Source of the DNA: Pseudovirgaria hyperparasitica
Lineage: Eukaryota; Ascomycota; Dothideomycetes; Acrospermales; Acrospermaceae
Direction: 5' to 3'
DNA: 64,000 nt
Assembly (NCBI RefSeq): GCF_010093815.1
Contig: NW_022985554.1
Coordinates: forward strand, 94,999 to 158,998
Below are positions 1 to 64,000 of the stretch, piece after piece. Within the stretch, counting starts at the first letter, position 1; each line of letters begins with the position of its first letter. Under the pieces are notes generated by a model, which was not told where the DNA came from, did not search any database, and worked only from the letters and a program-made list of their open reading frames with translations. Both the position numbers and the translations under genes were made by a program.

Positions 1-54
1 CCTTACGTTTAAGCCGAGCCTTACGTTTAAGCCGAGCCTTACGCTTAAGTCGAA
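1..54. repeat. 18-bp tandem repeat, 3 copies
   Basis: Three head-to-tail copies of an 18-bp unit reading ccttacgtttaagccgag open the window. The first two are identical and the third differs at a few places. The array may continue to the left of the window. It does not look like a telomeric repeat (no TTAGGG-type unit). Confidence 0.8.
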
Positions 55-1900
55 GCTCACGATATAACTACCGTCTTAACCAATAATAAACCACTTATCT
101 TTAGTATACTTACCGGTAACTACTGTCCTAACGACGAGTATGAACTTAAGAAGGTCTAAAGTAGTAAGGCTCCCGTTTCTACTTACGCTACCTATTAGAT
201 CTCTCTTATATATGGTAATCTATAGTTAATCTTTAGGAATGTCTATAGTATTAGTAGAGAAATAGATGGACTTAAGTAGGAATAAGCGAAAACTTAAGCC
301 GAGCTTAAGCTAGTAGTATTTAAGGCTCGTAGTAAAGGTCACGGCTTCAAAGAGTCGATTAGTTATATATATAGATTCCTTGAATTCCCTAAGTACCGCT
401 CTTAGATTAAGTTACGTACTCGCTTCTAATGGATTAATAAAGGGAAATCGGTATCCTTAATAAGCTTACTCCGCTTTAATCGTACTAATATCCTTCTATT
501 ATCCGACTACCCTACGGTATAGATCTTTAAGGTTAAGTAAGTAGATAACTTTATTAAGTATTTTCCTAAACTTTCTAATCTTATTATAAGCGAAGCGGAT
601 AAAGCTAATATACTATATATTAATACCGGCCTCTACAAAGACCCTCGCGACTTTTAGATTATTAAACTTATAGCTAGCGAGCTTCTCGGTATAGGTTTTA
701 CTATCCCGTTATATATTAGACCCGATATAATATATAAACGAGTAAAGCAATTCTTCGAAGATCTAGGTACTTATACTATAGTTTATATCTTGCTACCGCT
801 ACGTGACCCTATAGATCTTACCAGCTTTAATAATAAGCTTAAACTAGAGAGCGATCTAATTAATTCATGGCATATAGAAGTTACTACTCCCTATATATAA
901 TACGGTATAATAAGTAGACCGGATACTTAGCCCTAGATCTCTATTCCCTACCACGAGTCATTTAATAAGAAATTTAACTACCTAATATATATCGCTATAA
1001 GTACCTTATAAGATAAATAGGCGGATCTTTAATTATCCTAATTCTAAGACGTTACCGTTAGGTATATCTAGCTCTTAGGTGTTACTCAGGCGCTCTTAGC
1101 TATCGTCTATCCTATTAATGCGAAAGGATTCTATTATATAGAACTAGGTAGTCGTAGGTACCTTAAAGTAGATTTAAAGGATTATAATAACGACGCGTAC
1201 CGCTTTAAAGTCCTTTAATTTCGCCTAGGTGTCCTTCTATTTAAATGCCTCGCTCTAAAAGTCTTTAATAAGGTTAGGCGTCCTCCTAAAGTACCTAAGG
1301 TACCGATTATATTAATAGATGCGGTTACTAATGTAACTCGAGCTCGTCCTAAACATTTTATTTAGACTAGCGATACTAGTTTAAGTATAATCGGGTTATC
1401 CCTTACTACGCTCATAGCGTTCATAGATATTCCGGCTTTAGTTAGCGTATAAACCTACGATAAGCTTACTAAGTAACACATTAATACGTGCTAGAAACTA
1501 ACCCACCACGCTATATAAGCTCCTAGAGACGGCGGCGTAGACGACTACGCCGCTTAGGATGCGTTTAATATAATAGTCCTTAATGTTATCGTGGACTCGG
1601 TGTCTATATCTCTAATATATAGGTCCCCTAACTCTAACGACGAGATTCTAGATTATAGTACGGAGTCTTAGGATACCCTTATTACTCTTTCTAAATTATC
1701 TATATCCCTAGATAATAATAAGGACGCGAATATAGAATATAGTTACGATGTTATTAGCGACGAAGGTTCTATTACTAGCCCCGTCGCCGATATATATATA
1801 CTCCTAATATTATCTAAAGTCTACTCTAGTGTCCTATCCCCTTTACTACCCTCCGTATAGGACCTAATACTTAGTAATAACTACCTAAATCTTTAACCCG
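55..1900. other. RIP-decayed DNA, family not recognised
   Basis: This stretch is TA-rich with very few CpA/TpG steps, like the rest of the left arm. No open frame of useful length survives. The plus strand still has coding-like texture, so it may be the 5' part of the decayed helicase gene that follows, but I see no motif that proves it. Confidence 0.4.
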
Positions 1901-4040
1901 TCGACTACAACCGCTACGTTAAAGATTATAAAAGATTCTATAATCTCTAGAATATTATACGTTCGGAACTATCTCTCTAATAATAGTATACCTATATATA
2001 GGCGACGGACGCACTTAGGACTTAGTTCCTACTTCACGGCTATAGAGGAGCTAGAAAGAGCTATTTATAGCTTCGTCTACTACTAGCTATACTTCTAATT
2101 AACGAAATGAATGGTACTTCTATTATCGCTTATACTACTAAGGTAGTCATCCTATCTAGTAATGTAATAGCGCACCTCCCTACGCTAGGTTCCACCTAAA
2201 TATATAGAATATATATATATGTTATTATCGGCCTAACCAACGAAACCTACGACGACGCTATAAGAAAAGCATATAAATATATAAGTAATATATTTACTTA
2301 CTATAAGTCTCTAAAGATACTAGTCGTTCTTTAAAGATGCCCCGAAGCCGTTAATCGAGAGGTTTTCTTTACTATAGCTAGACTATCTCGTCGCGGCGAC
2401 CCTCTTATTAGGCCAACCTAGAACGATATAATAGGCGGTACCATCCTCGCGTAAGCCTAGGCCAACTATAGTAAATAACTATCGGAATATAGCACGGATC
2501 CCCGTGCTCGTCTATGGGAACTATATACCGGTTATATTATACTCGAGGTCGTCGGACTTATTAAATCTCGATACTAATATAAATGGATCTCTAAGAATTT
2601 CAAGAAAGAAACGGCTCGGCTATTACGTACTATCTATGAATATTACGCTTATAATAAGGATATGCCTAAGGAGGAGTATAATAGGATGAACGAGCTATAC
2701 CTCGCTACCTAGGACCTAGTTACTATCTACGCCTAGATTTATATAGGGACCCTATATATTATAAATATCGCTAAGGTAGCCCATAATATATATCCGATTT
2801 TAGTTATAATAGAAGAGGCTACGTGTATCCTTAAAAGTAATACACTCGGGATTATTATTAATTATACTACTATGGAATAGTAACCGACATTTATTTACGT
2901 TGGTAACCCACGCTAGCTCGACACCTACCAGCGTAATAGTACTAATATATAGGCCGCGAACTAGAGGATCTCCTTTATAAAGCGCTAGATATAATATAGT
3001 TTCCCGACTACTCGCCTTACCGAGTTAGAATACTTAGTTCCTAGAATAATAAACATTATATTACTAATTACTTACTCGGGCGAGCTAACGACCTTACTCT
3101 ATATAACGAATAATATTAATATACTACTCGCAGAGACCGCTCGATAAATATTTAGAATCCGTAGCTATTAATACGTCGTATACGCTAACGTTAACGGGGA
3201 TTACGCGTATACGGTAAATAACTTAATATATAATATAGACTTATTACGTTTCACTTAGTGGATTATTACCGAGCTCTTCTATTATAGCGTCGCACTCGAT
3301 CACGTGCTCTATATTTCTATATACGCCGCCTAACGTAATCTATTTAAAGGGATAGTTAGGAACTCGCTTCTAACTACACTTACTGTAGCGGATAAAGCTC
3401 GATTTAATACCCTACCTAAGCCGGTATAGAAGCTTATCCAATGGCGTTCATGGGACGGTTCTTAGGGTTATAATAATAATATAGTCCTTATCGACCTAGT
3501 CTAAACTAATCACTTCGGCTTCCTCTTAGAAGTAAACCATAATATCGTTACTATTACGCGCGCTAAATAGATAATAGTTATTATCGCTAACTTCGTATCT
3601 CTTAAGAGGTAGAAAGTCCTAGACGGCGTACTCGGCGAGATATAGAATAAGTACTCTAAGATTCATGCGATATACACGTGCACGACCCCCGACCTAGATG
3701 GCCTCCCTCTACTCTCTAATATACCTAATCCCTAATATAGTCGCTCTATACTTAGTGTTAGAGAGAGGGGAGAACGAAGCGATTAATAAACTACCGATAG
3801 TACTAAGCCCTATAAGCCGCTAGTCTACCGTAAATATAACGTCGAAGGATATAAGTCTATTAAGTATCTAAGAGGGTCGATACTTATATATAATAACTAT
3901 TAGGACATCGGCCATAAAGCTAATGTTTACCCTAAACCTAAGACGCTTAAAGGTACGTTTTACTATAATTATAGAACTACCGGTTATACTCGGCGTTATT
4001 ATTCTAGCCGTACTAAATTACTAGCATGTATAAATAGTAA
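1900..4040 (+). pseudogene. Decayed UPF1/NAM7-like helicase with zinc knuckles
   Basis: Plus-strand fragments keep the order of motifs expected of a superfamily 1 (DNA2/NAM7/UPF1-type) helicase. There is a Walker A-like loop (LLHGYRGA..KS) near 2,025-2,070. A motif II-like I-I-E-E-A-T block lies near 2,800-2,830, followed by a YVGNPR-type motif III near 2,900. A late I-T-R-A-K block near 3,555 matches the ALTRAK motif of these helicases. About 130 bp further on, at roughly 3,820-4,020, come three CCHC-knuckle spacings (C-x2-C-x4-H-x4-C, with Tyr now at several Cys/His positions, as RIP would cause). The gene is thoroughly broken. Zinc knuckles after a UPF1-like core suggest a multicopy fungal helicase family, because RIP only hits duplicated DNA; that is inference. 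A mobile-element helicase cannot be excluded. Confidence 0.55.
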
Positions 4041-4047
4041 TGATCTA

Positions 4048-4137
4048 GTTAATACTACTAGAGCTAATACTACTAGAGCTAATACTACTAGAACTAATAC
4101 TACTAGAACTAATGCTACTAGAGCTAATACTACTAAC
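4048..4137. repeat. 15-bp tandem repeat, 6 copies
   Basis: Six consecutive copies of a 15-bp unit (gctaatactactaga) with single-base variants lie just after the zinc-knuckle block. Fifteen is a multiple of three, so in the intact ancestor this was probably a five-residue repeat in the protein tail. Confidence 0.85.
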
Positions 4138-7130
4138 GAAGTAACTACTAGCGGCTAGGACGATAGAGACTACGAGGATGCCGACCGAGACGGCGGTGTT
4201 ATAATATATAAAGACATGGAAGTCAATTAGTAATAGTATATAATTAGACTTACGTGTTAGGGCTACTTAGTCACGGCTTCTTAGTAAGTATACCTCTATA
4301 TCTATTTTAGATATAGTTATAATATCCTACTAGATAGATAGTTTAGCTCTATTAAAGACCTATTAAGGGTATTTCTATCACGTCTACTCTAGTATAGACG
4401 CGCTATTAGATAATACGGCGCCACTAGACACGTTAACTAGTACCCACCGATTAAGAAATAAACACGATTCTATATCTACTATAAGCCCCGGCCTAATAAC
4501 GTAGGCTTCCTTTGGTTATCCCCTTTATACTTTTAAAACTACTTCTAGCCTTTATATCGGGAGATATTACTATCTAAAGAGAAAATATAAAAAAATATAC
4601 GCCCTAATCAAAGCCTCTATCTTTAGACTTTAACCATGATATATACGGGATATAGTAAACCTAAATATCGTGTACTTTAAAAGCATGGAAGGATATAATA
4701 CTTAAATACGACGAAATATAGGCTTACGATACTCGGAGAGTACCTAGGGATAAGTATATAAATATAAAATGGGATAAGACTAACGCGGCACCTTATATAT
4801 GTGTAGCCATATACCGTCCTAGACGTAGTCGCCTATAATATAATATTACGAGATAAGAATCATAGCTATCTAATTCTATTAAGGGTATTAGACGACATGA
4901 AGTAAATAACCACACGTCTAACCACGCCACGCTAAGTCACGTGCGTGTTATAAACGCGTATTCGAGGAATAATAAGGATATAAACGAGGTTCACCTAGTA
5001 GGTGCCTCGTTATTCCAGCTTCTACCTCTATCGTCCGACCTATATCTCCGTCTTTCTCACGCCTATAATATACTATATATATACTATATAATTAGTCTAT
5101 AAATTATAAATACTATATTAACTATACACGTTAACTATATATGATTAATATATCGAATCCGATTCTATAATAAAGTAACCGTCCGAATATAGTAATTACT
5201 ATAGTACTACTTCGTATCTTAAGTCTAGATATATAAGTAAAGCGTAAAGCTATGGAGGCGTGTATAAGGTAGCTATATATAGAAGCATATACGGCTACTC
5301 TACTTATAGACTATAGGCGTTAAACTAAGAATAAGCTTAGCGTAAAAAGAGCACGTAAGATTATTAATAAGGTAGCGGGCGAATTCCTAGTAGTATAGGA
5401 AAGAGTAGTAGAGTGCATAGAGATGAAGGCGCTATACTATATCTACGACTAGGTACGCACTATAGTATAGAAAACCGTATATTATAGAAAAACTATCTCC
5501 GAGTGTAAGAAGAGGCGCGTAATTATAGCCCTATATTCTATAACCTTATAACCCCCGTCTATCACGACCTTATAGCTCTCGTATACCACGACCTTATAGT
5601 CTATACTCGCAGCGGTCCCACAGCCCACTAACGTATATACTATAAGAAAAATCAAATTTATGATTAGGTTCGAAGATAACGCATTCCTCGAAATACTAGT
5701 ACCTACGTCTAACTAGTAGAAAGACCATAGCGACGCTTCGTATATTAATTCGGTAGTATTTATACGGCGAATTAGAGTCTAATACGTAACGAAGACTAGG
5801 AGGGCACTTAACTAGAGCCGTGCTACCATGTATTCTATTATGCTAGTAGTCGAGTATACGATAAGTAAAACGGAACTAGAGATAGATATTAGATGGCTCC
5901 TATAGTTAGTAATCGAATGTATCCTAGAATATAGTAATAGTGTAATACTCCTTAGCCTTAGATAGGATATAGATAGTATACCTAAAGTAAAACGAAATAT
6001 AAACCAGCGACTAACATATAATAGCATAGACGGCTATATATAGGTTACGCTTAAATAAATCCGCCCCTCCGTCCCTAATGCTATACTCACTATAATTAGT
6101 ATAATAATAGTAATAGAAAGCTACCGCCTATGACGGTAGAGATACCTATAGAGATAGTATTATAGGTAGTAGATAGCATTACCTAAACGACTTAACCCTT
6201 TCTCTAGCGATACTATATATACTACTATCGGCACTCGGGAAGTCGCGAGACCGATCTATAAGCTCTAAAGATAGTAACTTCGAAAGCCTTAAAAGTACCT
6301 TAGATATAGAGGATATAGATATCGCTTTTAAAGACTAATAGGATAATAAAAAGGGTGCTAGAGACAGTAAGAGTAGCGTGTATACTTAGCTAAGGCGATA
6401 CAATCTAACGTAAGACGGCTTCTACCTACTATATATTAGTATATACCCGATTCTACTAGCTATATAACTATAGTATATATATTCGGTTAAGACGTTACGA
6501 TACTAGTATAAGCCGGCGTCTACCTAGTTTACGTCGGGATACGCCCGGTCCTACTAGCTATATTATTACTACGACTATAATTATATAAGATCTACTCTAA
6601 TAATTAAACATTTACTTATATACTTTACTTCCTCCGTACTTATTAAAATTACGTTATAATTACTAAACGCGGCGACTTAACTTCTACCGCCTAAATCTAG
6701 TTTTTATATCTTGTCGCCATTAACGCCGTCTTACTATCTATAGCCTAAGTCATATATAGGAATAGATAGGTATAACGAGAGTCACGACTATCCTAGTTTA
6801 ACTACCAGCCATAGAATAGCTAACTATAACACGTATATACGACGTGCGGAGGCCTTAAGCGTTAGCGCCCTCCTACCTTACATCTAGTACCTCTAAGGCC
6901 TATACCTAATACCCGAAATAAGTCATGATATATATAGGGCTACTATTATTAAGATAGTAAGTAAAGAAGTAGTAATAGAGCTTAAAACTAGTAGTATAGA
7001 CACTACTATACTCTATAGAATAGTTAAGGAAACTATTACTAGAGAATTCAATTGGCATATCGCGGCTATAAATAGTAAGTTAGTACCGACGGTTACGACC
7101 ATAGATATAATAGAGGCTAAACTAGACATA
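4138..7130. other. RIP-decayed DNA, nothing recognisable
   Basis: The stretch is TA-rich with no usable open frame and no protein motif I can place. Short open runs on both strands are by-products of base composition. It may hold the upstream part of the gene carrying the tandem array that follows. Confidence 0.4.
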
Positions 7131-7134
7131 GACA

Positions 7135-8055
7135 CTATAGGCATAGGTACGTAGATATAGTTACCGCTAGAATATAAGGAGAAAGATAATGTGGAAGATG
7201 CTAAAATGGAAGACGACGCAGCTAGTATACTTAGATACATATATACATACACGGTCCTAGATACTAATATTAGAGTAGTATCGAATATAGGCGCGGTTAT
7301 AACCACCGATATAGATAATCCATCTATAAATATCGTCGTGCCTAGCGAAGCTTATCTACGTATAAACACACTAGCTATAGAGACATAGTTATAGTTACCG
7401 TTAGAATATACGGAGAAAGAGAATATAGAAGATACTAAAATGGAAGACGACGTAGCTAGTATACTTAGACATATATATATATATATATAGTCCTAGATAC
7501 TAACATTAGAGTAGTATTGAAGATAGGTGCGGCTATAACTACCGATATAGATAATCTATCTATGAATATCGTCGTGCCTAGCGAAGCTTATCCACGCGTA
7601 AACATACTAGCTATAGAGATATAGTTATAGTTACCGCCGGAATATACGGAGAAAGAGAACGTAGAAGATACTAAAATGGAAGACGACGTAGCTAGTATAC
7701 TTAGACACATATATATATATATAGTCCTAGATACTAACATTAGAGTAGTATCGAAGATAGGTGCGGCTATAACCACCGACATAGATAATCCACCTATGAA
7801 TGTCGTTGTACCTAGCGAAGCTTATCCACGCGCAAATATACTAGCTATAGAGATATAGTTATAGTTACCGTCGGAATATACGGAGAAAGAGAACGTAGAA
7901 GATACTAAAATAGAAGACGACGCAGCTAGTATACTTAGATATATATATATATACATGGTCCTAGATGCTAACATTAGAGTAGTATCGAAGATAGGTACGC
8001 CTATAATTACCAATATAGATAATTCCCCTATAAATGCCGTCGTGCCTCTAGATAC
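7135..8055 (+). repeat. ~235-bp tandem repeat, 4 copies
   Basis: Four copies of a 234-236 bp unit lie head to tail. The shared word gaatata-(c/a)gga-gaaaga starts near 7,170, 7,404, 7,640 and 7,874. A period of 234 bp equals 78 codons, and the plus strand is open across long parts of units 1 and 3, so this looks like a former protein repeat. The small length changes come from a (ta)n run inside each unit. The array lies about 0.6 kb upstream of the SNF2-like block on the same strand and may have been part of the same gene. Confidence 0.85.
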
Positions 8056-8059
8056 TAGT

Positions 8060-10620
8060 AAGACTTATCTATAGCTACTAGAAATAAAGAGGACACTCTT
8101 AGATAATATAGTAAACCTGGTCGATTCTCCGAAACGCCCAAAACTAGAATATATTATACTACTAGATGTCGACCGGTAGACACGTGAAAACCAGGAACTA
8201 TTCGGGTTAGTAGATAATTTATATAGTAGATATATATCGGATAGTATATTAGCGAACGGCCTTAACTTTAAAATCCTTTCTATAGACGATGACTCTAACG
8301 GAGATAAAGCAAAGCTAGATATAGAGGACTTAATTCTAGTAGATAATGATGTTAGTACGAAACTATAGAAAGCGTAAGTTATACTAAGAAGTAAGTAGGA
8401 ATATATACTACCATACTAATATACCTATAGAATATTCGCCGTTAATAACTCCGATAAAGTAGTCTAAGCTATCTCTTATTATATAGAAGAGATACGGTTA
8501 CTTACTATAAGTATATTTAGGCTTACGCTAGACGACCTAATAAAGGAGTTTAGCTATACACCCACTCTATATCTAGCCTTTAGTATAAGTAGGTTATATA
8601 GGCCATGGGCCGGCTAGTTACTTACGGTAGTTACTATATTTAAGTAGCGGGCGGGTCCGTGGAAGTGCTAGATCTTAGTAGATAGTCTAGGGCTAGGAAA
8701 GATAATTATGCTTATAACGTTCATCCGCCTCGCGTTTTATTAGAACTTTCTACGCGATAATATAGAACTTAATCTAGAAAATCACCTATAACCGACTTAA
8801 GACTCGGGCATAGATAGAAAGTGCCCGATATAATCTCTATATCCGATTAAATGTCCGTGTAGCTAGACCGATAATTTCGTCTATATACCCCGCCTTCAAG
8901 GACCATTTATACTATACTACCTAAGGTCCCTTCTAATAGCGTATTGGCCGTAGCGCTTTAAATAGATATATAATAATACGGATAGCATGTTCACCGATTA
9001 AATTAATAAACGGAACCCGATAAAGATAATAGTACGGCTAGCGTACTTAAAAACCCTTACCGACGCCCCTAGTATCCAATAATTCTCGTATATAGACTAA
9101 TAATACTTAGCTAAGAGATGCCTACACCCCGAATGGGAATATAGCATCGATATTAGTAATACTACTAAATTCGAGACCAACGAGGAGTATATTATTAGGG
9201 CATGGTTAATTCCCGTTAATAGGACCGCTACCACCGAATTTCCGTCGCGATACGCGAAGAACCATATAATCTATAGCACTATCTAGAGTATAGAACCCTA
9301 ATATCTTAAATCTTTTAAGGGACGCGTAGTTATAAGAGTAAAGAGGGCGAAATAATTCGGTACTAAAAACACTTAAACTTGCAAAGTAGTATTCCTTAGT
9401 ATATTAATAGTAGACGAGTTCTATTCCGTAAAGAACCCCGATATAAAACAGTATAAATATATGATATATAATACCCTTATATTTAGTATATGGGTTAGTA
9501 TAACGCCCCTCTCGAATAGTCTAGTAGATATTCTAGCGGCTATCGAGGCAGGTGCTCCGGATAAGTTACCCGACTATATTAACGATAATACTACTAAAAG
9601 GGTATTCGAGAGCCTATAGAATAAAACTATAAGGAAGATTATTATAACGTGGTTAAATAAACTCCTTAGTTTAATAAAAGGTAAGCCGGCGGACACGATA
9701 GCCGCGATAGTCCGTAGGGCATTAGAAACCATAGAAGGTAAGCGCACACTACGTATAGTAGCCGATTAGTATTTACTATTCATTCTATAACGGGGACTAC
9801 TAACTAAATAGTTTAACGGAGAGGCATGTCTATCCACGACATTAAAGCTAGTAGTAGAGTTTATATCTATCCCGGCTATAGAACTAGAGAAGATAATTAT
9901 ATAGTCATACGAGAATAGAGGTAGATAGTTTAATAATCCATAGCCTAATAGAACGCCGCGGGACTCGTAGGTATAATCTACCGCCTAGAGTAAATTAAAA
10001 GGGGGTACCGGGTCCGGGCTTAACGCATACTACTATTAGGCTAGGCTAGCTACTACGTGTATACTACTTATATACCTTACTAATAAAAAGATAGAAGACG
10101 AGTAAATTAATATCACGCTTACGCGTCGGAGGGATAGTAATAATAGTATACTAAGTAAGATAATTACTAATCCCGTACGCGAAGCGCTTCTATAGCTAGA
10201 TAAGGCTATATAAAAGAAGATAGTATCGCTAGCTAATAAACACGCTTCGAAGGTAAACTAGATCCGTAACTTTATTAATAATAATGTTTATAATAAAAGT
10301 ACTAGACACGCGCGATGAATATCCGCTAACTACCCGGAGAAAATCGTACTCGTATATACCGTACTAGTAAGCTTAATGTTTCTATACTTAGTAAGTGTTT
10401 ATACTACCTACTAGTAACGTAATTTACTAATATATATAGGTACTACGTCCATATGCACAAGCGAAAATATTAGTATATTTACTAGCCGGCCTAAGTACGT
10501 CCGAATTAAATAAGGTATATAGATTATTTAGGTCGACCAAGTCGGATTCTCCGTGTATTCTACTAGTATTAGCTTTATAGGTCTACGAAGGATAAGACCT
10601 AATAGTCGCCGGTTTTATAG
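8060..10620 (+). pseudogene. Decayed SNF2-like ATPase
   Basis: Near 8,680-8,715 the plus strand reads as DSLGLGKIIMLI, matching SNF2-family motif I (D-x-M-G-L-G-K-T). Near 9,405-9,440 a VDEFYSVKNPD block matches motif II with its typical DEAH-RVKNP context. The roughly 700-bp spacing is somewhat longer than usual for motifs I to II, so an insertion is possible. Further downstream, near 10,345, a P-E-K-I-V-L-V-Y block resembles the start of the helicase C lobe. No intact reading frame remains. The host gene was probably multicopy, since it was attacked by RIP. The class (Rad5-like, or mobile-element helper) cannot be decided. Confidence 0.55.
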
Positions 10621-11030
10621 TATTAGTAGACTAATGCTTACGTAAGGAGACGTGGCCGTAGGCAAGCATAAGATATTATCGCCATGAATAATATCGGCCT
10701 ATAGTATATGCGTATACTTTGATTTTAGACTATTTAGAGGTCGAGGCTAGACTCGCCGCGTTAGGTAAGGTAATCGAAAGCACGAGAATATAAGCCTTAG
10801 ACCTAGGAAAAGGAGATACAGCTACGGTAGAGATAGCCACACCTAACATGCTAGTAATAGGCGTACGCTTTAATCCCATAGAGATATAGTAGTATAGAAG
10901 TAAGTAAGGTAGTCAGTCAATTAGCTTCTAAGAGACTAGATAGCATAGTAGTATAAATACGAACCGCTATTTACTCGTGATTACATGTCTATATATATCT
11001 ATACGTGAAGAGAAATAAGATATTTATTCT
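10621..11030. other. RIP-decayed DNA without recognisable content
   Basis: The stretch is TA-rich with no motif or open frame that I can support. It separates the SNF2-like pseudogene from the tandem arrays. Confidence 0.3.
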
Positions 11031-11356
11031 ATACCGTTATATAGTAGAACGTTACTATATATACCGGCATATAACGGAATATTCTAACATACGCCGGTAT
11101 ATTATAGGATATTCCTAGATACTCGAAGTATAGTCGTAGTATAAAGTAGCATTACTATTATATGCCGGCATATAGTAGGACGTTACTATATATGCCGGTA
11201 TATAACGGGATCATATTCCAATATACTATACGCCGCCGGTATATTATAGAATATTCCTAGATACTCGAAGTATAGTCGTAATATAAAGTAGTATCACTAT
11301 ACTATGCCGGCATTTAGTAGGATATTACTATATATACCGGTATATAACGGGATTAA
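11031..11356. repeat. ~142-bp tandem repeat with ccgg-centred words
   Basis: A word of about 40 bp (tagtaggacgttactatata then (a/g)ccggtatataacggga) occurs three times, near 11,041, 11,171 and 11,315. Between copies, a second word around attcctagatactcgaag occurs twice, 142 bp apart. The ccgg-containing words are partly palindromic, so hairpins could form. I see no open frame. Confidence 0.75.
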
Positions 11357-11398
11357 ACGTTTTCTTAACGTTCGATAGAATAATTCTAAAAGAACCGG

Positions 11399-11550
11399 GA
11401 CGGCTCTAGAAGAACTAGGACGACTCCGGGAGGACTAGGACGACTCTAGAAGGATTAGAATAACTCTAGAAGTACCAGGACGACTCTAGGAGGATTGGGA
11501 TAACTCTAGAAGTACCGGGACCCATTTGGGATAACTTTAGAAGTACCGGG
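11399..11550. repeat. 20-bp minisatellite, about 7-8 copies
   Basis: A regular 20-bp unit (gacgactctagaaggattag and variants) runs for about 150 bp, with one partial unit near 11,520. Variants alternate between ggattag and gtaccag endings, so the higher-order unit may be 40 bp. The copies are less TA-rich than the surrounding DNA. Confidence 0.85.
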
Positions 11551-14230
11551 AGACCTAGAAGCATTGGGAGCGCCGTATCTTTCCTAATGTTCTTAACTCT
11601 TTATAGAGTTTTTTAGATTATTAGGTATATTATCTAATCCTTATAGATATAGATTTATATAGATTTACTATAATTTAGTACGATTTACGTAATTTACTAA
11701 TTTTTATACTATCCTTAGCTAGTAATAATATAATTCGTAATAATCTATATAAATCGGTAATAATTATAATATGGTTTCCTAAAATCTTAACGCTCTAAAG
11801 TAATTAGCGCGGAAATAGACGCCTTTAAATAATCCCTATCTTATATACGTTACTAATATATTAAAAGCTATTAATCTACTCTAATCTAAGCCAGGCTCTA
11901 ATAATCTAGCTATATATTATTATAGTTATCGCTTTCTATCGTATATTACTTACGGTAGTACGAAATCTATAATATATAGTACTTATATAACTAAGAAGCG
12001 TTATTACTTATAAATATTTAAGTAAGTTTAAAGAACTTTACGTAGATTTACTTATATCGGTATAGATTACTACTAGGCCTCTAGTAACCTCTACTAATAA
12101 GAAATATAGTACTACTAATCGTAACGCCTTAGAGAAGGCTTTCTATAAGCTATATATCTAAGGTAAGAGTTACGCCTAGGAGTATGATTCTAATAAGATC
12201 CGTAAGGATTTATTAGAATCTACTATAGCTATTATTACCGCGATTACTAGATAATATCGTTTTTCTTAAATTATTATAGATTCTTACTAATATATATTAA
12301 TCTCTATAATAGTACTAAAATCTCTACTATTTCGGACTTCTTTCTATATACTAGTAATATTAAAATTCCTAGAAAAGGTTCTAGTAAAAAGGCTAAGGTT
12401 CCTTCCTTATATATGCTAAAGAGCTATAAATTTAGGGAAGATAGCTCTAATCTAGAAGTTTCTATACTAAAGGTATATGGTTCTATACTAATCGTTAAAT
12501 CTTTTTACTAATTTATATAATTCTTAGCGTGCCTACGCCGGTCCGTCCCTCTCTATTCTAGGTCCCGTCGCTCTATAGGTTTCTATAAAGGAGTTTATAG
12601 CTATAAGGCACGCTATATAGAATTTATAGCGTCGGAACGAAAGGCTAGAGACTTATATTATAAAGCTCTATACTATACTAAATAAGAACTAGCGGAAGGA
12701 ATTAGATATAACTATTGCGGTAATTAGTACTTCTACTTCTACTCCGACTTAATTAGTTTAGATCTATACTAATTAGTACTAATATATTTCTTTTATCTAG
12801 CGTTTTTAGTTTTCAGTTTTAATTTTAAAGTAATCTTACTTCTTCTAGATAGATTAGTATAAATTTATATAGATCTATATAGATCTTTATATTTTCTTTT
12901 AGCTTTCTTAATTTTATCTTTCTTTAATAATAACTTCTTTAATCTCTTTAGTAATCTATACCGATCTATACCGATTAGCACCGATTTTTAATATCTATTT
13001 CTCTTAGTAAATTATTTTTCTAAGTCTCCTTTTTAGTTAAATTTTTTAAAGTTCTAAGTTTAAACTTTCTAAGGAAGTTCCTTAATTCCTTAGAATATTT
13101 TAAAGATCTATATCTCTTTTACCTTCTTCCTTTTAGGCGGCTATCCTTAGCGCCGAACTATACTAAAAAACGTTAAATCGCTATACTTTAGTATAATTCT
13201 CTATAATTCTACGGCTTCCTTTATTAATCGCTACTTATATACTAATATCGCTACTTTACTAATATTTATTATAGGTTCCTAAGTATCTTCATTAGGATTA
13301 TATTCTTTCTAATAAATTTTATATAGCTATATACTATCTTCGGCGCGTTACTAGCTAAGTATCTACTTAACTTTATAGATATCTATATCTTCTTACGTAA
13401 CTACTTTATATAGTATCTATTTAGAATAATCTAGTAATAATAAGGCATGAAATAGCTCGAGAAGTATAATATAGAATATATTATATATCTTTAACGTAGG
13501 AGGGAGTTATAACTTATATATCTAGTTATTAATTATATAAGTAATCTTATATAGATCTATTATTATATAGTTAAGCTTCTTCTTTAGCCTAATACTATAA
13601 ATATTCTTACTATTTAGTAAAACTTTATCTCTAATATTAAAGATTATAGGTTTTCTACCCTTATTATAGTGCGATTTACTATAATCCGTAGTATCTTATA
13701 GTAACTTTATAACACTTCTTTACGTTTAGAATAGTTCTATAGTAATTTCTATTACTTTAATATTAGGTTATTCTACTTTAAACTAAGTCCCTAAGAACTA
13801 TATATTATAGTTCTAACTAAAGTTTACTTTAAACGGACTTACGTAGATTAACGTATATCGGCTATTATTATATACGAATTCCGCGATATAGACTAACCTT
13901 ATCTAGTTATTCTACTTATAGTTATAATATACGCGTAAATACGCCTTAACTATCTAATTCTACCGCTCCGTCTATCTATCTATTTATAGATAGAATATAG
14001 TACTAAGTTTCCACTTAATTTCTAGCGTATAGTAGAAATTCTTCTAAAATTTAGATATTATCTACGGATCTCTATCTAAAACTATACTATTTAGTATACT
14101 ATAGAGCCGAACTACGTTATAGAGTAGTATATCTATAAGATCTAGTACTTAGATCGTCTTTCTTATAGGGATATAGTATAATATCTTTATAAATCTATCT
14201 AGAACTACGAGTAAACTATTATAAATATAC

Positions 14231-14235
14231 CTAGA
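14231..14235. repeat. Target-site duplication CTAGA (left)
   Basis: The five bases ctaga directly precede the first terminal repeat of the TRIM-like element. The same five bases follow its second terminal repeat at 14,862-14,866. Confidence 0.8.
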
Positions 14236-14387
14236 TATTAGGCACGTAAGGAGCACGTGGCCTGCCAGTTGATTCTACATGTATGTAGTAGTCGTATATA
14301 AGTAGTATACTCCACCCTTAAAGTAGTAGCTTTAAGATTCGGTTCTTTTAGTATAGTTAGTTAGTGCGTGGAGCCCGCCTCCTTATA
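14236..14387. repeat. Left terminal repeat of the TRIM-like element
   Basis: This 152-bp repeat pairs with 14,710-14,861. The two differ mainly by C/T and G/A changes, as RIP would leave. Confidence 0.85.
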
Positions 14388-14709
14388 TAATCTTAAAGCT
14401 ACTACGGGGTTACGGGTTTAACTCTCGGTCTAGTTAACTATTATTAAATTTCGTATAATTCCGTTTAGCTTACTATGTTACGTATACTTTATATACGTAA
14501 CGGATAATATAGTAGTAACATTACTACGGTAAGTTAGCGTGTCTAGTACTAGAGGCGGTATTACGAATATCGATTATATGCATATAGTTTATGCTAGGCC
14601 TAGTGTGGCTAGCGCGTATACTAGGCCTATTATAGCTAGTTTAGTTTATCTTTTATAAGGTAGTATACCTATAATGCGTAAGGACACGCGCCTTTGAGAA
14701 GGGAGATAA

Positions 14710-14861
14710 TGTTAGGTATATAAGGAGTACGTAGCCTACTAGTTAATTCTATATATATATAGTAGTCGTATATAAGTAGTGTACTCTACCCTTAAAGCAG
14801 TAGCTTTAAGATTCGGTCCTTTTGGTATAGTTGGTTGGTATATAGAGCCCGCCTCCTTATA
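14710..14861. repeat. Right terminal repeat of the TRIM-like element
   Basis: This 152-bp repeat begins TGTTAGG and pairs with 14,236-14,387. It is followed at once by the target duplication CTAGA (14,862-14,866). Confidence 0.85.
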
Positions 14862-15042
14862 CTAGAATACTTACTTAGAGATAGATCTATAATAAAATCT
14901 ATTAATAATTCCTTCCATGCCTCCTTTAGTATAGGTAATAGCCTTAATTTACTATATAGTAAGTATCTATATACTTTCGTATACTAGTAAACGTTATACG
15001 TTTTTACGTAGTCTTTTATATATTTATAAAGACCCGGCTAGT

Positions 15043-15280
15043 TGTTAGGACGGGAACCATAATAGACCTATATGGACCATTCTAATCCATGCAGCCACGT
15101 AGTGGCCAGAGCTAGGTTAAGTCAGCTAAGTTAAGCGAGGTTACTATATAAGTGGACCGCATAAACCGATTCCTACTCGTTAGGAATCAACCTCGTATAA
15201 GAGTGAGATTGCTCTATAAATATATTCCTATGTCTCTCTATAAACTATTAGACTACTATCCCACGTCTTCACTCTTTATA
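15043..15280 (+). repeat. 5' LTR of the chromovirus
   Basis: This 238-bp repeat begins TGTTAGGACGGG and pairs with 22,889-23,126. It has the same length and differs by scattered RIP-type changes. The preceding bases ctagt are the target duplication. Confidence 0.9.
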
Positions 15281-18200
15281 TTTTAATTCCTCTCTATATA
15301 GCATGACGGTAGCTTATAGAGATAGCTCCTACTACGCGCTATAATACCCGTGGCACTACCTTATATAAGAGACTCTCTCTAAATCTAAACGAAGAGAATA
15401 GTCTCCCTACGACCACCTCCATCGATAAGTATACCCTATAGGCTATCGCACTAATAACTAGTACGGCATTCCGTATAACCGTGGAAGATTACCTAGATAA
15501 TAAGAAAGGAGTCTATTATACTCCATCGCGGTCTAGTTTATACTATACTAGACCTATCCTTACTATAAGACTAGACCCTATTAACGTTAACGAATTAATT
15601 CGTTAGAACCGACTAACATTAACCACGCCTTACGATAATATATATACTAAGCTACACGCAGAGAGGTAGCGTTAGGCTTAGCTTAAGTAGTAACTTCGCG
15701 AACTTAATAAAGCGTAAGGATAAACCGCTAGACTCGAAGCCGTACTACGCGCTTTAGTACTAGTAGTAACTAACCTATACTAATATAGACTAACTTAAGC
15801 CGAAACAGTCTAACTAAGTCTATTACTATCCTAGTTACCTCGGCCTAAGAAACTACCTTACTTCGACGGTAAAACCAGGAGGAGCTTTCACAAATGGGCT
15901 TACTAGTATAGCCGATTCTTCCACCTATTCACGAACGATAGTAATAAGATTAGGTTTATATAGAACTACCTAGACCCAACGCTATCTAAACGTTAGATAG
16001 TATATCGAATTAAACACCCTAAGGATGCGTATAACTAGGACATGTTTACTAAATTCCTTCTTTAATGCTTTGGCGATAGAGCCGAGCGACGCGAATAGGC
16101 TTAGAGCTATATCTTTAAGACTTAATAGCGAGAGAGATAATCCCCGTTATAACTCCTCGAATACCTCTAACCTCTTTAGAAAGAAGCTAAGGAAGATCGC
16201 ATGGTTCGATAATGCGACGACTTTAAAAGGTCCCTTAACCCGAGCGTAAAGGAATACATCGACCTTATAACGTCTATCTCTACCGACCTTTAGGCACTCG
16301 CGAATCTCGTAGAACGACATTAGTATATAATGAATAACTAACGTCGTATAGGCGCACGACTATCCCCATTAATCTAATCCGATATAAAATCGTCTAAAGA
16401 GGACCGGTTTAGTAACAGATCGCGCGGAACACCTTATGGGCGCTACCACTCCACGAACTCGAGAAGACGAGGCCCGTACCGCGGATCCTTCTACTAGTCG
16501 ATATATTAAGACGCGAGAAACGACTTATATAAACGACCTAAAGTTACCTACTACATCTATAGTAGGATAGGCTACATAGCACCCGAGTGCCGCTTAGAGA
16601 AACCACCGAATACTAATATAGATACTAAGTTAGTTACATACTATAAGTGCTAGTAGCTAGGATATATCGCGCCTAACTACCCGGTATATAATATAAAAAA
16701 CTAACTACCTACGAGGAACCCTCGCGACTTATAGATATAACTAAAATAGAGGGATAACTAGCTAACTAGTATATCGAACTATAGGCTAGGCCTATCAAGG
16801 TCTCTCGTGGATAACATTAGACCGTAATACTCGATAGCGGTTTAGCTACTAACGTTATATCGACTTAACGAGCACGAGAACTTAACGTTAATATTTAAGT
16901 ACTAATAGATACTACCTTCTATAGTATCGATGGTCCTATTAAATCGTAGGGTACCTATACTATTAAATACGGTATCTAGGACAGCGGGGGGAAGTGGAAA
17001 CCCTACTACTCAACCTTTATCGTGGTAGATAGTCCCTTTAATATAATCCTCGGTATACCGTGGCTCGAAAAACATAACCCGAAACTAGACTTTATCTAGA
17101 AAACAGCTAGCTAGCGCATGTACCTACTATAATGGAACCTAGTATAGCTAGTCAACGACAAATAATTCTAGAAGGACTATAAAAAGGTAATCTCCGCTAT
17201 CTACATCCTCTTACTTACTTAAAATAGAGAGCTTAGTATTAAAGTAGACGAAAACCTACTATATTAGTATAAAATATACTAACATATCGTATTAGCGATC
17301 GACTCGTCTAAATTACCTTAATACTAACCTACTAACCTTACTATTAACCTCGAAGACGGTTAATAACCCCTATACGGACCTATATACCCTCTATTAGAAC
17401 CCGAGCTATAGGTCCTCCGAGAATATATCGAAAAGAACCTTACGCGAGGATAGATTAGGCCTAGTATATCTCTAGCCGGAGCTCTAATCCTCTTTATAAA
17501 GAAGAAGGATAGGAGTCTCCGTCTATATATCGACTACCATAGCCTAAATAATATTACGTAAAAGAATTATTACCTACTACCTCTTATCTCCGAGTCTATT
17601 AAGAGACTAGGGCGCGCGAAGATCTTTACTAAGCTCGATCTATATAACGCCTACTACCGCCTACGTATTAAGAAGGGCGATAAGTAGAAAACGGCGTTTA
17701 GGACCCGTTATAGACACTTCGAGTATATAGTGGTCCCTTTTAGACTAACTAACGCGCTAGGAACCTTCTAAGCGTATATTAATAACGCGCTAGTAGACCT
17801 ACTCGACACGACGTGCATTATATACCTTAATAACATCCTTATCTTCTCTAATAATAAAGAAGAACATATCTAGCACGTACGCGTAGTCCTAGATAGGCTA
17901 GAAAAACATAAGCTATATATTAAGCTATCTAAATACGAGTTCCACTAGGACTACGTTAACTTCCTTGGCTTCGTTATTACTAATTAAGATATAACTATAG
18001 AAAGGGATAGAGTCGCTACTATCGTGGACTAGCCTAAACCAAAATCGGTTTAAGATATACGTGTCTTTATTAGATTCGCTAATTACTACCGAAAATTCGT
18101 TAAGTATTTCTCCTGGCTAGTAGTACCGCTTAACGCGTGCACTACTACTATAGATTCGTCTATTACGGTCCGCGGTAGATAGAAATAGTATAATATTAAA

Positions 18201-20339
18201 TCGTAGCCTATAGAATTATCGGAAGGCGAAAGGGCCTCCTTCGAGAAAATCAAAGAGGCATTTATAACTGTCCTATTGCTAGTGTACTTCGACCTAACTA
18301 AACCTATCTACGTCGAAACCGACGCGTTAGAATTTATAATCTTAGGTATTCTCTCCTAGCCTAGACTAACTAAGTCTAAAAAGGTCTAATGGTATCTAGT
18401 TACGTTCTTCTCACGTAAAATAGTCGATATTAAGACTAGATATACTATCTATGACTAAGAGCTACTAGTAATAGTAGAGTCGTTTAAATAGTGGCGATAT
18501 TATCTTAAAGGTGCCATGTATAACGTCGAGTTACTAACTAATTACTATAACTTAAAGGGGTTTATAAGCACGACGGTTTTAAACCGTCGATAGATCTAAT
18601 GGGCTAAGTGGCTTACGAACTTTCACTTTATAATCTACTATTAACCTAGAAGTATAAACCTAGCTAATAGGATGTTAAGAAGACCTAACTATGAAGAAGG
18701 CGCCTAGGATTATAGTAGCTATAGGGTCCTAGAGTAGCTATAGACCCAACTCTTAAGGACGAGGTTGGATTTTAAGTTATTAGGCGATTAGCGAGATGCT
18801 AACGTTAATGCCGGTAATCAAATCTCTAAGACCGAAGCCGGTAACTAAAGACGCGGTACCGAAGTCCCTAGTAGGCCGTTTATTAGCGCTATCGGGAAGG
18901 GCGATAATACCCGGCGTGAATATCTAATTAACCTCACCTAGTTAATCGTAGATCTATAGAAAATAGACCCGATAGTTTTAAAGTTATATAAAATATAGTA
19001 AGATAGGTTATTATAGACTAAAGTAGACTATAAGTAGACCTTTATAGACGGCTTACTTTACTATAATAGAAAGTACTATATACTAACGGGTAACACGCGA
19101 TTTAACGTAGTTAGCTAATACCATAACGCTAACCTAGTAGAATACTTTAGGTATATACGTACCCTAAGCTTAATTCGTTAGTACTATTTTTAGGAAGATA
19201 TACCTAAGTACATCGAAGAATAGATAGCTACTTATCCGATTTATTAAAGAATAAAGGCCCCTAGGCATAAGCTATATAGGAATTTATAGCCTCTTTCAGC
19301 CCCCCTCTTTATATAGGAAGACGTTACTATAGACTTTATAGTTAACTTACCTCTAAGCGAGATGCTTAGAATAAGTTATAATTCTATTCTTATTATTATA
19401 GATAGACTTATAAAGATATCTAGGTATATCCCGGTGTAGAAGACGATTATATCTAAAGAACTAGCGTAGATGTTCTAGAACGAGATTATTAAGGTCCATA
19501 GTATACTAAAAAGGATTATTACGGACCGAGGAAGTACCTTCACGTCTAAATTCTAGACGTTATTCTATAAAATAGTAAGTATAAATAGAAATATATCTAT
19601 AGTATTTTATCCTTAGACGGATGGCTAGACAGAGCGATAGAACTAGACGCTTAAGGCCTATCTACGTGTATTCTATAATTTCGAGTAGGACGACTAGGCC
19701 TCCCTACTAAGTATAGTAGAGTTCGTATATAATAATAGTCGTTATAGTATAATAGGTATTACACCTTTCTAGGCGAACCTCAGACGCAGTCTAAGGATAG
19801 GTTTTAAGCCTTAGACGGTCTAATTTAATCGAATAATAGACGTGAACGTCCACGCTTAGGAATTGGCGATTAAAATCTTCGAAACCGTACGTAACTATCG
19901 CGCTATAATCTAATAAGTAAACGACTCGTATACGAAGTACTATAATAGGTTAGCTAAGGATTAGACGTACGAGGAGGGCGACGAGGTCCTTCTTAATATC
20001 CGTAATATATGAATATCGCGAGTAAATAAGAAGCTCGATTATAAAATAGCTGGTCCCTTCCGAATTAAACGTCGCATTAGTATAAGAGTCTATAAGCTCG
20101 ACTTAGAAAGCGATATAAGAATCTATAACGTGTTCCACGTCTTACTACTCGAAAGATTTTAACCTAACGTATATAGCCGCACGAACGTGTAGTTACACTC
20201 TATTATACCCTAAGATAGACTAGACGTGTTCGAAGTAGACTATATTATCGAACATAGAATCGATAAAGACGGTGTTTAGAAATATAGAATCCGGTAGAAG
20301 GACTACACTAAGGACGAGGACATCTAGGAACTAGCGGTA

Positions 20340-22888
20340 TATATCTTAAGTTCTATAATGGCTACGTATAAGTAAAAGATATAGAATAGCGTATTATTAA
20401 CGTAAGTATAGCGACGTCGCGGTCGTCGTAAAAAGAAGAAGGATACCGTAGAGAACGAAGTGCTAAACTAGGAAATCCAGACGCGCACTAGGAAAACTCT
20501 ATATAGCAGCCCTATAATTTAAGCGTCGCACGGTTACTAGACGCGAAGAAAGCGTAAATAACCATTTTAGGAACGCGACGCGATATACCATAATAGAATA
20601 ATATAGAAGAGTCTAGAATAGACTAATATAGACTATTATACACGAGAAAAATATAGGACTAAGAACCTAAAAAAAAGGTACCCTACCATAGAATTAAACT
20701 CTTAACACGAAATATAAAAGGTTAGAGTACCTAAACTAATAACTACTAGGCCACTAGTTCGGGTACTCTAATGGAATTCATAGAGATAAACTAATTTATA
20801 TACGGTGCCCATACTTAGGTAACTTAAGGAAAATTAGAATATAGAAACCGATAGTCATAAGCTAAGCAAGCGCATACATAATATCGTTAAGTTAAGAATT
20901 AAATTACTAGAAACTGGCTAACGGGTATCTAAACGGTCTAAAAAGGACTAAAACGGATAGAAGCTAGGTAAATAGAGCCGGCGCGCACTACCTATAGTAG
21001 ATCTAGAATATATAGAGCTAGGCATAGAGCTAATATATAGAGCTAGACCATAGAGCTAACACATAGAGCTAAACCTATAGAGCTAGAACTATAGAGCTAC
21101 TCCTCTATCTTATTATCTATCCTAACCTCTAGCGTAGTCCTCTCTAACCGCACGATATAGTAGTAGAGGATAACGACCTTAGCCTCTAGAGTAATAACCC
21201 GATCCGTTAGAGCCTAGAGGGAAGAGCCTTAAGCGCCGGAGCGTAGCGACTAGGTCTAAAGTTAGCTAATATAATCTAGAATAATCTAGAAGGGAATATA
21301 TACCCTCTTACGAGGCGACTTAGAGGGAGAAATAGTAGACCTCTTATAAGATCCGTTAGTAGCGTAAGACGGATAGGGGGGGATAGAGCGAATCCTCTCT
21401 ACGGCCTCTATAGCTAGGATAGACTCCCTAGAATAGGTAGCCTAGGCGCTAGGGATCTTGCGGCGGCTAGAAAAATCAATAGGTGTTAAAAACAATTAAC
21501 GTGCTCGTAACTTATACTTTAATAACCTCTAGGAAGAGCTTATAGCGCTCCCTAAACTCCCTCTATATAGTAGGCAGGCGGCTATAAGGACCCCTAAGGG
21601 TCTCGCGGACGCGAAGATCGTTATATACATCTTATATACGCATAGGAACCTAAGAATATATTAGCGCGGACTACTTTAGATTACACTAGATTAAGATAGC
21701 CTATTATACTCACCTATAGATAAGTCTTACTAGTTACGGTATAGCGGCGGTAGCGGGTAGGTAGAGTAAAGATAGGGTATATAGGCCCGTCGCGGTTAGT
21801 AGAGTAGTAGCTAATACTAGAGTTAGAGCGAAAGAGATATTTAGAGCCGGCCGCATGGCCCTTAATACACTTATAGTATATCGAACCGTAGTTCGCCGTT
21901 TTCCTATGGCGTAACCCGCGACTACGTTTAGTATCCTCGGCGACCTAGGCCTTATTATTAGTAGGCTAGGGTTTAGAGCGAATATTAAGGTCCTAAAAGG
22001 ACCTAGAGCGACTAAATTAGTCTATGTTAGACCGGAAGGAAGAGCGGCGAGGCGGCGGCATAGGTGAGCGTAAGGGCTCGCGATTATCGTCTATGACGAG
22101 ATCTTCTTTATCCTCTAGAGGAGGTAGAGTAGGCGGCGTACGCTTTAGAGCGAGAGGGGAACCTATAACCACTTCATCTATAAGTTTAGTACTAGGATTA
22201 CCTAGATTAGAGCGACTAGTAGCTATATTAGTGGTAGAGGCAGTAGTAGTAGTAGCCCTAGCTACTCTCTTCTCCGACTTAGAGCGCGCCTTCGTACTAC
22301 CGCGATAGATAGGCTTCTTAGCCGGCGTGGCCGGGGAGGAGGTAATACCTTTAGAGCGAGTCTTACGAGAGGAGGAGGCAGGCTTAGAGATAGAACTAGT
22401 ATTAGATATCTATATATATATATTAGCTAGAGATCTAAGGAAGGAATATTTATCTACCCTTAACGGCGATTAACGAAGCTAAATTAGTAACTATAATAAC
22501 GCGAATAGGTTACATTAGACCGGTTCTAATAAGAATAGACCACTATAGACCCTTCTAAACCTAAACTAGGAAAGATAGTATATAAATTAACGACTTACCT
22601 TAAGAGCGAGGTAGATATACTAGAGAATAAAATTAAAGGCGAGCGGAGCTAAATATATACTTAACTAAAGTAGCGATTATATATTCTAGGTAGTAGCCAC
22701 GAAGTAAGGGATAAGCGCGTGCATAAACTAGTAAAAGTGAACTAGAATCTCGAGTTCACCTATATTAAGGATAGTTATAACGTTATAGGAACTTAGTTAT
22801 AGATATATAGGTACACGATAGATTATAGAGACTTAGGATTATATATACTTAAGTGCTTCGGGGCGAAGCATAAAAAGAAGAAGGATAT
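20340..22888 (-). other. Extra region between pol and 3' LTR, antisense open stretch
   Basis: This 2.5-kb internal block of the chromovirus carries none of the usual gag-pol domains. On the minus strand, about 22,020-22,400 is an open stretch of some 125 codons rich in Ser, Pro, Lys, Arg and Thr. On the plus strand, 22,024-22,308 is also open. Short words containing agagcta recur near 21,000-21,100. An antisense accessory gene in this position is known from some plant gypsy elements; whether this is the same kind of thing is inference. Confidence 0.4.
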
Positions 22889-23126
22889 TATTAGAACGGG
22901 AACGATAATAGACCTATATAGACTATTCTAATCCATGTAGCCACGTAGTGGCTAGAGCTAGATTAAGTTAGCTAAGTTAAGCGAGGTCACTATATAAGTA
23001 GACCGCATAAACCGATTCCTACTCGTTAGGAATCAACCTCGTATAAGAGTAAGATTACTCTATAAATACATTCCTATATCTCTCTATAAACTATTAGACT
23101 ACTATCCTACGTCTTCACTCTTTACA
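22889..23126 (+). repeat. 3' LTR of the chromovirus
   Basis: This 238-bp repeat ends in ACA, pairs with 15,043-15,280, and is followed directly by the target duplication ctagt. Confidence 0.9.
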
Positions 23127-26100
23127 CTAGTTATATATCCTTCGGATTAAATTAACTATCCTTATAATACTAAAGTACTCTACTAACGCGTAATTATACT
23201 ATTCCCTTAAAATATTAATTTATAAGCCGCCTTCTAGCACATAGAGTCAGCCTTAGAAGTAGATCACATCTAATCATCATTTCTACCTTAATAACTACAG
23301 CAGATCTATAGCACTTCCTTTTATACTTATAACTTTCTTTACTAATATATTAGAATTCTAGATAGATTTAATTAAGTCTTTAAGGGTTTTCTTAGTTTCT
23401 TAGACGTTTATTTAGATTACTTAATACCTACTCTAATTCCCGCGGAGAATCGCCGAAAGTATTCTAGCTTCTAGTATTCTATTAGATAACTAGTCTTATA
23501 GTATCTAAAGTATAGTATAGTCTAACTTATACCGACTATCTACGTCATTCTATAATAATTTCTTATAATCTTTACGCCGCGATAGAGGATTAGCTTTATT
23601 CTCTCTTCTAGCTTTATATAAGATTTTAAAGTTAAATATTAATATCTACTTAGCCTAACGTACTTATTAGTAATTAAGAACCTTAGTTAATATAAAGTAA
23701 TATAGATTTACGTAATCTAATAATAATTTAATCTAATATATAGAGCCTTCTAAATAATATCGCTATTACTTAAAACTCTTAATAATTATAAGTAGTTTCT
23801 AGTCGTACGTGTTATAACGCGTCTCTATATCTACTATTTTATAGAAAAAGAAAGCGACCGGGTACTATTACACCTTATCTTTCGTGTCTTTATATAGTTA
23901 ACTAATAATTCTAGTAATTATAAATTCTAACGCGTTAGTTTCGACCTAAATATACTTCTTAGAATTAAAATACCTAAGAATCGGTATAGTTATAAAGTAA
24001 TTCTTTAATGATCGGAACGTATCTCGCGCTTCCGGTATTAACTATATCTTAACCGACTTAGCTTTATACTATACTCGCCTATCTATAGAGATTTTACCGC
24101 TATTCTCTATAAGTTTATTAAGCGGCGCCGTAATTCGTAAGAAGCCTATAATAAATTTATAATAATAGTTTACGAAACCTATAAATATTCTAATTTAACG
24201 TATAGTAGTAGGTTCTAGCCATTCTATAATAGTCTTTATACGCTCCGGCTCTATTTTTAGGCCGCTATATATTATAATAAAGCTAAGAAACCTAACTTCT
24301 TATTAGTAAAACTCGTATTTAGATAATTTTATATAGAGTTTATACTACCTTAGATGATTTAGTACTAATTTTATATATTCTTTATAATTCTATATACTAT
24401 TAGAGTAAATTAGTATATTATTAAGATAAACTACGTAAATCACGTTAAGTAATCCTATGAGTATAGTATTAATATATCCTTAAAACGCTCCTAGCGCATT
24501 TATTAGCCCGAATAGTATAATAGTATACTTAAAATAACTATATCTAGTCCGAAATGTAGTTTTCTACTTATCTCTACGACGAATTTAAAGCCGGTAATAT
24601 ATATCTCGTAAATCTAGCTTTATAAAGTACTTTACCTTTATTAATTAGTCTAAAGATTTACTAACTAGCGGTAATAGATAACGATTCTTCTTAGTTACCG
24701 TATTTAGTACCTAATAGTCGACGTATAGATATAAACTTCCGTCTTTCTTCTTTATAAAGAGAATAGGTATACTAGCCGATAACGTACTATAATATATCTA
24801 GTCTCTTCTAAGGTATTCTTCGATATATTTATAAAGAACTTTAAGTTCTAGTCTTAAAAGTAGATAAAGTAGGCTATAAGGGACGTCTACTCTCTCTTTA
24901 AGCTTAATCTTTAGCTTATACGGCCCGTAATTAGGGAGAAGTAATATATCTTCTACCGAAAACACATCTATATACTATAAATATATATCGGGTAGCGTGT
25001 CTTCGCTCTAATTATTACTATTATCCTCGTCTTTATTAATAATTAATAAGGATATAAGATAGATTAGTAACGATTAGGTCCGTACGGCGAGGTTCTATGC
25101 CTCCTTACTAATAGTTATAATTTACTAGTATAATTTACTATAGTATTATTAGAATATTAATATCTCCTTCTAAAAATTAAGAATAGAGTTTAGGTATCTA
25201 AGCTAAGGTATCCCTAGAATCATATTCTATTAGCTAATATTAGCCACGATAAATTTATTAGACATCTACTATTTTATTATCTTTAAGTTATGAACTTCGT
25301 AATTCGTTATAGCTTTACCTAAAGTTCTAACTTTATATCTATTAACTATAATAGTTCGGCCAACTTTACTAAGATCGTATAATAATCTATACTCCTTTAT
25401 AAGAATTAATAAAATATAGTTATCTTCTATACTAGTATCTATGAGAGCCTATATAGTTTTATTACTATTTACTATAGATAATAATACTTTTAGTAATATT
25501 AGATCTTTACTCGCCGGAAGGCGCTATAGCTCCTCCTAAGTATATATAATTTAGCTAAGAACGTGGTTAGATCTCGTGTACTAGTCTATTCTTTTTTCGG
25601 ATTCTTATAGTTAGGTAAAATATATTCTATTTCTCTATACTTATAGTAACGAAGTACGCTATAATTCTACTATTTTATAATAGGTATTATATTTAAGCCT
25701 ATATCTTATTCTTTTCCGCGTTAAGAAGTACTACCTTAATTATTTTAGTATCCTCTTAACGCGTTTCTACCCTAATTTATACTCTTCTAGCGCTAATCGC
25801 GGTAAGGTTACTCTTAATTAAACGTATTTAATTAACCTCGTTTCTAACCCGTATAGGGTTCGTTAGTTTTACCTAGAGAGCCGCGTTTCTTAAGGATATA
25901 GTAGTATTTATTAGCTTTCTTCTCTAATTTATATAGATAGTTAAAACTTAATAATACTATTTCTAGTCTTTTGCGGATTAACGGAAGTAGTACTTTACGA
26001 AACTAGAATATATAAATATTTTCCTATAGTATAGGGATATTATTCTATAGGTTTTAGAGGTATTATAGTAGTTAAGTAGATATCTAGTTCGGTTATTATA

Positions 26101-27160
26101 CCACGCTTCTTAACTTAGATAGTACCTTTCTTTTACGTTCTCTATCCGTTCCGAGGGTATTTAGTATAAATATAGCTAAATATTCCTAGGTTATCGTAGA
26201 TAGTAGCTATACTTCTTTCTATCTATTCTATTAATTATAGGATTATAAGCCTAGATATTATTCTCTAAATAAAATATATTATACTTTAGTAGAAAAGAGT
26301 AGAGGGTTATTTAGGAAGTACTTTTCGTAGTCTCTCTTCTAGTCTTTCTACTCCTTTTAGTTCTTCTCTATAAATATAGTCGGGTCTTTAGATTTTAGTA
26401 TACCTAGAGAAGGAGTAGGGTAAATCGGTAATGAAGCGGCTAGGTATATAGTAGATTATTATAACTCTAATAGTAGGTAAACTAATTCCGCCTAAATTAG
26501 TATAGAGAGTCGTCTATCTACTATCGTTTAGCGTAGTTCTTTAAGAGACTCCTTAAGTTCTCGTCTCTTTATAAGGAGTTTTACGCGTTCTATCTATTCT
26601 TTAAGGGTTTAAATCTCTTAAGCCTAATTTATAACGTATTCCTAAAGTTTAGTAATAGTTTATTATAATACCTTACGTGGCTCCGCCACGACTCGTTATC
26701 CGGCTTTATATTATTAGAAGTTACTTAGCGTATCTACTATTTCTTTATCTAAAAGCTCCGTGATTTAGTCTAATATTTCTACTTCTTAGTTAGAAATAGC
26801 TAGAATTAATACTAATTATAGAGGATCCCTATTATTTAATATAGTATTACTTATCTCTATAGTAGATCATATCGACCTTCTTAGTTCTAGTTAGACTATC
26901 TTAACTATAGTACTATATAGAGAGTAATTCGAATATAAGAATAGGGTTATTAGATAGTAGTATAGTTAGATAGAATAATAGGGTATATTCTATTATAGAA
27001 TAAATTACTACCGAACTCTTTTAGTAGAAATCTAAGAGTATATATATAAAGAGACGCCGATCTATCTAGTACGTAACTATTTACCGCCCTTCCCGCTACC
27101 TTCTAACCCTATTAGCTAAGGTACGTGCGGATTAGGTTATACCTAAGGCTAAGTTCTAAT
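23127..27160 (-). mobile_element. Old Ty3/gypsy element, 5' portion (gag-RT part)
   Basis: This is the higher-coordinate half of the minus-strand fossil. Reading downward in coordinate, a CCHC-knuckle spacing is near 25,600-25,650. Reverse transcriptase similarity runs through about 24,960-24,100; the fingers/palm region with an I-L-F-I-K-K-K-D block is near 24,755. RNase H-like decay follows toward 23,400. The integrase part continues at 15,042 and below, on the far side of the inserted chromovirus. The element is heavily broken and its 5' LTR was not recognised. Confidence 0.7.
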
Positions 27161-27410
27161 AGATAGGCTATATAGATATATAGACGTAGACATAGTAAAA
27201 TTTAATATATTAACTTAAATAGGCGAAAATCGAGTATATATATAATCTTATCACGGACGGCGTGCTTACGTAAGGCTAATATAAAAGTATACTCGTGAGT
27301 TTCTCTACGGATTCGAACGATTTAGCTAATATAGAGATAGGCTATATAGATATATAGACGTGGATATGGTAAAATTTAATATATTAACTTAAATGGGCGA
27401 AAATCGAGTA
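27161..27410. repeat. Two 76-bp direct repeats, 174 bp apart
   Basis: A 76-bp segment at 27,161-27,236 recurs at 27,335-27,410 with only a few differences. The two begin with agataggctatatagatata and end with cgaaaatcgagta. They lie at the right edge of the RIP compartment. They could be an LTR remnant of the old gypsy element or a separate short duplication. Confidence 0.8.
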
Positions 27411-28006
27411 AATTATACCTATTTTTAAGACTTTTAGCCACTTCTACGGATATACTTTAGTCTAGTCTAGTTTAACTTTAATTCTACTACTAGGATTAAT
27501 AGTTTAATCTAATTCTACGACGGCTAGGATTAAAGTACTTTAGTCTAGTTTAACTAGAGGCCCAAAGTTGAACTGAACTAATTGATAGGAAGTCTAGTCT
27601 AACATTCTCGAATAAAAATCGTACCTTACTGGGACGAATACCGTTCTAGTCGCTGCTGATCTAGGCTAAGTTATCTGGGGACCTGTATCAAGCAACTGAA
27701 CCGAAAAAAGGGGCTGTGCATGATACTGAAAAACAACAAATCATAGATCACCTCAAGAACATCGCCTTTGCACCCTGTTAAGAAATTGAGATATACTAAA
27801 AGATTCTGTAATAGTCTTCTGTATGTTGTTCCATTGTTATTGCTGGGCATAGATGGGGACCTGATCACCCCTGAGTCTGAAATCTTCGCTTGTCCGCCCT
27901 CGAGAAGTTCACCCAGGTACTAAGTTGTCATGGACAAGGAAGTATTTCCCACAAGCGATACAGAAAATGTTTGGTCTTGTATCAAATTCTGGTATATAGC
28001 TGAATG
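27411..28006. other. RIP-compartment edge and 3' flank of BTB gene
   Basis: Up to about 27,600 the DNA still shows RIP-like TA richness, with repeated ctttagtctagt words near 27,460 and 27,540. After that the composition becomes ordinary. I see no gene here; short open frames near 27,670-27,870 have no recognisable content. Confidence 0.6.
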
Positions 28007-28785
28007 CTACAGCGCAGCCAGGCATCTGACTTTGCTTTGGAGGCGACTTCTCAACTCGTTGTTGGTTCTAGCCAAGCTGTTTACAAGCTCGACGTCAAAA
28101 TCACCCGTGTCACGCATCACTTGGCTGAATTGGCCATCTTTTGCTAGAATCGTGTCGATATTGCGCGTAACAATGTCCAAGACGATGTCGCGCAGTGCGC
28201 GATGATGTGCGGGTGTAGAAGTGTACACGAAGCGTACAGATTCGACAAAGGACGGCGAATTCCATATCTTACTGGCGAGAGACTGGAAATTTGTAGTTGC
28301 GAGCAGACATAATTCCCCAATGGAGTATTTGGTTGCAACTGCGAAGACGGAAATATGAAGGAAGGATGCGGCAGGTGATGACATATCAAACGTATAGGTC
28401 ATAGAGTAGAAGAACTCCAGCAAGGCCTGAATAGCGAGCGGATCGTCATTCGGGAGGTCGATCTCGTCAGAGACATACTAGGTAAAAATTTCGATCAGTA
28501 AAATGATACTATGGAGCTCCGAGATGATTACCGCCTGCACCCAGTCTTACCTCGACATTGGCCAAGCAGAGGTCCGCAAAGTCTTGACATTGACTGCATA
28601 CGATAACCTTGTGTACGTTGAAGATTTTGTTCTTACAACGGATAGTCAGATCTGAATACTGCCCAGTCGTGAATGTCCTGTTGATAGAGTCTCAGCTTCG
28701 TGATCGCAAGACGTGGAGTCTGAAGAGTTGGTGCATACGTGCTGATCTGTGCAAAGCCATGATCCATAGGACTGCCTTGCTGCAT
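28007..28785 (-). CDS. BTB/POZ domain protein, 3 exons
   Basis: The exons are 28,739-28,785, 28,551-28,677 and 28,007-28,477, giving 214 aa. Both introns are standard: 61 bp (GTATGC to AACAG, branch-like GCTGAGA) and 73 bp (GTAAGA to CCTAG). An in-frame stop lies before the ATG. Residues ~18-110 fit a fungal BTB/POZ fold: a YSDLTIRC strand, NVHKVIVCSQC in place of the usual HKxVLCSRS, then EIDLPNDDPLAIQALLEFFY and a VATKYSIGELCLLA helix. BTB domains dimerise, and many fungal single-BTB proteins have no assigned role; some are Cul3 adaptors. The C-terminal half matches the helical tail common in this family (NSPSFVESVRFVYTSTP). Apart from the RIP-damaged neighbour it looks intact, about 0.4 kb from the repeat block. 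Confidence 0.8.
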
Positions 28786-29333
28786 AATCTCAGAGCCGAC
28801 CAGTCAAAGGGAACTCCGTAATGATCGAGTGATGGAGATAGGATATCGGGGCCGTACAAGAATGTTTCGGAGCATACGTCGATCAGGGCAATATGTCGTC
28901 AGACCCAACCTGTATCGATAGCCTGATGCCTGGCAATGTGGGCGGCCCGAAAAAAATTCCCTTTGGCGCAACGACAGATGATTGCAGCGATGTGAAGCGA
29001 GGGCAGCGATCGTAGGGTGGTCGTACACGATGTGATTCGACCTGAGTATCAGAGCTAGTCTCACCGGGGCGCAGGTATAGTGTGAGTGATTTGGGAACGA
29101 GGACGTCGTAACCTGAATGGTGGACATCCGGTAGCAGTGGCGACATGTTCCAGAGAACGGGTAAGGGACGGGTCCTATTTCAGCCAGGCTCCATAAATAC
29201 AGCGCGTCTTGCCCTGCGTCTTGGCTGGAGATTTGGTCCGGCTGTACAATTCGTGCTTGAGTGGGAGAAGCATAAGCCGGATGTGACAGCGGAATCTTTG
29301 AAAGTACTGAGTTCGACATAACGATTTGATGCT

Positions 29334-29381
29334 CGAGAGAACTAGATTACATGACCACGAGAGAACTAGATTACATGACCA
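29334..29381. repeat. 24-bp perfect tandem duplication
   Basis: The unit cgagagaactagattacatg plus acca occurs twice in a row without change, so it is a recent duplication in intergenic DNA. Confidence 0.9.
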
Positions 29382-29860
29382 CGATGTCGGACACGGAATT
29401 CCTGATTGACCTGTATATCCATTGTGAGTGGCAAATATCATATGGCACCGTGGATCATGCAGTAACTTACGCAAATAGTAATCGTGTGCGAGGAATTCAG
29501 CACGCAGCAGCATTGAAATACTGGACCTGGAAAAGGTACGAGGCGCACATTTCAACAAGAATGAGGTATGACCGGTGGTGTTAGTTACGGTATTCTTTAG
29601 TCGTGACGTTCATATACGGCTTCTGGTCGCAAATGAGCAGCTACGAGACATGCGAGAGGCCCCTGAATGAAGTCTAGACTTTAGATGGCAGGCCTTGAAA
29701 GTCAGTCGAGGTAAGGTGTAAGGTAAGTTGTAGCAACATCGTAGCAAGCAGGTTTATAGACAGTGCTCATAGCGACGTCGAGATATTGTCATAGGCATAG
29801 CATGGTGGATCCACATGGGGATTCGAGCGTATGAATAGCTGTCGGAGATGACTCCAGGGG

Positions 29861-29886
29861 AACACAAGCATGGAACACAAGCATGG
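29861..29886. repeat. 13-bp perfect tandem duplication
   Basis: The unit aacacaagcatgg is present twice in tandem in the catalase upstream region. Confidence 0.9.
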
Positions 29887-30732
29887 AAGTAAGACAGCTA
29901 TGACCTGCAATGAGGGGCATATGAGGGCACTTTGCATGAATTTTGCGGAATGGATCGCTTGGACACATGTAGAGACCCCAGCTATTCCTCGAGTTCTGTC
30001 TTGCAGGAGCGGAGACATGAAGGCTTGTTGACAGCCGTTGCAAGTCTTGCGCAAAAGTCGTAGTGGAGCAACATACCTGTCAAAGTTCACGAGCTTTCGC
30101 GTCGCAACACGACGGAAGGGGAACCCTCGCACGTCAATACTATATCACATACTCGATGCATGATTTCGAAAGTGCTGACTACGCATCATGATAGGAAGGA
30201 ATACTTCCAACGATATAATTGAATGCACGGGAAGGTTGTTTGTATAGTTTGAGTTGGTAGACAAAATAGACAGAAGACTCGAAGATTGTAGAAATATGAG
30301 ATGTAGCATGAGTATAGTTGGCACTTCGAGTGGAGTGGGATGCACATGTATTTTGATACTCAATGGTGGAGATAGTGTGTAGTAGGATGAAAGAACAGGT
30401 AGACTTACCACAGTAGCTGAGGCGACGGCCTGAATACATGAATGTGGTGTGGCTTTCGAAAGAGTCTAAGACAAGAAGATGGCATTATGTTGTGGGTGTC
30501 GAGACGTACATAGTGCTAACTGGAAGTGTGTATGCCCCCAGGGTTGGACGTATTAGACGGAGTGAGCGTGTAATAATGTTTTGTTTGCTGGAAGACGAAA
30601 AAGATCAGAGGAGTAGCGTTAGCGTGCACGTGCATTTCGCTTCACGTGCAAAAGCAACATACAGTGACGCTGCGGTAAGGTGCACGGATGGAGCTCACCA
30701 GACACTAGACTGGAAGAGGAAAAGACTGTGTC

Positions 30733-30740
30733 TGACGTCA
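30733..30740. promoter_or_regulatory. CRE palindrome TGACGTCA upstream of catalase
   Basis: This is a perfect 8-bp CRE, about 640 bp upstream of the catalase start. A half site (GGCGTCA) follows 6 bp later and an AP-1/Yap1-type TGACTAA lies at 30,774-30,780. Fungal Atf1/AtfA-class and Yap1-class bZIP factors bind such sites and control oxidative-stress genes including catalases. Function here is inferred from position only. Confidence 0.4.
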
Positions 30741-31375
30741 CTTTGGCGTCAGCACTCTGGTACATGAAAGTGATGACTAACTACTCTAGTATGCATGTTT
30801 AGAGATAGTAACGAAGCGTACAGAATGCTTTGTCAAGTGTAGCCTACGTCATATAATGGGAGAAAGGACAGCATTGTGCCTTCATTGCCCAGTAGCCCGA
30901 CAGAGCACAAAGTTGTTTCGTATATTGACATTGTTTGTTAACGACGTGGAGCAGAGCAGAAAACAGACACAAAGGAGCAGAAATCGAAAAGGCATCATCA
31001 CGGTGCGAGAATGGATGGCATTTCGGCAGAATGCCCCGCCCGTACCATCGACTTTGCTCGGATGTTGCATGCTGCATATCCTGGCCGGGGGTCTATTACT
31101 GTTACTGTGTACTGTGTGAGTATAAACGACTAATTGCATCCCTTTGATTGGTTATCAAGTGCCTGCAGCGTCAACGCCCTTCTCACTTGTGTGGTTTTCA
31201 TCTTCGATCTCTCCGTCATGACATGATTTATTCCTTCTCCCTGTCGCCACTACTGCTTTAGCTGCCTCTCCAGTATATGTACTGTCCTTTCTCCCGTCTC
31301 TCCTCATTCTACACCCCTCCACCATTCTTCAAGCTTCTCTCAATCACACATATTCCCCCCTCACATCCCGTCATT

Positions 31376-33100
31376 ATGGCCTATACTGCCGAAGGAAAGA
31401 AAAACGGCGACCTGTTCCGTGATTACGCCGATGACCGAAACGCCTCTTCGCAAGATACTGTGTATACTACCAGCAATGGTGTCCCTACCGCCCACCCCTA
31501 TGAATCACAGCGAGCTGGAGAGAGTGGTCCTCTACTGCTACAAGACTACCATCTGATCGATCTCCTGTCGCACTTTGACCGTGAACGTATACCTGAGCGT
31601 GTCGTCCACGCAAAGGGCAGCGGTGCTCATGGTTTCTACAAGACCACGGACCCCCTCGACGATCTCTGCATTGCCGACATTTTCAAAGCCGGCAAGTCAT
31701 GCCCGGTCACTGTCCGTTTCTCCACCGTCGGTGGTGAAAGTGGCTCACACGATTGCGCTCGCGACCCACGAGGTTTTTCTGTCAAGTTCCGCACCGAGGA
31801 AGGAAATTGGGACATGGTGGCCAACAACACCCCTGTCTTCTTCTTGCGAGACGCCGCCAAGTTCCCTCACTTTATCCATACTCAGAAGAGGGATCCATCT
31901 ACTCATCTTACCCATGCCGACGATTCCACTCATTTCTGGGAGTATGCGTCTCAGAACCCCGAATCTGTTCATCAGTTTATGATCTTGATGGGCGACCGTG
32001 GTATTCCTGACGGATACCGCTTCATGCATGGCTATAGCGGACATACATTCAAGCTTGTCAACAAGAACGGCGACTGGGTCTACACTCAGATTCATTTCAA
32101 ATCAAAACAAGGCACCAAATTCATCACTCAAGAAGATTCTCACAGCAAGTCACCCGACTACTCCCAACAAGACCTGTATGAGGCTATTGAGAAAGGCGAC
32201 TTTCCCGGATGGGATGTCTGCGTACAGACCGTCACCCCCAAGGAGGCTGAAGATATGTGGGAGAAGCAGAAGATCAACGTCTTCGACCTGACCCATGTCT
32301 GGCCACATAAGCAATTCCCCCTGCGTAAGGTCGGCGAGTTTTTCCTCAACGAGAACGCTCAAAACTACTTCGCCGAAATCGAGCAAGTTGCTTTCAGCCC
32401 ATCCCATCTCGTTCCCGGCATTGAGCCATCTGCCGACCCCGTCCTGCAGAGTCGTCTCTTCTCCTACCCCGACACCCACCGCCACCGCCTCGGTGCTAAC
32501 TACCAGCAACTCCCTGTGAACGCCCCTCGCGTGCCTTACCGATTCGCAAACTTCCAGCGTGACGGCCCCATGGCCTTTTACAATCAAGGTGCACGACCAA
32601 ACTACCTCTCCTCCATCGACCCCATCCAATTCCGTGAGCGCCAAGTCGACCTCGACAAGACTCACGGCCATTTCCAAGGCCGTGCCGTAACGTTTTTGTC
32701 CGAGATCCGCCCCGAGGACTTCAACGCTCCACGCGCTCTTTGGGAGAAGGTCTTCGACGAGCCCGCACGCGAGCGCTTCATCAGCAACATCTCAGGCCAC
32801 ATGGCAAACTGCAAGAAGACCGAGGCTATCCAGCGCCAGATTGGCATCTTCCGTGAGGTGTCTGAGGATCTAGCGTCACGCCTCGAGAAGGCCACTGGCG
32901 TCAAGGGCTACCCTGGCATCGCCGGCCTGAGGTTTAATGGTACTCACAATGGCATGGCCAAGGACAAGTCGCTCAAGGCTGCAAATGGTGTGAAAGGCCT
33001 AACGACGCAGAGCCAGCCTGATAATAATGGTGCGCCGTTGAAGGGCCAGCATGCGCCATTGGCTGCGTCGGGTGCAAATGGGGTCAATGGACATGCTTGA
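31376..33100 (+). CDS. Monofunctional heme catalase
   Basis: A single exon of 574 aa decomposes hydrogen peroxide to water and oxygen. The distal histidine is in ERVVHAKGSGAHG (His78), the distal asparagine in VANNTPVFFLRD (Asn151), and the proximal heme tyrosine in RLFSYPDTHRHRLG (Tyr364). All key residues are present. The length is near that of the clade 3 type small-subunit enzymes (about 500 aa), with a Gly/Asn-rich tail after residue ~510. It lacks a large-subunit C-terminal domain, a secretory signal and a C-terminal SKL-type peroxisome signal (it ends NGHA). I chose the ATG in context TCATTATGGC because it gives the usual family start. An in-frame ATG 99 bp upstream would add a 33-aa leader and is less likely. 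The upstream CRE and AP-1 sites fit stress control. Confidence 0.95.
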   Translation: MAYTAEGKKNGDLFRDYADDRNASSQDTVYTTSNGVPTAHPYESQRAGESGPLLLQDYHLIDLLSHFDRERIPERVVHAKGSGAHGFYKTTDPLDDLCIADIFKAGKSCPVTVRFSTVGGESGSHDCARDPRGFSVKFRTEEGNWDMVANNTPVFFLRDAAKFPHFIHTQKRDPSTHLTHADDSTHFWEYASQNPESVHQFMILMGDRGIPDGYRFMHGYSGHTFKLVNKNGDWVYTQIHFKSKQGTKFITQEDSHSKSPDYSQQDLYEAIEKGDFPGWDVCVQTVTPKEAEDMWEKQKINVFDLTHVWPHKQFPLRKVGEFFLNENAQNYFAEIEQVAFSPSHLVPGIEPSADPVLQSRLFSYPDTHRHRLGANYQQLPVNAPRVPYRFANFQRDGPMAFYNQGARPNYLSSIDPIQFRERQVDLDKTHGHFQGRAVTFLSEIRPEDFNAPRALWEKVFDEPARERFISNISGHMANCKKTEAIQRQIGIFREVSEDLASRLEKATGVKGYPGIAGLRFNGTHNGMAKDKSLKAANGVKGLTTQSQPDNNGAPLKGQHAPLAASGANGVNGHA

Positions 33101-33524
33101 CGTCGTTACTAGCGTTCTTTGGGTGTTGTTTTTACGACATGAATCATAATGTATCAATAAAAACTCTTTGGCAAAATATCTACTATCAAACTTATATCAT
33201 GCTACTGTTGTACCGAACTGTGAAAATGTCTTCATTGGTGTGTCAGATGTTTGCACTCGCAATGTTATGAATTACACTCCTCTATTGATATCTCAGCAAG
33301 TACAGCAAGCATTTCTTAGGTATCCGCTGTTCGACTTTCAAACCCTTCCTCTCACAAAATATACAGTCATGTCTACCCCTACGGGCCCCATATTTAACTC
33401 TCAGGCCTTTTCTTTGTATGCAACGCTGCTCGCCTCCTTAGTCCCACTCCTTCCCATCCCAGATTCCACCAAACTCCTGATTCCCGCGCCAAGAACCCAG
33501 ATCCATCCATGCAACCCCTGGGCC
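33101..33524. other. Convergent 3' flanks of catalase and HET gene
   Basis: This holds the catalase 3' UTR, with an aataaa-type signal near 33,155, and the HET gene 3' flank. I see no gene; a 188-codon open frame from 33,168 mostly mirrors the opposite-strand HET coding sequence. Confidence 0.6.
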
Positions 33525-35833
33525 CTATCCAACCATCACCGTCCGCACATTCCATCCACAAAGCTCCAGTCGGGCGCGAATACTTTCATGACCATCGGTT
33601 GCACTTCCACCACCCTCCCACGGAACATCCACCCTCGTCGTCCCCACGCGCCTATACACCCTATCCCCCTCACCACCATTCTCACTCGCACCATCAAGCA
33701 ACAACCCCATAACCGCAATCCTGCCGCGCCGTGAATCTCCAAACGCTGCTATTGCAAGCGCTACAAGGCTGTCTGGGTTTTCTTTCCACTTTAACGTCTG
33801 CGCGTCACAGGTGTCGAAATAACATAGTAGATCGGGGGTAGTGTTACTTGAAGTATTATTACTATCGTCCCGCACTACAGCTACTGTTGATGATGGTGCT
33901 GGTGACGGTGATGATGCGTGCAGGCGTATGCCGTTGTCACTATAGCCGGCGGGTAGAGCGGACGAGACAACGTCGTAGCGGGCGCAGGGGATACATGGCG
34001 CGGATATGCGCAGGGCAGCCAGATGCGTATGAGACGCGACATGGCGAGGCGACGTGAACGGCCAATATGCATCGCTACTACCACCACCCTTATCCCCCTC
34101 TCCATCGATGCCGACGCTACGATGAAACTCGGCAAGGCAGCCGTCGTGAGCAGGACGCATATGGCGAGGAAAAAGCACTGGCCCGTCAACAGATGCCCAG
34201 CTCCATGAGGGTGCACGGTTCGGGACGAGAGTCAGGGGGATGCTGAATTTGGGGCGCCAGAGGAGGTCTTTGTGCAGGTTGTCTTCCCATAGACCTGCGT
34301 AGTAGCCGTTTCGTGGGGAGCGTAGACGGCGCTGGAAGGCTTGGGCGGCGCCGACGAGGGCGGGGAGTTTGTCGGAGGGGAAGGTGAGGGAGCGTCTTGT
34401 GTAGTCACGGACGATTACGGCCCATTCGGCGTAGACAAGGAGATCAGGATGTTTTCTGGAGTGGTTGTTGGTTGAGCGCGAGGAGGCGAGCCGCATGAAT
34501 GATTTGCCGGCGGTGAGGTTGAGGGTGGTAAAGTTGCGAAAGGGGTTGCTGAGAGACTCGGAACGGCGGTGGGTGCGGCATTCCCAGAAGACTTGCTGGC
34601 GGCCGTAGTGCAGGGTGCGTTGGGCGAGGAGGTCTTCTTGGAGGATCCAGCCGCGGGTGTATATCGAGCTTTCTCTCTCTCCAAGGACGTACTTCCATGC
34701 CTTGAGGCCTTTGCGTATACGGATCCAGGTTTTTGTATTACCGTCGGGACTGTTCCATGGGAACGATAGAATGTCTTCCGTAACGCGAAGTCCCAGTAGT
34801 CCTGCATCACAGTTACTGGCGTTGTCTGCGGCCAATGTGAGATGCGCCTGCTCAAAGATGCTGCCCATCTTTGGGTATTCGGCAAGCCAGTCTTCGGGGT
34901 CGTCCTGTACGATACACTAGGTGAGCGAGATGAGTACTAATGGTAGTATGAAATGACTATACTACACTCACCAGACTGTCTATCCAAAGGTGTCGTAGTC
35001 CTAAACGTCGGGTAGTCGACACGGCGTCTTGGAACGTACGTGGGACGTCATCAAACAGGATTTCCTTTTGATGAGTATCGAGATTGAAAGACATAGTTTT
35101 GATAGGAATACTATTTCCCCAGCGATGGCTCAGGGCTATCCAAGCGATTTCCTGTGATTCATCCCGGATATTTAGTACGAGTCGAGGATTTTCACTTCCA
35201 TCCGCAGGACCGACATCAATAGTCCGTGAAGGAAGACATCGCTCGGCAAGTCGAGTTCGGCAGAGCTCATGTTTCTCGCTACATTCGGATACCCACGATT
35301 TGATGAGATCTACATGCGCAATGGATGTCGGATCTTCGACTACTACTCTTCCAAAGATTGACCCAGATAACGACTTGTAAGCAACCGCTACAGACCTGTC
35401 AGCAGATAATCCAGCCAATGAAAGCTAGGTGTCTTTCACATCTATCTACAACGACCTCAAAAAACTCGTCCCATCCATGTTTGAATAGATCAAAGCTTTT
35501 CTTCCCGTAACGGCTCCTCACATCAACGCGCGCGAACAACGTCGAGCTACCGCTGTGATGGTTGGTCTGTGCCCCAGTCGTAAGGATCCCAATGTGCAAT
35601 CTGAATAGAGAAGACTCTGGCAATATTTTTTCCCGATGCTTGTTGTTCTGCTCCTCATCGATCACATTGGCGATGTGTTGTAGTAGAAGCTGGCATAACT
35701 CACAGCCAGAACTCACAGATTTTTGTAGTTGCGAGAAAGAGTCATGCAACAGACATCCATGCTGCTTCCCTGTGTCATAGATTTCCAGGCGCTCAGGGCG
35801 TGCCCATATCGTCCTGCAAGGCTCGCAGGTCAT
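33525..35833 (-). CDS. HET-domain (heterokaryon incompatibility) protein
   Basis: My model has exons 35,450-35,833, 34,972-35,373 and 33,525-34,916, giving 725 aa. The second intron (55 bp, GTGAGT to CCTAG) is certain because it rejoins the motif LWIDSLCIVQDDPEDW. The first (76 bp, GTAGAT to CAAG, branch GCTGAC) is the best of several options. The HET domain (PF06985) runs over residues ~200-345: IALSHRWG at 204-214, FQDAVSTTRRLGLRHLWID, then PKMGSIFEQAHLTLAADNAS. The N-terminus carries a Cys pair (MTCEPCRTIW) typical of this family, and the C-terminal half is variable. HET proteins trigger cell death after fusion of unlike strains; many paralogs have other or unknown roles. It is head to head with RPA3. 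No damage is visible. Confidence 0.85.
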
Positions 35834-36237
35834 CTAGTGATTCAACTGGTCCGGCCCTATTGTTGTAAACCTAGGATTGAACAGGGACAATTTAGTGGTT
35901 CAAGTGAACAGTGGAGAGCTTCCATCCGATATCTCATGTACTGAGAAATCCAGCATCCTGTCCAAAGTTGTGACAGTGACCAGCAGATGTAAGAGTCGAA
36001 CTTTCCTCATTCAGTAAGTTGCATGGAGTCTGGCGTTCTTCCCGTGGAGTCCAGTGCAGAAAGCTGGAGGCGTTGCAGGTGATTACGTCATTTCTCCCCT
36101 CCCCACTACCTTAGGTACCCAGCACCTGACCGCGCGACCGTTTTTCGCGTCTCGCGTTCGACCGATAAAACTAACCTTCGAGCTCGGCCATTCCTCAGGA
36201 AACACTTGCAATTTCGAACAAGCCCAAGTCATTCAAT
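35834..36237. other. Shared HET/RPA3 upstream region
   Basis: These 404 bp separate two divergent start codons. No distinctive site is recognised. Confidence 0.5.
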
Positions 36238-36674
36238 ATGAGCGAAGCAACTCCTCGCATAACCGCACCCTACCTCGAGAGCTTCTCAGGCAAAGTAGTT
36301 CGCATAACCGGCAAAGTAATCCAACTACGAGGCGAGAACGCGACAATCGATGCTGGCGGCCACATCTCGATCAGTGTACCCAAAGTGAATCCCATCGCAC
36401 TCTCAGCTACTAAATCCATGCTAATGATCAATTGATAGGATGCCCATCTTGCGAAAGACCACGCCGTCGAGCTCGTAGGGAAGGTGTCGCCGGACTTGAC
36501 TGTGAGAGTTCTCACAGCGACAGATCTGGGTATGGGGATCGGTGAGTAATGAGAATGCCATGAATATTGGGGTGCAATACTAATCGTACGCAAGATTTTG
36601 CAGCTGTCGATGCCGTTGTGGATGCGACACACCGGTATAAAGAGATCTTTTATGGCGAGGAGAGCGGCTATTGA
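36238..36674 (+). CDS. RPA3: Replication protein A subunit 3 (RPA14)
   Basis: The exons are 36,238-36,384, 36,439-36,541 and 36,595-36,674, giving 109 aa, the normal size for this subunit. Introns are 54 and 53 bp, with branch-like GCTAATG and ACTAATC. The OB-fold signature is clear: TPRITAPYLESFSGKVVRITG, then VIQLRGENATIDAGGHI, HAVELVGKVSPDLTVRV, and TDLGMGIDFAAVDAVVD. RPA3 is the small subunit of the heterotrimeric single-stranded DNA-binding complex used in replication, repair and recombination. The first intron's 5' site could instead be GTACCC, 12 bp earlier; GTGAAT is closer to consensus and keeps the expected length. It converges with the next gene. Confidence 0.88.
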
Positions 36675-36902
36675 CAAAGGCGACCAATGCATACGAACTT
36701 GCATAGGGAGTATATTCAAGATGGGGACCAAGCCTTGAGAGTTGCCTGATCATGATGCTTAACGATGCGTGAAGCCTAGCGGGACTTCGCATACGAGTCT
36801 ATGGGCGAGACTGAGTGATACGACGCCTCCTCCAACAACATGAAATGAACGCCAAAATTTCGTTTCTCTACACCCGGTGTGCGACGACCTTCCCAATGTG
36901 TT

Positions 36903-39786
36903 TCAAAGTCTACTCCGCACAGCTTCCAGCCTGAATTTGACATCTTTCAATGCCTTGCTTGTTGGCTTCCAGGCTTCAAACATGCTCAGCAACTCGTCCA
37001 CTTCTTTTCCCAGTTCGCGTCTAACAAACTCTTCTTCTAGTAGTCCTCTCATCGCCCAAGGCAAAAAGTAAGGATTGGGGTTGATGCTACTCGTACTGCC
37101 TTGGAAGTCTTTGATAATAAGCGGTACGGTATGGGGTATATTAGTGGTTTCGAGGATGTGTGAAACCGCGAGAGAATACACAGAAGAATCCTCATGAATG
37201 CGGGAATGGCCTTCACCGGAATAGAGAGAACCTGCCAATGCTGGCGATAGCTCATGGATCAGACCATGGTCGGGAAGGCCCAAGTTCCTAAGCTTCAATA
37301 CAAAGCCTACTAGGTGTGTCATACTTTCTACATTAGCCAAACTTCGTATTGTGTAGAGGATGTAGCACTTACAAGTCCGGAGCGTGCAATTTCCCGTTAA
37401 CGAACACTGCGCGGTAGATATAGGGGTGCGAGATGTTAGCGAAGGTGGAGGATTCCAAAGAAACCAGCTGATCGTCCAGGCTACCGACGTACACCAACTT
37501 GACGCCAAACTTAAGTACTTCTTGCATAGCGTTCATGTAATTGGCTGATTGAGTGCTCTTTGGGTTGGAGAATTCGAACAATTCTGCAGCGGTGCTGCCC
37601 AGATACCTCGTCCTGTATTCGACAAAGGGACCAAGATTGATTCCCGCCATAGCGCATACACCTATCCTTGCCATTGGGCTTATACATCCGAATGATATCA
37701 GCTTCGCGATCAGCATGATCGCAACAGGCACGCCTTGAGAATGGCACGCTACCATGATGAGGTCGGCATTTCGGACGTGTTCAATCCAATTAAGCAGCAG
37801 CTTCCACAACGTATCTACTCGATCAGCTATGAACCCTTCACCTTCAAGGGCAACCTTCTCAATCTCGCAAGAATAGCCACCATGATGGTGCGTCCACTCT
37901 GAAATTGCATTGGCTGCACAGTTCGCGAACCGGATGGAGGTTCCTGTTGGTTGTCCAATCATGGATCGTATGAGTGACGTAGGAAAGTAGCCATGAATAC
38001 CTACAGCTAAAGCCTTCTTGACTCTAGGTGGTGATGGAAGCAGTTTTATATGGGGAGTCTCTTCCTGGTCACCCAACAAGTAACGACGTATTTGCTGCCA
38101 GACTGAGGGCGACTGGGCAAATTGATATGTACTTCGGAAATCAGGCAGAACGAAATTTGTGCACTGCTCGACTTTGAGTGGCGGTTGAACTGCTGTATCG
38201 CTGTCTTCAATTGGTTTTGGCTTCATTCCCCGGTTCGTAATAGAGGGAGTGCTGCTGGTGGCGGATTTCTTCACGCTATCCTTTCCATGTGGCCTAGCCT
38301 TAGCTGGTGTATGCTCTTGAGACCGGGGTTCCTCTCTTTCATTGAATTGAGCAGCTTCCGGATGGTTCTGTGATGGTGTGTCGGCAACAGCTATCTCACC
38401 AACCTCCCTGTGAACAGAGTCTGTGTCATCCTTCGCCTTGGGATTCTCTCTTGACCAGAACGCCCACCCGGTAGATTTCGTCGACGGACCTTTAGGCGTA
38501 TCAGCCTGGACTTGCTTCGTCAGGGATTCTGGCTCAAGTGGCGTTTGTATGCTTTGCTGTTCTACCACTGCAGCCTGGGCAGAGCCGGTGATCTTGGAAC
38601 CATCCTTGGTAACGTCTTTAGACCGAACTATTTCTGGTTGAACCTCGCCATCATGGTGTATGCTCTGCGATCTACTCCAAAGCCAGAACCACGAGGACCG
38701 ATTTTGTTGTTGTTGCTGCTGCTGTTGAGATTTTTCGCTTGCAACCACATCTGAAGATGCTTGCCCCTCTGTGGCGACAGTTGCATGCTCGCTATCGGTA
38801 GGCTCTTGGGTTTTCAAGTCCTTATCTTCTGCTTCTGACTCACCCACCGGCGTGTTCCCTGGTAACGGTATCCTTTGTGCTTCAATTGACTCAACTGGTC
38901 TAGCTTTTACGGTCTCGTAACCGTCAGGTCTTGACCACCAGCTTGTGAGCATAGACATCCCAGTGGAATATCTATTTGTGTTCTCTGCGACTATCGTATC
39001 TTCCTTCTCCTCTGTGACTGTAGGGTCTGGTGGAAGTGGAGGTTCCTCCATAGTATCTTTTGAAGGGGCACCCGAGTTGGTGGATGACACTGGTATTCCG
39101 TCGTCATCTCCATTTGATGTAACATGTACTTTGGTCATCGAAGCAGCAATAGGGTTTCCCTTACTCGGTCGCCTTTTAGACAACAGTGTTGCGGGAGAAC
39201 CTGAGGCAGATCTATTTGATTCTTTCGGAAGCTCTTGATTTGGCCCTCCCAAGGCCCCCACATTCTCTCTTGCGACTTGGGCTACGACTGGGGACGCCTT
39301 GGATCTCCAGCTGCCACCATACCAGCTTTTCTGAGTACTAACCGACTCTTTTGTTGAGGTTGTACTGCTTCTTGGGAGGATTGATTCTAGGCTGGTCGAG
39401 GAACAAGACGCTGGAGACGGCTTTGATGACGCAGACTGTGCTGGTTGCGCGTCTCTCGTTAACTGGGGCTCGGACGCAGGAGCCTTATCGTTGAGCTTCG
39501 ACTTCTTGCTTGGTCCCATGGGTAGGTACTCGCCCAGCCTCTTCAAGTTCGATAGGCGTTGCTAGGGAATATATGAGCTAAGATACAGAGGACTGATATG
39601 CGTAGGTACCTTGACGCTGGGCGGTGGGGAGGCAGGAGTAGATACAGCGGCGCTGCTCGATTTCGTCATGTGCAAGGCGCGTGAAACTGGAGACCTGCGA
39701 GCTGGGCGGCTAGGTACTAGCGGGGCCTCAGCACCTTTTTGCGGGTCATCCCACGCGGGGAGTTCCCATGCCCGAAGAATTTCCAT
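36903..39786 (-). CDS. YML020W-like serine-hydrolase-fold protein
   Basis: The exons are 39,610-39,786, 37,373-39,561 and 36,903-37,323, giving 928 aa. Introns are 48 bp (GTACCT to CCTAG) and 49 bp (GTAAGT to GAAAG, branch GGCTAATG). Residues ~75-530 are a disordered Ser/Pro/Lys-rich region with WWSRP/WFWLWSRS/WAFWSREN modules and a run of eight Gln. The C-terminal part is an alpha/beta-hydrolase-like core: VGIHGYFPTSLIRSMIG, a nucleophile elbow VACHSQGVP (Ser ~667, H-S-Q-G), an acidic candidate in VGSLDDQLVS, and FVNGKLHAPDF, where the His would complete a triad. The ending LAGSLYSGEGHSRIHED matches the family of yeast YML020W, whose biochemical role is not known to me. Lipase activity is only inferred. 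It shares a 95-bp promoter gap with SPB1. Confidence 0.8.
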
Positions 39787-39881
39787 CGTCTTGCTACAGG
39801 ATCTGCGTCGTGCCAATTTTTTTATTTATCGTTCAAGTATTTGTTATACAACAGCCCGTAGCTCTCGCGCCACTGGCCAGA
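39787..39881. promoter_or_regulatory. Very short bidirectional promoter region
   Basis: Only 95 bp separate the start codons of the YML020W-like gene (-) and SPB1 (+). It contains a T-rich run (aatttttttatttat). Both 5' UTRs and core promoters must fit here or overlap the neighbouring coding sequence. Confidence 0.6.
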
Positions 39882-42531
39882 ATGGCAATCCAAAAGAAGG
39901 CAAGTACTGATTTATAGACTTCATGGCCTTTGTGGCTGACTTATTTAGCACGGCAAAGGTCGTCTCGATAAATGGTATCGTTTGGCAAAAGAGAAAGGCT
40001 ATCGTGCGCGCGCGGCGTTCAAATTGATACAACTGAATAAGAAGTACAATTTTCTGGAAAAGAGCAAAGTGCTAATAGATCTCTGCGCTGCTCCAGGAGT
40101 GAGTCGTGTTCACCGCACTAAACCCTAATACTAACAAGCACAGTCATGGTGTCAAGTTGCCGCAGAGGTCATGCCCAGTGGCAGCCTCATAGTCGGTGTG
40201 GACTTGTCGCCCATCAAGCCCGTCCCAAGATGCATCACGTTCCAAAGCGATATCACAACCGACAAGTGCCGCGCAACGTTGCGGCAGCACCTTAAGACCT
40301 TCAAAGCAGACACTGTACTTCACGACGGAGCTCCGAATGTTGGTACGGCTTGGGTCCAGGACGCTTTTTCCCAGGCGGAGTTGGTCCTACAGTCCATGAA
40401 ACTAGCGACGGAATTCCTTTGCGAGGGTGGAACATTTGTGACCAAAGTCTTCAGATCAAAAGATTACAACCCTCTGCTTTGGGTTTTCAATCAGCTATTT
40501 ACCAAAGTCGAGGCAACAAAGCCTCCGTCATCTCGTAATGTCTCCGCCGAGATCTTCGTTGTATGCCGGGGCTACAAAGCACCCAAGCGGATAGATCCTA
40601 AATTCCTCGACCCTCGATCTGTCTTTGCAGAACTCTCTGATCCTACACCGAATAACGAGGCAAAGGTTTATAATCCAGAAGTAAAAAAGAGGAGGAGAGA
40701 GGGTTATGAAGAGGGTGACTACATCCAATTCAAAGAGGTTCCTGCCAGCGAATTTATACACACTACGGACCCAATTGCTATGCTAGGATCACATAACAAA
40801 CTTAGCTTCGATCAGAAGCCAAACGGTGACATTGCTCTTGCCACTCTCGATAAGCTTCCTGAAACAACGCAGGAGATTAGAGACTGCTGTGCGGACTTGA
40901 AGGTATTAGGAAGAGCAGACTTCAAGCGCCTCCTGAGGTGGCGATTAAAAGTGCGAGATATATTTGGCTTCTCAAAAAAACAAAAAGATGCACAGGCTGC
41001 AGAGCAAGATGAAGTTGCCGAGGTAGAGCCTATGGACGAGGAATTGAAAATGCAAGAAGAAATCCAACAGATGAAGGATAGAGACAACGCTGTGAAGAAA
41101 CGAGAAAGAAGAAGAGCGAATGAAAAGAGAACGAAAGAGATCACTCGGATGCAAATGGGCATGACGACGCCTTTTGACATCGGCCTAGAACAAGAAGGCC
41201 TCCAAGGAGCCGACTCTGTCTTTGCTCTTAAGACTGTTGACAAGGCTGGTGGTGTGAATAAGATCGCCAGAGGAAAGATGCACACTATCTTGGATAGTGA
41301 CGATGATGAGCATTCCAAGTTGGAGGCTGAAGACGAAGATGAGGAGAGCGACGATGAGCAAGATGCTCTTGAGAGGGAGCTTGATGCTGATTACGAGGCG
41401 TACCAAGAGCGACGAGCAATGGTCGATACAAAATACCGAGCCAAAAAAGCAAGGCGGACTTTCAAGGAAGACGATGAGGAGTTTGAAGGCTTCTCGGATC
41501 GGGAAACAGGTGATACCTCGGATAATGATCACATCATGCGTGATGAAGACAGCGGATCTGAGAGCGATACCGATGAAGATGGAGAGCAACATTTAATCAC
41601 AGACCTGGACGTGGAAGCCAAGGCTCCAAATTCTCTCAGCAAGCGCGCGCATATGTTTTTTGATCAATTTGAAGGTATAGACGGCCTGGATGATGAGGAA
41701 ATGGACAGCGGAATCGACGTAGACGAGGGCGACGCAGAATCATCGCATGCAATATCGGCTACACAATTGCCGTCTAGGCCAAAGAAGAAATCAGAACTAA
41801 GATCGACAATCCAAGTAACGAAGTCCGAATTAGACCAGACAATCGAAGCGAGAAAATCACAGACAGAGGATGACGACTGGTCGTCTGATGATGATGACTC
41901 GAATGGCTTCGAAACAGTCAAACGCAACGAGACAGAGTGGGAGGCAGGTGCGACTCCCATGAAGAATGGACGGCCAGATATCGACATCATCACAGCTGAA
42001 GCCATGACTCTCGCCCAGCAGCTTGCCACTGGCAAAAAGTCAAAATACGATATGCTCGATGATGGTTTCAACAAATATTCCCTTCGCGACGTTGACGGCT
42101 TGCCCGAATGGTTCCTCGACGACGAGAATCGCCACTCCAAACTCCAAAGGCCCATCACGGCGGCAGCAGCAGCAGTAATCAAAGAAAAGATGCGCGCCTT
42201 GAATGCTCGACCAATCAAGAAGGTCCGGGAAGCCAAAGACCGAAAGAAGTTCAAGGCTGCGCAACGACTGGAGAAGCTGAAACAGAAATCTTCCATGCTG
42301 ATTGATGACGAGGGCATGACGGAGAAGGAGAAAGCTTCCAGCATCTCCAAGCTGATGGCCAAAGCAAAGAAGAAGAAGCCAAAGCAGCAAGTCAAAGTCG
42401 TTGTGGCAACTGGTAGGAATAGGGCGAATCCAGGGCGACCGAGTGGCACGAAGGGTAAATACAAGATGGTGGATGCGAGGTTAAAGAAGGATGTCAGGGC
42501 GGAGAAGAGATTGGCGAAGAAAAGGAAGTAG
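39882..42531 (+). CDS. SPB1: AdoMet-dependent rRNA methyltransferase Spb1
   Basis: The exons are 39,882-39,899, 39,949-40,098 and 40,144-42,531, giving 851 aa. The first intron (49 bp) starts with GC: AAG|GCAAGT to TTTAG, with branch GCTGAC. The second (45 bp) is GTGAGT to CACAG. The N-terminal RrmJ/FtsJ domain has the SAM loop [15 protein letters not shown] and the K-D-K-E set at about Lys31, Asp117 (LHDGAPNVG), Lys157 (VTKVFRSKD) and Glu192 ([11 protein letters not shown]). Then come the DUF3381 region, a long acidic/charged middle with coiled coil, and the conserved Spb1 C-terminal domain ([20 protein letters not shown]) ending in a Lys/Arg-rich tail. In yeast it 2'-O-methylates the peptidyl-transferase-centre G2922 of 25S rRNA and is needed for 60S assembly in the nucleolus. 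Confidence 0.95.
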
Positions 42532-42972
42532 TTTACTGCGTTTAGTGGCACTGCTTTGGCTCGCGTGGTGAGGTGTTCAGCATTAAGTGAAAAAGTTTAT
42601 ATACTATAACTGTGGTTCTCGATGAATCCTAGGAATAATTCATGCTAACGAATGATTCGACTCTTCTTCGCGGAACTTTCTATTTGTATAGCATCTTTGA
42701 CCTGGCGGTCGTTGAGACCTCTGAGTAGCTAAGGCAAAGCATGCCTTAAGTCACGATTCCCGCAATCTTCGATTGGTACGAGCATATGGACACGATTTGA
42801 TTGAGCGCTAGACTGTGTACATGCGAGTAGATTACAATTACAATTGACAATTTTTTGAAGTACAATCCGGAAGAAAAGCAAGGCACTCTCAACGACTGAC
42901 GCTTTTCGCTTTAGTGAGCGCAATCATGATGCACCAACGTCCTGCACAATGCCCTGTAAGCTACAGGCTCAT
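42532..42972. other. Convergent 3' flanks of SPB1 and CCDC47-like gene
   Basis: These 441 bp are between two stop codons. No gene or RNA is recognised. Confidence 0.6.
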
Positions 42973-44422
42973 TCATGCCTTCATCGTCATTTTCTTTTGT
43001 CCCTTGCGCTGGCTCTTCTCCCGCTCCTTCTCCAAAAACTTCCTCTGATCCTCAGCGCTCAGATTTTTCAGCGAGGCATCACGCTTCTCCTTCTTTTCTT
43101 TATCCGCCTTGAGTTTACGCTCTTCGGCTTTCTCCGAGTCGTCAATCTTACGAATCTTCTTCATTTCGTCTTCGCGTGTTTGCTTCACACGGCGTAGGGC
43201 TTCGGCGCGGAAGCGACCACCTGAGACTAGAGAATCCACTATGCGGATGGCAGATTGAAACAGTGGTAGGTGGGCGCTGTATTTATCATTGGAAGGAATT
43301 CGAAGGGACAGAGTAGTGCGCTTCTTGGGCACGAGCTCGTCGAGCCTACATTATGTCAGCGTGCACCAATGGTGCAAGGGGTTAATACATACTTCTTCGG
43401 TTGGTCTATTGGCATGTCTGTGATAATGATGGCTTCAAAATTCTCTTCGCCGGCCGTTTCAATGGCTTTAATCAAGTCCGCGGTCAATAGTGTGTCTGTG
43501 ATTTCCGCGCTCTCACTCATAACGGTTGCCCAAGTAGGTAGCTTCGCATTATCCTTAGTGGTTGTGAGGGAGAGGTCGTAGCGATCGTCGCGTAGACGCT
43601 TCATCAGATTCTTGTGGACGACGGCGAAGACGAAGCCATCGTAGGTTGAATTACCGGATTTCTTCACACTCTCCGCGGAGGGTACTAAACTGGACTCGCG
43701 GCCGTCGAAATTGTATATCGAGACTTCCATGCGCTCTTCTGAAGCAGGCAAACTCTCAAAGAAGAAACCCAGAGCTATCTCTCCATATCGCAAGATAGGA
43801 TTATATCGCTTCACAAACGTAAGTTTGACGTCCATAAAAGCCACGTTCTGGCGACCAGTCGCGTATGTTATAAATTCGTTTGCAGCCTTCTCTTTGAGTA
43901 GCTGCTCTGGTACAACCATATCAAACGCCATGCCTGCCAGGCCCTGGGAGGCAGCTTCGTCAATGTTCGGGGTCTTACGTGTATCACCGAATCCGATCAC
44001 TGCGAACTCTTGCTGCATTACAGGCGCATGCGCCGTTGCCCAGCTCTTTGCCTTCCGACGATTGACCCGTATTCCATAGAAGTGAAATAACAAAATAAGC
44101 AAGATGAATGGCGCAATCATCATCTCCAGATAGAAGTCGGACGCCTGCGTGCGTTCCCATACACGATACCATTTTGTGAAAGGTTTGGCGGTACCGGTAG
44201 CAAATGGGGCTGATGGTATCGATGGATCTGATGCTATGGATACCGGAGATGGATCAGGGGCTTCAGCAAAGTCGGCAAAGTCTGTAGAGGGATAATTGTC
44301 AGTCAATTGATGCTTCAGTGACTTATGAACAGTGGACTGGCGTAGAACACACCGGCATCGGTTGCTGGCGCGTGCGACGGAGTGCTCCCACTACCGAAGA
44401 ATTTATTGAACAAGTCAGCCAT
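42973..44422 (-). CDS. CCDC47-like (DUF1682) ER membrane protein
   Basis: The exons are 44,353-44,422, 43,393-44,281 and 42,973-43,345, giving 443 aa. Introns are 71 bp (GTGTGT to TACAG) and 47 bp (GTATGT to TGTAG). One strong transmembrane segment lies at about residues 77-94 (MIAPFILLILLFHFYGI). The lumenal/cytosolic core contains LLKEKAANEFITYATGRQ and MEVSIYNFDGR, and the tail is a Lys/Glu-rich coiled coil (EKAEERKLKADKEKKEKR). This layout fits the CCDC47/DUF1682 family (PF07946). The animal member is part of the PAT complex, which helps insert multi-pass membrane proteins at the ER and binds ribosomes. A signal peptide is not obvious; the short acidic N-terminus before the membrane segment differs from the animal protein. 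The ER role is inferred from the family. Confidence 0.85.
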
Positions 44423-44928
44423 CTTGTAGACGTTGTTGTAGCTATAGCGTCACTGGATTGTGCCCAGGAACTGGTAAGTTGATGCAATTGTCGCCGGTGA
44501 TGAACGCGCTGCGCCCGGGCAAAAAACGGGTGAGGTAATTACCTGCCCATGTATGTCGGTATCGAAACTAAGCAACAGTGGGGCTGAATTGAGGATCCTA
44601 GGCAGCACAGCATCGAATTTCAAGATGCCCAAACGTCTGTGACATGACTAATGTGTACTGTATATACTTCATTATCGTATAAATATTGTGTGAAGACTAA
44701 CTTTGCCAAAGTATCAAGACAAGAGAAAGATCAAATACTGCTTAGGCAAACACGAACTCCATGGGTACGAAGGAGACAAGAAGTCAATACAACAAGTTCC
44801 ACTTAGTACACAAAAGGCATCATTGTAGTGCCTGGTTTACTCTATTGTAGCTATACATGGAGCTTTGTCATCGCATTACAAAGAGGAGTTGGTCCTTGAT
44901 AGGTTGCTGTACTCGATCCGTTAGAACC
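44423..44928. other. Intergenic region between CCDC47-like and COX7 genes
   Basis: This holds the promoter of the CCDC47-like gene and the 3' flank of the COX7-like gene. I see no other gene. Confidence 0.5.
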
Positions 44929-45644
44929 CTAACCTTCGCCGAACCAAGTCTTGTGGCCCTGTTGTACTTGTTAGCTTTGTTTTGTTGTGACTATCCTTAA
45001 GTGGTATGCGGAAGCACTGGATCAGGGCGTGCTAAGGAGCTCCCATTTTGAGATCGCACACGTCCTCGAGAGGCGCAAAGCCTCCCTGATGATTCCACAT
45101 TGAGATCTGATCTGATCTAGGAGTGATGAACCTACCAATACCATGCGGCACATGCAGTAAGTGGATGCTAATAACATTAGCACTTGCAATAACTGGCTTC
45201 AAAGGAACAGCGAGGTCGAAAGGCTTACCACCGAAGGAGCCCCACAACACTGCGTAGTATGGGTAAAGCATGTATTTACTACGGGGAGTCTGATGCAGTC
45301 CAAGTCAGCAGAGATTCCATGTCTTCCACTTTTCATCCATGTGTTGTCTTTGTGGCACGAGGTGGGTGGGACGCGTTTGCTTCAAGGTCGACGTAGACGC
45401 CAGCTGTGTAAGCGCGTATAGCATCTCTACGCACCTTGTTCCATTGTCTGACTCCGTCGTTTTTCTGGAATAGCCTCTGGTAGTGAGGGACGTTATTTTG
45501 GCGATAGATAAAGCTATGCAAACCGTCAGCGGGAAGTTGCGAGAAGAAGTAAGTCGAAGCATCTCAAAGTCGAAACCGACAATGAATCGACTCCTCGGTT
45601 CGACGGAGAACGTACCCTGCAGCTCTACGAAGTGTTGGTTGCAT
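44929..45644 (-). CDS. COX7: COX7-like cytochrome c oxidase subunit, 5 exons
   Basis: My reconstruction has exons 45,616-45,644, 45,435-45,513, 45,229-45,289, 45,136-45,167 and 44,929-44,958, giving only 76 aa. Introns are 102, 145, 61 and 177 bp, all GT-AG. Branch points are GCTGAC (introns 1 and 2), GCTAATG and GCTAACA. Reading phase is kept at each junction. The product contains WNKTPRSKYMLYPYYAVLWG, matching the HPRSxLYLYPFYA core of yeast Cox7, then one hydrophobic membrane segment and the ending MVLGHKTWFGEG. It would be a small nuclear-encoded inner-membrane subunit of complex IV. Open frames in the track miss it because the exons are 29-79 nt. It is head to head with a mitochondrial PPR-like gene. 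The exact COX subunit name is my judgement from the motif. Confidence 0.78.
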
Positions 45645-45890
45645 ATTGAGTGGAGATGGAAGTCGACGTCCGGTGTCAATTGAGGTTCGGCGTTGCAAAG
45701 ACTGAGAGGTCTCAGGGTGTGAAGTCAAATCGCGATACCGTAGGTTCCTGCCTCAGGCCTCTACGCTAGGTAGCAATTAGTGTCTGTTCCTCCGCATTTG
45801 GATTTGTATAACTGGGTTTAACACTTTGTCATTCTGAGAGTTCTGTCTGACAGAGTCTGCCATTCTTGATCGTTCAACCATCTTGCGCCC
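45645..45890. promoter_or_regulatory. Bidirectional promoter of two mitochondrial genes
   Basis: This 246-bp gap lies between the divergent start codons of the COX7-like gene (-) and the PPR-like gene (+). No specific site is claimed. Confidence 0.5.
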
Positions 45891-48725
45891 ATGCCCACGG
45901 CGCTAGAGAGGCTTCTCGTCCGATCGACCACCTTGCGACTACTACGTACAATCCTTACCCGCGCGGAAATACTTTCTCTACATACGTTGAACCTACATCA
46001 ATGCTGTCGAGCACAACTATACAGCAATGCGGTGCGACCTGATACCAAAAACCAATTTCCAGTACTTCAGTCCTCGACCAAACAGCAGAGAACAGGACCT
46101 TCTGAAGATGGCGACATCGCTGTCAAAAACAAACAGCGGAAACGCCCGAACCAAAGAATACGGAAGACTGAGACGGACTCCTTACTGAGGATCCGAAAAT
46201 TCGTTACTGTCTCGGACGTTCCTACCTTATCACACTCTGAATCTTTGCGAGCGACTGCCAACGTAGACCAACATATCGATAACGAATCGCTACCAAAGCA
46301 AAAATGCGGGCAGGACGAGAAACACAAAAGCCATCAGTTGGACGAGAAGCCGAGTACAGTTGCAACACCCATAATACCGCGACTATTGTCCGCCGTGCCC
46401 CTGCCAGTCCGGCGTATTAAACCTAAGATACGAAGTCCTTCCGTAAGGCATATTGTGCGAAGTCGTAGTGTACAAGATAATATGCAGAGTGTTCGCGTGC
46501 AACATGACGTACGCAATCGTCGGGCAATGTACAGGGTGAGGAATAGTATCCGAATCCGCCGTATAACCGTTAAGGCGAGGCATGATGTGCGCGTTCGTGG
46601 CGTCAAACACCTGTTGCGTAGTAGACAAGTGAGAAAACACACCTGCCTATCGTCGGTTCAAACAGACATCCGGGACTTTGACGAGTCCCCTCTAGGTTCT
46701 AAGGCTTCGCTAGATGGTCAGGTAACACCTAGGCCCGATGATGGCATTATTTCTGGGGCGAAGACGATTCCGAGACGTTCACACCCTCTCAAAGCCCCTG
46801 TCGTTCAGGAGAACCGTAGAGAGAGCTCTCTACAAGTAGATCTGCTTCCCGATTATAAGACTTGGGCACAACTCCTGAAGAAAGGTCGAGGACGCATTGA
46901 ACAGGGGGCTCTCAGGGATATTTGGGACTCGATGCAGAAGCAGAACATCAGCCTCCCTGTAGGTGGCCGTACATCACAGATCATCTGGGACACTCTTATG
47001 ATGGATTCTACTTTGACGGAAGCGATTGTTCAGCATGCTTTGGACGTCCAAGAGAGGCGAGGTGAAACACACCCGTCGCTCTACGAACAGGCTATTAGGA
47101 CCCATCTCGTCCAAAACCCTTCCAGAGCAAGGAAGCTGCATGAAATGATGCTCGGCCGTTTATCCGTGTCCGAAACCTTCCTTCGAACCATCGCTCCGTC
47201 ACTACCTGCTGATAGAGAAATCCTTGCCGTATTCCGAGACATATACGAAGATACAAACCAGAGCGATGTCTATGATGCGCTCATGCCAAGATTGCTCATG
47301 TCTGACGCTCAAGATCTCGCTATCGACTGGCACAGATATCTTGTCAATAACGATGACGTACCTTCGAACGCTGTTGCGGAACGCTTCGGTATTCAGGGTG
47401 GTCAAGTCCGACTCCCCCGTGCGCAAGCAAGAGAGACGTCTACTAGATGCATTTCTCAGCATCAAGATAGCGTTAGCTTCCAGCAGGCACCTGCCGATCA
47501 CCATCAGAGTTTACATTCGGATCCTCGCGCTCCCATTGTCCAATCGACTGGCACAGACAAAGGCGATACGATATGCGCAAAGCTATTCGCTACCAAGGTT
47601 ATATCCGTAGATACAGCCATCCATGGCCTTGCTGCGTTTGGTGTTACAAATATTGGCTCTGTTGCATTTAGAGAATTAGCTCTCCGGCTTGAATCATCCC
47701 GCGAAATCCTTCATAGGATGGATGACCTCAAGAGCCATAGCGTCGCAGTCCAAAACAGCGTGTTCGTTAATGCCGTGACTACTTTCGCGCAAGCAGGTCG
47801 TGACGACCTCCTCAAAAGTCTCTTGAGGAGCGACCAGCATCCAGATGTGCTTGAAGACACTGAGCTTCAATTCAACTTGTTGTCTCATTACTTGGTTCGG
47901 GGAGACTGGGAGCAGGTGGAGCGCACTCTTCAAGTACTTACACTCGGGCAAGAGAACCGACCTGTTACAGCGTGGAACATTTACCTCCAGGCCCGCATCC
48001 GTCATAGCAACATCACGGATCTGGAGCCTGTCGCAAAAGTAATTGAATGGATGTTTTTCTACCGTATACCCCTTAACAAAGAAAGCCATATCCAGCTGAG
48101 GAGCATTCTTCGAATGCGTAACACAGGCAGGAGACCAGAACCTCTGCCAAGCGGCTACAGAGGCATGGGTCCCGATGTATTACTAGTCACTAATGTCTAT
48201 CGGAGGCTGGCTGAGTCCGGGGAATACGTCAGCCGGACCGCGTGGTTGGAGCTGTTGAAACGAATCGGCATGTGTGCTTCCTTAGCAGAGCTACAACGCA
48301 TATCCTTTTGGCTCCTGGATTTACACGACCGCCGCGAGTACTTCCGCGTCTTCCCCATACAAACCATTCGCGCATTTGTCACTTGGGCGATGCGCAAATC
48401 ATTAACATGGGAAAATCAAAACCCACGGAACTGGTCTGACGGTATAAGAACCCTTCGTAGACTCCGAAATCGCGGGTTACATATTCCCACGTCTGCAGTG
48501 AAAGCCGAGTTACGACATAAATTCACTAATCTGTTTGCCCGCTCCGTGCATTCAAGGAACGAGCACCCGAGGCGCAAGTGGGCGCATTACGCTAGAGCGC
48601 GGAATCCGTTCTCATTGAAGGAAATGATTCGCGAATCTGAACTGATATGGGGACGTCCCATGTTCCAGCCGTATGTGAAGAAAGGCAGAAATGACAGCCA
48701 AGAACATCCAGGTGCGAGGGGATGA
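45891..48725 (+). CDS. Mitochondrial PPR-like RNA-binding protein
   Basis: A single exon encodes 944 aa. The N-terminus (LERLLVRSTTLRLLRTILTR) is Arg/Leu-rich with few acidic residues, a good mitochondrial presequence. Residues ~180-250 are an unusual Arg/Val-rich stretch with a repeated V-R-x(2-4)-V-R pattern. From ~330 onward the protein is alpha-helical with weak helix-pair repeats (for example LQFNLLSHYLVRGDWEQVER and VTAWNIYLQARIRHSN), as in fungal PPR proteins that stabilise or activate mitochondrial mRNAs. The C-terminal block with WLELLKRIGMCASLAELQRI is typical of a family widespread in Pezizomycotina. The precise ortholog is not identified. The target could be an oxidase transcript given the COX7 neighbour, but that is speculation. 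Confidence 0.75.
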   Translation: MPTALERLLVRSTTLRLLRTILTRAEILSLHTLNLHQCCRAQLYSNAVRPDTKNQFPVLQSSTKQQRTGPSEDGDIAVKNKQRKRPNQRIRKTETDSLLRIRKFVTVSDVPTLSHSESLRATANVDQHIDNESLPKQKCGQDEKHKSHQLDEKPSTVATPIIPRLLSAVPLPVRRIKPKIRSPSVRHIVRSRSVQDNMQSVRVQHDVRNRRAMYRVRNSIRIRRITVKARHDVRVRGVKHLLRSRQVRKHTCLSSVQTDIRDFDESPLGSKASLDGQVTPRPDDGIISGAKTIPRRSHPLKAPVVQENRRESSLQVDLLPDYKTWAQLLKKGRGRIEQGALRDIWDSMQKQNISLPVGGRTSQIIWDTLMMDSTLTEAIVQHALDVQERRGETHPSLYEQAIRTHLVQNPSRARKLHEMMLGRLSVSETFLRTIAPSLPADREILAVFRDIYEDTNQSDVYDALMPRLLMSDAQDLAIDWHRYLVNNDDVPSNAVAERFGIQGGQVRLPRAQARETSTRCISQHQDSVSFQQAPADHHQSLHSDPRAPIVQSTGTDKGDTICAKLFATKVISVDTAIHGLAAFGVTNIGSVAFRELALRLESSREILHRMDDLKSHSVAVQNSVFVNAVTTFAQAGRDDLLKSLLRSDQHPDVLEDTELQFNLLSHYLVRGDWEQVERTLQVLTLGQENRPVTAWNIYLQARIRHSNITDLEPVAKVIEWMFFYRIPLNKESHIQLRSILRMRNTGRRPEPLPSGYRGMGPDVLLVTNVYRRLAESGEYVSRTAWLELLKRIGMCASLAELQRISFWLLDLHDRREYFRVFPIQTIRAFVTWAMRKSLTWENQNPRNWSDGIRTLRRLRNRGLHIPTSAVKAELRHKFTNLFARSVHSRNEHPRRKWAHYARARNPFSLKEMIRESELIWGRPMFQPYVKKGRNDSQEHPGARG

Positions 48726-51700
48726 AGTGTAATTAAGAGAATATTACACGGGTAACAATCGAGTAAGTTGTCTACAGTGGACTTAATCTCTCTATGATTC
48801 ATCTGTAGAGGCAAATGGAAGTGACGAGCTCTGGTGCATGGCTAGGGGTTAAATACTGCGGGAAAGCGACAAACAAATATAGCCACAATATACCACCATC
48901 ACACGCACCATCCAGTTTCGTTCGCATAGCCCCTGAAGCGTACGGATAACATCAACGCACAGTCGTGCCGCATCACGCACAATATCGCCATACATAACAA
49001 GCCACGATAGAGCGAAACATAACTTTTGTACTGGAGTCTGCGGGTGTGAAGTATCCATACAGATGGAGTTCGTTCGCTCTGAACACTGCCGGTCCAGGCG
49101 GCAAGCCTTCAGATCTACTAGAACACAAACGAGGACATGCCACACATAGCTAGAGTGTGACCGTGTATGTATGTAGTGTGATCAAAGTCGCTCGTCCGCT
49201 CCGTGTGGAAGGTGAACCTGATGTATTATGGGGAAAACCTGAAGGCAGGTCAGCGCAAGTATAACCGTCGGTCAAGCTCACCATGCGCTAACGCTAGTGA
49301 CTATCATTGTCATGCAAAGGGACAGAAGACCGTACCGCTCGCCCTGAAGCCACCGCCAGGCCCAATTTCCCTGGTCGACGCACGATAATAGGACATAAAA
49401 GTTCAGACCCTGATATGGGAGATTAGGCTCCCAGGGCGGAGCTTGAAGACAGACATCAGCAGATTTCGCTGGTTGTCAGCGCAATGCTGTGACTGCTATA
49501 CAGGAACAATGGAAGAAGAAAAACGGCAAGGGGATACTGGCTATGGACTTGAGTGGATCTATAGTCGAGACTGTCGGGTAGGCCTATGGCCTGTAATCAA
49601 TGAAGTAGCCGCCTGTCTTTGACCAAGAGTCTGTCAATGACTAGTAAAGTTGTGAAACAGATCTGAAGTACCGCCTGATACACGCCACAGGCATTGTTAC
49701 TCTCGGTCAGATCAATAAAGATGCCGTTCACACGAATGGTAGGCAACGAAGGGAGAGACTTTGGCTATGCTTACAATCAACGACTTGTTTGTCCGGTATT
49801 CTGAGCACTCTATCCCACAATGGTCGATTGTCCTCACCATCCGCTGACAAGTTGGGGGTTTTCTAGATCATGAACTCAGAGTCGGAGTGGAGTTGCGATA
49901 TAAAAAGCTGATTGAAAAGAAATTGTGCATGAGGTCAGAGCTAAGTACTCTCGTCAAGGTGCTTTCCGGCGATCCGTTGTTCCGTCATATTCACTCTTGC
50001 AAATGGGCTCTCACTCAGGGGTAGATTGTCTGGAAGAGGTAAACACAGGGCATCAGGGCGCCTTGAGAAGGTCAAGAGTCATCATGTCATATCTTTGTGT
50101 CATCGAATACAGCTTATTCGATAGCTATGCCTGTAGCTAAATGCTTTGGTCTTCCTATCAACTCTGGTTGGCTTCTCTGTATAACAAAAGTTCACGCAAA
50201 CCACCACCCTCAAGCTGCGAGCTACTTGAAAGCTTGACAGATACATTGCAAGATATATGCTACCTAGCCAGCAGTCTATCTAGGGTTTCATACTCTGTTC
50301 GATCACCTAGGGCATTCGGGATTCGCATCAGCACACTGACTACAACCACAGTGTCCGTTCAATGGACAACCACGCGATACTCGAGCATTAATGGCCTTGA
50401 ATAGTTAGATAAGCAACTTAAGATAAAGCTAGGAGACTTCCACTCTGTTGAAGTTTCCTCATATCAATGAAACCATCTCATCTTACTCCAAACAAAACAA
50501 ATCATGACAAGAGCGCAAAGAAGAGCGAAGAAGAACAAATGAGGAATACTTACAGGCGACGAGATAATAGACCAATGAAGAGATGCATGACCCATGAATG
50601 CTCTACAAAGTGTATAAGCCAGTCAAAGTGGAAGTCGCCTCCAACTCAGTATGAGTACCTCAAACTAAACAACGCTATCTCATTTGAAGGTATGTCAGGA
50701 TTTTAGCGATCTCGAGACGCCCAATGATCGCGTTTCGATATCGTAGAAACACTGCATATCTTTCTACTTGAAATAAACGCCAGCTATGCAATACGTCGAG
50801 AACCAGACGGCATCATCCGAAACCATTCTCGTGGAGCACTGCACTGCCTCTATACACGGAAAAAGCCTTCTTACGAAACGCAATCCAACGTGGCATAGCC
50901 ATCGCTTCACGAGAAATCAACGATACTCGGCAACAGACCTGGCGCCGAGAGTCTGCTATATATCTCTACATTACGAGGCTCACTTACGAGTCCACGGTGG
51001 ACTCGAAATATCGTATCGATGTAGCAAAAGTCGAACAATCCTGCAGAAGCTAGACTGATTCGATTATGATTCCGGACGACCTTCTCATCAAATATAATGC
51101 CAACTGTAAAGCGTTTTGTGGCAAATTCGTTATCCTCCCTAGGACGATGAATGGGCAATTCCGACTAACATTCTACTGTATAGACTAATGTATAAGAATG
51201 GTAATAAACCATATAAGTCCAGCAAGGGCAAGAAAGAGACGGGAAAAAAATCAAGCGCCAATAGTAACACATTCCAGTTAAGTAACAGTTCAAAGCGATA
51301 TTTCAGATATAGTGTTACACGTCTCGCACGACACATAAGAATGCGTTTGCTCAGACCTGACCTTTCCAAAGCTGACGTATCAAATAAATAAAACCATGCA
51401 TCCATGAAGGAGGCATCAAGTAGGAAGTTTCAAGACCACTAACATAACTAACCTGGCGCAATAAGTGGACGAAAAGGACCCAACTCCACATCTGGCAGAG
51501 CCATATATATATAGCATATATACAACCACGCCTTATCAATTCCATCTGTCTCACACCACACCAAAGATAAACACCCAGCAACAAATTCCCGAAGCAACCA
51601 TCCCACACCCAACTGTATTCACATTCCTAGCGCACAGACCTCTCCTCCCCTCTCCCACCCTACGAAGAAAACCATAAAATTCAAACAGCATCGAATCAGA

Positions 51701-52343
51701 TCAGCCATACCTTCCCTGCTTCTAGTAACCGCAAGCTCAGGCAAGAGATCTGAGACGAGCTATGTTTGTGCTGTATTTCTTCTGGGTGAATTGAATATAA
51801 CATATGAGCAGGAGATCAGATGTTCACAAGGCACCACTACCGCGAACAAGGTAATATCGAATAAGAAGAACCAAAAGAGTGTTATAAATTCCTCTAACCC
51901 AATAACCCAGCCCACAAGTCGTGCCAGTGATACATACGTACAAAACATCCATGAAACCCTGCGGAACACATAGTCTGAATAGTTGTATGTACCACCACGA
52001 CCACTTCCACCACATTCTATCCGTCCGACCCCTCGCCTGCGCACCAAACACTAAAGTAGAAAAAAAGAACGTTCAGAAACAAAATTTATTCGCACCCAAC
52101 GATCGAAACCTCACATATCGCATATTTCCACCTCTTAACCCCTTTATCTCTCTTTCAAAAGAACGTATATATTTTACCTATAGATACCTTCCATACCGAT
52201 CCTCCTCTTTCATAAAGATCCATATATGTCCATACCTATACCTAAACACACGTTCTGTCGCAGGAATATATATCCCAATATGGAATATATACCTCCTACC
52301 CCTCTTCACCTAATAGGTGTCCATCCATTTAAAACCCCGTCTT
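48726..52343. other. 3.6-kb stretch without recognisable gene
   Basis: Open frames here are at most about 100 codons, overlap on both strands and lack protein texture. I found no exon set with splice sites that joins into a known family. The right half (51.4-52.3 kb) is A/C-rich on the plus strand, which is T/G-rich on the minus strand, and it may include a long 3' UTR of the CaaX-protein gene. A non-coding RNA is possible but unsupported. Confidence 0.5.
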
Positions 52344-52808
52344 TTACATGACGACGCAGGAATTGTGATTACCACCTACAGGCCCGCCTCGGGGGCGGAC
52401 AGCGGGGGCGGCAATGTCTTCGTTGACGTCTGCCTCGTTGACGGAACGAGTGACGGATTCGATGACTGTGAGGGGGTCTTCGGGGGTGCGTTCGTGAAGG
52501 CTGGTGGGTGGGTGTGTCAGTATGTCTACTTCGAAGGTGGGGACAAGGAAGCAAAGAGAGGAGGAAGGGAGTCCACGGTGGAATCTAGGTATCCGAGGTG
52601 CTTCATATTGGATAGTTTGATGATGTGATGATGTAGGCTATGCATATCCCTTGGATAGTAGGAGGATAATGATAGGAAAGAATACATACTCTGCAATAGG
52701 GACATCAGCATCGACAAGGTCCCTGGTAGAGAACGGCAGAGCGTTATCGAGGGCGGCGGCCTCGACAGCACGAACGGCGTGCGAGGCTTGAACGGCGGGA
52801 AGATACAT
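52344..52808 (-). CDS. 91-aa protein ending in CaaX box CVVM
   Basis: The exons are 52,690-52,808 and 52,344-52,500, giving 91 aa. The 189-bp intron runs from GA|GTATGT to CCACCAG with a textbook branch ACTGAC 16 bp before the acceptor. The start is in a good context (TTCACCATG). The chain is MYLPAVQASHAVRAVEAAAL..., acidic in the middle (EADVNEDIAAP), and ends RGGPVGGNHNSCVVM. CVVM is a canonical farnesylation box and is also the ending of known Pezizomycotina a-type pheromone precursors such as Neurospora MFA-1. Those are usually shorter (about 25-35 aa), so this could be a long pro-form or another prenylated small protein. A GA/CT tract about 90-135 bp upstream of the ATG and long empty flanks suggest a well expressed gene with long UTRs. 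An alternative acceptor would give a different tail without CaaX. Confidence 0.6.
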
Positions 52809-53978
52809 GGTGAATAATTCTGTTCTTCTAGTCGTCGTGGTATTGATAATTGAAGCGGGGATGTTGAGATACAGAGTATGATATCTTTCCTCGAGAGCAA
52901 AGAGAGAGAGAGAAAGAGAGAAAGAGAGAGAGAGAGGGAGAGTCGGAGAAATAGAGATAGAGGATGAGTAAGACAAGATCTCGAGATCTAGATATAGAAA
53001 ATTTGTCCGCGTGCTTGTTTGAGCCAGCCAGAACAAGGACCCGTCCTTTGCAGCAGTTTTAATACCTTTCTTTCAGAGAGAGAGAGAGTGGTTCTGTACC
53101 GTCTCGATCCAGATACGGAGCTGAGATCGTGAACGGATCAAGATTGGGATGGGTTTGGAAAGGAGATCCTGAGATCTGTCTGTAATCTGGGTTGAGGAAT
53201 GGGAGCCAGGCCCAGGGGCTGCCGATTTTCGACCCATGCTCTATGCTCTACGACTCAATACCTGCGACCCTGGCGGCGTCAATACTATGGTGGCAATCTG
53301 CAAACATGCTTGTGGATCCGCAGAACAATACGAAGAGGTCCGCATGAGCCTGTTATTGTTGACTCGAAATTGACAGTGGCGAAAGGCAAAGTATGAGCCC
53401 GCTGTCGACACGGAATGAGTGAGGCAGCATATGCAAATGCGAGGCTAAAAGATAAGTAACGATCAGCCTTGTTGTTTGGGTGATACCACCAATAATGTCT
53501 GTTTCGTAGAAGAGTTGCCTTAATCAGGCGTATCAGGCTCCAGTACCGCAACTAACGCCATACATCCTAGTGTTGAGCTCATTAGTCGAGAATGAAGGTT
53601 GAAATCAGCGTGAGGAATGGAGGGTGGGATGGTCTGGTGATTTGACCAAGGCCTCATCGTCGTCATGGTTCCATCCTTTGGATGTTGTTGTCAAGCCCGT
53701 TGGCTCGAGCACCGTTCTTAGTATTGTTCCCCATGTCGCCAACACCACACTAGCCCCAATCCAGCAATCAGATGCTGGTATGCTCAGTCGCATAACATGC
53801 AGAGTCGAGGATGTGATCTATAACGTCGCATAGACTTCAAGGATTATGTGTGATTTGATGTGGGTATTTGTGTATCTGCTACTCGTAGACCATCAAGCCA
53901 AGGATGGCTGCTCCAGCCAGTCTCATCATGTGTCAACGTCGGCCTGCCCAACATGCAGCATGCTTTCCACCATTTGGC
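52809..53978. other. Upstream region of CaaX gene / 3' flank of PLD
   Basis: This 1.17 kb has no recognised gene. It contains the GA/CT tract at about 52,899-52,943 and a shorter one near 53,076-53,091. Confidence 0.5.
52899..52943. repeat. GA/CT simple-sequence tract
   Basis: This is an impure (GA)n run, read as CT-rich on the coding (minus) strand just upstream of the CaaX gene. CT-rich tracts are common in promoters and 5' UTRs of strongly expressed fungal genes. Confidence 0.85.
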
Positions 53979-56900
53979 TCAAGTATAGACCTCTTCGGTG
54001 AAGGCATTCAAGCCGAGACCTTCCTTGGCAATGTCCTCTTCCTTGAGGAAAAGTAATGGCATCTCCACCAACGTGCCCTTGATCGTACTGAGAATCTCCT
54101 TGACTTCCTTGACACCCTGTTCACCAGGGGGGAATTCCTCCGCCACAACATGTCCCCACTTGTACTTACTTGGTTTCTTCTCTTTGTTGTCACCGTCCTG
54201 TTCGTGGAAGAAGCGTTCGTAGTACTCATCATACTGCTTCCAATTTCGGACCGAGTCGCTAGGCACGGGGTGGAATACGCGGCCAAAGGCATCAGTATTG
54301 GCCCGGGCGCGCTGGTTCCAGAAATTCAAGAACTCGTCAGATAAGGGATCAGTCACCAAGATATCTTCGTACGAGCCCCAGTCGTAGATGTTTGGGACCC
54401 CAATCGGTTCATAATTCTGATCCGGGTGATCCATGACTTGTGGCTTAAGTAGTCCAAGATGCTTTCGGAAGATCTGTCTTCGCAGACTTGAAGCAAAACG
54501 CGACCCTCGCCACGGCCTGCCATCCATGAGTCCCTCCACTGGAGTTGGATCGTTGACAACGATTGCAATTTCAGAGTCATGATCACCCAGCTGAGAGCGA
54601 TCGTTAAGATTTGCTGAGCCACAAATGACAATTCGGTCATCAGCGATGAGGAGCTTTTTACATGTCAGCTGGCCAAATCGCCTACAAAGCTGGTAGAGAC
54701 ATACCTTGGAATGGACGTAGAGTTCTTCGCTCACGAATGCGTCAATCTCATCCATTGCACCATGTTCCCATGGTACATTGCGAATATCTTCACCACCAAG
54801 CATGTAGCACTCAGATACGCTGTCCCACCTGCCACCAGCCAAGCCCTTTCGATCAGAGATGCCCTGAGCCCCTTGTTGATACTGCTGGTATGCGTCCCCG
54901 CCCAACCCGCGCGAGCAATTTCCGTCCATTTCATGGACATTACCAGGAATACTAGCCGGAGCCTGTGACTGGTAACTTTTGTAATTACTCTCCTGAGAGT
55001 ATTGCGCCGGCCCAGTATGGTCAGATCCGTTTGCAGGCATTCCTGGTCGATAAGCTTGGTATGTTGTCTGGTTGTCTGATGCATAAACGCCTCCAAAGGC
55101 CGCGTCGTGCTCCTTGCGGGCGTCTTCATACCTGACACCGCTCTGTTTCTCAGCTTGCGCCATGACGCCGCTGACATTGATTCGATCATAGCTTCGAAGG
55201 TTGTAGAATCTGATGTATTCCATCGGGTTAAATCCCTGTTGGGCGATCCTCTCGTAGATACTGTTTCCCCCTCGATTGATCGAATCATACTGAAACTCCA
55301 TAATGGCCCTCGTGCTCAATGCATCGTCGGACTTGAGATCGCCTGCAAAGGCAGGGACTGCTGGAATGACAATGATCATTTTGTACTTTTCACCTTTCCT
55401 TGCTGCTCTGAGAATACGTTCGACCATGGCTTCACCAATCTTGTTTTTGATGGGCCTCTGTTTGTCGCCAGTCGCAGTGATGAAGAATTGGTTCTCAATA
55501 TACACAAAATGCTCGCTGTTACGAATTACCTCGCAATAAGCGTTCTGAATGGAGTGCTGCGACGTGTCAGTAAGTGTGACATGGCCTAGATAGTATACTT
55601 ACCTCGAGGCCACCGCCGTGGCTCCATTTGGCGCAACTTCTTGTGATCTGACAAGATGTCCCGCCTGGACCTTGAGAGCTTGTTGGCCGTGAAACGCCAT
55701 AGTGACTTCCGATACGGTGCTCGACATGCTGGAAGCCCTGATTCAAGCGATCCTGAAGTTGCCCACGCAGGCCGCCTTGATCCTGACCATGACTCTGTGC
55801 GAGGCCGAAGATGCCACGTTCACCTTCACCGCCGAAACCGCGTTCTTCGCCTTCGACGTCTCTTTGCTGCCCTTGAGGTGTAGCGCTGACAGTTGTAGCT
55901 CTCTCCGGAAGGAGAGCATAACGAGGATCTTTGTGGGAGTACTTCTCTTTGAACAAAAAATTCCAACGCTGACTGAAGTGGCTTTTCAAATCTTCCACAG
56001 CGGGACCTGTCAAGCAAAGAGACACATCGGACCATCCCATACGCGAGCTTTTCGTACGATCCAATTTATTGTTCTCCCAATTCACAACGTCCTGGAAGTC
56101 CATGATTCGGGCGTTGTTATAGTCCTGTCCAGGGAAGACGATATTGTCTAGATCCCCAGGGTGGGCATCCGATATTGGGTGCTGGTTAGTGTCCCAGCGA
56201 CCGTAGCAGAGGTCAAGTCCACCCATGAAGGCAGTGCGGCCATCGATAAGGCAAAGTTTCTCATGATGCGCCCAATAGAGGACTGTGCCTTCGTGTACCC
56301 CATATATTCCTTCTATGGTTTGTCCTGGTAGTTTTGCTATTGAGGCTGCTGAAAGAGAGAGGTTCTGCAGTGAGCTTAGAAAGGACGACGTGAGAACCTT
56401 TTGGTCCGGTAGATGGTCGGGGTGCCGGAACACAGCAATGTTGGGATGCAAATCTTCGAGTGCATGTTTGGTATGCGATGAGGACACTGTGAGAGGGGGA
56501 GCTATCAGCGGATTGTCCTTCTCCCATTGTTCCAAGGAATTGAATATGACATCCAAGCCCACCCGCGATATGAATTTAGTAATACGATCGGTGGTTTTAG
56601 GAAGTAGGGAGTGGAGGTAATCGGGCAGCGTGGGATTCAGCAACTTACGGGTGAGAGCTTGGGTGACCTTTTAAAATGATTAGCATACACAACTTGGCGG
56701 GCACTCGTTGACTGACCTCTTTATAGACTATAATGTTGACTTTCACACCTCTTTCTGCGGCCGCTTTGAGCATGCGGTCTACCCGGTATTGCTGATTCTT
56801 TGCTGGAGGGCGTCTGAGATATAGCTCAGGTGAGAGCCACCCTGGAAATGTCAGCCATTGCATAAGTCCTATTGAAAGGTAACCGACAATCGAGAATCCA

Positions 56901-57435
56901 GATTGATTCCCTAGCACGTTCCAGAGCCACCGAAACTGCCCACATGTAGCCACAGCCGTCAACATACCACTTTATATCATTTCCGCCAGTTCGCTCCGGT
57001 GCAAAACTGTTGAAGCGATTGCCCGTGGTCGAGTCGGTGCTGGGGTTAGCAGGTGCTCCGCTCGTTGGCCTTTGTTGATTATTAGACAGTCTCTCTTTCA
57101 CTTCTGAGCCTAGACCATGGACAAGGCCGTGGGCTTTGTCAAATAACGAGGACATGCCTCCTGAAGGTTTCTCTGGGCCTGGCTGCTCGCCATATGCTAG
57201 GTGAGGTTGGTATTGCTGAGTGACACTCTACATAGCATCATCGTAAGCATTGGGTCATTGTTGACGTTCAAGAGCGGTTGCAGCATACTGTATCGCCCTG
57301 CTGAGGCTTCTTGCCTCCGCCGAAGAAGCGTCTTCCCACATCACCGATAAAGCCTCGTTCGCCGTCCGTTGACTGGGCATCTCCGTGGAATTCGCCATAG
57401 GCCAGATTATCATCATGATCGCTGTGTCGCGACAT
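53979..57435 (-). CDS. Phospholipase D, 7 exons
   Basis: The exons are 57,289-57,435, 56,888-57,227, 56,717-56,841, 56,649-56,667 (only 19 nt), 55,603-56,486, 54,705-55,556 and 53,979-54,653, giving 1,013 aa. Both HKD motifs are intact once introns are removed: HHEKLCLID (His285, Lys287, Asp292) and VHSKLLIAD (His787, Lys789, Asp794), each with its GGLDL or GSANLNDRS companion. The enzyme cleaves phosphatidylcholine to phosphatidic acid by the two-HKD mechanism. The N-terminus has a Gly-rich, disordered lead (GERGFIGDVGRRFFGGGK), and I see no PX or PH domain, so it resembles the shorter Aspergillus PldA-type enzymes more than yeast Spo14. A poorly conserved Gln/Tyr/Gly-rich insert sits between the two HKDs. 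Introns of 51 and 162 bp are multiples of three and lack stops. Confidence 0.9.
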
Positions 57436-58199
57436 GATGAGAAAGTCTTGGCGTGTATAGATAAGGGCTTATTGAGCCATTGAGAGCAAAGCGCGGATAG
57501 AAAGTCGGGCACGCTTGAGGAGATCGGTGGTGGACTAGTTATCAAGGTTGCTGGTGATGGTATTGCGAAGATGAACTAATTACAGTAATCACCTAGTACC
57601 TCTAGACGCATGCCTGGAAGGACGGACAAGGTGCCAGCGAGTGCCACAAGCTGAACTGCCCCTCTCTGCCCCGCCATCAAGCAGCTATCAGGGTGCCCAA
57701 AGTCGTCGACATCAACACCATACTGGCTCCATCCACATAGACATACAAGAGATTGCAACATGCATCAATCACTGACGTTACCAAGTAGTTACATAGGTCA
57801 ATAGCTAACCAGTAGACGAATCCATCATTGTGACCGGATCTCATGGATCGTGATAGACAGCTACGTAGGCAGTCAGTCCCTCTTCTCGTCAGCCAAGCGG
57901 AGCCACGCCCAACTTCGCTTCGTTTTTGCCTATCATCGCCGTCATTAATACCGCTTTGCTACTTCATGGCTTGAGGGGAGATCGTTGAAGATAATTAGGT
58001 CGTAGTCACAATCACAGTCACAATCACCACTCATCTCATATCAATCGCGCCGTTCTCGACTAATCGAATCAATCGATTGACTTGCAACCTGTAGCACTTA
58101 ATTACTGTAATCAGTTATATCCCGGATAAGTCTTTCGTTCGACCCGCTCGGCCGCTTCTCGACTCTATAAAAGTCCTCCACTCCTCCATTGTTACCACG
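57436..58199. other. Shared PLD/cyanase upstream region
   Basis: These 764 bp lie between divergent start codons. Short open frames on the minus strand (57,255-57,761) are not supported as genes; part of one overlaps PLD exon 1. No regulatory site is claimed. Confidence 0.5.
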
Positions 58200-58924
58200 A
58201 TGCCTCTCTTTACCCGCTTTGCATCTCATTCCTTGGCTTCGTCATCTACTTTATTCATCAAACAGGCTCCTCGTATCGTCGCATATCAACCCTTTCGCCG
58301 CATAGTCACTCAGCCTTCTTCCAACATGGCCGACGCAACAGCAGCTCCTGCACTTGCTACCCTTGATGTGGCTTTGCCGATCCCAAGCTCAAGTGACCAT
58401 GGAAGCTGACAATTCACATAGGCTTCTCTCATCCCTCGTCTCCCCGTATGGTGCCCAACTGTTTTCGAGGCCAAGAAGAAGCTGAATCTGTCGTTTGCCG
58501 ACATTGCCAAGGAAGTCGGCCGTGACGAGGTTGCCATTGCTGCTCTTTTTTACGGTCAGGCCAATGCCTCGCCAAAGGATATCGAGGTGCTCGCAAAGGT
58601 CCTCCAGATCCCAGAAGCCATCCTCCAGGATCAAATGAGTGGTCTCCCAGATCGTGGCAGGGCTGTTGACATGCCTCCCAAGGACCCTCTCATCTACCGT
58701 CTGTACGAAATCGTTCAGAACTACGGTTACGCCTACAAGGCCGTGCTAAACGAGAAATTCGGTGACGGCATCATGAGCGCCATCTCGTTTTCAACAAAGG
58801 TAGAAAAGGAAACTGATGACAAGGGCGACTGGGTCAAGATTACCCTCAGAGGCAAATGGTGAGTCTGCTTAGCCTTCGAATGAACTTTACTGAGCAGCAC
58901 AGGCTTCCATACACCAGATTTTAG
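58200..58924 (+). CDS. cyn1: Cyanate hydratase (cyanase) with N-terminal extension
   Basis: The exons are 58,200-58,367, 58,422-58,858 and 58,903-58,924, giving 208 aa. Introns are 54 bp (GTGGCT to CATAG, branch GCTGAC) and 44 bp (GTGAGT to CACAG). The last exon adds the tail WLPYTRF, matching the family's usual LRGKWLPFSRF ending. The N-terminal half is the helical domain ([30 protein letters not shown]). The C-terminal catalytic part has [32 protein letters not shown] with the Arg, Glu and Ser that form the active site in the decamer. The enzyme turns cyanate plus bicarbonate into ammonia and carbon dioxide. Usual fungal cyanases are about 160 aa. Here 42 extra residues precede a second Met (MADATAA), and they are rich in Arg/Ser with no acid, like a mitochondrial presequence. 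Two forms from two starts are possible. Confidence 0.93.
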
Positions 58925-59416
58925 TTAGATATGAGTTGTGAAGGTTGTTTAGAACAACTTTCGTCACATAAAAATGTAGAGCTATGACCACTTACCAGAT
59001 TTTATACTGTGTTAGAACTAGTAAACGTCCCGGCTTTTATATTCTTTTATTCGTCTGATCCCCCTCTGTTTGTGTTCTTCACGTCGCCTTTTCATATATG
59101 TCTAGAAGTGTTATTCCAAGTTAGTCTAAGCGCTGTTTTCGTTTCTGGAAGCTCTTGAATGGAGCAGCAACAACTAACATCCTCTGTTGTTCACTTCACA
59201 TATCCAGTCGTATCACTCATCTCTCCATATACTTACCTATCCTAGTTGCCACGTTTTGAGGTAGCAGTATCTATACGCACGTCCCATGTCCCATTGAGAC
59301 TGGCTGATAAGCTGTCGTTCATACAAAGATGGGTGTCCCTATTGATAGCATCCCTCTTACAACCTTTTCCCCTTGTCTACTATTGTGATATCTGTAACTG
59401 AGAATATCATTTACAA
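58925..59416. other. Intergenic region
   Basis: This 492 bp holds the cyanase 3' UTR and the promoter of the next gene. Nothing else is recognised. Confidence 0.5.
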
Positions 59417-60017
59417 ATGGAGTTCAACGCATCCAGAGATGGCGAACCAGGCCTAAGCCGTCACAGGACCAATACTATGTCTACCGACGATACCTCGACC
59501 ACCCCTGGCTCTCCCTCGTATCTATTGTCGCCGTCTTCGTCCACAAGCTACTTCGACCTCCCTTCGTTCCCACCAACCAGACGAATCTCCCAGATCGGCT
59601 GGGGTGAACCTGACAGCCCCGACCGTAGCTTCGCGTCCCCACGCTTCGCCGGTGGTGAATGTGTTGCGACCATGGCTGAACGTAAGCGCGCAATACGCGA
59701 GAGACTACAAGCTGAATTCTACACCCGGCCAAACGAGTGTAAGTCGTGATCAAAGGACAACCATGAATGTGCACTTAACCAATTCTACAGCTCAAGCTTC
59801 GTCCCAAGAGTGTCTTACAAAGATTACCACGAGCGAAAGCCCCGAACAGCACCACGGTGAAGAAGTCACTGAGCAATCGCGTCGCCGCAAGCGCAAGGGC
59901 AGCTTTATTAAACTTGTGAAGAAACTCGTTACTGCTGGCACGTCGCCTAGACATTCTTCCATATCCATTCACTTACAATCAACAGCGGCCACAAGCACCC
60001 GCGAGCCACTCCTCTGA
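59417..60017 (+). CDS. Unknown small basic protein
   Basis: The exons are 59,417-59,738 and 59,791-60,017, giving 182 aa, joined by a 52-bp intron (GTAAGT to TACAG, branch-like CTTAAC). I do not recognise the family. Residues ~20-75 are Ser/Thr/Pro-rich with a TSYFDLPSFPP motif. A predicted helix follows (MAERKRAIRERLQAEF). The second exon contains a strongly basic patch (SRRRKRKGSFIKLVKKLV) that could be a nuclear signal or a membrane-contact amphipathic helix. There are no transmembrane segments. It is oriented the same way as cyanase and the zinc-finger gene, with ordinary intergenic gaps. The clean splice junction and kept frame support a real gene. Confidence 0.65.
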
Positions 60018-60945
60018 AGTCACTCTTGCTGAGGGGATTATTGTGATGTAATCACACTGTCATCGTATCAAAGATGCGCTCTTCAAGAGATAAACTGACG
60101 GGAAGCAGATCTGTCGAGCCCCAAAATCCTTGCCATGTATGGCTTCTCCAGCCTCCATAACCACTTCTATATCGCATATTCCGCCGGAGTGTCGAGAATA
60201 TCTCGCGTCACATCACATTACGTACAACCACGTCTTGCAACGCTATACTTACCCTATCTGTACTCTCTATTTGGGAAAAAATTACTCGTCTCATCGAGAC
60301 GTGCTATATGAAAGCTTTATCTACCCTGTTTGGATCCATGGTTAGTAGTAAGGTAGTTGCTAACGTCAACCTGGACACAGGGCGGTAGCGCCCCTCTACA
60401 TACGTGTTGAACACTTTGGTATATGGAGCTCAGGGGAAAATCCACATTAGTTCTATTGCGTTCAACTTTCAAGGTGTTTCCCTTGGTCATTCTCGTTCCG
60501 TCTTATGCAACGTGCAACTAAATTTTTGACATTCGTACTCTTTGTTCACGTCCATAACCGTGAACATCTCAACTCAATTTCAAGTCTCGATAAGTAAATT
60601 TCGAACATACTCCGAGTTCCTTAGTCTTAAGGTTAACTTAAGTAAGGTTAGAGGATTCATGTAGACCGAGACAGCAATGCCTTCGTAGCATAAGATTGTC
60701 GCTGTTCTTTAGTAGATTACAAGGTGATAGGTACGCTATTGTGCATCGTTCTTTATAGCCTCAATTCACTCCTAACTGCTCGGTATCGATTCAAGTTGTG
60801 ACTCTGGAGCTTACATGGGCAACAACGAACGACACACTGATAACCCCGCACTTCGAACTACTATAGCCTCAAGTTTGTTCACTCTCAATCCAGGATCGAG
60901 TCAAACACTGCCTAGCTGAGCCCGTGCACGGTTCAAGTCTTTCAT
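60018..60945. other. Intergenic region
   Basis: These 928 bp are without a supported gene. A 71-codon open frame at 60,130-60,345 has no recognisable content. Confidence 0.5.
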
Positions 60946-62970
60946 ATGTTTTCCAGTCTTAACTCACACCAAGCCCTCCTACCTCGTTCATTTGACGCCT
61001 TATCAACATATCAGCCCCCGCGAGACCAATCGGCTCCTCAAGTTACCATGAAGAATCCAGACAGGTGTGACGTCTGCTCATGTGTGTATGTCCATGTGGA
61101 TAAAGGTCCACCTTGCAGCATCTGCGCCAATGGCTCTCACATTGCTCACCTCCACCTCCCGACGGATAAGCCTGACAAGTACACGAGATGGGAATGTCTT
61201 GTTGCCAACTGCACGGTAAAAGACGAGCTCAAGTTCTTCGAGAAGCACATGGAGAAAGATCACTTCTACTGTCGAAAGTGCCACGCTGCCTTCAAAGATT
61301 GGGAGACGCTTGTAAAGCATCGAATCAGTTCTCCCCTGCACTACGCGTGTAACTTCTGTGGTATCGAGTTCAAGAGCATTCATGGCATCAAGAGGCATGT
61401 CCAATTGGTAAGTCAAGATACCAATCCGTATCCAACATAAGATATTTCATACAGTGCCTCACTGATAATTGGCCATCAGGACCATCCTCCGAAGCAAAAC
61501 CTCAAGTGTATCGGTTGTGGTGACATGTTTGACCGAGCTGCCTCCATGGTCAATCACCTTGAGCAAGGCCACTGCGCGGTTATAACCCCGCAAGAATTCG
61601 CTGGTCACATGCAGCAAAAGATGATTATTGATTCAGTCTTGAGAGACAAACCTAGTGTTCTTCCAGGGCCTAACCACATTCTAGCAGCTGTAGACTTGGA
61701 CGAAGGAGGAGGTGTCTGCCTTCTACAGGGACACAATATTCTCGAAGCAGATGAAGCTTCTGGACATCCCAAAATTGCCTCGTTGCAACCAGAGAAGAAA
61801 CCAACCTGCAATAGTACCCGATCGCAGTATCCCTCTCTTCAATCTTCGACTGGGACTTCTGGTCTAGACAGCTTTTCAGGCATGTCAATTTCGAGCAGCG
61901 CTGCCCTCTCAAGTAAAGCTGCTTCTTCCACAGTTTCTACCATCGATGACGACGATGGTTCTCAGAAGCCCTGGGGTAGCCAGACCGGTGCATCCAAAAC
62001 GCTCTTTCCGGAATCAAGACCTACGCCAGTCGACCATGACTGGCTTGAAGGTAAACGACAGGCGGATATAGGCTACGCTCGCCAGAATGGATCCAATCTT
62101 TTCAAGGACCGTTATTGGGATCCGTCAAGCGAGCGGTTCAAAGCTGAAGCATTCTTTAATGCTGTGATGGAGTTTTATGAGTGCCCATTTAACCCATGCA
62201 ACCATAAGTCTTACTTGCCTAGCGATCTGGTCCATCACATCCAGACATCTCATCGAGCGATTGAATACCGATGTCCTTGTTGCTTCAAATGGTTCAAGAC
62301 TGCTGCGGCTCTTATGGGCCACGCCGAAGCCGCCGGAACTAGATGCAGAATCTCGAAGACTGAGAACTATCGTGAAGCAGTTAACCAATTCTCCGCAGGT
62401 TTTATCCAAGCCAACGAGGGAAAGCACCCGGACATACCTGTTCAAAAGGTCGTGGGATATTCGCTAGACAAGGACGATGAGCTCGTGCCCACGTCGACCG
62501 AGAGCATCAGACACAACGTCTGGACCTACGAAAGCAGCAAACCTTCCGACTGGGAGTCTGGTCAAGAGCAAAGGAAGGTGGAATACGAGAGAAGCCAGCT
62601 CACGGATCCATTCGGCTATAATCAGCGCTACGCTCACATCAACACCGCCACTCATTTTGAAGGTGGCCGGCCTAGTCTGCCTTCAATGATGCATCACGGT
62701 AGTCTGTTTCCTGAGCGGGATATTATGGGTGGATCTTCGAGCAAGTATTCCGACGGACTTCGTACACAGCAAGAAGCTCTTCAGGGGTACACGTTACTCG
62801 ACCCCCAGAAGTTGAAGCAGCAAAAGAAGCGTAATGCTTGGTCGAAATTTGCCGCCGGCATTGAGAGTGTGGACAAGTACAACGAGCTCATCAGTGGTTC
62901 TGATGGAGGTAGTATCAAGGTCGATGGCTTCGACAGCGAGGATGAGGGCGAAGCGACGGAGACCGAGTAG
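60946..62970 (+). CDS. C2H2 zinc-finger protein
   Basis: The exons are 60,946-61,407 and 61,480-62,970, giving 650 aa, with a 72-bp intron (GTAAGT to CATCAG). The N-terminal part has a Cys-rich start (CDVCSCVYV, CSICANG) and C2H2-type fingers: CLVANCTVKDELKFFEKHMEKDH, FYCRKCHAAFKDWETLVKH and YACNFCGIEFKSIHGIKRH. Right after the intron another reads LKCIGCGDMFDRAASMVNHLEQGH. A further pair lies near residue ~400 (CPFNPC...HH...H and YRCPCCFKWFKTAAALMGH). The middle is Ser-rich and disordered, and the tail is acidic. The spacing is irregular, as in many fungal-only C2H2 proteins of unknown function that may bind RNA or DNA. An alternative start is the ATG of MKNPDRCDVC at 61,048. Confidence 0.85.
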
Positions 62971-64000
62971 GTGTTTGACGACCTAACACCAATATCCAAC
63001 CCCCTCCTTGGAAGTAAGCATACAACATTTGTGGAGATGCAGACGCAGCTGAAGTCATGGATCAATGACTACTTGGGCAATAAGGGGTCAAACACTGGAG
63101 GACATCGCAAATTCCCTGGACGATCCATACATGCTCTTAGCTTGTCCATCAACCGTAGCCCCATTGCATTGTCGTCTTGAACCTTACTCGTTTGCCTCAT
63201 ATTTTCCTCCAACACGTGATTAATACCGATCTAATTACCTTTATAATGCTCGTCATATCACCCTGACCACTCTATACCAAGCTTCATTCCAACCAGAACC
63301 GCACCCAAACGTCTCTCTATTGCAACACCATCTGTTCTCATCATTCACAGACTTGGAGAGGAAAGAAGCATAGTTGCCTACTCTTTCGTTCTTCCTTCTC
63401 CATTCTTCTTCTTCTTTTTCTCTCCCAACATTCTTGTCTCCTCCACAGGCTATAAAGCCCGCGACAAGGCACACTATATGCACAAAATGACGGGCTGACA
63501 ATGTGGGAGCAAGACGACCGAGAGAAGACCAAAGTAGAGAGAGGGGAGACAGAGGTAACTACGCAGGAGTAAAGAGCAATGTGTGGTTGGAGAATTGCAG
63601 ATCTTTAGTAGGAAGAGAAAAAGAGAGCCGTACATTATGCGTCCTCCCTTTTTTGCCCCTTGTCTCATTGACATGGACTACATATGACAAGAGTTCTATT
63701 AACATTATCCAAGGGGGCTTTTTCCCGGGTATCAAATATGGACACGGGAAGTTATCGTCGTCGTCGTCGTCGTCGTCGCCGGCGAACACAACTATCGCCT
63801 TCCTTCCCCCCTTTTACCCCCGCCAACCCCTTGTCCCTCTCAAACCCTTCCCTACCTTCCTCTCATGTTCTGAAGAAAATCTTTTCCAGCCGTGATAAAA
63901 CGCCCCTTGTCAAAAAGAAGACACCTGCGCCCTCGTCTTGTGGGCGCCAGCCAAGCGTTCCGCGTTCAGCCGTTACAGAAAGTCCGAGATTCCTCATAAT
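62971..64000. other. Right end of window, no supported gene
   Basis: Open frames here are short and overlap on both strands. The region holds the zinc-finger gene's 3' flank, C/T-rich stretches (63,380-63,430; 63,795-63,870) and a trinucleotide run. These fit the promoter of a gene beyond the window. Confidence 0.5.
63754..63780. repeat. (TCG)n trinucleotide run
   Basis: About eight consecutive tcg units, in DNA that I judge non-coding. Confidence 0.9.

What the first reader, a model, noticed from the sequence alone, without database searches (positions are those of the whole stretch)
52344..52808. Possible unusual lipopeptide pheromone precursor ending CVVM
A two-exon gene with a perfect branch point and acceptor encodes 91 aa ending NHNSCVVM. 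CVVM is the CaaX ending of known Pezizomycotina a-type pheromones, but those precursors are much shorter and usually have an aromatic residue before the Cys. This one has an acidic pro-region and a GGPVGGNHNSC tail. It may be a long-form pheromone precursor or an undescribed prenylated small protein. It lies in a gene-poor stretch, with about 3.6 kb empty downstream and 1.2 kb upstream.
Basis: partly seen in the sequence, partly recalled or inferred. Interest (0 to 1): 0.72.

Follow-up and report, generated by a model that had tools for sequence, protein, structure and literature searches.

The report
Small farnesylated fungal protein ending CVVM
A fungal genome carries a well-formed gene for a 91-residue acidic protein whose last four residues mark it for a lipid tail; it could be a long-sought lipid-tailed mating signal, but that is not shown and a plain membrane-anchored small protein is somewhat more likely.

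Summary
On the minus strand, 52808..52690 + 52500..52344 (intron GTATGT…TACTGAC…CAG) encode 91 aa ending RGGPVGGNHNSCVVM. It is more than chance: 0 of 5000 shuffles reach either exon's coding score; it is the only CaaX end among 48 strict two-exon models in the window; and it has the best coding score of 71 C-[TAIVM]-[IVM]-M-stop sites in the 35-Mb genome. No relative was found, but no fungal collection was available, so conservation is untested. The genome has MAT1-1-1, STE2 and STE3 (29, 73, 27), a separate G-gamma (56), and one contiguous GYCx-aliphatic-M end, GYCDMM (26). MAT flanks resemble Botryosphaeriaceae (Dothideomycetes); my literature listings showed no a-factor for that class. The protein shares CaaX, small size and no evident signal peptide with a-factors; it lacks the GY motif, the S/T-rich N-terminus and EBP2 as neighbour. 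Two other tiny CaaX ORFs compete. Verdict: a real-looking, undescribed, probably farnesylated small protein; pheromone precursor about one in three.

The parts
52690..52808 (-). Exon 1 of the 91-aa protein (start codon at 52808; 39 codons plus 2 bases)
   Evidence: coding score 0.26 bits/codon, 0 of 5000 shuffles reach it
52501..52689 (-). Intron, 189 nt: GTATGT donor, TACTGAC branch, CAG acceptor, one in-frame stop inside
   Evidence: Sequence; not confirmed by RNA
52344..52500 (-). Exon 2, ending RGGPVGGNHNSCVVM-stop
   Evidence: best coding score of 71 C-[TAIVM]-[IVM]-M-stop sites in the genome; 0 of 5000 shuffles
52344..52358 (-). CaaX box CVVM plus stop; Met at the last position suggests a farnesyl group
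   Evidence: Pattern hit G000:C6:147342-147356; the Met-to-farnesyl reading as stated in PMC3068285 (passage seen)
52809..53200 (-). Leader and promoter side: no upstream ATG in 392 nt, long CT tract (about 52897-52944), TATTAAAA motif near 53060
   Evidence: sequence only
53979..57435 (-). Upstream neighbour on the same strand: phospholipase D gene (several exons)
   Evidence: PLDc Pfam matches on 53979-55505 and 55567-56643; outer limit by eye

Best explanation
A real, single-copy, two-exon gene makes a 91-residue acidic protein (pI about 4.5). Cytosolic farnesyltransferase is expected to attach a farnesyl group to Cys88, after which VVM is removed and the cysteine methylated. The likeliest fate is that the intact acidic body then stays inside the cell, held on a membrane by the lipid through a flexible Gly/Pro/Asn-rich stalk (RGGPVGGNHNS), and acts there as a small adaptor or regulator. 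Shown: gene-model quality, coding signal, the CaaX end, no strongly hydrophobic stretch, one copy found, no G-gamma match. Inferred: splicing, farnesylation, membrane location. Guessed: the adaptor role.
For: Gene model and coding signal. CVVM end. The long charged body (residues 1-76 carry about -9.5 net charge, the tail about +0.8) is more than the described Leotiomycete a-factors have (45-64 aa, PMC10569646). The maximum 15-residue Kyte-Doolittle mean is only 0.78, so there is no obvious signal peptide or transmembrane segment (no predictor was run). The genome's G-gamma protein (93 aa as I spliced it, GGL domain E 4.5e-20, ending CCIVM) is a small multi-exon CaaX protein of the kind that stays in the cell (recalled). 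PMC10569646 (section 21 read) lists 2 to 12 annotated small (<=100 aa) CaaX/CPaX genes in each of seven Leotiomycete genomes, so such genes need not be pheromones; of these, 3 of 4 B. cinerea and 2 of 12 M. fructicola proteins recurred consistently within their genera.
Against: Nothing positive shows that it stays intact or what it binds. No relative outside this genome could be sought in fungi. Apart from G-gamma and a-factors, I know of few small prenylated proteins in fungi (recalled).
Confidence: 0.5

Rival explanations
1. It is the precursor of an a-factor-type lipopeptide mating pheromone with an unusually long acidic pro-region. After farnesylation, VVM removal and methylation, an internal cut near the RPR residues releases a peptide such as GGPVGGNHNSC (11 residues), exported by a Ste6-type ABC transporter and sensed by STE3.
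For: STE3, STE2 and MAT1-1-1 are present without stops in the matched parts and imply a mating system that needs an a-type ligand. Only one contiguous GYCx-aliphatic-M-stop site exists in the genome, GYCDMM (an end split by an intron would be missed). Among the 71 C-[TAIVM]-[IVM]-M-stop sites this is the best-scoring coding end. It fits the general rules used for a-pheromones in PMC13037118 (passages seen): CaaX end, no signal peptide, 6-11 residues plus the Cys as mature peptide; the N-terminus is only weakly hydrophobic. It is under 100 aa, as in the screen of PMC10569646. U. maydis-type basidiomycete precursors also can lack an aromatic residue right next to the Cys (recalled).
Against: No GY motif, few S/T (9 of 91 residues) and 91 aa, against 45-64 aa in Leotiomycetes (PMC10569646). 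By passages of PMC3068285 the a/h-type gene area lies between cyanate lyase and EBP2 orthologues and is syntenic with N. crassa and M. grisea; here EBP2 is on another contig, C1:945 kb, and about 20 kb around it gave 7 CaaX-like ORF ends, none convincing by eye; cyanate lyase was not searched. No TGAAACA site (Ste12-type, motif recalled) in 1 kb upstream. Two other tiny CaaX ORFs compete. A canonical WCxxxGQxC alpha-factor was not recognised either (5 hits, control 3; 2 of the 5 fetched, neither a precursor by eye), so the pheromone pair of this fungus is not canonical or not recognised.
Confidence: 0.33
2. The gene model is wrong or dead: the ORFs are coding exons of something else, or splicing uses another acceptor, so that CVVM is not the true C-terminus.
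For: No RNA evidence; the 189-nt intron is long for a filamentous ascomycete (recalled); the intron length is a multiple of three.
Against: Consensus donor, branch and acceptor; both exons score as coding in the same model; an in-frame stop lies inside the intron; start context and a leader free of ATG. Only 1 of 48 strict models ends in CaaX, this one.
Confidence: 0.12
3. It is a G-protein gamma subunit.
For: Similar size, several exons, CaaX end.
Against: No Pfam match at E up to 10; a G-gamma gene is elsewhere, C11:95 kb (L062), GGL domain E 4.5e-20.
Confidence: 0.01

Closest known systems
Putative Leotiomycete a-factor, B. cinerea BCIN_13g03330 and homologues in at least 111 species (PMC10569646: abstract, passages, section 21, first part of section 27 seen)
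   Same: Small, C-terminal CaaX (CVVM in a few species).
   Different: 45-64 aa, S/T-rich N-terminus, GY near the C-terminus in 87 of them; here 91 aa, acidic, no GY. Its own authors doubt a mating role because expression was not mating-type dependent in three species.
Sordariomycete a-factors (N. crassa MFA-1 and others; sequences recalled)
   Same: CVVM end, no signal peptide.
   Different: About 20-40 aa, aromatic residue before the Cys (recalled); gene area by EBP2/cyanate lyase (PMC3068285, passages); the GY and EBP2 features are not met here.
h-type (hybrid) pheromone precursors of Hypocreales, HPP1 (PMC3068285, abstract and passages seen)
   Same: CaaX end, atypical precursor.
   Different: Three (L/I)GC(T/S)VM copies and Kex2 sites; here a single Cys.
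Fungal G-gamma (GGL domain)
   Same: About 90 aa, CaaX, introns.
   Different: No GGL match; the genome's G-gamma is a separate gene.

Membership tests
Pezizomycotina a-factor precursors | C-terminal CaaX/CPaX box | tested here: met
   CVVM-stop
Pezizomycotina a-factor precursors | Under 100 aa (screen limit) / 45-64 aa (Leotiomycete range) | tested here: inconclusive
   91 aa: inside the screen limit, outside the reported range (PMC10569646)
Pezizomycotina a-factor precursors | GY (aromatic) just before the Cys | tested here: not met
   NHNSC; the feature is not universal: 87 of at least 111 Leotiomycete ones (PMC10569646)
Pezizomycotina a-factor precursors | S/T-rich N-terminus | tested here: not met
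   9 S/T of 91; 3 in the first 39 residues
Pezizomycotina a-factor precursors | Hydrophobic N-terminus without signal peptide (PMC13037118 criterion) | tested here: inconclusive
   Max 15-residue Kyte-Doolittle mean 0.78, starting at residue 6; no signal-peptide predictor was run
Pezizomycotina a-factor precursors | Location by EBP2/cyanate lyase (Sordariomycetes) | tested here: not met
   EBP2 on C1, the window on C6; cyanate lyase not searched
Pezizomycotina a-factor precursors | Expression in and need by MAT1-2 strains | not testable with these tools
   No RNA or strains
Pezizomycotina a-factor precursors | Conservation of the C-terminal tail in relatives | not testable with these tools
   No fungal collection; IMG/VR and GTDB scans gave no relative
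h-type pheromone precursors | Three (L/I)GC(T/S)VM copies | tested here: not met
   Only one Cys in the protein
G-gamma subunit | GGL domain | tested here: not met
   No match at E up to 10; the genome's G-gamma matched at 4.5e-20
Farnesylated CaaX proteins | Cys-aliphatic-aliphatic-Met at the C-terminus | tested here: met
   CVVM
Farnesylated CaaX proteins | Actual farnesyl group | not testable with these tools
   Needs an experiment

The most novel reading that the evidence does not exclude
The protein is the a-factor of a Dothideomycete-like lineage: a long-form, intron-containing lipopeptide pheromone precursor, missed so far because it shares little but CaaX with the Sordariomycete and Leotiomycete ones.
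Probability: 0.33. Interest if true: 0.75.

Novelty: new variant of a known kind. Interest (0 to 1): 0.42.

Why it matters
STE3, the receptor for the lipid-tailed pheromone, is conserved across the Ascomycota, yet PMC10569646 (introduction and discussion passages) states that no a-factor had been found in filamentous ascomycetes outside Sordariomycetes before its own Leotiomycete candidate. This gene gives one concrete, testable candidate in a genome with both receptors. If it is not the pheromone, it is still a small prenylated fungal protein with no family found, and a warning that CVVM plus small size does not identify an a-factor.

Tried and rejected
Relatives: Pfam, PDB (best E 0.13), IMG/VR (11 pattern matches, none a relative), GTDB genome contigs (538 pattern matches, none a relative), own genome (only itself). 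The outside collections searched are viral, bacterial/archaeal and PDB, so absence says little about fungi.

Other a-factor candidates. Of the 87 pattern hits, 16 end in TGG (no stop) and were dropped; all other 71 were examined. Short open ends were scored on few codons, and a last exon of a multi-exon gene could hide among them. Of the 87 hits, the 19 that read CS[IV]M-stop were fetched and read by eye; none was convincing. The nearest is a 37-aa S/T-rich reading inside a longer open frame at C18:391774. CSMM, CCxM, CWxM and non-Met ends were not examined. The one GYCx-aliphatic-M site is GYCDMM, open for 14 codons.

L063 (40 aa) and L027 (42 aa) are complete tiny CaaX ORFs, Cys-rich and metallothionein-like to my eye; no Pfam match. 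L063 sits in a phenol/catechol breakdown cluster. Neither is excluded as the a-factor.

Alpha-factor: WCxxxGQxC gave 5 hits against 3 in the control; 2 of 5 were fetched, neither a precursor by eye. MAT1-2-1 was not searched, so self-fertility is open.

Organism: the only 5.8S locus found looks RIP-mutated to my eye, so ITS could not name it. The MAT flanks match the Botryosphaeriaceae order in PMC8905617 (passages seen); the names APC5 and APN2 are by eye, CIA30 was not looked for, and the order may occur in other groups.

Literature: searches gave no Dothideomycete a-factor in the titles and abstract openings listed. Listings were capped: 20 of 40 (13), 25 of 306 (15), 20 of 110 (70).

Full report
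What is there. The finding lies on the minus strand. Exon 1 (52808..52690) and exon 2 (52500..52344) join across a 189-nt intron with a GTATGT donor, a TACTGAC branch and a CAG acceptor, and give MYLPAVQASHAVRAVEAAALDNALPFSTRDLVDADVPIADLHERTPEDPLTVIESVTRSVNEADVNEDIAAPAVRPRGGPVGGNHNSCVVM. The intron holds an in-frame stop, so CVVM is reached from this start only if it is spliced. The start has A at -3, and 392 nt upstream contain no ATG.

Is it more than chance? A codon log-odds model trained on eight window ORFs gives 0.26 and 0.35 bits per codon for the two exons; the training ORFs themselves give 0.05-0.26. 0 of 5000 base shuffles reached either exon's score. No open window of equal length did in the two nearby intergenic stretches (0 of 1820 and 0 of 1095, overlapping), while in the unannotated stretch 57500-60900 133 of 1274 and 22 of 807 did; that stretch may contain exons. 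The antisense frame of exon 1 is also open and scores as high (0.27), that of exon 2 less (0.20); that antisense frame shows no ATG over the gene until its last codons before a stop. Of 48 strict two-exon models on both strands of the window, one ends in a CaaX-like motif. In the genome (35.0 Mb, 59 contigs) 87 places match the pattern for C-[TAIVM]-[IVM]-M followed by TRR; 71 of these end in a stop, and this one has the highest coding score of the 71, 0.35 against 0.32 for the next. The total (37 + 50) is above but near that of the reversed control pattern (37 + 25), so the motif as such is mostly noise and the coding context is what counts.

What it is not. No Pfam family at E up to 10 and no convincing PDB relative (best E 0.13). 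It is not a recognisable G-gamma: that gene is at C11:95 kb, with GGL E 4.5e-20. It has a single Cys, so it is not an h-type precursor (PMC3068285). Only one copy was found in the genome.

The pheromone question. The genome carries MAT1-1-1, STE2 and STE3. A search for the GYCx-aliphatic-M end typical of described a-factors returned one site, GYCDMM. That leaves room for an unrecognised a-factor, and this gene is the leading Met-ending candidate by gene quality. Against it: no GY, few S/T, 91 aa, EBP2 on another contig, and no convincing CaaX gene near EBP2. No TGAAACA site was found in 1 kb upstream; two CTTTG and two CAAAG cores were present, as such short motifs are by chance. Two other tiny CaaX ORFs exist, L063 (MPPST..., 40 aa, CVVM) and L027 (MPES..., 42 aa, CTIM), which have the S/T-rich start this one lacks but are Cys-rich. 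L063 lies among phenol hydroxylase, catechol dioxygenase and lactonase-fold genes. A canonical alpha-factor was also not recognised, so failure of canonical patterns is a weak argument here.

Which fungus. The MAT flanks are a COX6A ORF (E 1.4e-27), an endonuclease-fold ORF read as APN2, a TPR ORF read as APC5, and on the other side a PH-domain protein with a weak, sub-cut-off MMM1/SMP match. PMC8905617 (passages seen) gives APN2, CoxVIa, APC5, CIA30 and a PH/DUF2404 membrane protein as the flanks in most Botryosphaeriaceae. I infer a Dothideomycete; the family is not claimed. PMC10569646 says a-factors had not been found outside Sordariomycetes before its own Leotiomycete candidate, and my searches (capped listings) showed no Dothideomycete one.

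Mechanism. Expected from the CaaX box: farnesylation at Cys88, removal of VVM, methylation. Then either the acidic body stays tethered through the Gly/Pro/Asn stalk (0.5), or the last 8-12 residues are cut out near RPR and exported as a lipopeptide (0.33). The two can be told apart by the pattern of conservation, by mating-type expression and by deletion. The weights are judgement: small CaaX genes are several per genome (2-12 in seven Leotiomycetes, PMC10569646), and the tested a-factor features beyond CaaX were mostly not met.

Noticed in passing
L116/L063, G000:C11:437395-437514 (minus): A 40-aa Cys-rich ORF (MPPSTASSIISIIKPAGPKTSCGESCECCGCDESCWCVVM) with CaaX end sits beside phenol hydroxylase, catechol dioxygenase and lactonase-fold genes; a TATAAA motif lies upstream and only one copy was found.
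   Followed up: partly
L027, G000:C4:about 1249530-1249658 (plus): A 42-aa ORF of similar style (MPESIKPASTSTASITKIKTPVKLPCYCGDDCQCCVIPCTIM), Cys-rich with a CaaX end, in a stretch with few long ORFs, some kilobases from a fungal transcription-factor ORF.
   Followed up: partly
L003 2200-3700, G000:C40: The only 5.8S/ITS copy found appears mutated C to T and G to A throughout, as if hit by RIP; judged by eye.
   Followed up: no
window 1-28000: GC is about 27-42% with no ORF of 150 aa or more, then rises to about 50% past 28 kb: a RIP-like AT-rich block bordering the gene-rich part.
   Followed up: no
L040 7039-8430, G000:C9: A 463-aa open frame between the APN2-like ORF and MAT1-1-1 has no Pfam match: a possible MAT-associated gene.
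   Followed up: partly
G000 whole genome: STE2 is present but no tandem WCxxxGQxC alpha-factor units were recognised.
   Followed up: partly
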